Origin: Robiginitomaculum sp.
Lineage (GTDB): Bacteria > Pseudomonadota > Alphaproteobacteria > Caulobacterales > Maricaulaceae
DNA: 64,000 nt
Direction of reading: 5' to 3'
NCBI GenBank assembly: GCA_002733605.1
Contig: NVWK01000005.1
Location: forward strand, 1 to 64,000
The translations under genes and the position numbers were made by a program. This document shows, one piece after another, positions 1 to 64,000 of this stretch; the stretch's first letter is position 1; every line of letters begins with the position of its first letter. The notes beneath the pieces are model-generated. The model ran no database searches. It was not told the DNA's origin and saw only the letters and a program-made list of their open reading frames with translations.

Positions 1-502
1 TATGTTTTGCGGTTAAATCGACAACATATCTTTTGCCTATGAGAGGTACGATGTGGCGAACGATCCGACCTTTATCATTCGCTACATTCTTTGGATCACG
101 CAACTCGCCGAAACGCGCACCGCGCATTCGCGAGCGGCACCCGTCTTCTTCCAACCACCTAAAACAAAGATCATATACTGTCATATTACTGACATAGATG
201 TCCTTTTGTTTTTGCTCAGGATCAACGATTTCATACATACCATTTTTTGCTTTTGCTATATGAGAAAGTGCTAATTTGCGAGCGGCAACAACCTGCATTC
301 CAGGGTAAGTGCCAAGTGAGATTTTTTTCTGCACTTGCCGCCCATTCAGCCTACACCTAAAATATGCAATGAAGGTTTTGCGCCCAGTATGTCGTACACG
401 CACTCCGAATCCAGAGACAGCACTATCCCAAACCACCCTCTCGCCTTTTTCTGTTTTCAAGTCTGTAAGAATACGCTCTGTCAACCGTGTGGTATTTCGC
501 AT
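1..502 (-). CDS. tyrosine recombinase integrase, N-terminal part (cut by window edge)
   Basis: This gene is not in the ORF track because it runs off the left edge. Reading the minus strand from the ATG at 502-500 gives about 167 open codons to position 1. The N-terminus has the arm-binding (DUF4102-type) pattern: 'VWDSAVSGFGVRVR', 'RKTFIAYFRC', 'KISLGTYPGM' and 'AARKLALSHI'. It is followed by the start of the core-binding helical domain ('SNMTVYDLCFRWL', 'RFGELRDPKNV', 'GRIVRHIVPLIG'). The catalytic R-H-R-Y domain lies outside the window. An in-frame TAG lies just upstream and AAGGAAG precedes the ATG, so the start is firm. The gene is transcribed away from the tRNA-Arg fragment at 721-765, as expected for the integrase of an island inserted in that tRNA gene. 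Family is secure; completeness and activity cannot be judged. Confidence 0.88.
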   Translation of the reverse strand, partial: MRNTTRLTERILTDLKTEKGERVVWDSAVSGFGVRVRHTGRKTFIAYFRCRLNGRQVQKKISLGTYPGMQVVAARKLALSHIAKAKNGMYEIVDPEQKQKDIYVSNMTVYDLCFRWLEEDGCRSRMRGARFGELRDPKNVANDKGRIVRHIVPLIGKRYVVDLTAKH

Positions 503-660
503 AATATTCTTCCTTATCTAATAACGCCTCAGCCATTTTCGCTTCAAGTATTTTTCATCTTGGGTAGCGTATGGGTAGCAAACTGCCGTGACCCCTAATG
601 TATGAGAGGAGACTTTAGCACATATAGATTAAAAAATAAACTATTTAAATCAGTACGTTA

Positions 661-695
661 GTGACATTCAGAGACATCTAGTGACTTTCAAAGAC
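661..695. repeat. imperfect direct repeat near the att site, possible arm-type sites
   Basis: GTGACATTCAGAGAC (661-675) and GTGACTTTCAAAGAC (681-695) match at 13 of 15 positions with a 20-bp period. They lie between the integrase start and the tRNA fragment. Short direct repeats here are typical of arm-type integrase or excisionase binding sites; that role is inferred. The rest of 503-720 is AT-rich with no gene. Confidence 0.4.
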
Positions 696-720
696 TTTTT
701 GGAAAACAATAACAGCACGT

Positions 721-765
721 CTCCGAAGGCAGAGGTCGCGCGTTCGAATCGCGCCGGGTGCACCA
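721..765 (+). other. 3' fragment of tRNA-Arg(CCG): attachment site of the integrated element
   Basis: The sequence begins in an anticodon loop (CTCCGAA, anticodon CCG). It continues with the 3' anticodon strand GGCAG, a variable loop, a T-arm (GCGCG-TTCGAAT-CGCGC), the 3' acceptor strand CGGGTGC, a discriminator A and encoded CCA. The 5' half is absent: the bases before 721 do not form the anticodon stem, D-arm or GCACCCG acceptor strand. A 3' tRNA remnant starting at the anticodon loop beside an integrase is the classic product of tyrosine-integrase insertion. The complete tRNA gene should lie at the other end of the element, to the left of the window. Confidence 0.85.
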
Positions 766-1044
766 TACTACATTGCGGGTTGCAGTACCCCCCGCGTGCT
801 TTGGTTCGAAGTTTCTCTTTTCATCTGCGCAAGCCTTTTCCTTCAAATATGATCGCTAATGACCAGCCGTCAATAAATACAATTTATAGTGGATATTTTA
901 GATGCCCTTGCTATAGTATGCGTCTGGCATCAGGAGGGGCGTGGTGAAAAATTGGTGATGGCCAATTAATTCATTTTCCAAGATGAAAATTTGGCAACAC
1001 CATAACATGCAATTTACCTTCAACCAATCTAGGAGGAAGAAATT
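766..1044. other. gene-free spacer after the att site
   Basis: No convincing gene is seen; the 88-codon ORF crossing the tRNA fragment has no coding features. There is a small dyad AATTGG-TGATGG-CCAATT around 951-968. A strong Shine-Dalgarno AGGAGGAAG at about 1031-1039 serves the nuclease gene. The nuclease promoter must lie here, but no clear -35/-10 pair was recognised. Confidence 0.5.
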
Positions 1045-1953
1045 ATGAAAGCCATTATAGTCGCTATTTCAGGAGTGTTAGCTCCCTTTGTGTTTGTAGA
1101 GCCCAGTTTCGCGTGGTCTGGCTTCACCCATGAACTCATCTGCCAAATGGCTTATGATCAGCTTGAACCCGCAACACAAAAGAAAATCCTCAAAACTTAT
1201 AGTCGCTCAGGCTATGATGATAAAGGCAATGCTTTTGCCAAAGACTGCAACACCCCCGACACGAATAGAAGGACGACGCATATTGGTACATATGAGTATC
1301 ACTTCATAAATGTGCCAAGAGGATCAGAGACGATTGATTTTTCACGAGATTGCGACTCTTATGATTGCGTAACCCAAGGGATCATACGGTATGCGACGTA
1401 TCTGCAAGAACGACGTAAGCTATCTTCGCAAAAGAACAGTAAGAAAAAAGAAGCTCTGAACTTTCTCGCTCATTATGTGGGGGATCTACATCAACCTCTA
1501 CACGTAGGCCACAAAGAAGATATGGGTGGTAACGCCCTATGGGTGAAATATGCCTCAAATAAAAAAAACAAGCGCCTACACAGTGTCTGGGACGGGACAC
1601 TACCTACGCAGCAAGGGCTAAACTTTAAATCCAGCAAAAAGAAACGCCGCCTTATTGCATCTCAACAAATTGCAAAAATCTCTGAAAATGACAAACGGCA
1701 ATGGGCACAAGGCAGCGTAAATTCTTGGGCAAGGGAATCCTACTCACTCTCCATTAATTGTGCTTACAGGCGCGATTGCTCGGCGTCACAACCAACCTTA
1801 AAGACCGGCGACACATTGTCTCAAACCTATTATGACAAATCAGGCCCTATCGCTGTCGAGAGAATACATCAAGCCTCGGTGCGTTTAGCCTTTATTCTAG
1901 AAGATAGTTTCGCAGGGGAACTTGATCTCTCTGAACTAGATCGGAGAAACTGA
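1045..1953 (+). CDS. secreted S1/P1-family zinc nuclease
   Basis: The product is a zinc-dependent phosphodiesterase that degrades single-stranded DNA and RNA and probably acts outside the cytoplasm. A signal peptide covers residues 1-23 and cleavage after 'PSFA' exposes W24, the N-terminal zinc ligand of this family. The expected trinuclear zinc ligands can all be placed: W24, H29, D67, H86, H143, D147, H153, H179 and D183, with the core motif 'HYVGDLHQPLH' and later 'HSVWDG'. Length (302 aa) is normal. The ATG follows AGGAGGAAG. It is the first gene beyond the att site, is transcribed alone, and converges with the oxidoreductase 8 bp downstream. Nutritional scavenging of phosphate or nucleosides is the usual role; the role here is inferred. 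Confidence 0.9.
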   Translation: MKAIIVAISGVLAPFVFVEPSFAWSGFTHELICQMAYDQLEPATQKKILKTYSRSGYDDKGNAFAKDCNTPDTNRRTTHIGTYEYHFINVPRGSETIDFSRDCDSYDCVTQGIIRYATYLQERRKLSSQKNSKKKEALNFLAHYVGDLHQPLHVGHKEDMGGNALWVKYASNKKNKRLHSVWDGTLPTQQGLNFKSSKKKRRLIASQQIAKISENDKRQWAQGSVNSWARESYSLSINCAYRRDCSASQPTLKTGDTLSQTYYDKSGPIAVERIHQASVRLAFILEDSFAGELDLSELDRRN

Positions 1954-1961
1954 GCCCTATG

Positions 1962-3176
1962 CTATAGTGTCACGACACGGTCTTCGGCGGCAGATGTGTA
2001 GATCGCGTCAATGAGGCGGATGTCGCGCAAGCCCATTTCACCCGGCGTTCTGATTTCGACATCGTCCAGGATAGCGTCCGCGAAATGCGCGCATTGGCGT
2101 GAAAACTGGACGGAGGGATCACCGGGCTTCAGGACTTTTGCCTTACCGCCTTGTGTCAATGTCATCTTGTGACCGCCATATCCGGTTGCGGGATCCATAA
2201 GCAGTGTGCCTGCATCCCCGTGTACGCTGACGCGATTTCGGCCCGGAGCAGAATCATATGATGTGAACAGGGAGGCCGTAGCTCCGGAGGGAAATTGCAT
2301 TTCGGTTCTCACGGATGCAAATATTTCTGCAAAGCGCGGATCACCAGCAGGTTGCTCTGTTACTGCGCGGATATGCGATGGTGTTTCCCCGCTGAGATAA
2401 AGCGCCGCCTGCAGGCCGTAAATACCGTAGTCTTCTAACGCGCCCCCGCCGGCAAGTGAACGCACAACCCGCCAATTCTCCGATGGGCTTGTTGGGCCCA
2501 TACGGTAATGTTGGAATGTCTCAATTGTTTTGATAGTGCCGACCGCCTTGTCGCGCATCAAATCCATTGCGTGTAAATTGTACGGCTCGAAATGACATCG
2601 GTATGCAATCATCAACTTGCGACCGGCGCGTTTGGAGGCGCTGATCATGCGCTCCCCTTCTTGGGGCGACAATGCCATTGGTTTCTCACACAAGACGTGT
2701 TTGCCAACTGCGAAAGCTTTTTCTGTCCAGTCTGCATGTAGGCCGGTCGGCAGAACAATATAGATTGCGTCGACGCGATCATCTTTCGCAAGCTCGTCAA
2801 AATTGTCATAGTTGTAAATTGCGTCCTTGGGCAGGCCATAGGCCGATGCCACACGCGCTGCCTTGTCAGGATTGCCAGATACGACCGCAGCGACATGACA
2901 ACGGCCCGCTTTTGCCAATGCTGGCATGACTTGGCCAATGGCATATCCACCAAGGCCAACAACCGCAAAACCAACGCTGTCCTCTTTCGGGGCCGGAGGT
3001 ATTGTATCCGGCAAGCGTCCCCAAGACGGGAACGGCATACCAATGGCTTTGCGGGGTAGAGACGCGGGAGACGACGCGGCCTGTGCAGGGGAACAGCCCG
3101 TCAGCAAGGGAGGCGCAATCAGCGCAGCTCCTGATAATTGCATAAATCTGCGGCGAGAATGATGAAAATCGGTCAT
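1962..3176 (-). CDS. Tat-exported Gfo/Idh/MocA-family oxidoreductase
   Basis: This is an NAD(P)-dependent oxidoreductase of the glucose-fructose oxidoreductase type, probably acting on a sugar or sugar derivative. The N-terminus has a twin-arginine signal ('SRRRFMQLSG') followed by a lipobox-like 'LLTGC' near residues 24-28, so it may be a Tat-exported lipoprotein. The Rossmann fold starts near residue 70 ('VVGLGGYAIG') and the family lysine motif is 'CEKP' at 163-166. The C-terminal half is the usual alpha/beta substrate domain. Tat export with bound cofactor matches the Zymomonas enzyme. AGGAGG precedes the ATG. A tandem repeat fills its leader. The substrate cannot be read from sequence. 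Confidence 0.88.
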   Translation of the reverse strand: MTDFHHSRRRFMQLSGAALIAPPLLTGCSPAQAASSPASLPRKAIGMPFPSWGRLPDTIPPAPKEDSVGFAVVGLGGYAIGQVMPALAKAGRCHVAAVVSGNPDKAARVASAYGLPKDAIYNYDNFDELAKDDRVDAIYIVLPTGLHADWTEKAFAVGKHVLCEKPMALSPQEGERMISASKRAGRKLMIAYRCHFEPYNLHAMDLMRDKAVGTIKTIETFQHYRMGPTSPSENWRVVRSLAGGGALEDYGIYGLQAALYLSGETPSHIRAVTEQPAGDPRFAEIFASVRTEMQFPSGATASLFTSYDSAPGRNRVSVHGDAGTLLMDPATGYGGHKMTLTQGGKAKVLKPGDPSVQFSRQCAHFADAILDDVEIRTPGEMGLRDIRLIDAIYTSAAEDRVVTL

Positions 3177-3194
3177 ATGAACCTCCTGCTCTTA

Positions 3195-3299
3195 ACCCAT
3201 TTATTCTGGACCCATTTATTCTGGACCCATTTATTCTGGACCCATTTATTCTGGACCCATTTATTCTGGACCCATTTATTCTGGACCCATTTGTTCTGG
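3195..3299. repeat. 7 x 15-bp tandem repeat upstream of the oxidoreductase gene
   Basis: Seven contiguous copies of ACCCATTTATTCTGG run from 3195 to 3299. Six are identical and the last (3285-3299) has A to G (TTGTTCTGG). On the oxidoreductase's strand the unit reads CCAGAATAAATGGGT and the array ends about 18 bp before its start codon. The unit is a multiple of three and free of stops, which creates the false 157-codon ORF at 2866-3339. The identity of the copies suggests recent expansion by slippage. Confidence 0.95.
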
Positions 3300-3490
3300 A
3301 ACCCCTTGCTATAGTCTTCCCTAAATATAAGCAAAACAACCTTCTCAGGTCAAGGCCGGGGGCAAACTCGACCCCGCACGTAGATGAAGAATTTATTATG
3401 AAGTTAATGCTTCATACCGGATTTCTATAAGGGGCGCTGGCCCAAAGAGTTCCGAACGCCGCGCGCAGCGACACCTTCACACCCTCCGCT

Positions 3491-3529
3491 ATATTTCGCG
3501 AACCCTCGTGTATGGGGTGCGCGAAATAT
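3491..3529. terminator. hairpin downstream of the permease-peptidase gene
   Basis: ATATTTCGCG-A-ACCC and GGGGT-G-CGCGAAATAT form a long interrupted inverted repeat ending 8 bp from the stop of the 3537-7184 gene. The 10-bp outer arms are perfect. No T-tract follows on either strand, so it is only a candidate terminator or mRNA 3' stabiliser. The rest of 3300-3490 shows nothing recognisable apart from a TATAGC -10-like box near 3307-3317 on the minus strand. Confidence 0.5.
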
Positions 3530-3536
3530 GCGTTGT

Positions 3537-6500
3537 TTACTCGTTTGTTGCGAGGTCGGAGGTTTCCAATTTTCTGGAATTGTCTTTGACATTACGTTCG
3601 ATCAGCAAACGCTTCGGATCAATCAAGACATAGGCCGGACGTTCTGCGAGATCAAAGGACAATTTGGTTTCGGCTTGTGTGAGACGTACGCGCTCAAGCG
3701 ACAACCACTCATCCCCTAAAGTCTTCTTGGGGTCTTCTTTATAGAAGCCGATCTCGACCCATTCGGACAATTCCTCACCGTCAATTTCGCTGACAGATGT
3801 TTCTTTACCAGTTTCTTCGGACGCTATCTTCTTGTCGACAATCGCCGTCAACTCGACCGTAAACCCACCTTCAGTATTTGGCTTTACGCTAATGTCTTTA
3901 CCGAATTTCAAATCCCAAAATGTGATCCTATCCCAGTAATCCGTGATCAAACCCTGCAGGTCTTCAGGGGCGTGCGCCCGTAATGCCGCAACAAGTTCTT
4001 TGGTGGTTGGATAAGGCGCGCCCTTGGTGCCGTATTCCTCCAAGAAACCACGTATGGCGGCTTGCATGTTATCATTGCCCATATATTGCTTTAGCCCCCA
4101 GAAAACCCAGCTGGCTTTATTGTAAACAATATATTGCTGGTTTCCGGCTTCGGCCAAAGACGGCTCTGCGCGGCGATCTATCGTACGGTTCGTTAGGTAG
4201 CTTTGAATTGCGCGCTGGTCTAACAATCGCCGGGCTTTCTGCCAACCATAGGCTTCTTCATAAGCAACCATGGAAGCGTTCTCGGTTAAACCCTCGGACA
4301 AAACATTGAAACCTTTGGTATCTGCCGGCACAATTTGATGGGCAAACCATTGATGGCCAATCTCGTGCATGGTGACATAGGTGGCAAGGTCGACGCTCTC
4401 ATTATCTTCCGGATCCCCTGGGTCACGAGCAAACCCGATATTTTCAGAGAACGGAATTGTACCTGCAAATCCTTGCGCAAAACTGGCAAAGGGAAACTCC
4501 ATAATCCGCACTTGGTGATATTGGTACGGCCCAAATGTTTTGGTATATGTACCGAGTGCATTCTTCATGGCCGCGAGCATCAAATCAACATTGTAGTCAT
4601 GGGTCTTATGGTAATAAATCGCCAAATCGACATCCTTACCATCTGGGTTGCTCCAGACATCACGCTTCACAGTGTAATCGGCAGAAATAAAGGCAAAGAA
4701 ATTCAAAACCGGATTGATCGCCTGATACTCGCGACAGGCTTGCCCGCCTTCCTCGTATTCGCGCATAAGCTTACCCGGTGTGATCGGGATTTGGCCTATC
4801 TCGGTACAGATTTTTGATTTGAAATCTACATAATCCGCAGACTTGGTAATGAAATTATTTTGACGCGCTTCAAGGTCCGTCCGATCTGCGCGTTGTTCCA
4901 ACTCTGGCAAACCGTATTTCCTGCGTTTGTCCGGGTTTTGCATCCGAGGGTCGCCAACTTCTATACTCGGCAACACTGCAAAATTATTGACAAAGGTACC
5001 GTTTGTACGAATGAGGCTACCATCCCCAAGGCGCCGTTCATGAAAATATGTTTCAAATGTCATTTCGGTTTTCGCGCCCGCTTCCAAAGGCGGATCAAAA
5101 CGGTAAATACGATACCCAAAATCTTCAATTTCTTTCAGATTGTCATACTCGGTTACACGTGTGGCCCCACGTACAGACAATTCTTTAATGTCTTCTTCGT
5201 GGGCCGATGCAGGTGCTACATAAAGATCAACCAAAGGTGCACCTGTGGTATTTTCAATAATAAAGCTCCCCTTCACCGTCGCCGTGCGCTTGGAAGGTTG
5301 AAACGCAACATCAACGTCTACGGCGCGAATTTTCGGTAGTGGCGCTTTGAATGCGCCCAGAAGAAGTTCTTCTTGCCGCACGCTACGTTTTTCATTTTGC
5401 TTCGTCGTGTAAAATGTGTTGTCAATATTATAGGCTTTGTAGATATACCCGCCGCTGCCAACAAAGAGGCCCAAGAAAACGACAAAGCAGGCCAGAGATG
5501 CAATATTAAGCCGTTTACCGAGCCCAGACATCCGTGCCAGCAATGAGGATTGCAACCCTCGGCGCCACAGCCATATGCTCAGTACGGCAAAAACGGCACA
5601 TAAAGACGCCCAATACGTGAGGAACCAGCCAAATCTGAGAAGATTACCAAAACCGCTCATTTCCGAACTCCCACCGACACCAACCGCGCCAAACCTCATA
5701 AGAGGATGGGAAAACGGCAATTGTCCGACGATGAAGAAAAAGAAGATCACCATGGCGGCCGATGCAATCATTCCCACCACACGGTTTGGCATGAAATTTT
5801 GAATAAACAAAACGAGGAAGCAGAACAACACAATACGTGGAGCGAAAGCCATAAAGGCCCATTTCACATGCATCCCCACATCCACAGGCACATCCCCAAT
5901 AACCATTTGGCAAATCATACCGAATACGACACCAACACCAATAATTGTCAAAACAACACCAATGAGAGCCAACCATTTCGCGGCCATTAGCGGCCAGTTA
6001 CGCACGGGGCTCGCATCAAGAATTTCAGTGATCCCAGCGGTTTTATCACGCCAGATAATTTCACCGGAGAAAAATACTAGAATAATCATAAGCGGGATAG
6101 CGGTACTGCCAAGAACTGTACGTACCATCTGCAAATTGGTCGGCAGAACCGGATCCGGTAGAACCGTCATTTGTACGAAAATAGTAATCCCGAACAAAGC
6201 CAAGGCCAATAAGGTCAGGATAACAAAGGGAATGCTTTTCACCGTTGTCAGATACTCATATCTAAACCGGAGCCAAAATGCCGAAAGCGTATTTGCAATT
6301 TTCAAAGATACCGGCGCTGGCATCAGTTGTATGCGTCCGGTTGTGCGAATATCTTCCTCTATATGAACTTTTGTTTTCCGCGTTACCAGACCACGTTTGA
6401 ACAGCGTAAAAGCCCCCAAGAGCAACACAAGTCCAATCCCACCCCAAACCAAACGGTTAAGTCCTATATAGCCGAATATAGGGGACATAGTGGTGTTCTG

Positions 6501-7184
6501 TTCGGCAGCAGGCCAAAACTGTGTGGTTATAGCGAGGGCGTTAGACCCAAAGGGGTCAATCATAGATGCCAGCAGATCAGGCGCGTCTTGCCCCACCAAC
6601 AAACCACTAATCATATAGAGAATAAACAGGCCTACAGCACTGACATACACAAGCGCACGGTTGCGCGTAATCGCTGCTACGGCTGTGAAAAATCCACTGA
6701 TCAACAATGTATTGACGGCAATATAGAGAAACGTTGGTTGCAAGAAATATATGGGGTTGATGGGCCCAAAGGTTTCCGTATCCGCCCACGGTGCAAATTG
6801 ACCGGCAAAAAGGCCAACAACCGCTGCAGAAATACACAAAAATGTAGCCACATAAACACCGATCATGCGTGACATTGTCATGTTAAATGTCGACACAGGT
6901 GTAGAATGGATCATTTCTAGCGCTTTATGGTTTTCGTCGCGCATAATACCGGTGACCACAAAAACAGCCCCAAAGAATATAGACAACAGGCTGAGGACAG
7001 AGGTTTGCAAAGCCAAAGTAATCGCCCCATTTGCCTTCACACGTTCACCCCCACCGCCAGAGATGGAAATAATGTCGGTCGACATTACCAAAAAACCCAA
7101 CAAGGCCATGATGACAAGTGTGATCCAAAACCCGACCTGCCGCGTATGGAGTTTTATTTCAAATCCAATAAGTTTTCCAAGCAT
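3537..7184 (-). CDS. ABC-2 type permease fused to an M1-family metallopeptidase
   Basis: The 1215-aa protein joins an ABC exporter permease (about residues 1-570) to a C-terminal gluzincin domain. The permease part has roughly twelve membrane segments in two halves, each with long hydrophobic stretches separated by loops. After a membrane segment near 575-595 comes an extracytoplasmic region. It carries 'HEIGHQWFAHQ' at 940-950 with the third zinc ligand in 'LSEGLTE' (E964), the same spacing seen in other permease-M1 fusions. Translation begins 10 bp after the stop of the ATPase gene upstream, so the two form an exporter operon. The architecture is known in the databases, but its substrate and the peptidase's role are largely unknown. 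Coupled export and processing of a peptide is a reasonable guess. Confidence 0.88.
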   Translation of the reverse strand: MLGKLIGFEIKLHTRQVGFWITLVIMALLGFLVMSTDIISISGGGGERVKANGAITLALQTSVLSLLSIFFGAVFVVTGIMRDENHKALEMIHSTPVSTFNMTMSRMIGVYVATFLCISAAVVGLFAGQFAPWADTETFGPINPIYFLQPTFLYIAVNTLLISGFFTAVAAITRNRALVYVSAVGLFILYMISGLLVGQDAPDLLASMIDPFGSNALAITTQFWPAAEQNTTMSPIFGYIGLNRLVWGGIGLVLLLGAFTLFKRGLVTRKTKVHIEEDIRTTGRIQLMPAPVSLKIANTLSAFWLRFRYEYLTTVKSIPFVILTLLALALFGITIFVQMTVLPDPVLPTNLQMVRTVLGSTAIPLMIILVFFSGEIIWRDKTAGITEILDASPVRNWPLMAAKWLALIGVVLTIIGVGVVFGMICQMVIGDVPVDVGMHVKWAFMAFAPRIVLFCFLVLFIQNFMPNRVVGMIASAAMVIFFFFIVGQLPFSHPLMRFGAVGVGGSSEMSGFGNLLRFGWFLTYWASLCAVFAVLSIWLWRRGLQSSLLARMSGLGKRLNIASLACFVVFLGLFVGSGGYIYKAYNIDNTFYTTKQNEKRSVRQEELLLGAFKAPLPKIRAVDVDVAFQPSKRTATVKGSFIIENTTGAPLVDLYVAPASAHEEDIKELSVRGATRVTEYDNLKEIEDFGYRIYRFDPPLEAGAKTEMTFETYFHERRLGDGSLIRTNGTFVNNFAVLPSIEVGDPRMQNPDKRRKYGLPELEQRADRTDLEARQNNFITKSADYVDFKSKICTEIGQIPITPGKLMREYEEGGQACREYQAINPVLNFFAFISADYTVKRDVWSNPDGKDVDLAIYYHKTHDYNVDLMLAAMKNALGTYTKTFGPYQYHQVRIMEFPFASFAQGFAGTIPFSENIGFARDPGDPEDNESVDLATYVTMHEIGHQWFAHQIVPADTKGFNVLSEGLTENASMVAYEEAYGWQKARRLLDQRAIQSYLTNRTIDRRAEPSLAEAGNQQYIVYNKASWVFWGLKQYMGNDNMQAAIRGFLEEYGTKGAPYPTTKELVAALRAHAPEDLQGLITDYWDRITFWDLKFGKDISVKPNTEGGFTVELTAIVDKKIASEETGKETSVSEIDGEELSEWVEIGFYKEDPKKTLGDEWLSLERVRLTQAETKLSFDLAERPAYVLIDPKRLLIERNVKDNSRKLETSDLATNE

Positions 7185-7193
7185 CGCGACCTC

Positions 7194-8063
7194 CTAAACG
7201 TGGCCGTCAAGGTGGGCAAAATAGGCATCTTCCAGATCAGGTTCGTCGTCAAGCTCGAACCCGGCCGTCGGCTGTTTATCAGACAGGGCACTGACAATGA
7301 CACCGCCCATCAACAGGCGTGTGGACAGCACTGTGTGTGCGGCCTTTAAAACCTCAACTTCCGTTTTGTCGACTTTCTTGCGCCATACCCGGCCCTTTAT
7401 CTTCGCGATTAAAGCTTCAGGGGCGCCGCGCGCCACAATCTTGCCATCGCCAAGGATCGCCATATCAGGGCAAAGATCGCGAACATCTTCAACAATATGG
7501 GTGGACAGGATGATGATTTTTTCTTCGCCTGCTTCACTGAGCAAATCCAGAAAACGCTGGCGTTCAAATGGGTCAAGCCCTGCGGTTGGTTCGTCAACGA
7601 TCAAAACCTTCGGGTCGCCGAGCATGGCTTGGGCGACACCAAAGCGTTGACGCATGCCACCTGAATATGTCGACACCGCCGCGCCGCGCATCGTGTAAAG
7701 ATTGACGGCTTTGAGCAATTCCAGAACTTGTTCCCGCCGGGCTTTCTTGTTCTGCACGCCTTTAAGAATGGCAATATGATCCAGCAAGGCTTCTGCACTC
7801 ATACGGGGATACACGCCGAAATCTTGAGGTAAATACCCGAGCGTGCTGCGCATCACATTGGGGTTTTGCGCAATATCCACACCATTATATTCGACAGTGC
7901 CGCTATCAGGAAGTTGTAAGGTTGCCAGCGTCCTCATCAAGGTCGACTTGCCCGCACCGTTTGGCCCTAAAAGCCCGAACAGGCCGGGCTTTAAGTCCAA
8001 GCTTACATTCTGAAGTGCGTGTATATTTCCAAAGCTTTTACTTATATTTTTAATTTTTAGCAT
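7194..8063 (-). CDS. ABC transporter ATP-binding protein (partner of the permease-peptidase)
   Basis: This is the ATPase subunit of an ABC-2 type exporter. Walker A is 'GPNGAGKST', the signature is 'YSGGMRQR' and Walker B is 'VLIVDEPTAGLDP'. The track starts at a TTG (8075). The ATG at 8063, four codons later, is preferred because GGGGAAG sits just before it and the domain begins at once ('LKIKNISKSF'). Length (289 aa) is typical. It is the first gene of a two-gene operon with the fusion permease. A palindrome lies about 37 bp upstream. Confidence 0.93.
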   Translation of the reverse strand: MLKIKNISKSFGNIHALQNVSLDLKPGLFGLLGPNGAGKSTLMRTLATLQLPDSGTVEYNGVDIAQNPNVMRSTLGYLPQDFGVYPRMSAEALLDHIAILKGVQNKKARREQVLELLKAVNLYTMRGAAVSTYSGGMRQRFGVAQAMLGDPKVLIVDEPTAGLDPFERQRFLDLLSEAGEEKIIILSTHIVEDVRDLCPDMAILGDGKIVARGAPEALIAKIKGRVWRKKVDKTEVEVLKAAHTVLSTRLLMGGVIVSALSDKQPTAGFELDDEPDLEDAYFAHLDGHV

Positions 8064-8099
8064 TATCTTCCCCAACTACGAATAGACAACGCTAACACT

Positions 8100-8121
8100 C
8101 TTATTATTGAATAACAATAAG
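8100..8121. promoter_or_regulatory. AT-rich dyad upstream of the ABC operon
   Basis: CTTATT-ATTGAATAAC-AATAAG is an imperfect palindrome (8 of 11 base pairs match) centred about 47 bp before the ATPase start codon. Its position is suitable for an operator. No regulator is encoded beside it. A second small hairpin GGGTT-CCC-AACCC lies near 8153-8165. The remaining spacer up to 8264 shows nothing else. Confidence 0.35.
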
Positions 8122-8264
8122 ATTATATGGCGCTCTCGCATTTGTGAAATAGGGTTCCCAACCCCGCTCCTTCTTGCGGTTTAAAGCGCAAAAGTCCGAA
8201 GGGACCAACCTGTAAGACACCTAGTTATAGGCAGGAGCGGAATATTCCGGGGGAAGTGTTCGTA

Positions 8265-8600
8265 TTATTTTGAGGCGTATTGTTTGTACGTATTCGATTT
8301 ACCCGCAACGATTTGGTCCAGTTGTGCGTGATTTACTTTTCCAACAAGTTCGCGCGAAACAGACTTCACACAGCGTTGCATTTCAAGACGGCGTTTCACA
8401 AAACGTTCGCCTTTAAATTCATCACGGCAAACCTCATACGCGACATTTCGAATATGTTTATAAAGCTGCTCTGCGCCGTGCTGCGAAGCGATCTCGGTTC
8501 GGGAAAATGAAACAGAATAGGTTTGGGCATTTGCACTACTTGCAAAACTCGCTGTCATCATCACAAGGCCTGCCCCGGTTAAAATTGTTCTCGTCAACAT
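8265..8600 (-). CDS. UrcA-family small exported protein
   Basis: A 111-aa protein with a signal peptide (about residues 1-25, cleavage after 'SANA'). The pattern of the UrcA family, common in Caulobacterales and Sphingomonadales, follows: a conserved 'YSVSFSRTEI' strand, a helix with 'AYEVCRDEF', a second cysteine in 'MQRCVKS' and a terminal helix 'LDQIVAG'. The two cysteines (in VCRD and QRCV) may form a disulfide. Function is unknown for the family. It stands alone between the ABC operon and the LysR gene. Confidence 0.75.
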   Translation of the reverse strand: MLTRTILTGAGLVMMTASFASSANAQTYSVSFSRTEIASQHGAEQLYKHIRNVAYEVCRDEFKGERFVKRRLEMQRCVKSVSRELVGKVNHAQLDQIVAGKSNTYKQYASK

Positions 8601-8798
8601 GTGTCTCTCCTATGTAACTAACCCTGTGCAACCAACAGCACCGTTCAGTGCATGTGCGCAAGATGCTTCACACCGCGCTGTTAGGAAAACGAGAAATTCA
8701 CGCCCTCATGATGAGAAAAATTCCGGTGGAGAAAAACAGGGGATAGGTATGAGAAAAATCCGCATCACTAATTTACACCGCGCAAAGCCGCTCTGCAA

Positions 8799-9698
8799 CT
8801 AGGCTAAACCATCCAGTTCAGCCTCGCGGCGCAACCATGCGATTACATCGCGCACGATCGGTCTATGCTCGGCATTGGCGCGGTGGACGATATAATATGT
8901 GCGGGGATAATCCATGTGCACATCCGAAAATGTTCGCAAGCGCCCTTCCGCCAAATGCGGGCGCGCGAGGATAGCCGGTAAAAGCCCGATGGCATGGCCT
9001 TCCATAACCGCCTTCATGGCTACGAAGAAGTCTTCCATAATGTAGACTTTGACAGGGTCTGCCAGTTCCAACTCTGCAACCTCGGCCCATTGCGCCCATT
9101 CATTGTTGGAGAATATCTGCACACGGCGGGCCGAGTTTACAAAATCAACTACATTCGTGCATTTGGACTGCTTATAATATTCGGGAGAACACACAGGTAT
9201 GAGCACGCCCGGAACCAATTGACTGGAGACCACATCATCCCAATTGCCCGCGCCGAAGCGGATGCTGAGATCAATTTCTTCTCTTGCCAGATCGACCAAA
9301 CGGAATGATGTCAGAATTTCCAGCTCGATATGGGGCAAATCCTTTTCGAATTTCTGTAAACGCGGCACGAGAAACTGTGTGGCAAATGAGGAGACCGTAG
9401 AAATCCTGCAAATGTTCGAGCGTGGAGGCCGACGGGAAAACTGCTCGAATGTATCCCCCAGTATTTCAAAAGCGGGCGTCACGGCATCGCGGAGCGTATT
9501 GCCATCAATCGTCAAAAAAAGCCCTCCCGGCAGGCGTTCGAACAAACGCATGCCGATATAATCTTCCAAAGCAATGACCTGCTTGCTAATCGCGCCTTGG
9601 GTCACACCCAATTCCTCGGCGGCGCGAGAAAAATTCATATGCCGGGCCGCAACTTCAAAAGCGCGAATGGCGTTAAGGGGTGGCAGAGGTCTGGTCAT
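8799..9698 (-). CDS. LysR-family transcriptional regulator (GcvA-like)
   Basis: A 299-aa DNA-binding regulator. The N-terminal winged helix-turn-helix (residues about 6-65) opens with 'PLPPLNAIRAFEVAARHMNF' and contains 'GVTQGAISKQV', a form typical of the GcvA/AmpR branch. The rest is the periplasmic-binding-like effector domain. It is divergent from the DEAD-box helicase gene (156-bp spacer), which could hold an autoregulatory site. No metabolic partner sits next to it, so its target is not evident. The 198 bp between its stop and the UrcA gene hold no recognisable gene. Confidence 0.9.
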   Translation of the reverse strand: MTRPLPPLNAIRAFEVAARHMNFSRAAEELGVTQGAISKQVIALEDYIGMRLFERLPGGLFLTIDGNTLRDAVTPAFEILGDTFEQFSRRPPRSNICRISTVSSFATQFLVPRLQKFEKDLPHIELEILTSFRLVDLAREEIDLSIRFGAGNWDDVVSSQLVPGVLIPVCSPEYYKQSKCTNVVDFVNSARRVQIFSNNEWAQWAEVAELELADPVKVYIMEDFFVAMKAVMEGHAIGLLPAILARPHLAEGRLRTFSDVHMDYPRTYYIVHRANAEHRPIVRDVIAWLRREAELDGLA

Positions 9699-9854
9699 TT
9701 CCTATCTATAGCCCCATAAAAACTTCTGTTCGAGAAAATAAATCATGCCCCCCATGAGAATTAATCATAAACACAAACAAATGTGATATATGATTGACCA
9801 ATTCGACAAAACACCTATAAGCCTGCGACCCTCCTCTTTGTTTAAAGTCCCTTT

Positions 9855-11381
9855 ATGCCCAGCACACAAACTGATCCTGTTAAATTTACCGACCTCGGCC
9901 TTTGCGCTCCTATTTTGAAAAAACTGGAGCGGCAGGACTATGTGACCCCGACCCCTATTCAGGCGCAAGCGATACCGCTTATTCTGGCAGGTAAAGACGT
10001 TGTGGGTCTGGCGCAAACGGGTACAGGGAAAACGGCCGCCTTTACATTGCCGGTTTTGCACAATCTGGCTGAAAAATACCTGTCCGGCGATACGGATGTA
10101 TACGACCGCCCGATCCGAATGTTAATTCTGACACCGACCCGCGAATTGGCCGCACAAATTGACAAAGCTGTACGCAGTTACGGAGAGAATTTGACAACCC
10201 GTTCGGGGTGTGTCGTTGGCGGTGTTCATGCCCACAAGCAAAAGAAAATGCTGCGTGGCGGTGTGGATATATTGGTGGCGACGCCGGGACGGTTGGAGGA
10301 CTTACACAGTCAAGGCGTGGTCGAATTAGGCCAAATCGACACGGTGGTTTTGGATGAGGCTGACCAGATGCTCGATATCGGGTTTATGCCTGCCATCAAA
10401 CGCATATTAAGCCTGACCCCGAAAAGCCGGCAAACCCTGTTGTTTTCCGCGACCATGCCGCGTCAAATTCGCGAACTTTCAAACCGCTATATGCGCAATC
10501 CGGTCGAGATTGCCGTGGCAACCGTGTCTTCAACGGCCGAGCGGGTCAAACAAAGTGTCATGTTCTTGCCGCAGCCGCAAAAAACCAGTGCGCTTATAGA
10601 GCTTATCAAAAAACACAAAAATGAGCGGGTGATTGTGTTTACCCGCACCAAACGCGGTGCAGACCGGGTGGCCAAGCGCCTAAACTCTCAAAATCTGGGG
10701 GCCGCCGCCATTCACGGCAACCGCTCGCAAAACCAGCGCACTAAAGCGCTCGCAGCGTTTCGCGCGGGTGACGTTCCCGTGCTTGTGGCCACCGATGTGG
10801 CCGCGCGCGGTATTGATATTCCGGGGGTTGAGTTGGTGGTTAATTTCGATCTGCCGCAAGTCGCCGAAGCCTATGTGCACCGGATTGGCCGGACGGCTCG
10901 GGCCGGGGCTTCCGGTCTTGCCGTTATGTTTTGCAGCGATGAAGAAATGGGGATGCTGGCCGAGATTGAACGCATTATCAAAAAGAATATTCCCGTGATG
11001 AATGCGGACGGCACCGTCCAGCCCGAGCCGGAATGGTCTCCGAGCGAGCGCTCGTATAGTGGCCCGAAACCGAAAACGAAAAACAGTACGCGGAGCGGAC
11101 GCAAAAGGCAAAAGGCGGACAGCGGCGGCGAAGATAGCCCGCAAAACTACGCACAAACCCATAATTCCGAAACCGGCGCCCAAAGAGCGGGTGGCAGCGG
11201 CGAAAAGCGTAAAGCGCATTCAGGCCAAAAACCACGTCCCGCTAAAACAAAGGGGCACAGAGGCCAAAGCCAGCCGAGAGTTGCGGGTCAATCTGCTGAA
11301 GGCGGCAGCAAATCAGGCGGCAAACGCCGTAACCGTCCCGGTTCACGCGCACGCAAGCGCAATAGAGCGGCCAAAGACTAG
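9855..11381 (+). CDS. DEAD-box RNA helicase, RhlE-like
   Basis: An ATP-dependent RNA helicase for ribosome assembly or mRNA remodelling. The Q motif region ('DYVTPTPIQAQAIP'), motif I 'AQTGTGKTAA', motif II 'DEAD', motif III 'SATM', motif V 'ATDVAARGIDI' and motif VI 'HRIGRTAR' are all present within about 380 residues. The C-terminal 120 residues are a low-complexity Lys/Arg/Ser/Gly-rich tail, as in RhlE proteins, that probably binds RNA non-specifically. Length (508 aa) is usual. It ends before a pair of palindromic repeats that probably terminates transcription. Confidence 0.93.
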   Translation: MPSTQTDPVKFTDLGLCAPILKKLERQDYVTPTPIQAQAIPLILAGKDVVGLAQTGTGKTAAFTLPVLHNLAEKYLSGDTDVYDRPIRMLILTPTRELAAQIDKAVRSYGENLTTRSGCVVGGVHAHKQKKMLRGGVDILVATPGRLEDLHSQGVVELGQIDTVVLDEADQMLDIGFMPAIKRILSLTPKSRQTLLFSATMPRQIRELSNRYMRNPVEIAVATVSSTAERVKQSVMFLPQPQKTSALIELIKKHKNERVIVFTRTKRGADRVAKRLNSQNLGAAAIHGNRSQNQRTKALAAFRAGDVPVLVATDVAARGIDIPGVELVVNFDLPQVAEAYVHRIGRTARAGASGLAVMFCSDEEMGMLAEIERIIKKNIPVMNADGTVQPEPEWSPSERSYSGPKPKTKNSTRSGRKRQKADSGGEDSPQNYAQTHNSETGAQRAGGSGEKRKAHSGQKPRPAKTKGHRGQSQPRVAGQSAEGGSKSGGKRRNRPGSRARKRNRAAKD

Positions 11382-11402
11382 GCTCATTTTCCTCTTATTC
11401 TC

Positions 11403-11495
11403 CGCTCACCCCTGCGCAGGCAGGGGTCCATTACCTATTGGACGAATAATTTTTCAAGCATCACAATAGATCCCTGCCTACGCAGGGATGAGCGG
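11403..11495. repeat. pair of inverted REP-like palindromes between convergent genes
   Basis: The left copy CGCTCACCCCTGCGCAGGCAGGGGTC (from 11403) and the right copy GATCCCTGCCTACGCAGGGATGAGCG (ending near 11494) are inverted versions of one element. Each copy also folds on itself: CCCCTGC-GCAG-GCAGGGG at 11409-11426 and TCCCTGC-CTAC-GCAGGGA at 11471-11488. This is the layout of a REP doublet. It lies between the 3' ends of the helicase and tlpA genes and may act as a two-way terminator. Confidence 0.8.
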
Positions 11496-11548
11496 GTGAT
11501 ATTGGTGCGAGACTTTTCTTACCCTTTTAAATTTTGGCAAGTTTCCAG

Positions 11549-12166
11549 TTAATCCCGCGCAAGAATAGTCCCAAGGAAGTCTTCTACGTCTTGGCTCTGC
11601 CAGTCCACTTCGCCTGCAATACGGGCGATTTCCTTGCCGCTCGGATCATAGAAAATACTGATGGGTAGTCCTTGCACGCCCACATCGGCGGCGATGCTCA
11701 GGCTTTCATCAGAGTAGAGATCAAGGTGTTGCACCCCGATCGTCTTATAGAAACTTTCGGCGTCTACGCGGTGTCTTTCCATCGCCACAGCGACCACTTT
11801 CAGATTTGCGTCCGGTTTGGAAGCTTGGAGCATATCAAGGCTCGGGATTTCAGCTACACACGGGGCGCACCATGTGGCCCAAATGTTGAGAAGCACATAT
11901 TGGCCACGAAAATCACGTAAAGAGACTGTTTTTCCGTCTGGGCCAGTACCCGGGCCGGTAAATGTGCGGGTTGGCTGTGCTGGCGCTGGGTCAAGAACTT
12001 CCAATTTTTTGAGCGCCCCCTTGGAAAACCGATGTAAATCCTGCTTTGGCGAACTACAGGATTGCAAAATGACATAGGCCATTGCACAAAGGCCAAATAA
12101 CAGCAGCACACGCATTGCAATCCGTAAGAATGCGGGATTTGAGTTTGGAGTTTGAGGATCAACCAT
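11549..12166 (-). CDS. TlpA-family membrane-anchored thiol-disulfide reductase
   Basis: A thioredoxin-fold protein that acts on periplasmic disulfides, for example during cytochrome c maturation. The active site is 'WATWCAPC' and the domain covers about the last 140 residues. The preceding hydrophobic helix ('[20 protein letters not shown]') anchors it; the ending 'LQSC' could also be a lipobox if translation began at the internal ATG (12115). I chose the ATG at 12166 over the track's 12244 because the longer form would run deep into argH. With this choice the two divergent start codons share bases in the sequence CATG. The tlpA-argH neighbourhood is usual in alphaproteobacteria. Confidence 0.87.
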
Positions 12167-13556
12167 GACAGAATCTTCTAAAGGGCAAAAAATGTGGGGT
12201 GGACGGTTTTCTGACAAACCTTCCGACATAATGCAAGCCATCAATGTATCTATCGGTTTCGATCAACGCCTTGCCGCCCAAGACATTCGTGGCTCAAAAG
12301 CCCATGCCAATATGCTGAAAGCGCAAAAAATTATCACAAAATCGGATAATACCGCCATTCAGTCCGGTCTCGACACCATATTGGAAGAAATCCAAAATGG
12401 CAATTTCCCGTTCCGTGACGAGTTCGAAGATATTCATTTAAATGTCGAAGCACGGTTGAGCGAGTTGATCGGAGAACCGGCCGGACGGTTGCACACAGCC
12501 CGTTCACGCAATGACCAGGTTGCAACGGATTTCAGGCTTTGGGTGCGCGATGCTCTGGATGATTTCGATCTGCAATTGCTTGGATTACAAAAAGCATTGC
12601 TAGCCCAGGCTGCGCAACACACGGACACACTGATGCCCGGCTTTACCCATTTGCAAGTGGCGCAACCGATCTGCTTTGGCCATCATATGCTGGCCTATCT
12701 GGAAATGTTTTCGCGCGACCGGAGCCGATTTGCCGATTGCCGTGTGCGCATGAATGAAAACCCACTCGGGGCGGCGGCACTGGCGGGAACCCCCTATCCG
12801 ATCAATCGGGATGCGACTACGAAGGCGCTCGGGTTTGAGCGGCCTATGGCCAATTCTCTCGATGCGGTTTCTGCACGCGACTTTGCACTGGAAGCTCTGT
12901 CCTGCGCCAATATTTGCGCTACTCATCTGTCCCGGATTGCCGAGGAGATTGTTATCTGGACATCGACACAGTTCGGGTTTGTCAGCCTGTCCGATAAATT
13001 CACGACCGGTAGTTCCATCATGCCGCAAAAACGCAATCCCGATGCGGCCGAGCTGGTACGGGCCAAGGTTGGACGGATATTGGGATCATTGACCAGTTTA
13101 AGCGTTGTCATGAAGGGCCTGCCCCTCGCCTATTCCAAAGATATGCAGGAAGATAAAGAACCCGTGTTTGAAGCCTTTGATGCTCTCTCTCTAGCCTTGG
13201 CGGCTATGAGCGGCATGATCGGGGATTTAACACCCAACAAAGAACGGCTCGCCGAAGCGGCAGGGGCGGCGTATTCGACAGCCACCGATCTGGCCGACTG
13301 GCTGGTACGTACCCTCGACATGCCTTTCCGTGAAGCCCATCATACAACGGGATCCATTGTTGCTCTGGCAGAGAAGCAAGGCAGAGCTTTGCACGAGCTT
13401 GCCCTCCACGATATGCAGGGCGTTCATGATGCCATACATGAAGGTGTTTTTGATGTGCTCAGTCCGAGCGCGTCTGTGGCCAGCCGCACCTCGTTTGGTG
13501 GTACGGCGCCTGAAAACATCCGCAAGCAGATCGGTTTGTGGAAAAAGCAGTTGTAA
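12165..13556 (+). CDS. argH: argininosuccinate lyase
   Basis: This enzyme catalyses the last step of arginine synthesis, splitting argininosuccinate into arginine and fumarate. The superfamily signature loop '[12 protein letters not shown]' with the catalytic serine is present near residue 285. So are 'TARSRNDQ' and '[10 protein letters not shown]' in the substrate regions. Length (463 aa) matches the family. TTGAGGATCAACC before the ATG provides the ribosome-binding site. The start overlaps the divergent tlpA start. In many relatives lysA follows argH; here the TIGR02302 gene follows directly. Confidence 0.96.
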
Positions 13557-13616
13557 ACTCACTATTTTGTAATGATTTAGTTGCCTACCCCCATCCATTT
13601 CAGCCTATAAGGCATT

Positions 13617-16235
13617 ATGAATTCACCTTTAACCAAACGCGCTGATCGCCTGACCCGCCGTGCCTATGGGCAATTGCTGTGGGAGATTTATGCACCCGTC
13701 TTGGCGCTTGGCGTGTTCTGCGTGCTTTTGTTTGTCGCGGGAGCATCTGTTGGATTGTGGCAACGCATTGGTGATCCGTGGCGGTTTATCGCGCTTGGTA
13801 TTGTGCTGGTATTCCTAACGAGAAGCGCTCTGCGCGTCCGCACCCACAGAAGACCGACCCGTTCACAAGCGCGTCGCCGTGTCGAAACCGATAACAATTT
13901 GAACCACCGGCCATTTGATACGATCAGGGATAGCTCGGCGATCAGTTCGTCCGACGACCCGGCGTGGCAGAACCATTTGAACGCCGCCAAAGCCTTGGTC
14001 AATCAAGCGGCCCCTTCAAGGTTACGGCCTGCACTGGCCCCTATTGATAAATATTTTCTTCGCTTTGCCTTGCCGTGCGTGCTGGTGTTGTGCGCTATGG
14101 TTGGCGGTGGCGATAATTATGAGCGCATACGGGCCAGCCTGACACCGGGATGGATATCGGGAATTAGCGCCAAAACCGTCCGCTATGAAGCCTGGGTTGA
14201 TCCGCCTGAATACACAAATCGCCCCCCGAGTTATTTTAAGCAAAGCAATACCATTACTGCACCGGAAGGCTCCGAATTTGTGGCGCGTATTTCCGGTGTG
14301 AAAACTGCGCCACGCCTGATCGTGCGCACAGGCAATCGCACACGGCGTATTTCTGCGAAACGGCTTGGGCCAAAAAGCTTTGAGGCTCGTATTGTCCTGT
14401 CTGCAAGCGCAGTCGCAAGCTTTCGTATTGGCAACGAAACCAAGAGCTGGATTTTAAATGTGGGCGAGGACTTATTTCCTACCATAAGATTTGATGACCC
14501 TCCCGAAGCCGGTAAGCGCGATAAACTTATCTTTAGCTATACTCTGGAAGATGATTTCGGGGTCGAGAGCCTGTCGCTCGTCATGCAGTTAAAAGATGTC
14601 GCGAACCCGGTTGATGCCCTCACCGAAATCGTGTCCGTTAACTTGCCGGGGTCTTCTGTGCGCAGTACGGATAAGGAACCGGCCAGCCTAGATATGACCA
14701 AGCATAAATGGGCCGGAAAAGTTGTTATCGGTCATTTGCTGGCCGTTGACGGGAAAGGCCAAGTTGGCGCTTCCACGTCCGAAGAATTTATCGTCCCTGA
14801 CAAAATCTTTATCGAACCTTTGGCGAAGGCGGTCGCAGAACAGCGGCTCTTGATGTTGGCAGGCACGCAGGCCTATGCCCCCCTGCCCTTACGACGCGAA
14901 GCGCTGACTTCGGATGATCTTGAAAACCAACCCCTGTTCGCCGTGGACACCCCTGATCGCGCCATCGAACGCGCACCCGAAAGTGTGCAACGTACGGCAG
15001 AATTAATCGAAGTCATCACCGATCAGCCCATGGGCGTGTTTGATGATCCGACCGTGTATATGGGACTTCGCAATATCTATAGGCGCTTGCAGGGTGCGAA
15101 AGATCAAGACGCTCTTTCCGGCATTGTTGAAGATTTATGGGCGATTGCCCTGCGCGCAGAATTTGGCCTGCTTGGCGATGCTCTCGAAGATATGCGGGCG
15201 GCAGAGCGGGCGCTCAACAACGCTATGGCACGCCGGGCCCCCCAACGCGAAATTGATGTTTTGTTTGATCGGTATGACGCGGCCGTGGAACGCTATATGG
15301 AAGCGTTGACCCTCAAGGCCATTGAAGAGGCCAAAAATCGCGGGCAAAATGGCGACGGTCAAGGCGGAGGGGCCGCCGATTTCAATACGGATAAAATTCA
15401 GGAACTGATGGATGCAATCGCAGAGGCCAACCGGATGGGCGACACTGTGGCGGCCCGTAAGGCGCTGGCCCAATTGGCCCAATTACTTGAAAACATGCAG
15501 ATACAACTGAACGCAAGCGGTGGTGGCGGTAGCGGCCCCAGTGATGGCGGCATGAGCGAAGAGCTTGAACAAGCGCTGGAAGAGTTAAATGATATTTTGG
15601 GAGAACAAAGGCAATTGCGCGACGAAACCCAAGCCACGGGTCGCGCCGAGGCTGAACAAGGTCGCCCCGGACAAGAAAACCAGCAAGGCAACCCGGGCGG
15701 CGATCCAAAATCAGGCGGAGAGCTGGCCGAAGAACAAGGTAAATTAAATGCATTGCTTGAGAAACTGGAAGATGGGGCCAAAGCGGGCGACGGCGAATCC
15801 ATAGATCAAGATGAGGACAATCAAAGTGAAGGCGGGACGCAAGAGCTGATGAGTGCCGAGACTCAAAAGGCGCTTGAGGATGCCAAGCGCGCGATGAATG
15901 ACAGCCAAGATGCATTGAAAAACGGCCAGTTTTACCGTGCAGGCCGCGCACAGTCCGATGCGATTGATGCGTTACGCAAAGCCGGAGAAGCTTTGTATGC
16001 CGAAGAAGCCAAGCGGCTAGAGGAAGAAAACGGAAAGAGAAGCGCAAACGGTGAAAACGCAGATCCGTTTGGCCGTGAAAATGACGGGAACGGGGTTGGG
16101 GACGCAGACATTCCCGAAATTGACGACCGTCAGCGGGCACGCGACCTTCTGGAAGAGCTTCGTAAACGTTCAGGAGAACAAGACCGCGACAAAATTGAGC
16201 GGGATTATCTTGAAAGACTTCTGGAGCGCTTTTAA
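13617..16235 (+). CDS. TIGR02302/DUF4175-family membrane protein
   Basis: An 872-aa protein of a conserved alphaproteobacterial family of unknown function. Membrane segments lie near residues 22-45 and 55-68, with another near 148-165. They are followed by a large, probably periplasmic, part with beta-rich repeats. The last 300 residues are rich in Gln, Glu, Gly and Asn with long helices ('MDAIAEANRMGDTVAARKAL', 'ALEDAKRAMNDSQDALKNGQ') that look like coiled coils. It ends in a charged helix 'RARDLLEELRKRSGEQ'. It sits between argH and the zinc-ribbon/ftsEX group, as commonly seen. Family assignment is from pattern and neighbourhood. Confidence 0.82.
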   Translation: MNSPLTKRADRLTRRAYGQLLWEIYAPVLALGVFCVLLFVAGASVGLWQRIGDPWRFIALGIVLVFLTRSALRVRTHRRPTRSQARRRVETDNNLNHRPFDTIRDSSAISSSDDPAWQNHLNAAKALVNQAAPSRLRPALAPIDKYFLRFALPCVLVLCAMVGGGDNYERIRASLTPGWISGISAKTVRYEAWVDPPEYTNRPPSYFKQSNTITAPEGSEFVARISGVKTAPRLIVRTGNRTRRISAKRLGPKSFEARIVLSASAVASFRIGNETKSWILNVGEDLFPTIRFDDPPEAGKRDKLIFSYTLEDDFGVESLSLVMQLKDVANPVDALTEIVSVNLPGSSVRSTDKEPASLDMTKHKWAGKVVIGHLLAVDGKGQVGASTSEEFIVPDKIFIEPLAKAVAEQRLLMLAGTQAYAPLPLRREALTSDDLENQPLFAVDTPDRAIERAPESVQRTAELIEVITDQPMGVFDDPTVYMGLRNIYRRLQGAKDQDALSGIVEDLWAIALRAEFGLLGDALEDMRAAERALNNAMARRAPQREIDVLFDRYDAAVERYMEALTLKAIEEAKNRGQNGDGQGGGAADFNTDKIQELMDAIAEANRMGDTVAARKALAQLAQLLENMQIQLNASGGGGSGPSDGGMSEELEQALEELNDILGEQRQLRDETQATGRAEAEQGRPGQENQQGNPGGDPKSGGELAEEQGKLNALLEKLEDGAKAGDGESIDQDEDNQSEGGTQELMSAETQKALEDAKRAMNDSQDALKNGQFYRAGRAQSDAIDALRKAGEALYAEEAKRLEEENGKRSANGENADPFGRENDGNGVGDADIPEIDDRQRARDLLEELRKRSGEQDRDKIERDYLERLLERF

Positions 16236-16246
16236 CGCGTAACCAC

Positions 16247-17080
16247 TTAACGCGTAACTACTGGCGTTATATTCGTCTGCGTATCCGCCTCATCGGCAAA
16301 GCCAGTGACAAGACTAACAGCCTCGATGGGCGGGTTTGGGTATTGGGTGGCAAATTCGATGTTTTTGCCGGGCTGCAAAATTTGAAGCGCGGGCTCGACC
16401 ACCCAGCTTGTTAAAACTTCGCCGTCAGCATTTTTAAGACTGAGTTTGATCAGGGACACATTACGGGGTTTCACATCTACATTTCTAATTTTGCCGTCGA
16501 TAAAGAAAACCTGCTCCCCTTCATTTTGTACATACCGCCATTCCACTGCATAAAACTCTAGTCCGGCAACAGGTACATTCACGCCGACCTTCTTATAAAT
16601 AGCCAGCGTTCCCGGGAATTTTTCTGTAATTTGTGCGCGCAATACATAAGTTGTGAGCAAGACCAAAGCAAAGATGGAAAACGTAATCCCCCAAACCATG
16701 CTGACCCCGAACAAATTGCGGCGGGCTTTTTTCTTGTCCGCTTCCGCACGAAATGCAGCATGGGGGGCAAGGCTGGGCGGGATTTCGGGGCTTTCATCTT
16801 GCGCGGCATGGGTTTCCTGTGCCCAACTTTCCTGTGCCTGACTTGCGAAACCACGGTCTTCACGAGACGGAGCAGCAGAGTTCTGCACGCCATCTGCGCT
16901 CGCCAGAGCATCTTCTATGGAGCGGGGTTCCAGATCATCACGTAATTCCATGATATCGGGTTCTGCGGCCACAAACCATGTGGCTGAGCATTGTGAACAT
17001 CGTACTGTGCGCCCGTTTGAACCGATTGCCTCCGGGTTAATTAAAAACTGTGTTGTACATTCAGGACAGGTTAGTTTCAT
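16247..17080 (-). CDS. MJ0042-type zinc-ribbon membrane protein
   Basis: The N-terminus is a zinc ribbon with two CxxC pairs: 'CPEC' at 4-7 and 'CSQC' at 28-31, ending in 'ATWFV'. It is followed by a Pro/Gln/Glu-rich linker, one membrane segment near residues 133-155 and a C-terminal domain of beta strands ('VFFIDGKIRNVDVKPRNVSL') resembling DUF3426-type domains. It lies divergent from ftsE, the usual place for this family in alphaproteobacteria. The cytoplasmic zinc ribbon and external beta domain suggest a sensor or scaffold; the function is unknown. Confidence 0.83.
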   Translation of the reverse strand: MKLTCPECTTQFLINPEAIGSNGRTVRCSQCSATWFVAAEPDIMELRDDLEPRSIEDALASADGVQNSAAPSREDRGFASQAQESWAQETHAAQDESPEIPPSLAPHAAFRAEADKKKARRNLFGVSMVWGITFSIFALVLLTTYVLRAQITEKFPGTLAIYKKVGVNVPVAGLEFYAVEWRYVQNEGEQVFFIDGKIRNVDVKPRNVSLIKLSLKNADGEVLTSWVVEPALQILQPGKNIEFATQYPNPPIEAVSLVTGFADEADTQTNITPVVTR

Positions 17081-17139
17081 TCACTTTCCGATTCGTTTAT
17101 GCTAAAAGGTGCTGATTCCGATAAAAAAGTCCCCTTCTT

Positions 17140-17865
17140 ATGAACATACCCATTTCGCCGCCCCCTGACAACCACCTTAGCTCTTCCGGTCTTTCGTTCG
17201 AGCGGGTCAGTTTACGGTATGGGCGCGATACGGAAATTTTAACGGATGTCAGCTTTACCCTCAACCAAGGCTCTTTGAATTTTGTAACTGGCCCGTCAGG
17301 GGCCGGGAAAACCAGCCTGTTGAAATTAATGTATCTGCACATGCGTCCCTCACGTGGTCTTATCAATGTGTTCGGGCACGATACGGCGCTTTTAAACCGC
17401 AAAGATATACCGGCACTGAAAAGACGCATGGGGATTGTGTTACAAGAGTTCCGTCTTGTTGATCATTTAAGTGTCTTTGAAAATGTTGCCCTGCCATTAC
17501 GGGTAAGCGGTCGGCCCCGTCGTGAATATGTAGACGATGTGGTCAGTCTTTTACAATGGGTCGGGCTCGGCGAACGTATGGGGGCGATGCCGCAAACCCT
17601 GTCGGGTGGCGAGGCGCAACGTGCTGCAATCGCCAGAGCCGTAATCGCCAAACCGGACATTCTGATTGCCGACGAGCCGACCGGAAATGTGGATCACGAG
17701 ATCGGTGTACGGTTGATACGGTTGTTCTCGGAGCTTAACCGGCTCGGAACAACGGTTATTATTGCGACACATGATCTCGCCCTTATTCCTGATACGGCCA
17801 ATGTCCTGACACTGCGCCACGGCACCGTGATTCATAAGGAGGCGCATCGTGGAAGCTCATCATAA
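17140..17865 (+). CDS. ftsE: cell division ATP-binding protein FtsE
   Basis: The ATPase of the FtsEX complex, which activates peptidoglycan hydrolysis at the division septum. It has Walker A 'GPSGAGKTS', signature 'LSGGEAQRAAIARA' and Walker B 'ILIADEPTGN'. The last three features, including the N in DEPTGN, are typical of FtsE. Length is 241 aa with a short proline-rich N-terminal extension. Its 3' end overlaps ftsX by 17 bp. Confidence 0.95.
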   Translation: MNIPISPPPDNHLSSSGLSFERVSLRYGRDTEILTDVSFTLNQGSLNFVTGPSGAGKTSLLKLMYLHMRPSRGLINVFGHDTALLNRKDIPALKRRMGIVLQEFRLVDHLSVFENVALPLRVSGRPRREYVDDVVSLLQWVGLGERMGAMPQTLSGGEAQRAAIARAVIAKPDILIADEPTGNVDHEIGVRLIRLFSELNRLGTTVIIATHDLALIPDTANVLTLRHGTVIHKEAHRGSSS

Positions 17866-18766
17866 AACATGGCTGAAGCAGGAAGCTCTCCTGCCCGCAG
17901 ATAAGCCCAGAGACAACCCTTTATTTATCGTGTTGGCAATCCTTGCCTTTTTAGCAACGTTGAGCCTGCTTTCGCTTAAAGTCAGCTATCAGGCGGCCGG
18001 GCACTGGAGTGCCAATCTTAACGAAACGGCGACGGTGCAGATTAAACCAGACGCGACGTCAGACGAGGCTGCGTTGGTGCAAATGGCCCAGAGCGCCAAA
18101 GATATATTGCTGAAATCGCCCAATATATCGGGCGTGGATATATTGCCAAAAGCACATTCGCAAGCCTTGTTGCGGCCATGGCTTGGAGACGCACCCCTGC
18201 CAGATGATCTGCCCTTACCTACGCTCTTACATGTACAATTGCGTCCCGGGCAAACACTGGATGTGGCCCGTTTAAGCTCTGCATTTACAGCGGCGAATTT
18301 ACGCGTTGATATTGACAATCATGCCCATTGGACAAAAGATTTAAACCGCCGCGCACGGGCCGCACAATTACTAGCCGTGTTTGCATTTTTTCTGATTAGC
18401 GTGGCGATTTCAGCCGCATGTATTTTTGCCATAAGAGCCGGCATTACGGCTCAACGCAAATTGATGGATGTGCTACACCAAATCGGGGCAGCCCCCAGCT
18501 ATACAGCGCGTTTGTTCAGTTCGCGCTTTGCCTTGGGTGGATTTAAAGCAGGGTGTATCGGGGCCTTGGGGGCTTTTATACTTCTGTTTTTGCTCAGCGT
18601 GTTTTCCGAAACAACGGGGAGCGATAATTATTTCATTCCCGGCTTTGCAATCGGCTTGCAGGATGTATATCTCTCAATCCTTATTCCTGTATTTATGGCA
18701 CTGGTCTCGGCCGTCGCCGCATGGCATACCGTCATGAAAACCCTGATTGCCGAGATGTATTCATGA
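17849..18766 (+). CDS. ftsX: cell division protein FtsX
   Basis: The membrane partner of FtsE. It has four membrane segments, one near residues 32-50 and three in the C-terminal third, with a large external domain between the first and second that binds murein hydrolase activators. It starts at GTG 17849 with AAGGAGG just upstream inside ftsE, and its stop overlaps the next gene's start in ATGA. This suggests translational coupling through the ftsE-ftsX-YdcF group. Length is 305 aa. Confidence 0.93.
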   Translation: MEAHHKTWLKQEALLPADKPRDNPLFIVLAILAFLATLSLLSLKVSYQAAGHWSANLNETATVQIKPDATSDEAALVQMAQSAKDILLKSPNISGVDILPKAHSQALLRPWLGDAPLPDDLPLPTLLHVQLRPGQTLDVARLSSAFTAANLRVDIDNHAHWTKDLNRRARAAQLLAVFAFFLISVAISAACIFAIRAGITAQRKLMDVLHQIGAAPSYTARLFSSRFALGGFKAGCIGALGAFILLFLLSVFSETTGSDNYFIPGFAIGLQDVYLSILIPVFMALVSAVAAWHTVMKTLIAEMYS

Positions 18767-19449
18767 ACGAAACTACAAAACCAAAAGCAAATAAAACCAT
18801 CGCCTTCCTCAAGCTGGCGCGGTTTTTGATCGGGTTTGCTTCCATGTTGCTAGTTTGCGGGTTTATCGCGTTTATTTTACATATTTCCCGATCTGTCCCC
18901 CCTACGCCGATGCTGACAGCAGACGGCATTGTTGTTTTAACCGGCAAGGGTGGTGGACGACTAGAAACCGGCGCCATGCTTTTACAAGCCGGACACGGAG
19001 AACGCTTGCTGATTTCGGGGGTGAACCCCGCCATTCATACAGATAAAATTCGGTCTTTGTTGAAGTTGAGCAAGGCAACTTATGAATGTTGTGTTGATCT
19101 GGATTACGAAGCTGAAGACACGGTTGGCAACGGGGAGCAAACGGCCAATTGGGCCCGTGTGCTTGGGTATGAAAATATTATTCTGGTCACATCCGATTAT
19201 CATATGCCAAGGGCAAAGGTGGAAATTTCTGCGGCTATGAACGGTATCAAAATCATCCCCTATCCGGTCAAAACGAAAAAATCACCTAATCAGCCCTGGT
19301 GGGGCGGGAAAGATAAATGGAAGCGCCTGTTGGGGGAGTATGGCAAGCTTTTGGTGAGTTATGCGCGTGAACCGGGGGCCCGCCCGAAAATAGAGGCCCA
19401 TAAAAACACGCCTGAAACAACGGCCACGCATGAATCATCCCATGAGTAG
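18763..19449 (+). CDS. YdcF-family (DUF218) membrane protein
   Basis: One N-terminal membrane segment (about residues 15-40) precedes a DUF218 Rossmann-like domain with 'IVVLTGKGGGRLETGAMLL' and 'VTSDYHMPRAKVE'. Family members such as SanA/ElyC affect the envelope and undecaprenyl-phosphate use; the enzymatic activity is unclear. I moved the start from 18721 to the ATG at 18763, which overlaps the ftsX stop as ATGA. Here the gene is followed by DUF2125, not by the acyltransferase gene often found next in relatives. Confidence 0.87.
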   Translation: MNETTKPKANKTIAFLKLARFLIGFASMLLVCGFIAFILHISRSVPPTPMLTADGIVVLTGKGGGRLETGAMLLQAGHGERLLISGVNPAIHTDKIRSLLKLSKATYECCVDLDYEAEDTVGNGEQTANWARVLGYENIILVTSDYHMPRAKVEISAAMNGIKIIPYPVKTKKSPNQPWWGGKDKWKRLLGEYGKLLVSYAREPGARPKIEAHKNTPETTATHESSHE

Positions 19450-20473
19450 AGCCGCTAAAAAGGGGGTTTTCACACTTTCGCGCTTGATCTTTTTGGCCTG
19501 TGTCGGGTTGGTATGTATTGCCGCTTTGTGGTTCTTCCTGCGCTCTGCAATTGTCAAAGGCACTGCCCAAACCATCCAGAGCATGGAAAGCGAGGGCTAT
19601 CAAATTGCCCATGGCGGTCTTTCTGTTACCGGTTTTCCGTTCAGCGCCACTGCACATTCATCGGATATTTCCGTTCGGGCGCCGCGCGGCGATCTACAGG
19701 ATATGACAAAAAACTGGTCTCTCCAGCTTGAACAAATTACAGCAAAAAGCGCCACTTTAACCCCTCTGTCCTGGACGGTGGAGCATCGGGGCACGATGCG
19801 TGTTGATATGCGTGATCCCACGGGACAGCATTATGTATTTAATATTGAACCTGCCAACATCAACATAAGCACGCGCCAAGCACTCGGCGGTGCTTTAAAG
19901 TCTGCGCATTTTGATATGGACGTTGCACGTATCAAACCGCTTTTGAACACCGTGCCTTCTGTTTTAGGATTGGAAGATGTGCAAGCTGATCTGGTGGTAA
20001 ATGGGCACACTGCGCAGATCACTATGCGCGCACGTGATCTTAATATTGTCGACCAGACACTCGGCCCTCTGGGCGCTATTTTAGGACCAAAACTTGCACG
20101 CGCTGAACTGGATGCACGCGTGCAGAACTGGGCAGCGCTAGAGCAATACGGCGCACAATATTGGCAACAAAACGGGGGGCGTTTTACGGCTCTCTTCTGG
20201 CACATCAAATGGGGTAAAATCGATATTGTCGGGGATTTTGACATCGGCTTTGAAAATGGCTCTCCTGATGGCATTCTCCATGCCAATATAAAAGACATTG
20301 TGCCTTTGATGGACAGTTTAAGCCGTGCCGGAATACTTGGCCCCACTGAAGCCGCACAAGCCCGGCTCCTCTTCGGGGTTTTACAGCCCGATGCAGAGGG
20401 ACGTACGGAACTGGAACTGATTATCCGCGATCATAAAATTAAAATGGGACCAATCACCCTGATGCAGTTTTAA
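19430..20473 (+). CDS. DUF2125-family protein
   Basis: A 347-aa protein with one N-terminal membrane anchor (about residues 16-38), then an extracytoplasmic beta-rich region with 'GYQIAHGGLSVTGFPFSATA', the hallmark of DUF2125. The fold recalls AsmA-like or lipid-bridge proteins, but no function is established. It overlaps the YdcF gene by 20 bp and converges with tyrC with a 13-bp gap. Pairing with tyrC is common in alphaproteobacteria. Confidence 0.82.
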   Translation: MNHPMSRAAKKGVFTLSRLIFLACVGLVCIAALWFFLRSAIVKGTAQTIQSMESEGYQIAHGGLSVTGFPFSATAHSSDISVRAPRGDLQDMTKNWSLQLEQITAKSATLTPLSWTVEHRGTMRVDMRDPTGQHYVFNIEPANINISTRQALGGALKSAHFDMDVARIKPLLNTVPSVLGLEDVQADLVVNGHTAQITMRARDLNIVDQTLGPLGAILGPKLARAELDARVQNWAALEQYGAQYWQQNGGRFTALFWHIKWGKIDIVGDFDIGFENGSPDGILHANIKDIVPLMDSLSRAGILGPTEAAQARLLFGVLQPDAEGRTELELIIRDHKIKMGPITLMQF

Positions 20474-20486
20474 AGGTATTCGCAGA

Positions 20487-21416
20487 CTAGCTCTCGTCTT
20501 CACCTTCCAGATGATCTCGCCCGAAATTGGGGGCAGCACTGTCTTGGCCCGCGTCAATAATGCGCTCACGGATTGTGCGGGTTTTGGTAAATTCTTTCAA
20601 CAGAACATCCCCTTCACCCCAACGAATAGATTTCTTGAGCGCCGTTAGATCTTCAATATAGCGGCCCAGCACTTCCAATACGGCCTCACTGTTTCCCAGA
20701 AATACATCGCGCCACATGACCGGATCAGAGGCAGCAATCCGGGTGAAATCCCGAAATCCGCCGGCCGAGTATTTCACGACTTCATTACGGGTCACGGTTT
20801 CCATATCTGTTGCCGTGCCTACAAGAGCGTACGCGATTAAATGCGGTAAATGTGACGTGGTCGCCAGTACCAGATCATGACGCTTTGCGTCCATAAAGGC
20901 GACTTGACTGCCAAGCGCTTCCCAAAATTCTTTAAGTTTTTGAGCGGACGTGGACGTTTCATCTTCAGGGGTTAAAATGCACCAGCGCTTGTCAAATAGG
21001 CTGGCGAAGCCGGCTTCGGGGCCGCTGTTTTCTGTACCGGCAATCGGATGTGCGCCGATAAATTCTACGTTTTTGGGCAAGAGCGGCGTTATATCCTTGA
21101 TGATACTGGCCTTGATAGATCCGACATCGGTGATGAGACAGCTCGGGGTCAGCACATCGGCAAAACCGGAGAGAGCCGTCGCCATTGCGCCCGGCGGCAC
21201 GGCAAGAATAACCAAATCGGCCTGCGCGGCCACACCGTGGGCGGAACTTGCCACCTCATCGGCGATATCAAGGGCGCTTAGACTTGCGCGTACATCCGGA
21301 TTGGTATCGGTAATGATCAGCTTGCCCACTACATTATAGGCTTTGCAGGCGCGGGCAATGGAAGAGCCGATCAACCCGCCGCCAACCACCAATACTGTCT
21401 CAAAGGCGCGTTCCAT
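20487..21416 (-). CDS. tyrC: prephenate/arogenate dehydrogenase family protein
   Basis: This enzyme oxidatively decarboxylates prephenate or arogenate on the way to tyrosine. The NAD(P)-binding motif is 'VVGGGLIGSSIARA' at the N-terminus. Conserved 'AHPIAGTENSG' and 'TSHLPHLIAYAL' follow, both typical of the TyrA/TyrC dehydrogenase domain. Length is 309 aa with no fused mutase; the mutase is the next gene upstream. Stop and start codons overlap as TAATG, so the two are translationally coupled. The symbol tyrC is given because no mutase domain is fused; cyclohexadienyl specificity is not tested. Confidence 0.92.
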   Translation of the reverse strand: MERAFETVLVVGGGLIGSSIARACKAYNVVGKLIITDTNPDVRASLSALDIADEVASSAHGVAAQADLVILAVPPGAMATALSGFADVLTPSCLITDVGSIKASIIKDITPLLPKNVEFIGAHPIAGTENSGPEAGFASLFDKRWCILTPEDETSTSAQKLKEFWEALGSQVAFMDAKRHDLVLATTSHLPHLIAYALVGTATDMETVTRNEVVKYSAGGFRDFTRIAASDPVMWRDVFLGNSEAVLEVLGRYIEDLTALKKSIRWGEGDVLLKEFTKTRTIRERIIDAGQDSAAPNFGRDHLEGEDES

Positions 21417-22264
21417 TACGGCGTCTTACCGGATTGAGCGGCGATTGGTTTTGGTAAAATTCCGATGATTTTTACGCAACCGAACTCCGCCTGAAGGCTT
21501 TGAAAGCGGCTGTCATTATCATCAATATATTCGGGGACACTATAGAGGCAGCGACCCTCTATTTCGGCGCGCAATGTTGCGCTCAAGCCTGCGTTTTCAA
21601 ATATGCCCTTCACCGTTTTCATTGCGCCAATATCGCCAGCCTCTATATAGATCACACTTTGATCGGCACCGGAGGGTAATCGTTCGGCCTTGGACACAGC
21701 GACAGCACTGGGCCATTCGCTGCCGCCGATGCGCGGCAAGGCGGCCAGAATGTGCATATCAGACGCCGCTCCGTTCGGGCCAAGGGCTGTCCACCAATTG
21801 TTCATGCCGCCGGGAGCCGGAAGTACGGCAACGCCTTCGGGGTCAATATGGGCGGCGGCCAAAGCCGCACTTTCAGTTGGATATGTACGGGTCGGTATCG
21901 CACCCCCAAACCGGTCACGCACCAGAGTGCGCGCCGACGCGGCGTCAACCGCCAAGGAAATATGCAAACAGATCGGCCCTTGCAATGTCAGGCTGGCACT
22001 GATGAGTTCCGCCCAAATGCGCGAGACCAAATCCGGGGATATGTCTGCGGCTTTTTGGGCCAGATTACGGATTTGGGATTGCTCGCGAGAGGGACGCCAG
22101 ACATCAACGCCCAGTTTCGTCCGCCGCACGGCCTGCGCCAGTTCCATGCGTTCGGCAATGAGATTAAGCAACGCCGTATCCACGCGGTCAATTTCCGTGC
22201 GGATGGTTTGCATAGCCTGATTTTGCGCCTGATTTTGCGAAGGATTTGGTTCAGTTTTTTTCAT
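21416..22264 (-). CDS. chorismate mutase (AroQ) with an uncharacterised C-terminal half
   Basis: Residues about 17-95 form an AroQ helical chorismate mutase domain ('IRTEIDRVDTALLNLIAERM', 'AVRRTK', 'REQSQIRNLAQKA'), which converts chorismate to prephenate. The remaining 180 residues have alternating strands and helices with 'EGVAVLPAPGGMNNWW' and end in an ACT-like stretch ('IEIEGRCLYSVP'-type segment). They resemble a degenerate prephenate dehydratase region but lack the TxR motif I would expect for activity. It is coupled to tyrC and overlaps the methyltransferase gene by 14 bp. Confidence 0.85.
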   Translation of the reverse strand: MKKTEPNPSQNQAQNQAMQTIRTEIDRVDTALLNLIAERMELAQAVRRTKLGVDVWRPSREQSQIRNLAQKAADISPDLVSRIWAELISASLTLQGPICLHISLAVDAASARTLVRDRFGGAIPTRTYPTESAALAAAHIDPEGVAVLPAPGGMNNWWTALGPNGAASDMHILAALPRIGGSEWPSAVAVSKAERLPSGADQSVIYIEAGDIGAMKTVKGIFENAGLSATLRAEIEGRCLYSVPEYIDDNDSRFQSLQAEFGCVKIIGILPKPIAAQSGKTP

Positions 22265-23024
22265 GATGCTCTAGCGTGTTCTTAATCTGATATACCTTAG
22301 TTGATGACGTTCCCAATGCACCAGAAAAATTCGGCCCTAATACCCGTTTTTGTTCCTGTGTTATCCGCCCCGTATATAGCCGCTTTACCGCTTCGACAAG
22401 AACAAGTCCGGAAAATCCCGGCCATACGGTTTCGCCAAAACTTTCAAATGCGGCACTGGTACGCGGGCCACTGAAAGCCTTCACCGGCGGGCAATACAAA
22501 GCACCGGAACGTACCAAGGGTATAAACCCTGCCTGTTTAAGGGCCTTGCTTAATTGGGTGCGCGTAAAAGGGCGTCCGGCCCCGAAAGGTGTTTTATCCG
22601 AGCGGGCCCATAATCCGGCCCGATTGGCCGCGACAATGACAATGCGGCCTTCCGGTTTCATCACCCGCCATAATTCAGTCAGCACACCCGACAATTCCGA
22701 GGCTTCTTCCAGCCCATGGGCGACCAGAACCCGGTCAAATGTTGTCGGTAGAAATGGCAAATGTTCATCACCAACCAAAATGCTGGCATTCCCACGTCTA
22801 TTGATTTGGTGGACGGCACCTTGTTCTGACGGCATGGCATGGATCAGCCTGTGGGCACCTTTTTTACAGCCCTCCAGATAAGGTAGTGCATAGCCATAGC
22901 CCAACACATCCAAGCCTTCCAGATGTGGCCAGAGCGTATGCAAACGGCGCAGGGTCATAGCTTGCGCGGCCAAACCGAGACGCGAGCTATAAAAACTTTC
23001 GAGCTTTACGATGCTTTGCCGCAA
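22251..23024 (-). CDS. class I SAM-dependent methyltransferase
   Basis: A small methyltransferase of the Methyltransf_11 type. The glycine-rich SAM loop is 'LDVLGYGYALPYLEG', the acidic and central motifs follow, and post-motif 'ELWRVMKPEGRIVIVAANR' is typical. The track begins at 23159, inside the divergent gloB. I prefer the TTG at 23024, preceded by AAAGGAC, which gives about 257 aa beginning 'RQSIVKLESFYSSRLGL', the usual start of this family. It is first in the methyltransferase-mutase-tyrC group. The substrate is unknown. Confidence 0.85.
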   Translation of the reverse strand: MRQSIVKLESFYSSRLGLAAQAMTLRRLHTLWPHLEGLDVLGYGYALPYLEGCKKGAHRLIHAMPSEQGAVHQINRRGNASILVGDEHLPFLPTTFDRVLVAHGLEEASELSGVLTELWRVMKPEGRIVIVAANRAGLWARSDKTPFGAGRPFTRTQLSKALKQAGFIPLVRSGALYCPPVKAFSGPRTSAAFESFGETVWPGFSGLVLVEAVKRLYTGRITQEQKRVLGPNFSGALGTSSTKVYQIKNTLEHHEKN

Positions 23025-23101
23025 GAGATTGTCCTTTGTATCTGCCTCATCTATACACAATATTTCAACTGCACTTACACTATTTAACAAAAGAGTTTCT
23101 A

Positions 23102-23818
23102 ATGATCGTGATGTTTCCCTGCCTCTCTGACAATTATGGGTTTTTGCTACACGATCCACAAACCGGGCTGACCGCTTCCATTGATGCGCCAGATGCTACA
23201 GAGATTGCACGGCAGTGCGCGCAACACAATTTCACTCTGAGCCATATTTTCAATACCCATCATCATTTCGACCATGTGGGCGGCAATCAAATGTTGAAGG
23301 AAAAATATGGGGTGAGCATTGTCGGGCCTGAATCCGATGCGGGACGTATTCCCTGTCTCGACCAAGCGGTTGGTGATGGAGAGGTGTTTAAATTTGGACA
23401 GTTTGATATTCATGTCATCGATACACCCGGTCATACTTTGGGGCATTGCGTCTATTATATACCAGCGCTGAACAGTGCATTTGTCGGCGATACATTATTT
23501 GCATTGGGATGTGGGCGTTTGTTTGAAGGCAGTCCGGCGCAGATGTTTGACAGCCTGTCCAAACTTGCCGCCCTACCCGACGAGACGAAAATTTATTGCG
23601 CCCATGAATATACGCTTGCCAATGGCGCATTTGCCCTGACTGTTGACCCTGAGAATGAGGACTTGAAAAGCTATATGCGCGAGGCCAAAGCGTTGCGGGA
23701 TAAAAACCTGCCAACAGTGCCAACGACCATTGCGCGTGAAAAAGCGGCAAACCCGTTTATGCGCGCGAAAACGGCTGAAGAACTTGGCAGGATACGGGCT
23801 TTAAAGGATAGTTTTTAA
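23102..23818 (+). CDS. gloB: hydroxyacylglutathione hydrolase (glyoxalase II)
   Basis: This enzyme hydrolyses S-lactoylglutathione to lactate and glutathione in methylglyoxal detoxification. The metallo-beta-lactamase metal motif is 'THHHFDH' at 52-58, followed by 'DTPGHTLGH', the bridging aspartate in 'FVGDTLFALGCGRLFEG' and 'CAHEYTLAN'. The last two are diagnostic for glyoxalase II. Start is the ATG at 23102 after AAAAGAG rather than the track's 23036. Length is 238 aa, slightly short of the usual 250-255. It shares a 77-bp divergent promoter region with the methyltransferase gene. Confidence 0.94.
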   Translation: MIVMFPCLSDNYGFLLHDPQTGLTASIDAPDATEIARQCAQHNFTLSHIFNTHHHFDHVGGNQMLKEKYGVSIVGPESDAGRIPCLDQAVGDGEVFKFGQFDIHVIDTPGHTLGHCVYYIPALNSAFVGDTLFALGCGRLFEGSPAQMFDSLSKLAALPDETKIYCAHEYTLANGAFALTVDPENEDLKSYMREAKALRDKNLPTVPTTIAREKAANPFMRAKTAEELGRIRALKDSF

Positions 23819-23834
23819 GGGTTGGATATAATTC

Positions 23835-25580
23835 TTATACTTTACGGCGGGGTGTGTTTGCAACCAGCGGGATCGGGCCGGGCATACCAAACATATAGCC
23901 TTGCAGATAATCCACACCCAAGCGGGTCAGCAAGGCCGCATCTTCACGGCTACCGACCATTTCTGCGACCGTTTTTACAGAGAATGTCTGCGCCAAATCA
24001 ACCATCATGCGTACAAATACCTGTTTATGCGGCGTCAGGGACAGATCACGAATGAAGCTTCCGTCAATTTTAATCTCGTCCGCTTCAATGGCCATCAAGT
24101 TTTTAAAGGTCGTATAGCCTGCGCCAAAATCATCTATGGAAAATTGACATCCAAGCGCACGAACTTCCATCGAGAACCGACTGGCCATAGCCGGGTCTTC
24201 CAAGGCTACTGTTTCTGTCAACTCGACCACGACCCGATCGCACGCGCGCCCAAGCCCTTGTAGTGCGTGTAGATACGCATTTGCGGTTTCAGGGTTTTTC
24301 ACCGTGGCCGCAGAAACATTCAAAGCAATTTTAATTTCCGAATGCTCTTGCAAGGTTCTCGCGGCAATCTCTAACGCACGCCGATCCAGCAAATGCACGC
24401 ATTCCAAACGCTCGGCCGCCATAATAAATTCTGCCGCCGAGACAATCTCCCCGTCATCACGTTGCAATCGCAATAGGCATTCATAATGATGGACTTCACG
24501 GCTTTTTGCGTGAACAAGCGGTTGATACGCCAAGGTAATTCTACGATCATTGAGAGCGCTAATAATATCATCGCGGGTCAGCTCCGACATTCTCTGGCGG
24601 GGTTTTAAATCCGGTAAATCCGGTGCATAGGCCACAAATTTACCGTGCCGCAACACGCTGTGTGCCACAGCCGTATTGGCCTGTTCCATCACATCCGTCG
24701 CACTAACCGGTTTTTGTGGACATACACAGCCACCAACGGCAAATTCTGCGTATAAATCCCCATAAGGACTTCCATAAGGGGTTTCAGACAGGGTTTTGAG
24801 AATCCGGTTGGCCACGTTTTGCATTTGCTCCGGTTCGCAGTCGGACAAGCCGACCCCGAACGAAACACCCGAAATGCGCGCACAAATATCGGGAGCGCGT
24901 ACACAGGCTGTCAATCGTTTGGCAACAGAGCTGAGCAATCGATCGCCAGCTTCATATCCATAAATCTCGTTGATGTCTTTTAGATTGGAAATTTTGAGCG
25001 TGACCAAAGCAGAGCGGCGTTCATAGCGTCTCGAGAACGCCACCATGTGCGTAATCCCTTCGGCCATACGTGTACGGTTCCACAAGCCGGTGAGATTATC
25101 AAACGAGGCGTGATAGCCTGCCTGCTCTTCACGGGTTTTGCGGGTTTGAATATTGGTCAGGACACCAATGATTTTCGTGGGCCGCTTCCCCTCGCCGCTT
25201 ATGCGTTTGGCCCGTTCCTCTACCCAAATATTACGACCATCAAAGGTTCTGATCTGGTAATCAATTTGAAATTTTGCCCCATTCCAGCTTAGAGACGAGA
25301 TTGCCTGTGCCCGTGCCGATTTCGCGTCATCGCACAAACGTTCCAAAACTGCGCTCACAGAACACGGCACATCTTCGACGCGCGAACAAAACAGAGCACT
25401 CGCAAGTTTATCATCTTCCCATGAAAATATGTCGTCAGAAGCGCGCTCTCCGGAGGGGCCGCTTTGCCACACATAAGGGGAAGCCGCCATCAGAGACAGC
25501 AAGACATTTTCAGTCTCGCACTCATCTTTTACGTCAAACTGTTGCGAGGCTAAGAAATCGGCGCTCATATCATCATCTTT
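23835..25580 (-). CDS. PAS-GGDEF-EAL protein, probable c-di-GMP phosphodiesterase
   Basis: Domains in order: a PAS-like sensor (about 25-145, 'FDGRNIWVEERAKRI'), a GGDEF domain (150-315) and an EAL domain (330-575). The GGDEF active site is degenerate ('RISGVSFG' near residue 237), so cyclase activity is unlikely. The EAL domain keeps its catalytic set: the glutamate of 'YECLLR' near 364, the asparagine in 'ALNVSAA', 'ELTE', 'DDFGAGY' near 480, 'EIKIDGSF' and the glutamate of 'VAEMV'. It therefore probably hydrolyses c-di-GMP. The start is uncertain (GTG 25613, ATG 25580 or ATG 25565); none has a strong ribosome-binding site. No membrane segments. Confidence 0.88.
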   Translation of the reverse strand, partial: KDDDMSADFLASQQFDVKDECETENVLLSLMAASPYVWQSGPSGERASDDIFSWEDDKLASALFCSRVEDVPCSVSAVLERLCDDAKSARAQAISSLSWNGAKFQIDYQIRTFDGRNIWVEERAKRISGEGKRPTKIIGVLTNIQTRKTREEQAGYHASFDNLTGLWNRTRMAEGITHMVAFSRRYERRSALVTLKISNLKDINEIYGYEAGDRLLSSVAKRLTACVRAPDICARISGVSFGVGLSDCEPEQMQNVANRILKTLSETPYGSPYGDLYAEFAVGGCVCPQKPVSATDVMEQANTAVAHSVLRHGKFVAYAPDLPDLKPRQRMSELTRDDIISALNDRRITLAYQPLVHAKSREVHHYECLLRLQRDDGEIVSAAEFIMAAERLECVHLLDRRALEIAARTLQEHSEIKIALNVSAATVKNPETANAYLHALQGLGRACDRVVVELTETVALEDPAMASRFSMEVRALGCQFSIDDFGAGYTTFKNLMAIEADEIKIDGSFIRDLSLTPHKQVFVRMMVDLAQTFSVKTVAEMVGSREDAALLTRLGVDYLQGYMFGMPGPIPLVANTPRRKV

Positions 25581-25657
25581 CATAGCTATTAGAGCCTTCG
25601 CGCATGTTCTCACACGCCAAGGCGTTATATCCAGAAAAGTTTAACAAACAGATACGG

Positions 25658-26095
25658 TTAGCTGCCGAATCCCTCTGCCATACTGATGTCGCGACGGGCA
25701 CTGGCAATCGTGACCATAAACCCGGCCATCACGTCCATAAGTGCCATCAGCAAGATCAGGAAAAACACCGTCGTCGCAAAGGCATCAAACATAAGAAACT
25801 CAACGAGACAGCCAATGAATAAAATCATCGAAAATGCATGGTTCATAATGGCTGCGCGGCCAATACCCGTGGATTTTAGCAGTTCGAAGAACAACATCAC
25901 TAAAGACAGGGCTATAAGTCCATCTCCGGGTGTAATGATCCATTCTGCACCGCTAGACATCGGGATGGACATAAATTCCACATCCATGCGCGCCCGCACG
26001 GCCTCGGCCGTACTGAATGCCGAGCCACCGAAGGCGATTACATTGTAGATTAATATCGGGATCACCATTAGTGGTAAAAGTGTATAAATGCCCAT
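25658..26095 (-). CDS. small integral membrane protein of unknown function
   Basis: A 145-aa protein with four likely membrane segments: residues 2-22, 54-73, 82-104 and 107-130. The loop after the first segment has 'AVRARMDVEFMSIPMSSGAEW', an amphipathic stretch that may be conserved. Both ends are likely cytoplasmic. I recognise no family. It stands alone, with gaps on both sides. The 184-bp spacer upstream contains CGCAAATTTTGCG near 26145-26157, a perfect 13-bp dyad around one central base, which could be an operator. Confidence 0.7.
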   Translation of the reverse strand: MGIYTLLPLMVIPILIYNVIAFGGSAFSTAEAVRARMDVEFMSIPMSSGAEWIITPGDGLIALSLVMLFFELLKSTGIGRAAIMNHAFSMILFIGCLVEFLMFDAFATTVFFLILLMALMDVMAGFMVTIASARRDISMAEGFGS

Positions 26096-26279
26096 TTTTC
26101 TGCTCCTAATGCCTGAAATAAATCAGGCTCAACCAAAGTATAAACGCAAATTTTGCGCAAAGGTACACGTTTCAACCCATTGCAGTGGATGCCCCGATTT
26201 TATCTTTCTTGGCCCACTATACCGGAAACCGGTTCATTAATCAATGCATGGCCTATTCACGTCATAGGGGTCAGTATAG

Positions 26280-27011
26280 CTATACTTCATCCACAACTTT
26301 TGGGTGACGGGCCCGTTTTCGCAACCAAATAACGCCCCGCAAATCTGAAATCGAAACAATCAAGCGTCCGAAATTTGTATATTTGGACACCCCAAACTGG
26401 CGGTTTCTGTGGCCAACATCACAAAACTCGATTGCGTAGCCTTCGCGCAACATTAAGGCTGGAATATAGCGATGGATATGGTCGAAATATGGTAATAACA
26501 GAAAGGATTCACGGGTAAATACCTTTAAGCCACAGCCGGTATCGTCGGCTTCGTCTTTCAAAAGCCATTTACGTATACCATTGCCGACCCGTGATGCCAT
26601 ACGTTTGGCCCATGTATCTTTACGCTTGACCCTGCGCCCGCCTATGAGGGCCAAGTTTTCAGGGGCATCTTTGCGTGTGATCTGTTTTATTAACGCTGGA
26701 ATGTCTGCAGGATCATTTTGACCATCGCCGTCGAGAGTTGCAATATAAACGCCCTTGGCTGCGATCACACCGGAGCGGACACTCCGGCTCTGGCCTGCAT
26801 TTTGTTTATGGCTTAGAACGCGCAAGGTTTTGTATTTGGATTTTAAATTCTTGAGGGTTTCCAGCGTTGTATCCGTACTACTATCGTTGACAAAAATCAT
26901 CTCGTAGGGAAGATTTTTCATGGCATTTGCAATTTCTTGCGCCAGCAGGCTGACATTTTCTTCCTCGTTATACACGGGAACAACAACACTATATTTGATT
27001 TTGGATGCCAC
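26280..27011 (-). CDS. family 2 glycosyltransferase, polyprenyl-phosphate sugar synthase type
   Basis: A 243-aa GT-A enzyme of the dolichol-phosphate mannose synthase group. 'SVVVPVYNEEENVSLL' opens the fold, 'DGDGQNDP' is the metal-binding DxD motif, and 'RSVRSGVIAAKG' is typical of the DPM1/ArnC group. There are no clear membrane helices. It probably transfers a sugar from a nucleotide donor to undecaprenyl phosphate. It starts at GTG 27011 with GAGAG upstream and is divergent, across 95 bp, from a GT39 transferase that could use its product. Confidence 0.9.
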   Translation of the reverse strand: MASKIKYSVVVPVYNEEENVSLLAQEIANAMKNLPYEMIFVNDSSTDTTLETLKNLKSKYKTLRVLSHKQNAGQSRSVRSGVIAAKGVYIATLDGDGQNDPADIPALIKQITRKDAPENLALIGGRRVKRKDTWAKRMASRVGNGIRKWLLKDEADDTGCGLKVFTRESFLLLPYFDHIHRYIPALMLREGYAIEFCDVGHRNRQFGVSKYTNFGRLIVSISDLRGVIWLRKRARHPKVVDEV

Positions 27012-27106
27012 AATACTCTCTCATAAATTCTCCCCCTCATGCCATGTACAGTTCTTTCATGCAATATGGCTTGTGTGACTTTAACGTAATGCGCTAGAGT
27101 CCCATT

Positions 27107-28900
27107 ATGCAAGCGCCCACACTCAAACGTCGCACACGCGATATCATATTACTGGTCATTTTGGTTCTCGCCATGGCTTTACCGGGGCTGGGCGGCTTGC
27201 CTGTTATTGATCGCGATGAAGCCAGATATGCGCAAGCCAGCGTGCAAATGATGGAAAGCGGAGATTATATCAATATCCGCTTTCAGGATCAGGCTCGCAA
27301 CAAAAAACCGGCCGGAGCATATTGGCTCCAATCCCTAAGTGTAAAGGCGTTTTCAGATGTCGAGAACCGCAGTATTTGGGCCCACCGTATTCCCTCGGTT
27401 ATCGCAGCACTGCTTGCGGTCTTGGCCACATATTGGGGCGGTATACGCTTGCTTGGGCGGGATAGTGCCCTGATCGGATCTGCGCTTTTAGCCACAAGCA
27501 TGATGTTTGTATTTGAAGCCCATATTGCCAAAACCGATGCACTTTTGTGCGGATGCGCGGCCTTAAGCCTTGCGAGCCTCGCCTATTTGCGCACCAAAGA
27601 CACCCAAAGCAAAGCGCGGGGCCCGGCGCTTGTATTTTGGGGGGCGATGGGATGTGCGGTGATGATCAAGGGGCCAATTCTGCCTATACTTGTTGGCATA
27701 TGCATACTCAGCCTATTGGTTTGGGAACGTAAAGCCACATGGCTTAAACCCCTTGGGTTTTGGCTGGGACCGGTGTTGTTCTTTGCCATTATATTGCCGT
27801 GGGCCGTGTTGATCTGGCAGGAAACAAACGGGGCTTTTTTCACAGAGGCCATTGGCGGTGATCTCACCCCTAAACTGATCGGAGGGCATGAACGTCACGG
27901 GGGGCCTCCCGGATATTATACACTTAGCACATGGCTGGCATTTTGGCCCGGCTGTCTATTCTTATTGCCGGGTCTTGTCTTTTGTGTGCAGGCTGGACGC
28001 GGAACAAACGGATTTGACACCCCGGTAGCGCAAGCTGCACGATTGCTATTATGCTGGAGCCTGCCGTTTTTTATTCTCCTCGAAATCATCCCTACAAAGC
28101 TTCCCCATTATCCTTTACCTATTTATCCTGCGTGGGCTTTGATGGCAGGGGCAGCCATTATGACCTTGTCCAAAATGGACGCGTTTCGTTTCTGGCGACG
28201 CTTTGGCGCTGTTATATTTGCCAGTATCAGCATAGTCCTTGCGACGGCATTATTGGCGGGTGAAGCCTATTACAGCGCGGATTTCCCGACATGGTCGTTT
28301 GCGGTTTTGTATGTGGTGATTTTATTGTGTCTGTTCTCTGCTCTGAAAATGTGGAAAGGGCAGAGCCAACCGGCTTTTGTGGCTGTCATCGGAGCTGCGT
28401 TTTTGACAACCATGCTCAGTTACCAATTTACATTGCCTTCTCTTAAGGAATTACAGATCAGCAAGCAGGTCGAAATGGCGCTTCGGGCTGAAAACATCGA
28501 TCTCGCGCAGACGAAAATCCTCTCCACCCAATTCACAGAACCGAGCCTCGTCTACCGTCTCGGCACCCATATTTTACTTGGCAAGCCCCAAGAACGCTTG
28601 GCAAATCTGAGCCTGGAATCTGGTGATATTGTTATTCTAGACCGTGAACGGGACGAAACAGAGGGCTATGAAATCGAGTTGATGCGCGCCTTAAAAGCAA
28701 ACAATACATGTTTGCAAAGCCTGAGCATAGTGGACGGGTTTAATTACGCCAAAGGGAATAAAGTAGCTCTTGATCTCTTGCGCGTCGAAATATGTGCTCT
28801 GGATGAATCATCCGTGGCATCCGTGGTTATGATGGCTATCGAAGGCGAGCTTAGCCCCGCCACACGCTCCGAAACGCCAACCACCACGCCCGACCCATAA
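27107..28900 (+). CDS. ArnT-like GT39 integral membrane glycosyltransferase
   Basis: A 597-aa polytopic transferase of the GT-C type with about 11-13 membrane segments over residues 14-420 and a C-terminal external domain. The first external loop carries the family motif 'PVIDRDEARYAQ' with catalytic Asp/Glu, then 'QDQARNKKPAGAYWLQ', diagnostic of ArnT/PMT-like enzymes. These move a sugar from a polyprenyl-phosphate donor to lipid A or a protein outside the inner membrane. The GT2 gene in divergent position is the likely donor maker. The 3' end overlaps the next convergent gene by 50 bp. Confidence 0.9.
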   Translation: MQAPTLKRRTRDIILLVILVLAMALPGLGGLPVIDRDEARYAQASVQMMESGDYINIRFQDQARNKKPAGAYWLQSLSVKAFSDVENRSIWAHRIPSVIAALLAVLATYWGGIRLLGRDSALIGSALLATSMMFVFEAHIAKTDALLCGCAALSLASLAYLRTKDTQSKARGPALVFWGAMGCAVMIKGPILPILVGICILSLLVWERKATWLKPLGFWLGPVLFFAIILPWAVLIWQETNGAFFTEAIGGDLTPKLIGGHERHGGPPGYYTLSTWLAFWPGCLFLLPGLVFCVQAGRGTNGFDTPVAQAARLLLCWSLPFFILLEIIPTKLPHYPLPIYPAWALMAGAAIMTLSKMDAFRFWRRFGAVIFASISIVLATALLAGEAYYSADFPTWSFAVLYVVILLCLFSALKMWKGQSQPAFVAVIGAAFLTTMLSYQFTLPSLKELQISKQVEMALRAENIDLAQTKILSTQFTEPSLVYRLGTHILLGKPQERLANLSLESGDIVILDRERDETEGYEIELMRALKANNTCLQSLSIVDGFNYAKGNKVALDLLRVEICALDESSVASVVMMAIEGELSPATRSETPTTTPDP

Positions 28901-29756
28901 TCGCTAAAAACATAAAAGGCGCGGACACAAATAAAAGTAGTTTTGCCCACCATTTTGGAGAATAGTTCCAAAAATAGCGTATAAACCCTTTCAATTTCTC
29001 GTATTCAACCTTTTGAATACGCACCTGCGAAGTGGCACCGTAGTGCATAACTTTTGCGGACGGAACAATGAAGACCTCTCCACCTGCCTTGCGCGCACGC
29101 CGACAAATATCAATGTCTTCAACATGTAAGAAATAACGCTGGTCGAAACCGTCTAATACATCAAAGCTCTCACGGCTCATCATCAAACATGCGCCACTGA
29201 CAATCTGCATTTGAACCGGAAATTCTGGGCAAGGGGTATGCTCTAGATGGATAGACGTAAATTGAGGCAATTTATGTAAGGGGGTAAAACTCACCACGGC
29301 GTCCAGCGGTGTGAGATCATTGCGCCGCGTCCCGCGCTGCTCTCCGCCTGTGACCGTTTCCAGAAAACCGCCCGTAATCCAGGGCGTTTGCAAATGCTCG
29401 CCACAATCAGCCATGGCCATGGCTGCGCCTTTCGCAATGACTGCGTCCGGATTGAGAAATAATATATAATCGCCCCTGGCCAGTTCTGCGCCATAATTAC
29501 ACGCACGGCCGAACCCGACATTGCCCTGTCCTTGCACCAAACGCAAACGCGGCTGATCTTTGGCAAATTCCCACAAACGGATACGTGCTGCTGCCAAATT
29601 GCCATTATCGACAAGAATAAGTTCAAAAATATCGGGATCAGCGAGAACAGCCTGAATCGCTTCCTGTAATGGTGCCCCCGTATGGTAGGACACCATGACA
29701 ACACTTATACGTTTCTTGATAAACCGCACAGGAAGCGGGATAATTTTTGCTGTCAT
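28851..29756 (-). CDS. family 2 glycosyltransferase, rhamnosyltransferase-like
   Basis: A 301-aa GT-A enzyme. It has 'ISVVMVSYHTG' at the start of the nucleotide-binding fold, 'GNVGFGRACNYGAELARGDY', 'LFLNPDA' and the later 'YFLHVEDIDICRRARKAGG', the pattern of WbbL-like rhamnosyltransferases. An amphipathic or hydrophobic C-terminal segment may bind the membrane. It probably adds a sugar to an O-antigen or capsule repeat. The last 50 bp overlap the convergent GT39 gene on the other strand. It lies 65 bp before the ligase gene, but no shared operon is proven. Confidence 0.9.
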   Translation of the reverse strand: MTAKIIPLPVRFIKKRISVVMVSYHTGAPLQEAIQAVLADPDIFELILVDNGNLAAARIRLWEFAKDQPRLRLVQGQGNVGFGRACNYGAELARGDYILFLNPDAVIAKGAAMAMADCGEHLQTPWITGGFLETVTGGEQRGTRRNDLTPLDAVVSFTPLHKLPQFTSIHLEHTPCPEFPVQMQIVSGACLMMSRESFDVLDGFDQRYFLHVEDIDICRRARKAGGEVFIVPSAKVMHYGATSQVRIQKVEYEKLKGFIRYFWNYSPKWWAKLLLFVSAPFMFLAIMGRAWWLAFRSVWRG

Positions 29757-29821
29757 AGCCCCATCTTTCGATTCCCAATGCAGGCATTTAGAACCTACAA
29801 GGCATTAAAAGTAAAGGCTAA

Positions 29822-31078
29822 TTATAGGTTTTGATACAGGATAGGTTTTGGTTTATTTATGAAAAATACCTGTGCGCCGGCGAATATAATGCTGGCCCAC
29901 CACCAATCCTGCCACACGCCATAAGACAGGCTCGACATGGTTACAACGGCTATGAGCAGGCCGCTGGTTGCGACCATTTGAGTTTTTGACAATCTGTTAG
30001 GAACGCTTAAATAGCGCAGAGCAAAATACAAAGCCGTGCAACTCAATACGGCCCCGATCACGCCCAATTCCACCCAAATATGCAGGCCGGCATTATGCGG
30101 ATGCAAAGAGACCAATGCCCTGCCCTCAAATCCTCTGATGGTGTGGGTATCATTGAACATACGTACCGCATCAAACCCATGCCCTACGATCGGATGTTGC
30201 GAAAGTTTTTGGGACAAATAGCTCCAGTTTTCAACTCTTTCTTCCCACGAAAATGGCAAGGCATTTTTGATATTTGCACCTAGATGTGCAGACAGGAATG
30301 CCAGTAGCGGGGCAAATAATATTGATGCCCCCGCGAGTAAAAATCCGGTACGCAAAGCAAGCACAGGACGCCTCGAAGCCAGTCCCATCAATAAAAGTGC
30401 GGTCAATGCCCCTAAAGTGCTCGCACTTTGGCCGGTCGTAAAACCACATGCCAATGTCAAAACAACGAGCGTCAAAGACGCGGCCTTGCCAATCCGCCCA
30501 CGCGTCCATAATAGCACACTTACTGGCGCCAATAAAAGGGTGAGCACGGAGGTCGCATGGCCTATATTTTGGATCATATCACCGATCCGAGCCGTCAAAT
30601 CCTGACCCGGGTCAAGAGGGTCGACAGCGAAGCTGATAGCGTAACCGGACAATTGATCGACTAAAATGGAAACAGACAATGCAAGCGTCCCTACACATAA
30701 AATGCCTGTCAGGATTTTTGCTTTCTTTGGTACCGAGGCAGACATTTTTATCAAATACGCACACAGTAGAAAAACCGGCACCCCGAGCATGAGCTTCACG
30801 GGGTTTGTCATTATATCATCGGACTGATAGGGCGACCAAAAACTGCTTATCCAGCCCCAGACCAACAAGAGGAGGAGCATCCGGACAGGCATGGGAAACC
30901 GGTTCTTAATCTCGGACATACGCGGTGGAAATCCTGCCAAAGCGACGAGGCCGCACAGTCCGATGATGGCGGCAATCCCCAACCCCCCGGCATGGGCGAA
31001 TATCGGCACCGTTAAAAAAACAAGCAACAGCATGAAAAAATCTTTTCTTGCCACCCATTCTTTTAGTGCCTCAATCAT
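29822..31078 (-). CDS. O-antigen ligase family membrane protein
   Basis: A 418-aa protein with about ten membrane segments and a large external loop containing 'HPIVGHGFDAVR' and 'SLHPHNAGLHIWVELGVIGA', the Wzy_C/WaaL signature. It either ligates O-antigen to lipid A-core or polymerises repeats; sequence does not decide. I moved the start from 31135 to the ATG at 31078, one base after the thrS stop, because the upstream part lies in thrS. It is the last gene of the GST-NifU-like-yidD-thrS series. Confidence 0.88.
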   Translation of the reverse strand: MIEALKEWVARKDFFMLLLVFLTVPIFAHAGGLGIAAIIGLCGLVALAGFPPRMSEIKNRFPMPVRMLLLLLVWGWISSFWSPYQSDDIMTNPVKLMLGVPVFLLCAYLIKMSASVPKKAKILTGILCVGTLALSVSILVDQLSGYAISFAVDPLDPGQDLTARIGDMIQNIGHATSVLTLLLAPVSVLLWTRGRIGKAASLTLVVLTLACGFTTGQSASTLGALTALLLMGLASRRPVLALRTGFLLAGASILFAPLLAFLSAHLGANIKNALPFSWEERVENWSYLSQKLSQHPIVGHGFDAVRMFNDTHTIRGFEGRALVSLHPHNAGLHIWVELGVIGAVLSCTALYFALRYLSVPNRLSKTQMVATSGLLIAVVTMSSLSYGVWQDWWWASIIFAGAQVFFINKPKPILYQNL

Positions 31079-31079
31079 A

Positions 31080-33023
31080 TTATGCGCTGCGGAGATCGGG
31101 CGGTGTTGCTTCTTTGGACAATTGGGTTTTCGCATCTTCCAAAGTCACAATTTCCTGCTGGCGTTCCCCAAGGAAGCGGAGCGCCAATTTGCCCTCTTCG
31201 GCTTCCTTGCGGCCTACGACAGCAATGACGGGTATTTTCCCGACCGAGTGTTCACGGATTTTGTAGTTGATTTTTTCGTTGCGTAAATCAAGCTCAACCC
31301 GCAGACCGGCTGCGCGCAATTGGGCCACGGCCTCTTGTGCATATGCGTCGGCATCAGAGGTAATCGTTGCGACCACCACCTGTGTTGGTGCCAGCCAGAG
31401 CGGGAAACGCCCTGCATGTTCTTCGATCAGAATACCGATAAACCGTTCCATAGATCCGAGGATTGCCCTGTGCAACATGACGGGACGTTGTTTGGTATCG
31501 TCCTCTGCAATATAGCTTGCGTCCAACCGCTCAGGTGTGCCGAAGTCCACTTGGAACGTCCCGCACTGCCAATCGCGACCAATCGCGTCGCGCAGTACAA
31601 ATTCAAGTTTCGGGCCGTAAAACGCGCCCTCACCGGGGTTCATGACGACCTCAAGGCCGGCCGCGTTAACGGCGTCCATCAAGGCGCCTTCGGCTTTGTC
31701 CCATGTTTCGTCAGTGCCTGTGCGCGTTTCAGGACGGTCGGAGAACTTCACCAATACATCAGTAAATCCGAAATCGGCATATACACTTTTCAACAAATCA
31801 ATGAATGTTTTTGTCTCGCCAATGACTTGCTCTTCGGTACAGAAAATATGGGCATCATCCTGTGTAAATCCGCGGACGCGCATAATGCCGTGCAACGCGC
31901 CCGAAGGTTCGTTGCGGTGACAACAACCAAATTCCGCCATACGCAATGGTAGATCGCGATAGGATTTTTGTCCCTGATTGAAAATCTGTACATGGGCGGG
32001 GCAGTTCATTGGCTTGAGCGCATGTATTTCGTCATGGCTGCCATGGCTGACCTCGGAGACAAACATGTTCTCGCGGAACTTGTCCCAATGGCCGGATTTT
32101 ACCCATAATTTATGATCGATGAGCATCGGCGTTTTCACTTCCGAATACGCGGCCGCCTGAAGCCTACGACGAATATAGTTTTCTACCTCGCGCCAAATCG
32201 TCGCACCCTTGTCATGCCAAAACACCATGCCTTGGGCTTCGGGTTGCAAATGGAATAAATCCATTTCACGGCCAATTCTACGGTGATCGCGGCGTTCGGC
32301 TTCTTCAATCCGGTGTAAATAGGCATCCAGATCGTCTTTGTTTGCCCAAGCTGTGCCGTATATGCGTTGAAGCTGGGCGTTATTACTATCGCCGCGCCAA
32401 TAAGCACCGGCCACTTTCATCAATTTAAACGCCTTGCCAACTTTACCGGTGCTTGGCAAATGCGGGCCACGACAGAGATCATACCAATCGCCCTGTTTGT
32501 ACACGGTGATAGTTTCATCTGCTGGCATGTCGGAAATCAGCTCGGCTTTATACAACTCGCCTTTGGCCGTGAAATGGGCAATGGCTTCGTCGCGCTCCCA
32601 AACTTCACGGGTAAATGGTTTGTTTTGTTCGATGATAAAGCGCATTTTCTTTTCGATCGCCGCGAAATCCTCGACCGAGAACGGTTCGTCGCGGGCAAAA
32701 TCATAAAAGAACCCGTCCTCGATCACGGGCCCGATTGTCACTTGGGTGCCGGGGAACAGCGCCTGCACGGCCTCGGCCAGCACATGGGCGGCGTCATGGC
32801 GGATCAGTTCCAGACCTTCCGGGTCTTGAGCCGTGATCAGTTGAAGCTCACAATCAGTTTCTATTGGACGGGTTGCGTCCCAAACGATGCCATTGACCTT
32901 GCCCGCCAAGACCTTTTTGGACAGGGATTTAGAGAGGGATTTGGCCACATCCATTGGCGAAGTACCCTGTTCAAATTCGCGGGTGGCGCCGTCGGGAAAT
33001 GTGATGGTCAGCATGTTGGTCAT
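31080..33023 (-). CDS. thrS: threonyl-tRNA synthetase
   Basis: This enzyme charges tRNA-Thr. Domain order is TGS (residues 1-60, '[16 protein letters not shown]'), the editing domain, the class II catalytic core ('[10 protein letters not shown]' with a zinc cysteine, '[21 protein letters not shown]') and the anticodon-binding domain. The ATG at 33023 is used because the TGS domain starts at once; the track's extra 46 residues come from yidD. Length (647 aa) is typical. It is 7 bp from yidD. Confidence 0.97.
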
Positions 33024-33030
33024 CTTTGTT

Positions 33031-33375
33031 CTACTTACTCTTCTTATGTTCACAGGATGTGGGGCCTGCCTGATTATTTGGACGCTCAGCCCAGCTCCAG
33101 TCACCATGTCGCCAAGGTGCCCAGAAAGGATGCTTATGGCCGCATTCGGGCACGGGATCAATACCAGATGATCCCCATGGATGGCAACGCGAAAGCCGTG
33201 ATAAGGTCAGCCAAAATCCACGCCATACACCATGGCGGGAAAAGGCTTCCATCGCATAGCTTGAACAGCCCGGTTCATGGCGGCATGTTATGCCGAGCGC
33301 CGAGAACATTGGCGACAATGTCAACTTATAAAGCTTCAGCAGGCCAAGGGCTAAATATACAAATGGGTTTTTCAT
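33031..33375 (-). CDS. yidD: membrane protein insertion efficiency factor YidD
   Basis: A small membrane-associated protein that assists YidC-dependent insertion. The signature '[31 protein letters not shown]' pattern is present (three cysteines at about 30, 36 and 75 region), followed by '[24 protein letters not shown]'. The C-terminal 35 residues are rich in His, Trp and Pro and extend beyond the usual 70-85-residue core. Its start overlaps the NifU-like stop as ATGA. Confidence 0.94.
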
Positions 33376-33794
33376 GTTTGTGCGGATTGCACCGCCTCGA
33401 CCACAGCGTCGAATGCCAATAATGTCGAGGTATGACGCGCAGGGTAGTTTGCCACGTCTGATAATAATGCCAATTGTGCAAACCGGCCTTCGGGCGGTGT
33501 TGCCTTGTGTTTAAGCATGGCGAACAGAGCGTCACGGGCGGCTTGTAATTCCTCAAGACTGGCCCCGATCACATTTTCGGCCAGAATGGCAGCGCTGGCT
33601 TGGCCCAAAGCGCACGCTTGCAGGCGCATGGCAAAATCTTTCACACGGTCTTGTTCTATGATGACGTCCACTTCCAGCCAAGACCCGCAAAGCTTGGAAA
33701 CTTTGCGGGATGTACCGTGCAGGTTTTCCAGCCGGCCAATATGTTTGATATTGGCGGCAAGGCTCAGCACATCTGTATTATAAAGATCGTCCAT
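33372..33794 (-). CDS. NifU/IscU-like iron-sulfur scaffold homologue
   Basis: A 140-aa protein with the IscU fold pattern: C36 in 'KLCGSW' and C61 in 'QACALGQAS' correspond to the first two cluster ligands. The third cysteine is replaced by serine (S123 in 'PARHTSTLLAF'), and the aspartate usually after the first Cys-Gly is also serine. It therefore may not build clusters as IscU does. This variant next to yidD and GST appears typical of alphaproteobacteria. Its start overlaps the GST stop as TAATG and its stop overlaps the yidD start. Confidence 0.85.
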   Translation of the reverse strand: MDDLYNTDVLSLAANIKHIGRLENLHGTSRKVSKLCGSWLEVDVIIEQDRVKDFAMRLQACALGQASAAILAENVIGASLEELQAARDALFAMLKHKATPPEGRFAQLALLSDVANYPARHTSTLLAFDAVVEAVQSAQT

Positions 33795-34393
33795 TAGTCA
33801 GGTGTCTTTGTAATTTTTATATAATTCGGATGTGAGTTCACCCGCTTAAGCCAGTTTTTGATCGCCTTATAGGGTTTCAGATCGAACCCGCCCTGCTCCG
33901 CCACATGTGTATAGCCATAGAGCGATATATCGGCGATGGTCAGGCTGTCTCCGACGAAATATGCATTGGATTTTAAATGTTGCTCCATTACGTCGAGCGC
34001 GAAATATCCACGCTTCATCAGTGCGGGGAGCTCTTTCTTACGCTGGGGCGCATAAATCTCGATAAACCGGGCTACAGCAATTGCAGGTTCATGTTTATAT
34101 TGTTCAAAAAACATCCAACGCAACACTTCGGCTTGAGCAAAGGCATCGCCCGGCAAATAGGCGCTGCCCAGCGCCAGATAAAACAAAATTGCGTTGGATT
34201 CTGCCAGTGGACGTCCATCATCCAAAACCAGTAACGGGATTTGCCCGGACGGATTTAAGGCAAGAAACTCTGGCGTATGGGTCTCCCCTACTTGAATATC
34301 CACTTCCTGATATTCATACGCCTGCCCTAGCCATGACAGAAGTAAACGCACTTTAAAACCGTTTCCAGACGGTAGATAATCATAAAGCTTCAT
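33794..34393 (-). CDS. glutathione S-transferase family protein
   Basis: A 199-aa enzyme with an N-terminal thioredoxin-like domain ('MKLYDYLPSGNGFKVRLLLSW', 'SGQIPLLVLDDGRPLAESNAI') and a C-terminal all-helical domain ending with the usual 'SLTIADISLYGYTHV'. It would conjugate glutathione or reduce peroxides; the substrate is unknown. Of the two ATGs I chose the second (34393), which has AAAGAGA at proper spacing. It is the first gene of the series ending in thrS and the ligase gene. Confidence 0.9.
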   Translation of the reverse strand: MKLYDYLPSGNGFKVRLLLSWLGQAYEYQEVDIQVGETHTPEFLALNPSGQIPLLVLDDGRPLAESNAILFYLALGSAYLPGDAFAQAEVLRWMFFEQYKHEPAIAVARFIEIYAPQRKKELPALMKRGYFALDVMEQHLKSNAYFVGDSLTIADISLYGYTHVAEQGGFDLKPYKAIKNWLKRVNSHPNYIKITKTPD

Positions 34394-34618
34394 AACCATT
34401 CTCTTTCGTTTTCGAGTTTATCAGCCCGGTGTTTTTTCTCAACCAGTTTCATGCACAATAAGGATACAAGCCTTCACACCCACAGATATAATTTCATAGA
34501 GACGGGGAGAATATTTCTTATGCCTACACATTTTAAAGGGAGGGGGCGGTTTATAAACTTGTGTAATCGCCCGTTCTGTATCAAAAACATATAAATTCAT
34601 CCCCTATGGAGCCGCCTC

Positions 34619-35614
34619 ATCTCTGCCTCAAGCCCCAAAGCCTCTATCATCATTGTCAATTTCAATGCAGGCCAATGGTTGGAAAAATGTGTGCGTTCTG
34701 TGATGGGCCAAAACGAGACGGGTTTCGAGTGCTTTATTGTCGACAACGGGTCCAAGGATGGTTCGATCGCGACATTGCCGAAACTGGATGCCCGCTTTAA
34801 AATCATTGAGCTTGGTAACAATACTGGCTTTGCGAGCGCCAACAATCATGCTGCAAAACTGGCAAGCGCCCCGTGGATTGCTTTGCTAAACCCCGATGCC
34901 TTTGCGCGGCCAGACTGGCTTACCAACCTATTTGAGGCGACAAAACTCACGCCCAATGTCAGCATGGTTGGCTCAACCCAGTATTTAGCCCTGTCAGATA
35001 CACCAACACTGGACGGTGTGGGCGATTGCTACCATGCAAGCGGTATTGCGTATCGGGCCGGATATGGCAAACAGCTTGCCCCGCCGACAACCGGCCTGGT
35101 GTTTGGCCCGTGCGCGGCGGCAGCGCTTTATGATCGGGACACATTTTTGAGGCTCGGCGGGTTTGACGAGCGCTTTTTCTGCTATCACGAAGATGTCGAT
35201 CTGGCATTTCGCATGCAGCTTGCTGGCGGTGATTGCGTACAGTCGCACACTGCCATTGTTGATCATGTTAGTTCGGCCATTGCCAGTTCTGTCCCAAATT
35301 TTGCCGTGTATCACGGGACAAGAAACCGTATCTGGACGTTTGTCAAAAACATGCCCCTGCCTCTGCTTATCCTGCTTCTGCCCGCCCATATCATCGCCAA
35401 TTTGGCTTATTTGCTCTGGGCCGCATTTCGGGGCCGATTTCGCGCCACATGGCGAGGCATATGGGATGCGATACTTGGCCTACCACAAACATTTAGGGAC
35501 AGGAAACTGGTGAAGGCTCACCGAACGATCAGTAGCTTTGCCCTGCTTGCCAAATTCACATGGTCGCCCGTAAAAGTCCTTACACGCGGCATTCACATTC
35601 GCAAACTTCCCTGA
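34619..35614 (+). CDS. family 2 glycosyltransferase with no canonical start codon
   Basis: A GT-A enzyme related to the rhamnosyltransferase-like gene at 28851: 'ASIIIVNFNAGQWLEKC', 'GNNTGFASANNHAAKLA', 'ALLNPDAFARPDW' and 'RFFCYHEDVDLAFRMQLAGG', then a hydrophobic segment near the end ('LPLLILLLPAHIIANLAYLL'). The track starts at TTG 34679, which would remove the first beta strand. The frame stays open up to a TAA at 34554 but has no ATG, GTG or TTG in that stretch. The best guess is an ATC at 34619, 7 nt after GGAG, or else a frameshift from the ATG at 34606. It is followed 13 bp later by kdsD. Confidence 0.8.
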   Translation: MSASSPKASIIIVNFNAGQWLEKCVRSVMGQNETGFECFIVDNGSKDGSIATLPKLDARFKIIELGNNTGFASANNHAAKLASAPWIALLNPDAFARPDWLTNLFEATKLTPNVSMVGSTQYLALSDTPTLDGVGDCYHASGIAYRAGYGKQLAPPTTGLVFGPCAAAALYDRDTFLRLGGFDERFFCYHEDVDLAFRMQLAGGDCVQSHTAIVDHVSSAIASSVPNFAVYHGTRNRIWTFVKNMPLPLLILLLPAHIIANLAYLLWAAFRGRFRATWRGIWDAILGLPQTFRDRKLVKAHRTISSFALLAKFTWSPVKVLTRGIHIRKLP

Positions 35615-35627
35615 TAGAAGCACCTGT

Positions 35628-36593
35628 ATGAAAACTTTTGATGCCATAGATGTTGCCCGTAGGGTTCTCAAAACCGAAACCGATGGGCTTATGGCTCTCT
35701 CTGATGGTTTGGACGAAGCCTTTCCCAAAGTCGTTGATCTGTTGAAAGCTCTCGAGGGGCGGACAATTTTGGCGGGCGTTGGCAAAAGCGGGCATGTGGC
35801 CAGAAAAATTGCCGCCACATTTGCCTCCACAGGTACAACATCCCTTTTTGTCCACCCTACAGAGGCCAGTCACGGCGATATGGGTATGATGAGAAAAGAG
35901 GATGCCGTCATCGCTCTGTCACGTTCAGGCGAGACCAAAGAACTGGCCGACATGATTGGTTTTTGCAAACGATTTGGCCTGCCGCTTATCGCCATGACAT
36001 GCCGGCCAAACAGCACGTTGGCCCGTGCCGCCGATCATGTTCTATTACTGCCCGATGCGCCTGAAGCCTGTAACGTTACCGGCGCGCCAACCACATCTAC
36101 AACATTGCAAATCGCGCTTGGGGATGCGCTGGCTGTGGCTTTGTTGGAAGCGCGCGGGTTTACGGCCGGTGATTTTAAAACCTTTCATCCTGGCGGCGCG
36201 CTGGGGGCGCAACTCGCCAGTGCTGCCGATTTAATGCATACAGGTGCGCTTATGCCGATCGTGGACATCAGCGAAATTATGGAGCGGGCCTTGCTGGTTA
36301 TGGGCGAAAAAGGGTTTGGCTGTGTGGGTATTGTTGACGCGAATGAGGCTCTTGTCGGTATTATTACAGACGGGGATATTCGTCGCAATCTCGACAAAGA
36401 CCTACCGAAACTTAGCGTCAAAACCATTATGACGAAAAACCCTAAATCTATCGCCCCGGACATTTTGGCGGCAGAAGCTCTACACATTATGACGGCCGAG
36501 ACCCCCAAGGTCATGCAGGTATTTGTGGTGAAAGACGAGAAGCCTGTCGGCATCTTGCATATGCATGATTTGCTACGTGCCGGACTTGCCTAA
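35628..36593 (+). CDS. kdsD: arabinose-5-phosphate isomerase (KdsD/KpsF family)
   Basis: This enzyme converts ribulose 5-phosphate to arabinose 5-phosphate, the first step of Kdo synthesis for LPS. A SIS domain covers residues 1-190 ('GVGKSGHVARKIAATFASTG', 'PTEASHGDMGM', 'LSRSGETKEL') and two CBS domains cover 205-320. Length (321 aa) is typical. It lies just after a glycosyltransferase gene and before a phosphomannomutase gene, in keeping with LPS precursor supply. Confidence 0.94.
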   Translation: MKTFDAIDVARRVLKTETDGLMALSDGLDEAFPKVVDLLKALEGRTILAGVGKSGHVARKIAATFASTGTTSLFVHPTEASHGDMGMMRKEDAVIALSRSGETKELADMIGFCKRFGLPLIAMTCRPNSTLARAADHVLLLPDAPEACNVTGAPTTSTTLQIALGDALAVALLEARGFTAGDFKTFHPGGALGAQLASAADLMHTGALMPIVDISEIMERALLVMGEKGFGCVGIVDANEALVGIITDGDIRRNLDKDLPKLSVKTIMTKNPKSIAPDILAAEALHIMTAETPKVMQVFVVKDEKPVGILHMHDLLRAGLA

Positions 36594-36731
36594 AAATAGA
36601 CTTTCTAACAAGGGCGGTTTCAGGCATATTTTCTTATTATTTTCACAAAAAGACACTAAGGGTTAATATCCAATTTTGTACATTCGCAATCACCAAAACA
36701 ATCTACGCGGGAATTTAGAGGATCGAAAACA

Positions 36732-38261
36732 ATGATAAAACCAAAGCATGAACTGCCAGCTAACTCACTGGAGTTTGAAAACTGTGCATTGATAAAACCG
36801 ACCGGTTTTCGCGAATATGATGCCCGCTGGTGGTTTGGGGATCATGAAAGCATGGCAGGGCGCGGCAAGGCGCCTGATATCAATTTAGCCGGCATACAAT
36901 ACCTTGGGGCCTCACTTGGCACGCTTATACATGAACTTGGTGTGGAGCCTAAAATTGTCGTAGGTCATGATTACCGTTCCTATTCTCTGTCTATCAAACA
37001 AGCCCTGATCGTTGGCTTGATGAGCGCAGGTATAGAGGTGAAAGACATAGGCCTTGCCCTGTCGCCAACCGCCTATTTTGCGCAATTTGCCCTTGATGTG
37101 GCCTGTGTGGCGATGGTGACGGCAAGCCATAATACCAATGGCTGGACCGGAGTGAAAATGGGGGTCGAGCGGCCTTTAACATTTGGCCCGACCGAAATGA
37201 CCCGTTTGAAAGACATTGCCCTTGAAGGGGCAGCTATTAACCGCAGCGGTGGCGGATATGAAAAAATAGAGGGCATGGCCGAGCTTTATATGCGTGATCT
37301 TGCCAAAGGCATCAAAATCAAGCGTAAAATCCGGGTTGTGGCGGCTTGCGGCAACGGAACCGCAGGGGCATTTGCGCCAGATGTTTTGGAAGCCATTGGC
37401 GTTGAAGTTATTCCGGTTCAATGCGAGCTTGACCATAATTTTCCGGCTTATAACCCCAATCCAGAAGACATGAAAATGTTGCATGCCATGCGAGACGCAG
37501 TCCTGGAACACAAGGCCGATTTGGCCGTCGGGTTTGACGGGGACGGAGATCGCTGCGGGGTTGTTGACAATGAAGGAGAAGAAATTTTTGCCGACAAAGT
37601 CGGGGTTATGCTCGCCCGTGATTTGTCAGCCGAGTTTAAAAACGCACAATTTGTTGCCGATGTGAAATCAACGGGGCTGTATCTTACCGATCCGGTTTTG
37701 ATAAAAAACGGGGCTAAAACCGATTACTGGAAAACGGGTCATTCCTATATTAAACGCCGGAGCAAAGAAATCGGGGCTCTTGTCGGGTTTGAAAAATCGG
37801 GCCATTATTTCTTCAATGCGCCTATCGGGCGGGGTTATGATGACGGGATTTTATCCGCGATTGCCATTTTGCAAATGCTGGATCGCAACCCTGACAAATC
37901 CATGGCCGATTTACGCCGCGACCTTCCCAAAACATGGGGCAGCCCAACCATGTCCCCTGCGTGTGCAGACGAAGTTAAATACGGTGTCGTGGACAGAGTG
38001 ATTGCAGAATACAAGCAGGCTTTTGAAAATGGAGACAAGCTTCTGGGTCAAAGCATTCGTGATCTTATCACTGTAAATGGCGTGCGTGTGGTGCTTGAAG
38101 ATGGGACATGGGGTCTGGTACGAGCCAGCTCCAACACCCCCAACCTTGTTGTTGTTGTAGAAAGCCCAACCTCGGAAGCAAATAAAACGGCTATGTTTCG
38201 CGAAATCGAAGCAAGGCTGGCGAAATACCCCGAAATCGGAGAGTATGATCAAAAAATATAG
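36732..38261 (+). CDS. phosphomannomutase/phosphoglucomutase
   Basis: An alpha-D-phosphohexomutase that interconverts hexose 6- and 1-phosphates for GDP-mannose or UDP-glucose synthesis. The phosphoserine loop is 'VTASHNTNGWTGVKMG', the metal loop is 'GFDGDGDRCGVVD', and the sugar-binding loop is 'GFEKSGHYFFN'. Length is 509 aa. GAGGATCGAAAACA before the ATG gives the ribosome-binding site. It converges with glmM, a related mutase, across 65 bp. Substrate preference cannot be fixed by eye. Confidence 0.92.
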   Translation: MIKPKHELPANSLEFENCALIKPTGFREYDARWWFGDHESMAGRGKAPDINLAGIQYLGASLGTLIHELGVEPKIVVGHDYRSYSLSIKQALIVGLMSAGIEVKDIGLALSPTAYFAQFALDVACVAMVTASHNTNGWTGVKMGVERPLTFGPTEMTRLKDIALEGAAINRSGGGYEKIEGMAELYMRDLAKGIKIKRKIRVVAACGNGTAGAFAPDVLEAIGVEVIPVQCELDHNFPAYNPNPEDMKMLHAMRDAVLEHKADLAVGFDGDGDRCGVVDNEGEEIFADKVGVMLARDLSAEFKNAQFVADVKSTGLYLTDPVLIKNGAKTDYWKTGHSYIKRRSKEIGALVGFEKSGHYFFNAPIGRGYDDGILSAIAILQMLDRNPDKSMADLRRDLPKTWGSPTMSPACADEVKYGVVDRVIAEYKQAFENGDKLLGQSIRDLITVNGVRVVLEDGTWGLVRASSNTPNLVVVVESPTSEANKTAMFREIEARLAKYPEIGEYDQKI

Positions 38262-38326
38262 GGGCACGCATGGCAATTTGTTCGCGGATATAGAAGCTAA
38301 ACTGGACACCGAGATTAAAGCAGTTG

Positions 38327-39676
38327 TTAAAGCGCGTTTTCAATAAAGCTGGCAAGCCCGTCCGTTACGTTTTTCACCATGGCAGGATCATCGCCTTCCG
38401 CCATAACGCGGATCAGAGGTTCTGTACCTGAGGCACGGACAAGAAGACGTCCATGCTTGCCCATCTGGGCAGTTGCGTCTTTGATTGCAGATTGCACCGT
38501 GCTGAGCTCAAGTGGGTTTTGCCCGCTATAGCGTACATTTTTCAAGATTTGCGGGACGGGCGTGAACTGGTCAAGCACTTCGCTGGCCGGTTTATCTTTG
38601 CGAATGATCTCGGCCAGAATTTGCAAGGCCGCTATGGTACCGTCGCCGGTCGTACAAAAGTCGGTCATCAAGAGATGGCCGGACTGTTCACCGCCAATAT
38701 TATACCCATCCTGACACATCCGTGCGGCCACATGTCTATCCCCGACAGCCGTGCGAATAAGTTCCAGTTTTTCATCTTGTAAAAACCGCTCCAAGCCAAG
38801 ATTGGACATTACGGTCGCGACAATACCATCGCGTGACAAACGTTGGGTTTGCTTCCAGCCAATGGCGATCAGGGCCAGCAATTGATCGCCGTCAATAATT
38901 TTGCCTTTTTCATCACACATGATCAACCGGTCCGCGTCCCCGTCCAAAGCAATCCCGACATCGGCTTTGTGTTCTAGCACAGCCGCAGATAGGGCCCCGG
39001 TGTCCGTTGATCCACATCCGGCATTAATATTGGTGCCGTCCGGCGTAACGCCGATTGCGATCACTTCTTGTGCGCCCAATTCCCACAAAGTCTCCGGGGC
39101 CGTCCGGTAAGCGGCTCCATTGGCGCAATCTACGACAATTTTGAGACCATTAAGTGTGATCCGGCGCGGAAAGGTCGCTTTGACGATTTCAATATAGCGG
39201 GCTTGCGCATTATCATAGCGTTTGGCACGGCCAAGACCTTCTGCCGTGGCCAGACCTTCGCTAAGATCCGCCTGCATCAATTTTTCAATTTCGACTTCGG
39301 CTTCGTCTGATAGTTTCTTCCCGTCCGGGCCAAATAATTTAATGCCGTTATCGTAAAACTTATTATGGGACGCCGTGATCATCACCCCCAGATCGGCACG
39401 TAAAGAGCGGGTCATCATGGCCACTCCGGGTGTAGGCAAAGGCCCGAACAAACGCACATCCATGCCCACAGCCGTAAATCCGGCCACCAATGCCGGCTCG
39501 ATCATATATCCGGACAGACGTGTATCTTTGCCAATGACCACACTATGACGGCGACCATGTTCACGCAAAAAATACTTTCCGGCCGCCATGCCCAGACGGA
39601 GCACATTCTTGGGTTCCATGCTTCCATGATTGGCCAAGCCGCGAATACCATCCGTACCAAAATACTTCTTGGGCAT
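38327..39676 (-). CDS. glmM: phosphoglucosamine mutase
   Basis: This enzyme converts glucosamine 6-phosphate to glucosamine 1-phosphate for UDP-GlcNAc synthesis. It starts '[11 protein letters not shown]' and has the phosphoserine loop '[15 protein letters not shown]', the metal loop 'ALDGDADR' and 'GGEQSGHLL', all diagnostic of GlmM. The ATG at 39676 follows GGAGAAGG, so the track's 39769 is too long. Length is 449 aa. It is divergent from glmS, so the two consecutive pathway steps share a 208-bp regulatory region. Confidence 0.96.
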
Positions 39677-39884
39677 ATTTATACCTTCTCCAGTTTTGTT
39701 TGAATCCTCGAAACTTTTGCAACAAACCGCATTGTGAATTGATGAAATATTGCGTTTATATCCGGGCATTCATACAGTATTTACATAACTTGTTATATAT
39801 ATTTTTGCTATGGGTCAAAGCACACTCATCTTATACGCGTATGATTGTATACCTTTAGGATAAGACTATTTTCAGGGGCCTGCT

Positions 39885-41729
39885 ATGTGTGGAATTATTG
39901 GAATTGCTGGTAATCAACCTGTGACAGACCGGCTGTTGGAGGGTTTGAAACGACTTGAATATCGCGGCTATGATTCTGCCGGTATTGCCGTCATTAATGA
40001 TGATAATGGCCCATCCACTCTGGTACGAAGGCGGGCCGAAGGCAAGATCCGCAATCTGGAAAATTTGATCAACGAGGAACCGCTGGAAGGCCATTTGGGT
40101 ATTGCCCATACCCGTTGGGCTACCCACGGCGCGCCGAACACGATGAATGCGCATCCGCATTTTGCCGGACGGGTTGGTCTTGTTCATAATGGCATCATTG
40201 AAAATTTCACCCTTTTGCGCGATCAGCTTAAAGATACACGTACATTTCAAACAGAAACCGACACGGAGGTTGTTGCCCATCTTATTGATGAAGCCATGAA
40301 ATCCGGTCTCTCTGGCAAGGATGCCTTTGCCGCCTCGCTCAAACAATTAACAGGTGCTTTTGCGATTGGCGTGGTGATTGACGGGGTCGATGGACAGCTG
40401 TTCGCTGCCCGGCGGGGTAGCCCGCTTGCGATTGGTTTGGGAGATGGCGAAAATTATATTGGTTCCGATGCCATTGCGCTGGCGTCTCTCTCGAGCAAGA
40501 TCATATACCTTGAAGAAGGCGACTGGGCCGTTATCACCACGGACAGTGTGGAAATTTTTGATGCAAATGACACACCGGTAGAACGCGCAGTTACGATTGT
40601 TTCGGGGAGTTTGGCCGCGGCCGAAAAAGGGAATTACCGCCACTTCATGCTCAAGGAAATTTATGAGCAACCGGAATCCGTTTCCCACACACTCACCCAT
40701 TATGTGGATGCCTTTCACCATAAGGTAAAAACTCTGGCAGAGCTTGACATGGAGGGACTGGATTGGAACAAGCTTGAACGCCTTTCGCTGATTGCTTGCG
40801 GTACGGCGGCCTATGCGGCCTCTATTGCAAAATATTGGTTTGAACAGCTCGCTCATATGCCTGTTGATGTAGATATTGCCTCCGAATTTCGCTATCGCCG
40901 CCCGGCATTGACAAAAAAATCCATGGCGATCGCTGTCTCCCAGTCGGGAGAAACGGCAGATACTCTGGCGGCCTTGAGATATTGCCAATCCAAAGGTTTG
41001 CAGACGGCTGCAATTGTCAATGTGATGAGTTCCAGCATGGCCCGCGAGGCCGACTTTGCCATGCCCATTAATGCAGGCCCCGAGATAGGGGTCGCTTCGA
41101 CCAAAGCCTTTACATCCCAACTGACAGCGCTTTTATCACTGGCCATATCTGCGGGTGTTAGGCGCGGGCTTATTGATGGTTCCCGCGAAAAGAACCTTGC
41201 TGAAGCCCTGACCCAAATGCCGCGCCTGATCGCGGAAACTCTGACTTTGGACGCAGATATAGAAGCCCTCGCCCTTGATTTATCAAAGGCCGATAGTGCG
41301 TTCTATCTCGGACGCGGTGTGCATTACCCGTTGGCATTGGAGGGGGCTTTAAAGCTTAAGGAAATATCTTATATCCATGCGGAAGGCTATGCGGCGGGTG
41401 AATTGAAGCATGGCCCGATTGCTTTGATTGAAGAGGGCACGCCTGTGATCGTCATCGCGCCAACGGATGCGTTGTTTGAAAAAACTGTCTCCAATATGCA
41501 AGAGGTAGCCACACGAGGTGCGAAAATTCTTCTGATCACCGATTCAGAAGGGGCTAAAAATACAGCCGGCATGACGGACGCAACCTTAATTTGCCCGACA
41601 GTCAGCGTCGAGACGGCTCCGATCATATACGCGATTACCGTCCAGCTTCTGGCCTACCATACGGCTGTGCACCTAGGCACTGACGTAGATCAACCCCGTA
41701 ATTTAGCCAAATCGGTCACAGTGGAATAG
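39885..41729 (+). CDS. glmS: glutamine-fructose-6-phosphate aminotransferase (isomerizing)
   Basis: This enzyme makes glucosamine 6-phosphate from fructose 6-phosphate and glutamine. Catalytic Cys2 begins the mature chain ('MCGIIGIAGN'). The glutaminase domain has 'LEYRGYDSAG', 'HTRWATHG' and 'HNGIIEN', and two SIS domains follow ('SQSGETADTLAALR', 'ASTKAFTSQ'). Length is 614 aa. It is preceded by AGGGGC. No glmS ribozyme pattern is seen in the leader. It is followed by galU 22 bp later. Confidence 0.97.
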   Translation: MCGIIGIAGNQPVTDRLLEGLKRLEYRGYDSAGIAVINDDNGPSTLVRRRAEGKIRNLENLINEEPLEGHLGIAHTRWATHGAPNTMNAHPHFAGRVGLVHNGIIENFTLLRDQLKDTRTFQTETDTEVVAHLIDEAMKSGLSGKDAFAASLKQLTGAFAIGVVIDGVDGQLFAARRGSPLAIGLGDGENYIGSDAIALASLSSKIIYLEEGDWAVITTDSVEIFDANDTPVERAVTIVSGSLAAAEKGNYRHFMLKEIYEQPESVSHTLTHYVDAFHHKVKTLAELDMEGLDWNKLERLSLIACGTAAYAASIAKYWFEQLAHMPVDVDIASEFRYRRPALTKKSMAIAVSQSGETADTLAALRYCQSKGLQTAAIVNVMSSSMAREADFAMPINAGPEIGVASTKAFTSQLTALLSLAISAGVRRGLIDGSREKNLAEALTQMPRLIAETLTLDADIEALALDLSKADSAFYLGRGVHYPLALEGALKLKEISYIHAEGYAAGELKHGPIALIEEGTPVIVIAPTDALFEKTVSNMQEVATRGAKILLITDSEGAKNTAGMTDATLICPTVSVETAPIIYAITVQLLAYHTAVHLGTDVDQPRNLAKSVTVE

Positions 41730-41751
41730 ATTTGCAATTTAGGAAGTTCTC

Positions 41752-42639
41752 ATGAAACAAATTCGTAAAGCGGTATTGCCTGTCGCAGGCCTTGGTACGC
41801 GTGTTCTCCCTGCGACGAAGTCCATTCCAAAAGAAATGATGCCAGTGGTTGACCGCCCGGCCCTGCAATATGTCGTCGATGAAGCCCACGAAGCCGGCAT
41901 TGAGCATATTGTCTTCGTCACCGGCCGTAATAAAGGCGCCATTGAAGATTATTTCGACAGGGCTTATGAGCTGGAAGCCATTCTACAACTTAAAAATAAA
42001 ACAGCCATTCTGGAACGTTTGCAAAAAGAATTGCCCATTGCAGGGGCAACCAGCTTTGTGCGTCAGCAAACACCGCTCGGTCTTGGGCATGCCATCTGGT
42101 GTGCGCGCGATATCATCGGAGATGAACCGTTTGCCGTCCTGTTACCGGATGTGTTGGTAAAATCCAGCCCCGGATGTTTAAAGCAAATGGTGGAAGCCTA
42201 TGCGGAAACAGGTGGCAATATGATTGCTGTCGATCAAATTCCAGCAGATCAAACTGATAAATATGGTGTCATCGCCCCTAAATCCCAAAACGGCAAGCTT
42301 TATGAAATGAGCGGAATGGTGGAAAAACCGGCGCCGAAAGATGCGCCTTCAAATTTAAAGATAACCGGGCGTTATATTTTACAGCCGGAGATTTTCAAAT
42401 TTCTTGAGTTGCAAAAACCGGGTGCAGGGAATGAAATCCAGCTCACGGATGCGATGGCGAAACTTATGGAAGTGTCGCCATTTCATGCATTGGAATACGA
42501 CGGGCAGGATTATGATTGTGGTTCCAAGCTGGGATATTTCGAGGCCGTTTGTGCTTACGCCGTAGACCATGAAGAAATTGGAGAAGAGGCCCGCGCGCTT
42601 ATTCAGGGGTTTTGTAAATTACCGGAATATAAATCCTAG
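41752..42639 (+). CDS. galU: UTP-glucose-1-phosphate uridylyltransferase
   Basis: This enzyme makes UDP-glucose for LPS, glycolipids and other glycans. It has the nucleotidyltransferase signature 'VLPVAGLGTRVLPATKSIPKEM', then 'VDRPALQYVVDEA', 'GLGHAIWCARD' and 'GRYILQPEIF', typical of GalU. Length is 295 aa. AGGAAG precedes the ATG. It probably shares a transcript with glmS. It converges with the Hsp70-like gene across 33 bp with no clear terminator hairpin. Confidence 0.96.
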   Translation: MKQIRKAVLPVAGLGTRVLPATKSIPKEMMPVVDRPALQYVVDEAHEAGIEHIVFVTGRNKGAIEDYFDRAYELEAILQLKNKTAILERLQKELPIAGATSFVRQQTPLGLGHAIWCARDIIGDEPFAVLLPDVLVKSSPGCLKQMVEAYAETGGNMIAVDQIPADQTDKYGVIAPKSQNGKLYEMSGMVEKPAPKDAPSNLKITGRYILQPEIFKFLELQKPGAGNEIQLTDAMAKLMEVSPFHALEYDGQDYDCGSKLGYFEAVCAYAVDHEEIGEEARALIQGFCKLPEYKS

Positions 42640-42672
42640 ACCAGAGACGTGGGTATATAAAAACAGTTTAAT

Positions 42673-44586
42673 TCAAAGTAAAAATAGCACTGCGCGTTCA
42701 TGGGTGCGTTGCAAAAATGCGGTTTCTAAAGTGGTAATCAATTCTTGCGTGAACCGGGATGCGGCCTCGTCATTCCAAGCCGTTGCTACAGATTTTATCA
42801 ATTCATCGCGTTGGCTATTGGCGGCTTTTCTCACGCGGCTATTGGTCATTAATTTGCGGGCAAGGATGGGAATTTTTGCAGAACGGAGCTTGCCTTCCAA
42901 GGCCTTGCGGCCAAAGAAAAACCCGCCAACACCCAGTGCGCCCCCTACGGCAATGCCGATCGGGTTTGCCAGCAGCGGAGCCAATAGGTTGGCTTTGGCC
43001 AGCAAGACACCAATGAGGATTGCCGAGACGGTTGTTCCGGCCAGAGCGGTGTCGTTTTCCAGACTGGCCACTTGGGGTGCGGCGACGCTTAAGCCTTCAA
43101 GGTGGCGGCTGATATGGGCATTGTCATCAAGGGACAACACCATGGCCGGCAAACCATGATCGCGACAAAGCGGGTCGGTAATATGTTCGATAGAACGTTG
43201 TAATTCTGCAAACCAATTTTCAATTGCGGGCCGCAATGTGGATTGGGCTTCGTCACTGCCTAGCCACATTTGCACACGCTCGTTTAGAACCGCTTCGACC
43301 CCGTCCAGGTTTTCGATTTTGCCTTTGCGCCAATCTGCAAATGCGGGCACAACGCAGGCTTTAATCAGGGCATCGACCAAAACCGGCGCCAATATATCGC
43401 CAAGCCCTTCGCTGGCGGTTTTGGCTTTCTCAAATACGGGGCCGCCTTCGCTGACCAATTCCGCGACAGCATCTTGAAAGCTGGCATGCAGATATTCAAA
43501 CCGGCCCAACCAGGCCAAGCCCCTTGCAATGGCAAATTCCGGTTCTGCACCGCGCACAACACGGGCATCCGGGAAAGCTTTCTCGCAGGCCGGGGCAACC
43601 AAGGGGAGGCGCGAAGCCCCACCCGTCAGCAACACCGTTTGCGGGGCACGTCCGCCCAAACCCTGCACCGCTTCTTTCAGGGCGTAGTCAAATGTTTCGG
43701 GCCAGTTAAATCCGTTAAGCGCGGGTATTGGTGCCTTTAAAATTGCTTTGGCGTCGGCTTTATCCATGCGGATTTCAAACAAAACACCTCCTGCAACAGG
43801 CAGGCGGCGGATCATTTCAACCGACGTTTCTTCACCGTTGAAATATTGTTCTTTGGCAAGACGGCACCAATATTCCATGATCGGGCGATAATAGGGATAG
43901 CGCGCAATCAATTTTTCTATTTTTTTGCGCTCAGGCTGGCGCTCAAGATTGCGTTCGAAAATGAGTGTGTCCAGAAGTCCCGAGCCCAAAACATTATGGC
44001 CGACATCTTCTGCGTCCAGATCCATGCAATAGGTAAAGTCCGTGGTGGATGACCCAATGTCGACAATGAGCACACTTGAACGTGCAGCTTCTAAAGACAG
44101 ATACCCTTGCTCCAGAGCTGTCATAAGTGCCGCACGGGATTCGGGTACAATGCGTACGGTTTTCAAGCCAGCGCTTTGTATTAAGCCGGTATAGTTTTTC
44201 CGATCCTGGGCGTCCCATCCCGATGGGCAACCGACAATGAATTGGCTTTGGGATAGGCCCTGGATTTTCTTGTCTTTGGCAAGGTCAGTGAACAGTGTTT
44301 TTGTAAACAGACGTGTCGGAATTTGGGTGGCGTCATCAGTAATATCGCGGCTTTTGAACTTCACCCAGACATGGTCTTTACGGTCTCCAATCGCGACTAA
44401 ATTGACCGCTTGTGCCCCGATGCGTACACCAGTTTTACCTTTGGCAACGGCGGTGACGAAACTGCGCTCGCCCATATATTCTAAAATTTCCGGCTCCCGT
44501 GCAGAGCCACTATAGGCCCGACCAATAGCCGTTTCCCCGTGGCCAAGATCATAGCCAACAAACTCAATATTCCCAGAGTTACTCAT
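42673..44586 (-). CDS. Hsp70-like ATPase with C-terminal membrane hairpin
   Basis: A 637-aa protein with an actin/Hsp70-fold nucleotide-binding domain (about 1-370): phosphate-1 'VGYDLGHGETAIGR' at 10-23, phosphate-2 'LIVDIGSSTTDF' at 173-184 and the adenosine motif 'VLLTGGASRLP' at 318-328. There is no recognisable DnaK substrate-binding beta domain or lid. Instead a helical region (370-500) leads to a glycine-rich hydrophobic hairpin (about 518-560, 'SAILIGVLLAKANLLAPLLA', 'GIAVGGALGVGGFFFG') and a helical tail. The start is ATG 44586, overlapping the upstream stop as ATGA. It is coupled to a membrane protein whose C-terminus looks GrpE-like, suggesting a dedicated membrane-bound Hsp70 system. 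The client is unknown. Confidence 0.8.
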   Translation of the reverse strand: MSNSGNIEFVGYDLGHGETAIGRAYSGSAREPEILEYMGERSFVTAVAKGKTGVRIGAQAVNLVAIGDRKDHVWVKFKSRDITDDATQIPTRLFTKTLFTDLAKDKKIQGLSQSQFIVGCPSGWDAQDRKNYTGLIQSAGLKTVRIVPESRAALMTALEQGYLSLEAARSSVLIVDIGSSTTDFTYCMDLDAEDVGHNVLGSGLLDTLIFERNLERQPERKKIEKLIARYPYYRPIMEYWCRLAKEQYFNGEETSVEMIRRLPVAGGVLFEIRMDKADAKAILKAPIPALNGFNWPETFDYALKEAVQGLGGRAPQTVLLTGGASRLPLVAPACEKAFPDARVVRGAEPEFAIARGLAWLGRFEYLHASFQDAVAELVSEGGPVFEKAKTASEGLGDILAPVLVDALIKACVVPAFADWRKGKIENLDGVEAVLNERVQMWLGSDEAQSTLRPAIENWFAELQRSIEHITDPLCRDHGLPAMVLSLDDNAHISRHLEGLSVAAPQVASLENDTALAGTTVSAILIGVLLAKANLLAPLLANPIGIAVGGALGVGGFFFGRKALEGKLRSAKIPILARKLMTNSRVRKAANSQRDELIKSVATAWNDEAASRFTQELITTLETAFLQRTHERAVLFLL

Positions 44587-45485
44587 GAGGATTTCCACAC
44601 AGTACCGCGGCGCAGCACCACCCCGTCCGCCATCAGCGCCGGAGCCGCTTGTTTTGTTTTCACACCGTCCATATCAAGCGCGGGCAGCACATCAAACAGT
44701 TTAGCCGTCTTGCGGGAATATTTGACGATTTCAATGCCTTCCGTGTTTAGAATACTTTCCAGCTCGCTCCCGACAAGTTTCAAAGCAAAATCCGTATCCC
44801 CTACGGCCTTGGCTTCCAGCAAGCCTTGCACAAACCCCATCAACCGCACATCATCACGCCAATGTGTCTCAGTAGTAGGTTCGGCGAGGCGCATTAAAAT
44901 ATGATCGGCTGTGCGCAGGGCATCGGCCAATGTATCAACATACCCGCCCGCTTCGACAGAAATATGGGCGTCGGCCAAGAAAGACTGTCCGCCCGGCCCT
45001 TCTAGCAAAGGTGTTTTCTTACGGCCTATGAACGGGATTTTTGAGAGATAATGCTTCCAGTCTTTCGGGTCAAAAAACCGCAGAGCCGCCAGAACCAAAG
45101 CCGTCATCATGGTCAGGCGCGAAGCCTGTACAAAACCTGCCAGAAAAAACACCAATGCCGCACTATAAAACAAAGTGCTCCCTGCGATAACGCGCCTAGA
45201 TGATTTCGGGACCTCGCGCCAGACAATCTCGGCGCTGACGCCACGGTCCAGAACACCCGCGCCGGATTTGACCATTTCCAGCAACCACAATCCGGCCTTT
45301 TCGAGATGCATATTTTCGGTCTGTTTTGCGAACAGATTGCCTGTCCTGTCCAGTGCACGGCGGGCTTCTGCTACAGATTGTGCCGAGGATAAATCCTGTT
45401 CCGATATGGCCAGCCGCAAAGCTTCACGCTCAGTTTCGAAGGCGCGGGCTAGAGAGGGGATATTGGCTGGCAGGTTCTCGGTCAT
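44583..45485 (-). CDS. membrane protein with GrpE-like C-terminal region, partner of the Hsp70-like ATPase
   Basis: A 300-aa protein with an N-terminal helical, coiled-coil-like part (1-95, 'EREALRLAISEQDLSSAQSV'), two membrane segments (about 99-120 and 122-138) and a C-terminal domain (175-300). That domain has a long helix 'VDTLADALRTADHILMRL', then 'LESILNTEGIEIVKYS', 'KLFDVLP' and a final 'APALMADGVVLRRGTVW'. This order resembles GrpE, where long helices are followed by 'L..xGVE.I', 'FDPxxHEAV' and 'GRVLRPAxV'. The resemblance is by eye and weak in identity, so a nucleotide-exchange role is a hypothesis. Coupling to the Hsp70-like gene (ATGA) supports it. Confidence 0.65.
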   Translation of the reverse strand: MTENLPANIPSLARAFETEREALRLAISEQDLSSAQSVAEARRALDRTGNLFAKQTENMHLEKAGLWLLEMVKSGAGVLDRGVSAEIVWREVPKSSRRVIAGSTLFYSAALVFFLAGFVQASRLTMMTALVLAALRFFDPKDWKHYLSKIPFIGRKKTPLLEGPGGQSFLADAHISVEAGGYVDTLADALRTADHILMRLAEPTTETHWRDDVRLMGFVQGLLEAKAVGDTDFALKLVGSELESILNTEGIEIVKYSRKTAKLFDVLPALDMDGVKTKQAAPALMADGVVLRRGTVWKSS

Positions 45486-45544
45486 GGGGAAGATTTTGCG
45501 ACAATGTGCAGAAGAGTCAAGTTATTAGGTGGTAAGATGGTCGC

Positions 45545-46684
45545 TCAGTGTCCTGATTTTTCTTCCGCTGCATCTTGCTTTCGCAAGATTTCAGCCCGTT
45601 CCTCAACCTGTGAAATGATATCTTCGATCATGTCTTCATTGGCGGTTTTACCGGTGCGGGCACCGGCAGAATACATCATGCCATAGCCAGCCTTGCCGCC
45701 TGTAAATCCAATATCTGTATAGGCGGCTTCGCCAGGCCCGTTGACGACACAGCCGATGATCGACAAGGTGATTGGTTCGCTGATATGGGCAAGGCGTTCT
45801 TCGAGGGTGGCGACGGTTGTGATCACGTCAAAGCCTTGGCGCGAGCACGAGGGGCAAGAAATGATATTGATGCCGCGCGTGCGTAAATTCAGGGATTTAA
45901 GAATATCATATCCGGTTTTGATTTCCTCCACAGGATCTGCGGACAAGGACACACGGATGGTGTCGCCTATGCCTGCCCACAGCAGAGCGCCCATACCGAT
46001 CGCCGACTTTATGCCGCCTGTGCGTAAGCCACCCGCTTCTGTCACGCCCAGATGGATCGGGCAATCAATGGCGTCTGCCAAGCCGTGATAGGCGGCCACG
46101 GTCATGAACACATCGGAGGCCTTGACCGAAATTTTAAAGTCGTGGAAATCTTCGTCTTGAAGCATACGCGCATGCATCAGGGCGCTTTCCACCATGGCGT
46201 CAGGGCAAGGTTCGCCGTATTTCTCCAGTAAGCTTTTTTCGAGACTGCCTGCATTTACACCGATACGGATCGAACATCCGTTAGCGCGGGCCGCTTTGAC
46301 CACTTCGCGCACTCGGTGTTGGCCGCCAATATTGCCCGGATTAATCCGTAAACACGCAGCTCCGTTTTCGGCCGCTTCTATGCCACGCTGATAGTGAAAA
46401 TGAATGTCGGCGACAATCGGTACATTTACCGCTTTTGTAATATCTGCGAGCGCATGCGAACTTTCCGGATCAGGACAGGAAATACGCACAATATCCGCAC
46501 CCGCCTCTTCCAAGGCCCGTACCTGCCCTATGGTCGCTTGCACATCGGGGGTCAGTGTATTGGTCATGGATTGGACGCTGATAGGGGCGTCCCCGCCTAC
46601 GGGAACGTTCCCCACCATAATTTGCCGCGATTTTCGCCGCACAATTTGTCGCCAAGGACGAATATGATCGTATGCGTTGCTCAT
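45545..46684 (-). CDS. ispG: 4-hydroxy-3-methylbut-2-enyl diphosphate synthase
   Basis: The penultimate enzyme of the MEP isoprenoid pathway, a [4Fe-4S] protein that reduces MEcPP to HMBPP. It starts with '[20 protein letters not shown]', then '[12 protein letters not shown]' and 'RISCPD'. The cluster cysteines lie in '[12 protein letters not shown]' and '[12 protein letters not shown]'. Length (379 aa) is that of the single-domain bacterial form. It lies 39 bp after RodZ on the same strand and 59 bp before the GrpE-like/Hsp70 pair, so all four could be co-transcribed. Confidence 0.96.
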
Positions 46685-46723
46685 ATGCAGAGATATAGAC
46701 CAGCTTTTGTAAGGATCAAAGCG

Positions 46724-47464
46724 CTATTGCGCAACATTTGTCAGCGGAATGTTTCTGCCACTCGCACCCTTTTGACCAATTGGCCCCATACGCTTTCCGC
46801 CAATATAAAGCTCGATTGCACCCGCATCACGGATGGAAAGGATGGGTAGGTTTTGCCGTTTGGTCTCGAAAATTTCTCCCGGTACCATAATACGCGAAAT
46901 GAGCACCGTACCGTCCTTGTCCGTTACCTGTACCCAGCTCGGCCCAATCGCCTTCAGCGCGATTAAATCAGCGTCGCCCACGGTTGGTTGTAATGCGTCA
47001 AAGCCCCAATTGCGGGTTTGCTGCGTCGGCTCTGTAAGGGTCGGAGCTGAATTTGCATCGGATTTCCATCCGTACCAGCTGACAACGACGACCATACAAC
47101 TGAGGATCATGCCTGCGGCAAAGCTACCTTTGGGTATCTGAATTGTGCGTTTGGGAACATAATGTGGACGGTCTCTCATGCCCATATTGATCGGGCATTC
47201 AATGTCAATTTTATAACGGGCGACGGCATCTCTGGCATCCAGACCAAGGTGCAAAGCATAGGTGCGCACAAAACCCAGTACATAACCAAGGCTCGGCAAA
47301 GCCTCTTTATCCAAATGTTCGATAGCTTCCAGATAAGCGGTTTGAATATGTAGGGTTTTTGAAACGTCCGTAAGGCTAAGCCCTTTTTGCACGCGTGCGT
47401 CCTGCAATGCAGCGCCAATGTGCTGTGGCGCGTCTAAATGACAGCTTTGTGGCTGTACAGACAC
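46724..47464 (-). CDS. rodZ: RodZ-like cell-shape protein
   Basis: A bitopic membrane protein. The cytoplasmic HTH domain (about 15-80, 'IGAALQDARVQKGLSLTDVS', 'TAYLEAIEHLDKEALP') binds MreB in known RodZ proteins. One membrane segment follows (about 115-132), then a periplasmic DUF4115 domain (165-235, 'GPSWVQVTDKDGTVLISRIM', 'GAIELYIGGKRM'). Length (246 aa) is at the short end. It precedes ispG, a common alphaproteobacterial order. Confidence 0.88.
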   Translation of the reverse strand: MSVQPQSCHLDAPQHIGAALQDARVQKGLSLTDVSKTLHIQTAYLEAIEHLDKEALPSLGYVLGFVRTYALHLGLDARDAVARYKIDIECPINMGMRDRPHYVPKRTIQIPKGSFAAGMILSCMVVVVSWYGWKSDANSAPTLTEPTQQTRNWGFDALQPTVGDADLIALKAIGPSWVQVTDKDGTVLISRIMVPGEIFETKRQNLPILSIRDAGAIELYIGGKRMGPIGQKGASGRNIPLTNVAQ

Positions 47465-47540
47465 ATATATCTCCCTAATCCATACGACCCCATTCTGAGC
47501 GACATGAGCGTAGGAGCGCTCTTAAACCACGGCCACACCG

Positions 47541-47557
47541 GCTTGCCAAGGGCAAGC
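47541..47557. other. small GC-rich hairpin upstream of rodZ and dsbB
   Basis: GCTTGCC-AAG-GGCAAGC is a perfect 7-bp stem with a 3-base loop in the divergent spacer between rodZ and dsbB (47465-47673). No T-tract follows. It could be an operator or an RNA hairpin. Nothing else stands out in the spacer. Confidence 0.3.
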
Positions 47558-47673
47558 TCAACTAAAATTCATTTTACCTATCCTATTTTAGGGTTTAAGC
47601 ACTAATGAGGCCGTTTTCGGGAGCTTGTTTGTTCACAAAAATGGGGTTTATTTTAAAATGCGTAAGGAAAAGC

Positions 47674-48195
47674 ATGTTAAAATCTATGGATACAGGTTTC
47701 GCGCTCAAGATTGCGCCATGGTTGGCCATTTTATTGTCAGGCGGGCTATGGGCGGGCGCATTGGCGTTTGAACATCTTGGCGGCTACACCCCTTGCCAAA
47801 TGTGTTACTGGCAACGGCATGCACATAAAGCTGTACTCGTCATTGCAGGTTTAATGATCCTTGCCCGAGTTTTGTCGAAGGACGGGACGTGGGATAAAGT
47901 TTTCATGATGCTGATTGGTATCGCTTTTGCTGTCAGTTTTGGCCTCGCGTTTTGGCATATGGGTGTTGAGTATAAGTGGTGGGATGGTCCCAAAAGTTGT
48001 ATGGCTCTGCCCCCAAGCACGATCACGGCCAGTGACATATCGAAGATCTTTGAAAAGGGTGTCAAATTACCCGCCTGTTCGGATGCGCCATGGCACATGT
48101 TTAAAATTTCGATGGCAGGATATAATGCTCTGTTTTCAGGTTTCGCCGCACTCATCGGGTTTCAAGTCGCCTTCAAGGGAAACACCTATGACTAA
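47674..48195 (+). CDS. dsbB: disulfide bond formation protein DsbB
   Basis: An inner-membrane quinone reductase that reoxidises DsbA. Four membrane segments are predicted. The first redox pair is 'CQMCYWQRHAH' and the second pair lies in the external loop ('SCMALPP' and 'LPACSDAPWHMF'). I moved the start from 47605 to the ATG at 47674, which has AAGGAAAAGC before it, giving 173 aa. It overlaps coq7 by 8 bp, so quinone synthesis and disulfide formation are linked in one transcript. Confidence 0.93.
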   Translation: MLKSMDTGFALKIAPWLAILLSGGLWAGALAFEHLGGYTPCQMCYWQRHAHKAVLVIAGLMILARVLSKDGTWDKVFMMLIGIAFAVSFGLAFWHMGVEYKWWDGPKSCMALPPSTITASDISKIFEKGVKLPACSDAPWHMFKISMAGYNALFSGFAALIGFQVAFKGNTYD

Positions 48196-48781
48196 AGCGA
48201 TCTCTGCGCGCCCTGCCTCTCCGGGTGGTTCCAAACACGTAAATGTAAAACATGGGAAAACGTCACCACGTATTGCCGAAATGCTCCGTGTGGATCATGC
48301 AGGCGAGTATGCGGCGGTTGCCATTTATTCAGCGCAAGCCAAGGTGTTTTCCCGCTCGCCCAAAACGCGGAAAATTGCGGCCCAACTCAAAGATATGTGC
48401 GCGGAAGAACAAGAACATCTTGATGCATTTGATATACTTTTACGTGAACATAATGCGCGGCCAACAGCGCTTATCCCCATATGGAAGCTGGCCAGTACGG
48501 CTCTGGGGGTGACAACCGCTTTAATGGGAGAGAAGGCCGCCCACGCCTGCACCGAGGCCGTCGAAAGTGTGATCGAGCAACATTATGCGGCCCAAATCGA
48601 AGAAACCAAAGAGACAGATAAAGAGCTGTGTGCACGGTTCACGCAATTTCGCGAGGATGAATTACGCCACCGCGATTTTGCAGTCCAAGAAGGTGCCAAA
48701 GACGCGCCTGCCTATCCGGTGCTCTCTGCTTTCATCAAAGCTGGCTGTCGTACAGCGATTAGATTGAGCGAGAAAATTTAG
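48188..48781 (+). CDS. coq7: demethoxyubiquinone hydroxylase family protein (COQ7)
   Basis: A di-iron monooxygenase for the penultimate step of ubiquinone synthesis. The six iron ligands are in 'LRVDHAGEYAAVAIY' (E), 'CAEEQEHLDAF' (ExxH), 'ACTEAVESVIEQHY' (E) and 'REDELRHRDFA' (ExxH). Length is 197 aa from the ATG at 48188; the track's longer frame lies in dsbB. It may include a short flexible N-terminus rich in Ser, Lys and Gly. Confidence 0.94.
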   Translation: MTKAISARPASPGGSKHVNVKHGKTSPRIAEMLRVDHAGEYAAVAIYSAQAKVFSRSPKTRKIAAQLKDMCAEEQEHLDAFDILLREHNARPTALIPIWKLASTALGVTTALMGEKAAHACTEAVESVIEQHYAAQIEETKETDKELCARFTQFREDELRHRDFAVQEGAKDAPAYPVLSAFIKAGCRTAIRLSEKI

Positions 48782-48801
48782 GAAATATACTGGCTACAGG
48801 C

Positions 48802-49410
48802 CTATTGGCGTCTTGCTTTTAGAATGATTACGGGCTCTGTCAGGAGCTGCCCTTGGGTAACGGCGTCATCGCTTTCACCAGCAGTTTCGCGCATCTGGAT
48901 TGCCCGCACAACGTCCATGCCTTTCACCACTTGGCCAAAAACTGCATAGCCTTGACCATCCGGGTTACGTTCACCGCCGTAATCGAGCGATGTGTTATCC
49001 CCTATTGAGATAAAGAAATAAGCGGCGCTCCCGGTTCCCGGCTCATTGCGCGCAATTGAAATAGCACCATCCGTATGGGACAGTCCTGACATTGCTGTCG
49101 TTTCGTGATCGATAGGAACCGTTACAGTTTCCATCGCCAAAAGGCCGCCTTGGATAATTTCCATGCCCAGACCACGCGGATCTGTTCCCGGGCGAACGGC
49201 TCTGTAAAAGCCCTCTCCATCATAAAGCCCGCTGTCGATATAATAGAGGAAATCTGCCGCCGATAACGGGGCGAGGTCATCGTAAATTTCGATCTCGATA
49301 TTTCCAAGCTCGGTTTCAAGCACAATATGGGATTTTTTCTCCCCCCCACACGCAGACAGGAAAATAGCCGACAAGACGGCAAGCGAAATACAAAAACCTA
49401 AAAAACGCAT
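48802..49410 (-). CDS. cyclophilin-type peptidylprolyl isomerase, probable lipoprotein
   Basis: A 202-aa protein that speeds proline cis-trans isomerisation, here probably in the periplasm. The signal peptide ends in a lipobox 'FLSAC' (C23 when started at 49410), so it is a likely lipoprotein. The cyclophilin core runs from 'IVLETELGNIEIEIYDDLAP' to 'QGYAVFGQVVKGMDVVRAI'. The core is small and the active-site region 'GFYRAVRPG' keeps the FxR pattern in altered form. I moved the start from 49434 to 49410, which overlaps the HNH stop as TAATG. Confidence 0.9.
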   Translation of the reverse strand: MRFLGFCISLAVLSAIFLSACGGEKKSHIVLETELGNIEIEIYDDLAPLSAADFLYYIDSGLYDGEGFYRAVRPGTDPRGLGMEIIQGGLLAMETVTVPIDHETTAMSGLSHTDGAISIARNEPGTGSAAYFFISIGDNTSLDYGGERNPDGQGYAVFGQVVKGMDVVRAIQMRETAGESDDAVTQGQLLTEPVIILKARRQ

Positions 49411-50033
49411 TATGCCTCCAACTCCACATCCCAATACAAATAGTCCAGCCAGCTTTCATGCAAATGACCCGGCGGAAACCGGCGACCTTGCGCTTGCAGT
49501 TGATATATACTGGGCCTAAAAGGTTTTCGTTGCAAGACAAGCCCAGCCTCTTTTGGTGTGCGGCCGCCTTTTTTAAAATTGCACCTTGAACAGGCCGCCA
49601 CAATATTTTCCCAACTGGTTTTCCCGCCAAGTCTGCGCGGAATGACATGATCGAAAGTTAAATCCTGCGTACTGTCGCAATAGGTGCAGGCAAACCCGTC
49701 CCGCAAGAACAAATTGAAACGTGTGAAGGCTGGCGCACGGTTTTGAGCCACGAAATCTTTAAGAGCGACAACAGAGGGCAATGGCATTTCCACTTGGGCA
49801 GAGCGTACGGTTTGATCATATAAATCGACCACATTGACCCGTTGTAAAAACACCGCCTTGATCGCGTCCTGCCATGACCAGAGCGACAGCGGAAAATAAT
49901 TGAGCGGTTGATAATCAGCGTTCAAAATCAGGCAGGGAAAGGCGCCATTGCCCACAAGGGAAGATACGGATACGGGAATTGGAGCTACGAGGTCAGGGGA
50001 GGTTTCCAAAATGGTTTGCGCTATAATGCCCAT
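49410..50033 (-). CDS. HNH endonuclease
   Basis: A 207-aa protein with the HNH nuclease motif near residues 115-165: zinc cysteines 'CTYC', the catalytic 'LTFDHVIPRRLGG', 'SWENIVAACSRCNFKKGG'. The N-terminal part ('CLILNADYQPLNYFPLSLWSWQDAI') is conserved in a housekeeping HNH group found across alphaproteobacteria, so this is not a sign of a restriction or phage module. AGGAGGTGAGCT gives a strong ribosome-binding site. It is coupled to the downstream cyclophilin gene. Its biological role is unknown. Confidence 0.88.
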   Translation of the reverse strand: MGIIAQTILETSPDLVAPIPVSVSSLVGNGAFPCLILNADYQPLNYFPLSLWSWQDAIKAVFLQRVNVVDLYDQTVRSAQVEMPLPSVVALKDFVAQNRAPAFTRFNLFLRDGFACTYCDSTQDLTFDHVIPRRLGGKTSWENIVAACSRCNFKKGGRTPKEAGLVLQRKPFRPSIYQLQAQGRRFPPGHLHESWLDYLYWDVELEA

Positions 50034-50225
50034 AGCTCACCTCCTGCTGGAAAAAGCATAGTCTTTGTTTTGAATGTTTTTGGGTCTTTATATCTGAAAA
50101 CGAATCTCCCTTACGTTTCCATAGCTAAACCATATGACATGGTGATGACAAGAGTTTCCCCTTCATACCGCTTGTCACATCAACTGATGTAGTTTGTAGT
50201 TGCAAAGAAATACCAAAACCGGTTT

Positions 50226-51743
50226 TCACGCTTGAACCGAGAGCCCCAATAAACTGGCGAGCCGCTCCAAGCGCAATTGACCTCGCTCTGTGACCAAGCC
50301 GGCATCTCCAAAGCTTAAATGTAGAGAGAGCGCATCAGGGTTTGCGCTTAATGCGCATTGCGACAAAATAGTACGATTTCGCCCCGAAATACTCACCCCC
50401 ATCCGCATAGCTTCCCCGTAAATACACGCAGCAGATTGCATTTCGGGACTTAGTAAATAGTCGAGGGCGGCATCATTAGGTGTAGTTTTTTTACTAGTAT
50501 AGGCACTGAATAGCATCAGGGCCAGATAGGCCCGCTCGGTATGGGTTAAATTCGGAAACGGTGCGTATAGAACCGTACGAAACACCATGCGGGCTTTGTG
50601 ATCAGGATGCAGGCCTTTGCCAATACCGACCAGCAAACAGGCGGCTTGGCGTAGGCGGTTTTCATTATCAATGTTGAAACTGCGCGGGAATACTGTGTCT
50701 AGGGGCTGAAGAAATTCATACAGAGGGCGCCCGATACCTGCGCCTTGTTGACGTCCCCGTGCCAATGCACGACAAGCATCAAAAAGTGCGGGACGGTTTT
50801 TAAAATCATCAGAAAACGCGTTGTAGACCAGTCCTTCCCTTAGCCCTCCGGGCGCGATCAGTACAGATTTTGGTTTGAGCACATCCAGTAAAACATTTAA
50901 CAATAAGCCCGAGTAAGGCAATGTATCTGCGCGCCGGGACGATAAGCCCCGCCATTGCATAATTTCTTCAATCCCGGCCGGGCTATAGGCCCACTCGGCC
51001 ATCGCTTTTGTGCCCGGGATATCGAGCCTGTAATTATAGGCGACACGCAAAGGGTAGCCTATACGTTTTTGATGGATGAGAGATAAATTACGCCACGCGC
51101 CGCCAATGAGAAACAAATCTTGTCCGGTTTTATGCTCTGGCCCTTGGCTTAGATGCTCAATGATTGTCTTGCGTAAATGCGCAGGATCAAAATTGTCTTT
51201 AAACATTGAAAACGGGCCGAGCGGATAGGTTATGCCTCCAAAAGCTTTGGCCGCTTTCATCTCGATCAATTCCAGACTTGCACCTCCGAGATCGGCCGCA
51301 ATACCTTCTGCGCGTACGTCACCGGAAATCACGCCCATGGCAGACATGAACGCTTCGCGTTCGCCGCTCAGTGGCGTGATGTCAAAACCGATCTCGTCGC
51401 GCACACGGGTGATGAAACCGTGGGCGTCATTGGCATCTCTTAATGCCGCCGTGGCAGCTATCAATATCTCATCGAGATTTTGGGCCTCTGCCAATATCTT
51501 AAAACGTTTTAGAGCCGCAAAGGCCTGCTCTGCCCCTTGTACATGCAAATTGCCTGTAAGCTGTAAATCCCGACCAAGTCCTGCCAGAATTTTTTCATTA
51601 TAGATGGGGGTAAAGGCTGCGCCATACAGCTCGTAAATCACAAACCGTACCGAGTTAGAGCCAATGTCAATTGTGGCAATCCGGCGTTCTTCTATTGCCT
51701 CGGGTATCTTGTTAGATATCTTCTCAAGTATCTTCTTAGGCAT
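50226..51743 (-). CDS. ppx: Ppx/GppA family exopolyphosphatase
   Basis: This enzyme hydrolyses the ends of polyphosphate or pppGpp. The actin-fold phosphate motifs are 'ATIDIGSNSVRFVIYELYG' and 'AADLGGASLELIEM'; the second deviates from the usual DIGGGS (D-L-G-G-A-S). A helical C-terminal domain brings the length to 505 aa. It follows ppk1 after 6 bp, so polyphosphate synthesis and breakdown are in one transcript. Confidence 0.92.
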   Translation of the reverse strand: MPKKILEKISNKIPEAIEERRIATIDIGSNSVRFVIYELYGAAFTPIYNEKILAGLGRDLQLTGNLHVQGAEQAFAALKRFKILAEAQNLDEILIAATAALRDANDAHGFITRVRDEIGFDITPLSGEREAFMSAMGVISGDVRAEGIAADLGGASLELIEMKAAKAFGGITYPLGPFSMFKDNFDPAHLRKTIIEHLSQGPEHKTGQDLFLIGGAWRNLSLIHQKRIGYPLRVAYNYRLDIPGTKAMAEWAYSPAGIEEIMQWRGLSSRRADTLPYSGLLLNVLLDVLKPKSVLIAPGGLREGLVYNAFSDDFKNRPALFDACRALARGRQQGAGIGRPLYEFLQPLDTVFPRSFNIDNENRLRQAACLLVGIGKGLHPDHKARMVFRTVLYAPFPNLTHTERAYLALMLFSAYTSKKTTPNDAALDYLLSPEMQSAACIYGEAMRMGVSISGRNRTILSQCALSANPDALSLHLSFGDAGLVTERGQLRLERLASLLGLSVQA

Positions 51744-51749
51744 GTTGGC

Positions 51750-54032
51750 TTATGTCCCCTTTTGAATGCCCGCTTCCTGAACAGGCTTCTCTTGAACCGC
51801 CTCTTTCGGGGTCACGTCTTTTGATTTGGTTTTTCTCTTACGTGACACTGGTTTTAAATCAGAGGGTTTATTCATTTCCAAAGAGGCCCCTCGCCCCGAC
51901 AGGGACGGGTTTTCCATGAAGTAAATATGGGCAGAAAATTCCGGTTCTGCCTCACTTGGCTGCCGCCGCAGATAGGCGCCATCTGGTAGCAAATCCCAGC
52001 TATTTGTATTGTCTAACAAATTTGCCGTCATAATTTGGTTCATGATTTGCCGACGCACCGTCGGGTCATCTGCAGGCACCAAGGTTTCAATCCGTCTGTC
52101 CAGATTTCTGGGCATCCAGTCGGCTGAGCTAAAATAGATCAACGCATTTGGCCCCGGTAAAGCCTCGCCATTGCCAAAGCAGACAATGCGGGAATGTTCT
52201 AAAAACCGCCCGACGATGCTTTTCACACGAATATTTTCCGACAAACCATCAATACCCGGTCGCAGACAACAAATCCCGCGCACAACAAGATCAATTTGTA
52301 CCCCTGCCTGCGAGGCACGGTACAGTGTATCAATAATGTTTTGATCCACCAGAGCATTCATTTTCGCCCAAATCGTTGCCGGACGGCCGGCGCGGGCATG
52401 GGCAATTTCATCCTCGATATGCTCAACCAATGTCTCGCGCAAATTTAAGGGCGCAATTTTGAGTCGCTCCAGATTTTTTGGTTTGGAATAACTGGTGACG
52501 AAATTAAAAATCTGCCCTGTATCACGACCGATACTTTCCTTGGCTGTGAACAAAGCTAAATCGGTATAAATTTTTGCGTTCTGTACATGATAGTTACCGG
52601 TGCCCAAATGGGTATAGGTGCGTAATTTTCCGCCTTCACGGCGGATCACCAGACTGACTTTGGCGTGGGTTTTGTAATCGACAAATCCATACACCACATG
52701 GGCACCTGCGCGTTCCAAATCACGGGCCCAACGGATATTGCTAGCCTCGTCAAACCGGGCTTTCAACTCAACCAAGGCGGTCACGTTTTTCCCGCGCTCG
52801 GCTGCGTCGATGAGAGCACGGACAATCGGACTACCCTCATTCGTACGGTACAGGGTTTGTTTGATCGCCACCACGTCGGGATCTAGAGCCGCTTGCTGCA
52901 AAAATTGCACCACCACATCAAATTCTTCATAAGGATGATGCACAAGGATATCTTTTTGGGCAATTGCAGCAAAACAGTCCCCGTCATGTTCGCGTATGCG
53001 TTCGGGGAAACGGGCTTTGTAGGGGGCAAACAATAAATCGGGTCTTTGTTTTGTGATCAGTTGTGACAAATCACCAAGACCCAGAACCCCGTCAATTTCC
53101 ATGATTTCTTCGTCCCAGGCTTCAAAGCTTTCTATAAGAAAGGACTTAAGATGCTCGGGTGTATTGGAGTCCATAGCCAAGCGAATGACGCGGCCACGTC
53201 TGCGTTTTTTTAGCAAAAATTCGAAATGCCGCACCAAGTCTTCCGCTTCTTCATCAATCGCAATCTCACTGTCACGGGTCACGCGAAATAGACCATAATC
53301 CGTAATATCAAACCCCGGAAACAGTTCGGGAGCAAACAATTTGAGCACTGTTTCAAGCGGTACGAAGGTCTGGCGTTTTCCTGAAGAACTTTTTTTGATC
53401 CGGATAAAGCGCGGTACATGGGCGGGAACAATCAGCAAAGCTTTTCTATTGTCATCGACAACAACGCGTCGCTTCGGTTTCCGGTTTGTTGGGCGGATTT
53501 GTGTTTGGCCTTCGGCAGTTTGTTTTTGTGTCAATGATAACACCAATCCAAATCCGAAATTTGGAATAAACGGAAATGGGTGGGCCGGGTCGATGGCCAA
53601 TGGTGTCAACAATGGCAGAATGTCGGACACATATATGGCATGCAGAGTTGCTTTATCTTTGTCGCTAAGCTTAAGCGCCGATTTTACCTTTATACCTTCT
53701 GCGTACAATTCTTTGTGAAGCTGTTTCCACTGCGTTTGTTGCGCCGCGATTAGGTATTTTGCCCGTTTGCGAATTTTGTCCAATTGCCGACTGGGCGTTT
53801 GACCATCAAGGCTTATAGACGCCATGCCTGCGATCACTTGTGTGCGCAAACCCGCGACACGCACCATATAAAATTCGTCCAAATTATCCGCAGAAATCGC
53901 TAAAAATCGCAATCGCTCCAACAATGGATATTTTTGGTTTTGAGCCTCTTCCATCACCCGTTCATTGAACGACAACCAGGATAACTCCCGGTTGAAATAC
54001 AATGGTGCATCAGATTCTTCACTTAAGGGCAT
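51750..54032 (-). CDS. ppk1: polyphosphate kinase 1
   Basis: The enzyme that builds inorganic polyphosphate from ATP. It begins with the PPK_N region 'YFNRELSWLSFNERVMEEA'. The catalytic histidine region is 'DYKTHAKVSLVIRREGGKL' with 'YTHLGTGNYH', and a second conserved site lies in 'FSSADWMPRNLDRRIE'. Length is about 760 aa. The start is either GTG 54050 or ATG 54032; neither has a strong ribosome-binding site and I chose the ATG. The Lys/Glu-rich C-terminal tail ('KRKTKSKDVTPKEAVQEKPV') is longer than usual. Confidence 0.96.
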   Translation of the reverse strand: MPLSEESDAPLYFNRELSWLSFNERVMEEAQNQKYPLLERLRFLAISADNLDEFYMVRVAGLRTQVIAGMASISLDGQTPSRQLDKIRKRAKYLIAAQQTQWKQLHKELYAEGIKVKSALKLSDKDKATLHAIYVSDILPLLTPLAIDPAHPFPFIPNFGFGLVLSLTQKQTAEGQTQIRPTNRKPKRRVVVDDNRKALLIVPAHVPRFIRIKKSSSGKRQTFVPLETVLKLFAPELFPGFDITDYGLFRVTRDSEIAIDEEAEDLVRHFEFLLKKRRRGRVIRLAMDSNTPEHLKSFLIESFEAWDEEIMEIDGVLGLGDLSQLITKQRPDLLFAPYKARFPERIREHDGDCFAAIAQKDILVHHPYEEFDVVVQFLQQAALDPDVVAIKQTLYRTNEGSPIVRALIDAAERGKNVTALVELKARFDEASNIRWARDLERAGAHVVYGFVDYKTHAKVSLVIRREGGKLRTYTHLGTGNYHVQNAKIYTDLALFTAKESIGRDTGQIFNFVTSYSKPKNLERLKIAPLNLRETLVEHIEDEIAHARAGRPATIWAKMNALVDQNIIDTLYRASQAGVQIDLVVRGICCLRPGIDGLSENIRVKSIVGRFLEHSRIVCFGNGEALPGPNALIYFSSADWMPRNLDRRIETLVPADDPTVRRQIMNQIMTANLLDNTNSWDLLPDGAYLRRQPSEAEPEFSAHIYFMENPSLSGRGASLEMNKPSDLKPVSRKRKTKSKDVTPKEAVQEKPVQEAGIQKGT

Positions 54033-54088
54033 AGTGAAACTGCTTATCACAGCTAGACAGCACGTCTATAGGCTAAAATGTGTAATTT

Positions 54089-54562
54089 TTATGCTACGCT
54101 TACCGAGCGGTCTTCGGTCAAAAGCAGATGCAAGCTTTCCGAATTGGGGGCGCTGCGCAAACGTGCACGCATATCTTCACGACGCAAAAGCCTTGAAATT
54201 TGTGCCAGAGCTTTGAGATGGTCACCCCCTGCATTTGCAGGCGCCAGTAAAAGTGCCACCAAATCCACCGGACGGTCATCTATGGAATCATATTCCAACG
54301 GCGTCTCCAAACGGGCAAATACAGCACGGACTTTGTCCAGTCCTTCAAGGCGGGCATGGGGTATAGCAACGCCATACCCGACCCCGGTACTGCCAAGGCG
54401 CTCGCGCTCCATAACGGCACTGACCACATCGCGGCCTTTAAGGTTCGCAGCAGCGCCGCAACTCACGGCCATATCAGCCATTTCCTGCAAGAGCTGTTTC
54501 TTGCTGACAGCATTTAATCCGACACAGACACAGCCGGGTACAAACAAAAATTCGGGTTTCAT
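54089..54562 (-). CDS. ptsN: PTS IIA-like nitrogen regulatory protein
   Basis: A phosphoryl-carrier protein of the PTS-Ntr system that links nitrogen and potassium state to other regulators. The phosphorylated histidine is in 'GVAIPHARLEGLDKV'. The fold is the fructose/mannitol IIA type ('DDRPVDLVALLLAPANAGGDHLKAL'). Length is 157 aa. It lies 50 bp after hpf and in the usual rpoN-hpf-ptsN order. Confidence 0.94.
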   Translation of the reverse strand: MKPEFLFVPGCVCVGLNAVSKKQLLQEMADMAVSCGAAANLKGRDVVSAVMERERLGSTGVGYGVAIPHARLEGLDKVRAVFARLETPLEYDSIDDRPVDLVALLLAPANAGGDHLKALAQISRLLRREDMRARLRSAPNSESLHLLLTEDRSVSVA

Positions 54563-54612
54563 GAGGTCTCGCGACTCGCTATTCTCTATATGGGGGGACG
54601 CTCTTAGCGTGC

Positions 54613-55179
54613 TTATCCTTGCGGGTCAATCCACCCTACATTGCCATCACTGCGTTTAAATACCACATTGATGCCACCGTGAACGGTACTGCGGAACACA
54701 ACGGCGCTTGAATCGGTTAATCCAAGCTCTAAAGAGGCCATACTAACGGTCATTGTGCGCACTTCGGTCTTTTTCTCTGCAATCACCAGAGGTTCTGCCG
54801 GAAGGCTCGTATCTTCATCCTCTGTCTCTTCCGAAACCGGGTTTTGCAAAATATACATGGCCATTGCCTCGGCCTTGGCTTCTTGTTGATGATCTTTCAT
54901 GCGGCGTTTATAGCGGCGAAGTCGTTTCTCAAGATGCGTCAATGCTTCATCCGAAGCCGCATAGGCATCCGAAGCCGCCCCATTGGCCTGCATGTTCGCT
55001 CCCGAAGGTAAATGTAAAGAAATTCCAGTTTGAAACCCTGATCCCGCCTTGGAAATCGAGATATGGGCCTCCCCGTCTCGATGTATATACTTGTCCATCA
55101 TGCCCTCTAATCGCCCACGTATACGCTCACTTAGCGCTGGTGATACATCAATACCTTTAGAAACAATCTGGATTTGCAT
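54613..55179 (-). CDS. hpf: ribosome hibernation-promoting factor, long form
   Basis: This protein binds and dimerises idle ribosomes. The N-terminal S30AE domain begins 'QIQIVSKGIDVSPALSERI' and a C-terminal dimerisation domain ends with 'GGINVVFKRSDGNVGWIDP'. The linker includes 'LRRYKRRMKDHQQ'. The ATG at 55179 follows AAGGAGATCGCCT, so the track's 37 extra residues are not translated. Length is 188 aa. It lies 119 bp after rpoN, a gap large enough for its own promoter. Confidence 0.94.
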   Translation of the reverse strand: MQIQIVSKGIDVSPALSERIRGRLEGMMDKYIHRDGEAHISISKAGSGFQTGISLHLPSGANMQANGAASDAYAASDEALTHLEKRLRRYKRRMKDHQQEAKAEAMAMYILQNPVSEETEDEDTSLPAEPLVIAEKKTEVRTMTVSMASLELGLTDSSAVVFRSTVHGGINVVFKRSDGNVGWIDPQG

Positions 55180-55298
55180 AGGCGATCTCCTTTGTGTTTT
55201 GGCCTGCGGAAAGTATAGCACATTTGCGCCAAAAAGCGCAGCGAAAAAAGCAAATTTATTTGCTGATGTGTTAACGCTACAAATGCGCATCTGTGGTA

Positions 55299-56807
55299 TT
55301 ATACGCCGTTTTTAAGTATCCGTCTGCGCTGAACTGAAGACTGGATGCCTAATGATTCCCGATATTTAGCCACTGTCCGGCGGGCAATATCGACGCCTTG
55401 AGCCCGCAAGAGATCGACAATTTTATCATCGGAGAGGACACTTTTGACGTCGTGTTCTTCAGAGATTAAAATTTTGATTTTGTGACGTACCGCTTCCGCA
55501 CTGAGCGCTTCGGAACCATCAAGAGAAGCGATTGAAGCCGTAAAGAAATATTTCAATTCGAAGGTACCGCGTGGTGTCGCCATATATTTGTTGGACGTCA
55601 CGCGGCTGACCGTGCTTTCGTGCATTTCAATTGCATCGGCGACCGTTCGCAAATTAAGGGGTCGCAAATGATCGACACCATAGGCAAAAAAACCGTCTTG
55701 TTGTTTTATAATCTCGCTCGAGACCTTTAAAATCGTGCGGGCGCGTTGATCAAGACTTTTGACCAGCCAACTGGCATTTTGCTGGCATTCGCTCATATAG
55801 GTTTTCACATTTTGGTCGTCGGTGCTGCCGCACACTTCGGCAAAATACCGGGAGTTGATGAGAACACGGGGCAAAGTTTCACTGTTAAGCTCCACGGCCC
55901 AACCACCGTCCGGGCGCTCACGCACGAATACGTCCGGTTCCACAACTGCAGCCATGCCGACACCAAAAGCAAGGCCGGGTTTAGGGGCCAAGCTGCGCAG
56001 TTTCAAAATATATTCGCCCAGTTTTTCACTGCTCACCCCACACAGCTTGCCAAGTTTTGGCAAATCATGGTTGGCGAGCATTGGCAGATTATCAAGAAGG
56101 GTTTGCATGGGCGCGTCCAATTCGCCGCGCTCTTTAAGCTGCAGGGCAAGACACTCGCTTAAATTACGCGCCATTACGCCTGTGGGCTCAAAGGTTTGCA
56201 CGATCGTCAACACCGATTGCACCCGCGCTACACTTACGCCTAACCGGTCTGCAATATCGGAAATTTCGGCACGTAAATATCCATTTTCGTCAACATTATC
56301 AATAAGGTACGTACCAATCAGGCGCTCACGCTCTTCATGAATAGCCAAGGCTAATTGTGTGTTTAAATGTTCGTTTAAAGTGATTTCATGGGCGGTATTG
56401 GCGGCGGCGTCATATTCACCGCCGCTACTGAACGAACCACCAGACCCTGCCTTTGACCAATCTATTTCCCCACCAACCGATGGTGCAGACGGGGCTAAAT
56501 CGGCGGGTGTTGCGTCTGCGTCAAGGAGGCGCTCAGACGCATCAATTGCGTCGGCGGCCTCTTGATTAGGAGTGGATAAATCCAGCTCCGGTAGCCCTGC
56601 CTCCGGCTCGACGCGTTCTGCCTCTTCGTCGCGGCGGTTTTCCGTACCCGTGCCGCGCTCCAGCAATGGATTGCTCTCAAGCTGTTCTTCAACAAAAACG
56701 GCCAGTTCAATATTGGACAATTGCAACAGCTTAATCGCTTGCTGCAATTGCGGCGTCATGGCCAATTGCTGGCCCTGTTTCAGCTGAATTTGTGGCGACA
56801 AAGCCAT
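55299..56807 (-). CDS. rpoN: RNA polymerase sigma-54 factor
   Basis: The sigma factor for -24/-12 promoters, needing bEBP activators. Region I is Gln/Leu-rich ('LKQGQQLAMTPQLQQAIKLL'), region II is acidic and Ser/Gly/Ala-rich (residues 60-140), and region III ends with the RpoN box 'ARRTVAKYRE'. Length is 502 aa. GAGGG precedes the ATG. Between it and lptB lies one uncharacterised gene on the opposite strand, which splits the usual lptB-rpoN pairing. Confidence 0.97.
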   Translation of the reverse strand: MALSPQIQLKQGQQLAMTPQLQQAIKLLQLSNIELAVFVEEQLESNPLLERGTGTENRRDEEAERVEPEAGLPELDLSTPNQEAADAIDASERLLDADATPADLAPSAPSVGGEIDWSKAGSGGSFSSGGEYDAAANTAHEITLNEHLNTQLALAIHEERERLIGTYLIDNVDENGYLRAEISDIADRLGVSVARVQSVLTIVQTFEPTGVMARNLSECLALQLKERGELDAPMQTLLDNLPMLANHDLPKLGKLCGVSSEKLGEYILKLRSLAPKPGLAFGVGMAAVVEPDVFVRERPDGGWAVELNSETLPRVLINSRYFAEVCGSTDDQNVKTYMSECQQNASWLVKSLDQRARTILKVSSEIIKQQDGFFAYGVDHLRPLNLRTVADAIEMHESTVSRVTSNKYMATPRGTFELKYFFTASIASLDGSEALSAEAVRHKIKILISEEHDVKSVLSDDKIVDLLRAQGVDIARRTVAKYRESLGIQSSVQRRRILKNGV

Positions 56808-56986
56808 ATATACCCTCTTGAGATTACCCTAAAACACCCCGTAATGTGGAGTTTAGCCTCCATCCTTATATAGGTATTAGCACATATCCCTTAAAGAGTG
56901 GTTTCGAATTTAACATTGACTTGTCTGCCATTTGGCCTAGGTACGCCTCCCCTCTAAACTTTACAATATACCCTATAGGATATGTC

Positions 56987-57442
56987 ATGAGCGCTCTCTC
57001 GGCCCCCCTCCATGCTGGCGAACCCTTGTCGAATGCCAAGCTTATGCATATTGTCGAAGGGTTTTTCGACCACGGTCTTCCCAAAGAACAATGGACCCAT
57101 GGGGCGCATTTGGTGATAGGGTTGTTTCTTATTCATGCCCACGGGCTGGAGCGGGCAGACGCGATGATGCCTGAGATGATACGGAGCTTTAACACGGCCA
57201 AAGGCGGCATAAATTCCGACAAAGAAGGCTATCACCATACGCTGACAATTTTCTATTTACGGATTTTAGCGGCTTATTTTGATCAACACAAAAACACACC
57301 GCTTGCGCAGATGTGTGCAAATTTGCTTATGGCACCGCAAGGGGCGCGTGATTATCCGCTAAAACATTATTCTAAAGAGCGGTTGTTTTCGCCACAGGTA
57401 CGCAAAAGCTGGGTGGAGCCAGATGTGTCAGAAAGTGTCTAA
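56987..57442 (+). CDS. conserved-looking protein of unknown function
   Basis: A 151-aa soluble protein. From the ATG at 56987 (GGA 8 nt upstream) it has a strongly patterned core: 'WTHGAHLVIGLFLIHAHG', 'MIRSFNTAKGG' and 'GYHHTLTIFYLRILAAYF'. I have a general memory of a bacterial family with W/F-TH-x-x-HL and YHxTxT motifs, but can name no function. The clustered His residues (in WTHGAH and GYHHT) could bind metal. It lies head-to-head with rpoN and converges with lptB after a 3-bp gap, so it interrupts an otherwise single-strand cluster. A transferred gene is possible, though base use looks like its neighbours. Confidence 0.75.
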   Translation: MSALSAPLHAGEPLSNAKLMHIVEGFFDHGLPKEQWTHGAHLVIGLFLIHAHGLERADAMMPEMIRSFNTAKGGINSDKEGYHHTLTIFYLRILAAYFDQHKNTPLAQMCANLLMAPQGARDYPLKHYSKERLFSPQVRKSWVEPDVSESV

Positions 57443-57445
57443 GGT

Positions 57446-58192
57446 TTAGGCGTATTTCTCGCCCAAATAGACCCGGCGCACATCTTTGTTGGCGCGAATT
57501 TCATCAGGGTTGCCTTCAAACAAGACATCGCCCTGGAACATAATCGAGGCGCGATCCACAATATCAAGGGTTTCACGCACCCTGTGATCGGTAATAAGAA
57601 TACCGATACCGCGCTTTTTAAGATAGCGGATCAAATCGGAAATATCGGCAATCGCAATCGGGTCAATACCGGTAAAAGGTTCATCAAGCAGGATAAACGA
57701 CGGGCGTGAGGCCAAGGCACGCGCAATTTCAACACGTCTACGCTCCCCGCCAGACAAGGCCAAAGCCGGGCTTTTCTTAATGTGTCCGATGTTCAACTCG
57801 TCCAGTAAGGCGTCAACATTATCTGCCCATTTGTTTTTATCTTTTTCAGTTAACTCCACGACGGCACGGATGTTTTCTTCCACACTGAGACCACGGAAAA
57901 TACTTTCTTCTTGCGGCAAATACCCGACACCCAAGCGCGCGCGTTGATACATGGGCAAGCCCGTAATATCCTGACCATCCAAATATATATTGCCCCGATC
58001 TGCCTCGATAAGGCCCATAATCATGTAAAAACTGGTGGTTTTACCGGCGCCGTTCGGGCCCATAAGCGCAACAATTTCGCCGCGTTTCACGGATATAGTG
58101 ATCCCCTTGACCACAGCGCGGCCTTTGTACGACTTGCCAATCGTGATCGCAGCAAGACCTTCCTGTGGGATAGTAGATGCAGGGTTAGTCAT
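57446..58192 (-). CDS. lptB: LPS export ABC transporter ATPase LptB
   Basis: The cytoplasmic ATPase that powers lipopolysaccharide extraction with LptFG. Walker A is 'GPNGAGKTTSFYMIMG', the Q-loop region is 'GVGYLPQEESIFRGLSVEEN', the signature is 'LSGGERRRVEIARAL' and Walker B is 'FILLDEPFTGIDPIAI', which together are typical of LptB. Length is 248 aa. It is 6 bp from lptA. LptF and LptG are not in the window. Confidence 0.96.
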   Translation of the reverse strand: MTNPASTIPQEGLAAITIGKSYKGRAVVKGITISVKRGEIVALMGPNGAGKTTSFYMIMGLIEADRGNIYLDGQDITGLPMYQRARLGVGYLPQEESIFRGLSVEENIRAVVELTEKDKNKWADNVDALLDELNIGHIKKSPALALSGGERRRVEIARALASRPSFILLDEPFTGIDPIAIADISDLIRYLKKRGIGILITDHRVRETLDIVDRASIMFQGDVLFEGNPDEIRANKDVRRVYLGEKYA

Positions 58193-58198
58193 ATTTTA

Positions 58199-58732
58199 TC
58201 AATTTCCAGAATTTTCTTGTGTATTTTTAATGAGGATATTGACCCGTCCTTCGGAGCCGCACCGCCGCCCCTTACACGTTCCGACAACCCGGGCATTACG
58301 TGTGACAAGATTATAGTAAAGCTTGTCCCCTGTGATCACATTGCCATCCGCCTGTTTTAAAATAACATCACCCGTGACAACGAATGTATTGTCTTGTTTG
58401 GTATAGACCCCTTTTTCGCCGCGCACTTCCTGGTCAGACGTCAGGTAATAAAAATTACCGTCCGCAACAACCCGCGAGAAATCATTCTTGGCTAACCCGC
58501 CTGTACCCGGACTGTAAATTTCCATCGTGTCAGCCAGAACCCGCACATCTCCTTGTCGTACGTCGACCTGACCTGTGAGCACCGTGATATTTCCCCGATA
58601 CTCAACACGGTCAGCAGTTGCGATTGTCGATGCACTGCTATCCGAAACAAATTGCGCACGGGCCGTTAATGGCAGTGCCATGACCATTGCACTCAAAAAG
58701 GCCAGCCTTAGTCCCGACATAAGAGCGTTCAT
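58199..58732 (-). CDS. lptA: LPS transport periplasmic protein LptA
   Basis: A periplasmic beta-jellyroll (OstA-like) protein that carries LPS between the membranes. A signal peptide ends near 'PLTARA'. The OstA core follows ('NITVLTGQVDVRQGDVRVLA', 'VRGEKGVYTKQDNTFVVTGD', 'VITGDKLYYNLVT') with a C-terminal pair of cysteines ('GTCKGRRC'). I chose the ATG at 58732 because AAGGA lies at good spacing. Length is 177 aa. The lptC product carries a second copy of this domain. Confidence 0.93.
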   Translation of the reverse strand: MNALMSGLRLAFLSAMVMALPLTARAQFVSDSSASTIATADRVEYRGNITVLTGQVDVRQGDVRVLADTMEIYSPGTGGLAKNDFSRVVADGNFYYLTSDQEVRGEKGVYTKQDNTFVVTGDVILKQADGNVITGDKLYYNLVTRNARVVGTCKGRRCGSEGRVNILIKNTQENSGN

Positions 58733-58775
58733 GTGCATTTCCTTTTCAAATCAGGTCTCGGTTCAACCGAGTATC

Positions 58776-59924
58776 CTATTGGCCGGTTTTGATAGTAACC
58801 CGGCCATTTTGTTTTGTGTCTTGTCCGCAACGCCCATCAAAGCTTGCCCGGTTGGTCATCAAATCATAAACAAGGCTGCAGCCCGTCACCGAATTGCCAC
58901 TCGCTTGCGTATATCTAACGTTCCCTGTTACCGTGATAGTATTTTTATCGCGTTCGTAAACCCCTTTATTGCCCGTAACTGTGCTTTCAGGGTTTGTGTA
59001 TTTAAAATTACCGACCGCGACAATACGGTTTACATTGCCGTATTTGATTGTGCCGTCTTCATTTTCCCACTCAATTTCGCGCACTAAATCCATTTGGTCG
59101 GCAAGGATACGCGCATCTTCCTGGCGCACATCCACATTGCCGGTCAATACGGTCTTGGGGCCCCTGTACACACCCCTGTCCGCACTTACATCAACGGGTC
59201 TATCTGTGCCAAAACTTGCTTTTGGGCCCTTGGACGTGGACGCTAGACCAATTGTAGACAAGCCCCGCAGAGCATCGTCCGCCTCGTTGGGAATAAATTG
59301 TGCGACCATACCGTCTTTGAACACGAACTCGGTATACCCATCATTGATTTCATACCCATTTCCAGCCGCCTTACCAAAGGTTCCCGTGCAGTCAATACCG
59401 CCATCCCCTTCAATACGTTTTTCCTTTACAAAGATACGGCTATGACCGGTTTTACACCTATAGCCATCATCTGTGTCCAGTTTGACATCCTGATTTAAAT
59501 TCAAGATTTGATTTTTGCTATCATACAAACCAGACACTGCAAGGACGACGCTTTCTTTGGCCCCGTCTGTGCGTAGAAAGTTTAAAATCGGCTGGGCCAA
59601 TTTCACCTCATCAGGGTTTTGGATAAACCGTATCGCATCATTGGCCGTAATTCTGTATGGCGAACCGTCAGCCGTGCGGCCCTTATAAATCGGATTGACC
59701 ATTTTGACGGTTTCGTCCGGGCTCGGCGTCAGTGTCATGGCTTTTGGGGTTCTGATAAAGTACCATACCAATGTCGCGGCTAATAGAGCCGCACTGCCGA
59801 GCAAAGCCCGGCGGGCAATCCGAATAAATGCAGAATGGCGACGCGCAGCATCAAGGGTCAAGGCCCTACGCGGTTCCCAAAACTCGGCTAATTTGCCGTC
59901 ATTTTGTGTGCTGGCTATGGTCAT
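58776..59924 (-). CDS. lptC: LptC with an appended LptA-like domain
   Basis: A 382-aa bitopic protein, far longer than usual LptC (about 190-220). After a membrane anchor (about 37-57) comes a typical LptC domain (60-215, 'VNPIYKGRTADGSPYRITAN', 'YDSKNQILNLNQDVKLDT', 'RIEGDGGIDCTG'). A second domain (243-380) repeats the LptA pattern: 'TVLTGNVDVRQEDARILADQ', 'VTGNKGVYERDKNTITVTGN' and 'NSVTGCSLVYDLMTNRASFD', which aligns along its length with the LptA encoded next door. A built-in first LptA unit of the periplasmic bridge is likely. It is 43 bp upstream of lptA. Confidence 0.9.
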   Translation of the reverse strand: MTIASTQNDGKLAEFWEPRRALTLDAARRHSAFIRIARRALLGSAALLAATLVWYFIRTPKAMTLTPSPDETVKMVNPIYKGRTADGSPYRITANDAIRFIQNPDEVKLAQPILNFLRTDGAKESVVLAVSGLYDSKNQILNLNQDVKLDTDDGYRCKTGHSRIFVKEKRIEGDGGIDCTGTFGKAAGNGYEINDGYTEFVFKDGMVAQFIPNEADDALRGLSTIGLASTSKGPKASFGTDRPVDVSADRGVYRGPKTVLTGNVDVRQEDARILADQMDLVREIEWENEDGTIKYGNVNRIVAVGNFKYTNPESTVTGNKGVYERDKNTITVTGNVRYTQASGNSVTGCSLVYDLMTNRASFDGRCGQDTKQNGRVTIKTGQ

Positions 59925-60035
59925 AAAAGTTCACAAATAAGTTATTTTGGCCATTCTATAGCCTATTCCCCTAGTTTTAGCGACAGAGGAATACAGGTTT
60001 TTGATTACGATGCGTTCAGGGTTTGAGCTTAGGGT

Positions 60036-60656
60036 TTATCTAAAACTATGGGAAAAAATATCCACCTCGGACCAGCCTGCCAGATCAAGATCAGCACGGG
60101 TCGGTAAAAATTCAAAGCATGCCTTCGCCATATCCATACGATTTTCGCGTGTTAGGCGCGCTGTGAGAATGCGCTGCAACTGGTGCAAGTATAACACATC
60201 CGAAGCCGCATAGCTTAGCTGGGCCTGACTGAGGCTTTCACTGGCCCAATCGGAGCTTTGTTGCTGTTTGGACAGATCTATATTTAACAGCTCTTTGCAC
60301 AGATTTTTCAGCCCATGTCCATCCGTATATGTGCGCACCAAAGCCGAAGCAATTTTGGTACAATAGACAGGGCTTGTCTCTACACCCAAATCACGTTTCA
60401 TCATGGCCAGATCAAATCTGGCGTAGTGGAAAATTTTCTCCACATCCGGGTTATTCATCAACGCTTTCAAATTCGGGCAGTCATATGCTGCGCGGTCCAT
60501 TTGTACAATATGTGCATCCCCATCGCCTGCGGACAATTGCACGAGACATAGTTTATCACGGACAAGCGACAAGCCCTGCGTCTCTGTGTCCACGGCCACG
60601 GAGCGGCCAAAATCTACTCCGTCCGGCAAATCGTTCTTGTGAAAATGTATAGTCAT
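60036..60656 (-). CDS. rnd: ribonuclease D family 3'-5' exonuclease
   Basis: A DEDD exonuclease that trims tRNA and other RNA 3' ends. The first acidic pair is 'VAVDTETQGL', the third in 'YARFDLAMM', and the last site is 'YAASDVLYLHQL' (DEDDy type). The protein (206 aa) has only the exonuclease domain, with no HRDC domains; this short form is usual next to lptC in alphaproteobacteria. The ATG at 60656 follows AAGGAACCCGA; the track's 60683 start is less likely. Confidence 0.92.
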   Translation of the reverse strand: MTIHFHKNDLPDGVDFGRSVAVDTETQGLSLVRDKLCLVQLSAGDGDAHIVQMDRAAYDCPNLKALMNNPDVEKIFHYARFDLAMMKRDLGVETSPVYCTKIASALVRTYTDGHGLKNLCKELLNIDLSKQQQSSDWASESLSQAQLSYAASDVLYLHQLQRILTARLTRENRMDMAKACFEFLPTRADLDLAGWSEVDIFSHSFR

Positions 60657-60834
60657 TCGGGTTCCTTTTGGCAGTGACGACAATGCATATTACACACATC
60701 CTAGCACAATGAAATTGTCTTTACAGCCAGTGTTATTTAAAACAACAAGAAAAGACCGTGATTGTCGAAAACAGACCCGAAGGTTTAGAAAACCGGTCGC
60801 AATATTTCTTGTTGGGTTTTCGGCAAAGGCTGTC

Positions 60835-61305
60835 TTATTTTGGTTTTTTACTGTGGTTTTTGTGGTTTTTATGGTGGCTTATCCCAGCCAGAATATGCCC
60901 TGTCAGGATTGCAGGCAGGATCAGTCCAATCCCGAGATGAACCCATTTGACCACATCGCGAGCCAGTTCATTTGCTAAATAATACAGGCAATAGGCTGTG
61001 AAAATTTGCAGGCAGAGACCCGTGATCAAAGACAGACCCCAAAACCGCAATCGTTTGGTTCGCCAGCCCATAGGCACATGGGTCGCGACCAGACCGCCAA
61101 ACCAGATCATCATCAAAAAGGCCGCCGCCCCGTGCAGTGTAAGTGCCGTGTTTTGAAAGGGGTGTTTTTCCACACCAAATTCGCCCTCGATTTGGAAAAA
61201 TGTATCCAGAAGGAAAAACCCAAATCCGGTAAACCAACTTGTAGCCAAAGTTACAAACAGTATCAGTCGGGTATTCAGCGGTATTTTCATCCCTATGCGT
61301 TTCAC
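60835..61305 (-). CDS. four-helix membrane protein with heme-suited histidines (flavin module)
   Basis: A 156-aa protein with four membrane helices (about 11-33, 54-76, 86-108, 116-140). Histidines H58, H76, H123 and H137 lie in or near helix ends ('LTLHGAAAF', 'VATHVPMG', 'KWVHLGIGL', 'LTGHILAG') in a way that could bind b-type heme. Topology resembles DUF4405/cytochrome b561-like proteins found with ApbE and FMN-binding domains. The C-terminus is Lys/His-rich. Its GTG start lies 3 bp after the apbE stop. Role in electron transfer to the flavoprotein is inferred. The 178 bp between its stop and rnd hold no gene. Confidence 0.75.
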   Translation of the reverse strand: MKRIGMKIPLNTRLILFVTLATSWFTGFGFFLLDTFFQIEGEFGVEKHPFQNTALTLHGAAAFLMMIWFGGLVATHVPMGWRTKRLRFWGLSLITGLCLQIFTAYCLYYLANELARDVVKWVHLGIGLILPAILTGHILAGISHHKNHKNHSKKPK

Positions 61306-61308
61306 GGA

Positions 61309-62223
61309 CTATATTGCCTCTATACGGCCATTTATGTCGACGATTGCCCCACATACATTAAACCGTTCCAGAAGATCGGTGCGTTCGGGCGCGAGATACA
61401 TGGTTTTAGTGAGCGCATCCGCGATCATGCAACGATCTGCAAAGATGGAGATGCTTTTTTGGGTGTGCCATCCCAGCCAGTTCTTTATGTGGGCCCTGTT
61501 TGTGTGGGCCCGTGTGTGACTAATGGGATCGAGAATACGGCTTGAAGGCGAGCCATGACCGGGGATGCTTGTGGCAAGGGCCGTGTTTTGCATTGTATAA
61601 TCGACAAATCGTGTGCGTTTCCAACGGGCGGGGGTGCGTAGAACAATGTCTTTGTCTTGCCAATCCAGCATTCTGATATCCCCTCCTGCATTTACGATGA
61701 TCTGCGTAAACGGTATCGGCATTTGCAGCAAGCCCTCAAATGCGGCGTCCACCGCATAGCCTTTGGCAATGCCGCCCAAATCTATCATGATATTTGCGTC
61801 AAAGCGAATAGAACGGGCTTGTAGTTTAATCGCCGTCCAATCTGCGCTCACATATGAACGCCCGGCCGCATACGCGTGGCGGGGGAGATACCCTTTCTGA
61901 ACAAGAGCATGGGCCACCGAAATGTCGTATATACCCCCGGACGCCGCACTTATATCAAGGGCCGTTTTGATCACATCATGTGTGGACGGAGAAATCGGGA
62001 CGGCGTGCTGAAATGCATCTCTATTGATCCCAGACAACTCACTCTCGGGGTCATGGAAACTCATTAAATCCTGAACGGATTGTATGCGTGAAAAGGCCGT
62101 TTCACTGGCAGCAATAAGCACATCCCTGTTCACATTTTCGGCCACATCTACTGCTAGATGTATGTCTACATATGTTCCAAGCAAGGGCTTACAGCGATCA
62201 ACTTGAACCCATTTCGTGCACAT
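61309..62223 (-). CDS. apbE: FAD:protein FMN transferase ApbE
   Basis: This enzyme attaches FMN covalently to threonine in target proteins outside the cytoplasm. Characteristic motifs are 'KPLLGTYVDIHLAVD', 'MSFHDPESELSGINR', 'DLGGIAKGYAVDAAFEGL' and 'IVNAGGDIRM'. Length is 304 aa when started at ATG 62223, which overlaps the FMN-binding protein's stop as TAATG. No clear signal peptide is seen with this start, so the enzyme might instead act before Tat export. The likely substrate is the adjacent FMN-binding protein. Confidence 0.94.
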   Translation of the reverse strand: MCTKWVQVDRCKPLLGTYVDIHLAVDVAENVNRDVLIAASETAFSRIQSVQDLMSFHDPESELSGINRDAFQHAVPISPSTHDVIKTALDISAASGGIYDISVAHALVQKGYLPRHAYAAGRSYVSADWTAIKLQARSIRFDANIMIDLGGIAKGYAVDAAFEGLLQMPIPFTQIIVNAGGDIRMLDWQDKDIVLRTPARWKRTRFVDYTMQNTALATSIPGHGSPSSRILDPISHTRAHTNRAHIKNWLGWHTQKSISIFADRCMIADALTKTMYLAPERTDLLERFNVCGAIVDINGRIEAI

Positions 62224-62792
62224 TATTCTGAACGGAGAACCTGATCCCACGTATGGGTCAGACGATTGACACCGTCGGTGATATGACGACAAGACAGGGT
62301 CGCACCGGAGATGTTTTTGATCTGTTTATCCAGCTTCAAAACCTTTGAAGAATCCCGACCATGAAATTGCGCCATCCATTTTGGATTGATAATCTGGTGG
62401 CCATAAGATTCGCGGTATTCGAGAACTTCGATCCCTTTTATCTGGCCCTTTTCGTCAATGCCTACGGCAATATCTATGTTTTCATGTTTGCCTATAATCT
62501 GGTCTAGGACAAACCATTGTCCAGCCTGCGTCTTCCAAGCATTCATCTTGGCATTGCGCACGCGGGTTTTTGACGCTTTTTTAATGGACTTCATCTGGGC
62601 GGGCGAAAGTTCAACCGGATGGGGCTGGAAGATTAAATCTCCCCAGATAAGTTTACGGGCTTCATCCGCATCCAGATAGTGTTTTGCCCATACGGTTTTG
62701 GGCATGAAAAACAAACCTGCGAGTGTCATAGAGACGCCACCTTTTAAAAGGTGGCGTCTGCTGAATTTGGCTTTGTTTTGTTTAAAGCTCAT
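62223..62792 (-). CDS. Tat-exported FMN-binding protein, likely flavinylated
   Basis: A 189-aa protein with a twin-arginine signal ('FSRRHLLKGGVSMTLAG') and a C-terminal FMN-binding domain (about 90-185). The flavinylation motif is 'DKQIKNISGATLSCRHIT', with the threonine of SGAT as the FMN acceptor. In the family this places a covalently bound flavin in the periplasm for electron transfer. It is coupled to apbE and lies 5 bp downstream of the outer-membrane protein gene, so all four genes form an operon. Confidence 0.92.
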   Translation of the reverse strand: MSFKQNKAKFSRRHLLKGGVSMTLAGLFFMPKTVWAKHYLDADEARKLIWGDLIFQPHPVELSPAQMKSIKKASKTRVRNAKMNAWKTQAGQWFVLDQIIGKHENIDIAVGIDEKGQIKGIEVLEYRESYGHQIINPKWMAQFHGRDSSKVLKLDKQIKNISGATLSCRHITDGVNRLTHTWDQVLRSE

Positions 62793-62797
62793 AATAG

Positions 62798-63766
62798 CTA
62801 GAACTCATATCCTAATGTCCAACCGATGTGCACCTTCTCGTGCTCATCAAAGTTTTTTCCGTTTTGTTTAAACGCAAATTCTGAACCACCACCACTAAAC
62901 TGGAAGAGTATGCCTGCGGTTGCCCACCAGTTTTCCCGAGCGTAATGAACCGTTGGTCCAAAATAATTACCGTTTTGATGTTGGGTACCGATTTGGAACT
63001 TCTTTAAATCGAAATGCGAAGGTTTCAGACTAGGCTCTTCATATACGCCATTGACTTCCGGGCTTAGATAATCGGACTGGTGGCGAAATTCCAGACCAAC
63101 AAACCATTTCGGGGCCACACGGTACGAAACGCCTGCGGAAATATCCAAAGAAATTTCTTCCTCAAGAACAAAATCAACGCCGTCATCAGAATGACGACGT
63201 TCAAATTCTATCTTGGGATTAAAGGCAAACACCAATGTGTCATCCATGAAGTTTTTTTGCAATAATGCCATCAGCTCAACCGAGTTTTGTTTAATGTCGG
63301 CACCGTCCAACCGGTATTTATCACGATGATCCCAAGCCGCCACGAAGGACAGGCCAATCGCATCTTTGTACGGGCTTAGCACATTGTATTTGAGGGCCAA
63401 TTCATAGCCACCGATACTGGTATTGTTGTAAGATCCAGTTCCGTCCTGGGTTTCGAACATAGGGTTTAGATCAGGATTTGTGATCGAGTAATTATGATTG
63501 AAAATGATAAGTTCCGCACCAATGGTCAGGCGATCTGTCACACCATATTCGATTTGCGGGCGAATGTCATGAAAAGCGTAACTCCCATTCCCCTTACCTT
63601 TGCCAAGCCTGGAGATTGAACTGAGTTTAAGCTCGGTACTGCCCTTCGGGCGCGTATCTGTGCCTTTTGCGTAGACCCAAAGGTTTTCCTCTGCAGATGC
63701 TGTGCTTGCTGCGGTCGCTGAAAGAGCGAGGAGTGAAGCCCCGATCATTACGTGTTTCATTATCAT
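62798..63766 (-). CDS. predicted outer-membrane beta-barrel protein (DUF6662-like)
   Basis: A protein of 322 aa with a signal peptide (cleavage after 'TASAE' region, near residue 25). The mature part is rich in alternating hydrophobic strands and ends with an aromatic strand 'HIGWTLGYEF', the usual C-terminal sorting signal of outer-membrane barrels. 'SELKLSSISRLGKGKG'-type and 'IRPQIEYGVTDRLTIGAELI' segments recall the DUF6662 group; that name is from memory. The start is ATG 63766, with AAAGGATC upstream. It is the first gene of the flavin operon and lies about 45 bp after a 33-bp palindrome. Confidence 0.78.
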   Translation of the reverse strand: MIMKHVMIGASLLALSATAASTASAEENLWVYAKGTDTRPKGSTELKLSSISRLGKGKGNGSYAFHDIRPQIEYGVTDRLTIGAELIIFNHNYSITNPDLNPMFETQDGTGSYNNTSIGGYELALKYNVLSPYKDAIGLSFVAAWDHRDKYRLDGADIKQNSVELMALLQKNFMDDTLVFAFNPKIEFERRHSDDGVDFVLEEEISLDISAGVSYRVAPKWFVGLEFRHQSDYLSPEVNGVYEEPSLKPSHFDLKKFQIGTQHQNGNYFGPTVHYARENWWATAGILFQFSGGGSEFAFKQNGKNFDEHEKVHIGWTLGYEF

Positions 63767-63811
63767 GGTTTGATCCTTTGTGATCATAAGAATTATTCGG
63801 AGAGTCGCATA

Positions 63812-63844
63812 TATTGCACTTGCAAGTTACTTGCAAGTGCAATA
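63812..63844. promoter_or_regulatory. 33-bp perfect palindrome, probable operator of the flavin operon
   Basis: TATTGCACTTGCAAGT-T-ACTTGCAAGTGCAATA is a perfect inverted repeat with 16-bp arms around one base. It contains two copies of the 10-bp palindrome ACTTGCAAGT with centres 11 bp apart, one helical turn, which suits two regulator dimers side by side. It lies between the flavin operon (minus) and the divergent gene at 63866. The TGCAA/TTGCA half sites recall Fur-family sites of alphaproteobacteria, but the regulator is not identified. Confidence 0.8.
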
Positions 63845-63865
63845 ATGAGATGACGACTATTTTTC

Positions 63866-64000
63866 ATGTCAGGGCGTGTCCCTTTAGCCACAAAGACCAA
63901 TCTCATGCATAGATTTGCACGCTGGGTAAAAAATACTGCCGGGCAAAACAACCCGTTTTCAAGCCTGCACATTGCAGGTCTATGCTTTGCTGTACTCATT
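63866..64000 (+). CDS. divergent gene cut by the right window edge, membrane protein start
   Basis: An open frame from ATG 63866 (or ATG 63905) reads 45 codons to the window end without a stop. The last residues 'SSLHIAGLCFAVLI' look like the start of a membrane helix. It is not in the ORF track because it has no stop. Its position beside the palindrome suggests shared control with the flavin operon. Family unknown; the opposite-strand ORF at 63793-63999 is an alternative, but it has no supporting feature. Confidence 0.5.
   Translation, partial: MSGRVPLATKTNLMHRFARWVKNTAGQNNPFSSLHIAGLCFAVLI

Follow-up and report, generated by a model that had tools for sequence, protein, structure and literature searches.

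The locus described here raises the question of whether a bacterium might possess, in addition to its own DnaK and GrpE, an Hsp70-type ATPase fixed in the membrane together with a dedicated GrpE-related regulator. It lies in a stretch of 64,000 nucleotides from Robiginitomaculum sp. (hereinafter the window), whose initial annotation read two adjacent genes as a membrane-anchored Hsp70-like ATPase and a GrpE-like membrane partner. We investigated this proposal using sequence and profile searches, structure prediction and a survey of gene neighborhoods.

A coupled pair of membrane proteins

The features of the two genes, given in coordinates of the window, are as follows:

42673..44598, (-): Hsp70-like membrane ATPase gene; 641 residues from GTG 44598, 637 residues from ATG 44586
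44583..45485, (-): partner gene; membrane protein of 300 residues, family unnamed
43495..44565, (-): ATPase, Hsp70-type nucleotide-binding domain (NBD), residues ~12-368; from Pfam, profile and Foldseek matches, with signatures GCPSGW and FK
44527..44553, (-): ATPase, phosphate-1 motif YDLGHGETA, conserved in relatives
44035..44064, (-): ATPase, phosphate-2 motif VDIGSSTTDF, conserved in relatives
43603..43629, (-): ATPase, adenosine motif LTGGASRLP, conserved in relatives
42676..43494, (-): ATPase, helical arm replacing the Hsp70 linker and substrate-binding domain; weak LeoBC/LeoA similarity
42928..43023, (-): ATPase, Gly/Ala-rich membrane hairpin, residues ~526-557, from hydropathy; kept in three clades
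45087..45191, (-): partner, membrane hairpin, residues ~99-133, from hydropathy
44595..44945, (-): partner, C-terminal GrpE-like region, residues ~181-297; strongest GrpE profile match at ~234-291

The partner gene is the upstream member of the pair, and the ATG of the ATPase at 44586 overlaps its stop codon as ATGA, such that the reading of the two as coupled genes is upheld by the coordinates and shared strand of the open reading frames. Further upstream on the same strand lie ispG and rodZ, the latter identified by its RodZ_C and HTH_25 matches, while galU lies downstream in convergent orientation. No gene for a J-domain protein adjoins the pair in the window, in agreement with what had been noted at the outset. 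Hydropathy analysis recovers membrane hairpins in both the ATPase and the partner in all three clades of the family, which suggests that both proteins are held in the membrane by their hairpins, with the NBD of the ATPase probably facing the cytoplasm.

The ATPase has a complete Hsp70 nucleotide-binding domain

Several lines of evidence place the N-terminal region of the ATPase in the Hsp70 superfamily. The Pfam HSP70 model matches it with 30.8 bits against a cut-off of 20.6, in the N-terminal part only, and a profile of the ATPase family aligns end-to-end with the NBD of DnaK over residues 6-360 (E 7e-13). When the AF2 model of the ATPase (mean pLDDT 61) was used in a Foldseek search, the best 50 matches were all Hsp70 NBDs (best E 2e-8), with MreB absent among them. 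The three Hsp70/actin nucleotide motifs read in the initial annotation are conserved across the relatives, and DLGH, GCPS-W, ESRAA, DIGSST-DF and GGASR, along with the FK pair, are kept in every clade of the ATPase. The protein has a complete Hsp70 NBD and is hence a member of the Hsp70 superfamily. We also recovered matches to the NCBIfam PRTRC_D model (E 2e-7; 30 bits, far below the cut-off of 215) and to the partition protein PHROG 691 (E 1.5e-10). The ParM-like/PRTRC_D partition ATPases share the actin/Hsp70 superfamily with the present protein but differ in their genomic setting, as no partition genes accompany it in the window.

The domain also departs from DnaK in two places. DnaK Lys70 is a catalytic residue that stabilizes the transition state of hydrolysis (PMC8215388); the equivalent position is V or L in the window's clade, I in the second clade (f5) and L in the version from Calothrix. 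As the catalytic lysine is replaced, ATP hydrolysis by the ATPase may be slow. The second departure concerns the GrpE-signature loop (about 290-295 in DnaK), which lacks about 5 residues in the ATPases of the window's clade and is longer in f5. HscA and HscC lack this loop and do not use GrpE (PMC8215388). Given the shortened loop and the missing lysine, any exchange cycle is expected to differ from that of DnaK and GrpE: a partner would have to touch the NBD differently, perhaps aided by the anchoring of both proteins in the same membrane.

A helical arm replaces the substrate-binding domain

The last 270 residues of the ATPase form an arm that is modeled by AF2 as all-helical around the hydrophobic hairpin at ~526-557. 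The Hsp70 linker and the β-sandwich substrate-binding domain (SBD) with its lid are absent: there is no Pfam HSP70 match beyond the NBD, and the profile alignment with DnaK stops at residue 360. This substantiates the proposal that the SBD has given way to a helical region with a membrane hairpin. Docking of J-domains uses L391 of the Hsp70 linker and P419 of the SBD-β (PMC8215388); neither has a counterpart in the ATPase, which is consistent with the lack of a J-domain gene next door.

The arm shows a weak similarity to bacterial dynamins. When the ATPase family was scanned with the 5027 PADLOC models, only LeoBC, LeoA and PDC-S55 were matched, with LeoBC found in 6 of the 19 members (best E 0.0024) and LeoA in 4 of the 19 (best E 0.0034). 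Both LeoBC and LeoA are bacterial dynamins (PMC4159319). The arm of the Calothrix protein matches LeoBC in the same register (model residues 349-572), reversed sequences do not match LeoBC, and the helices around the Gly-rich hairpin resemble the dynamin paddle. Remodeling is a conceivable output of the system because of this weak signal together with the hairpin: the ATPase might combine an Hsp70-type switch with a dynamin-like trunk and paddle, whose ATP-driven movement would bend, tether or fuse membranes, with the partner as its membrane-bound regulator. We regard this as improbable, as the arm shows no significant similarity to three alphaproteobacterial dynamin-like proteins in hhalign comparisons (P about 0.12-0.21), the f5 arm scanned alone gave no match, one reversed control gave a chance match to an unrelated PADLOC model at E 0.009, and no Pfam dynamin model is matched. 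Like the ATPase, LeoA and LeoBC have a membrane hairpin within a helical arm, although the profile matches are weak and homology is at most possible; they differ in having a dynamin GTPase domain where the present proteins have an Hsp70-type ATPase domain. In genomes, LeoBC matches mostly fell on the GTPase domain of other GTPases. Separately, we observed an alphaproteobacterium with two dynamin-domain genes close together (G093:C28, 2340 and 7029); any such gene occurs in 3 of 142 genomes of the class sample.

The C-terminal domain of the partner resembles GrpE

The partner has an N-terminal helical region followed by the membrane hairpin and a C-terminal domain, whose conserved tail bears the motif FD.LPAL...AAPAL..d..LRRGTVW. 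Searches against Pfam, NCBIfam, PDB sequences, PADLOC and PHROG yielded no significant match, and the Pfam GrpE model matches none of the 19 family members. DUF3000 is matched by 5 of the 19 members, the best E being 3e-4 in one of them, with the window's own protein well below the cut-off.

The GrpE hypothesis had been fixed beforehand by the initial annotation, and a single profile-profile test is therefore a fair one. A profile of the window-clade partners (26 sequences) aligned with GrpE in hhalign with a score of 36.8 (P 1.2e-4, probability 54%), pairing partner residues from about 234 to 291 with the last helix and β-domain of GrpE. Column- or block-shuffling of the GrpE profile did not yield this score in any of 800 controls, the maximum being 26.9. 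Likewise, among 16 families clustered without supervision from the DNA analyzed, GrpE ranked first after the partner itself (38.1, P 8e-5), while the next best of the 14 other real families scored 20.5. When the clades are combined in one profile, the collinear match to GrpE becomes longer, with P from 0.001 to 0.013 depending on trimming and its score exceeded by 1 of 600 shuffled controls. The similarity is apparent with profiles alone, as single GrpE sequences mostly fail to match the partner. The f5 partners on their own match GrpE at P 0.026, in another register at the tail; they show no significant profile similarity to the window-clade partners (hhalign) and are linked to them by position and layout.

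These comparisons indicate that the resemblance to GrpE, which the initial annotation had drawn from the layout of the C-terminal region, is real and specific, and that the C-terminal domain is most likely homologous to that of GrpE. The partner does not appear to be a member of the GrpE family itself; unlike the soluble GrpE, it has a membrane hairpin at ~99-133 in all clades. The coupling stands as originally described, and the GrpE-like C-terminus stands on statistical grounds; a GrpE fold is not seen in the AF2 model, which is poor (mean pLDDT 58). Foldseek searches with this model returned noise and no GrpE match, while the order of helices and strands at residues 179-286 is compatible with GrpE.

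GrpE opens the cleft of DnaK by means of its β-domain (PMC4753570), and the region matched in the partner includes this very domain. The partner could alternatively be a structural subunit or adaptor that orients the ATPase, its GrpE-like tail docking on the NBD without catalyzing exchange. The obligate pairing described below, the shortened GrpE-signature loop and the moderate degree of the GrpE similarity are all in line with such a role, and NBDs of low affinity, such as that of HscA, release ADP rapidly even in the absence of an exchange factor (PMC8215388). Against it, the part of GrpE with which the conserved tail of the partner aligns is exactly the one that acts in the cleft, and we consider an adaptor role unlikely, if the most serious of the alternatives.

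Obligate pairing and a sporadic distribution

The two genes are obligately paired. In a set of 61 relatives, the 19 that have the partner are the same 19 that have the ATPase, and a twentieth relative (G048) has an ATPase of 32% identity that is preceded, on inspection, by a partner sharing the same layout. An order-wide survey of 299 genomes recovered 25 ATPase loci, all 25 with the partner directly upstream. The pair is also found in the same order in another phylum, on plasmid2 of the cyanobacterium Calothrix brevissima (AP018209.1), where the ATPase shows 35.6% identity (E 3e-82) and the partner matches the window-clade partner profile at P 3e-9 (hhalign). The conserved pairing, on which the proposal of a joint system had been made to depend, is thereby borne out by the 25 loci and the Calothrix plasmid.

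Two copies of the partner gene show irregularities. In Calothrix, the tail motif PALLKGDRLLRRGRV is present in a different frame, shortly after the annotated partner gene ends (AP018209.1, about 10610-10690), and this copy looks frameshifted or affected by a sequencing error. In one relative with a low-completeness assembly, the partner gene looks broken, with an internal TAG and two overlapping frames (G004:C288:3048-3940). In several genera of the family, the ATPase is further accompanied, directly or at a short distance, by a membrane-anchored protein of ~190 residues (MKDRFFYPxxAL...) that matches no Pfam model; 11 members of it were clustered (for instance, L149:11171-11761, L152:6621-7181 and L051:10877-11455).

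Outside its order the pair is rare: the only carrier is the window's own genome in both the class sample (1 of 385 genomes) and the phylum sample (1 of 399), and a single plasmid of 72,556 carries it, the cyanobacterial searches having covered plasmids. This patchy distribution, the location of the Calothrix copy on a conjugative plasmid, flanked by integrase genes, and the listing of the dynamin-like LeoBC in a defense database might point to an accessory or defense module on mobile DNA. We find this very improbable, given that the chromosomal location of the pair, near galU/glmS, is stable across most of the genera examined in the family and that no defense genes were recognized alongside it. 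Relatives are also absent among the phage and viral contigs searched, and we reject a phage or viral origin.

Following the placement of the pair behind rodZ and ispG, an envelope or shape role had been suggested. The placement is correct for the window and most members of the genus, which would be compatible with a membrane-localized chaperone or cell-shape factor acting with RodZ/MreB. However, it is confined to the genus: in other genera of the window's family the pair is often found close to galU/glmS but with different neighbors, in f5 it is, from our reading of the sequence, beside an ABC transporter of the metal/cofactor type, and the Calothrix context differs again. Moreover, the ATPase lacks an SBD, and its best 50 structural matches are to Hsp70 and not MreB. 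Accordingly, we reject a shape role deduced from the rodZ neighborhood, and hold the wider reading as a chaperone or shape factor to be the least probable of those considered.

On another contig, the window's genome also encodes DnaK and, about 4 kb away from it, a single canonical GrpE, which is the sole match of the Pfam GrpE model across the genome. This indicates that the pair is an additional system. A second Hsp70 gene in this genome, perhaps HscA-like, is split into two matching segments and contains an internal TGA (C12:4812-6302); it is possibly a pseudogene or an assembly error.

A proposed membrane-fixed nucleotide switch

We propose that the pair constitutes an Hsp70-type nucleotide switch that is fixed in the membrane and has a GrpE-related, likewise membrane-bound regulator of its own, a reading to which we give roughly an even chance. 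This restraint stems mainly from the GrpE-signature loop, which is ~5 residues short in the window's clade when specialized Hsp70s lacking it do not use GrpE (PMC8215388). Under this proposal, the NBD would stay in the cytoplasm, held to the membrane by the hairpin within the helical arm, which would occupy the place of the peptide-binding domain. Because the arm replaces that domain, the nucleotide cycle would most likely result in the arm moving and not in the binding of peptides. The partner, co-translated with the ATPase, would use a hairpin of its own to anchor in this membrane and would present a C-terminal helix and β-domain that either descend from the C-terminal half of GrpE or have converged on it. 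Together, these C-terminal elements would most likely bind lobe II of the NBD and promote or gate nucleotide release, and exchange would accordingly be confined to sites where the ATPase and the partner sit together. A bolder version, which we consider fairly improbable, is that of a second, membrane-embedded Hsp70-type exchange system with a dynamin-like arm and a membrane-anchored GrpE-derived exchange factor, which remodels or organizes the inner membrane.

Relationship to known systems and implications

Among the closest known systems is DnaK/GrpE, with which the pair shares an Hsp70 NBD with all the nucleotide motifs and a partner C-terminus like the helix and β-domain of GrpE; it differs in the ATPase lacking the linker and SBD, in the replaced lysine and shortened loop, and in both proteins being membrane-anchored with no J-protein adjacent. 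HscA and HscC are likewise accessory Hsp70s without the GrpE-signature loop, and HscC is believed to act at the membrane (PMC8215388), but both retain an SBD as well as J-partners, and no exchange factor serves them. The yeast Snl1, an ER-anchored BAG-domain protein, is a membrane-anchored Hsp70 exchange factor and has been described as the only known membrane-associated one (PMC3962485); in contrast to the partner, it has a BAG fold, is eukaryotic and serves soluble Hsp70s.

We found no paper describing this ATPase-partner pair in the literature searched, and, as neither Pfam nor NCBIfam has a name for the partner family, the pair is invisible to annotation. According to a review, bacteria have one type of exchange factor (PMC4753570). 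The pair may extend this textbook view of a single, free-floating bacterial exchange factor. If a GrpE-related partner and an ATPase devoid of a client-binding domain hold, the use of the Hsp70 cycle would extend from the handling of peptides to a membrane-bound switch.
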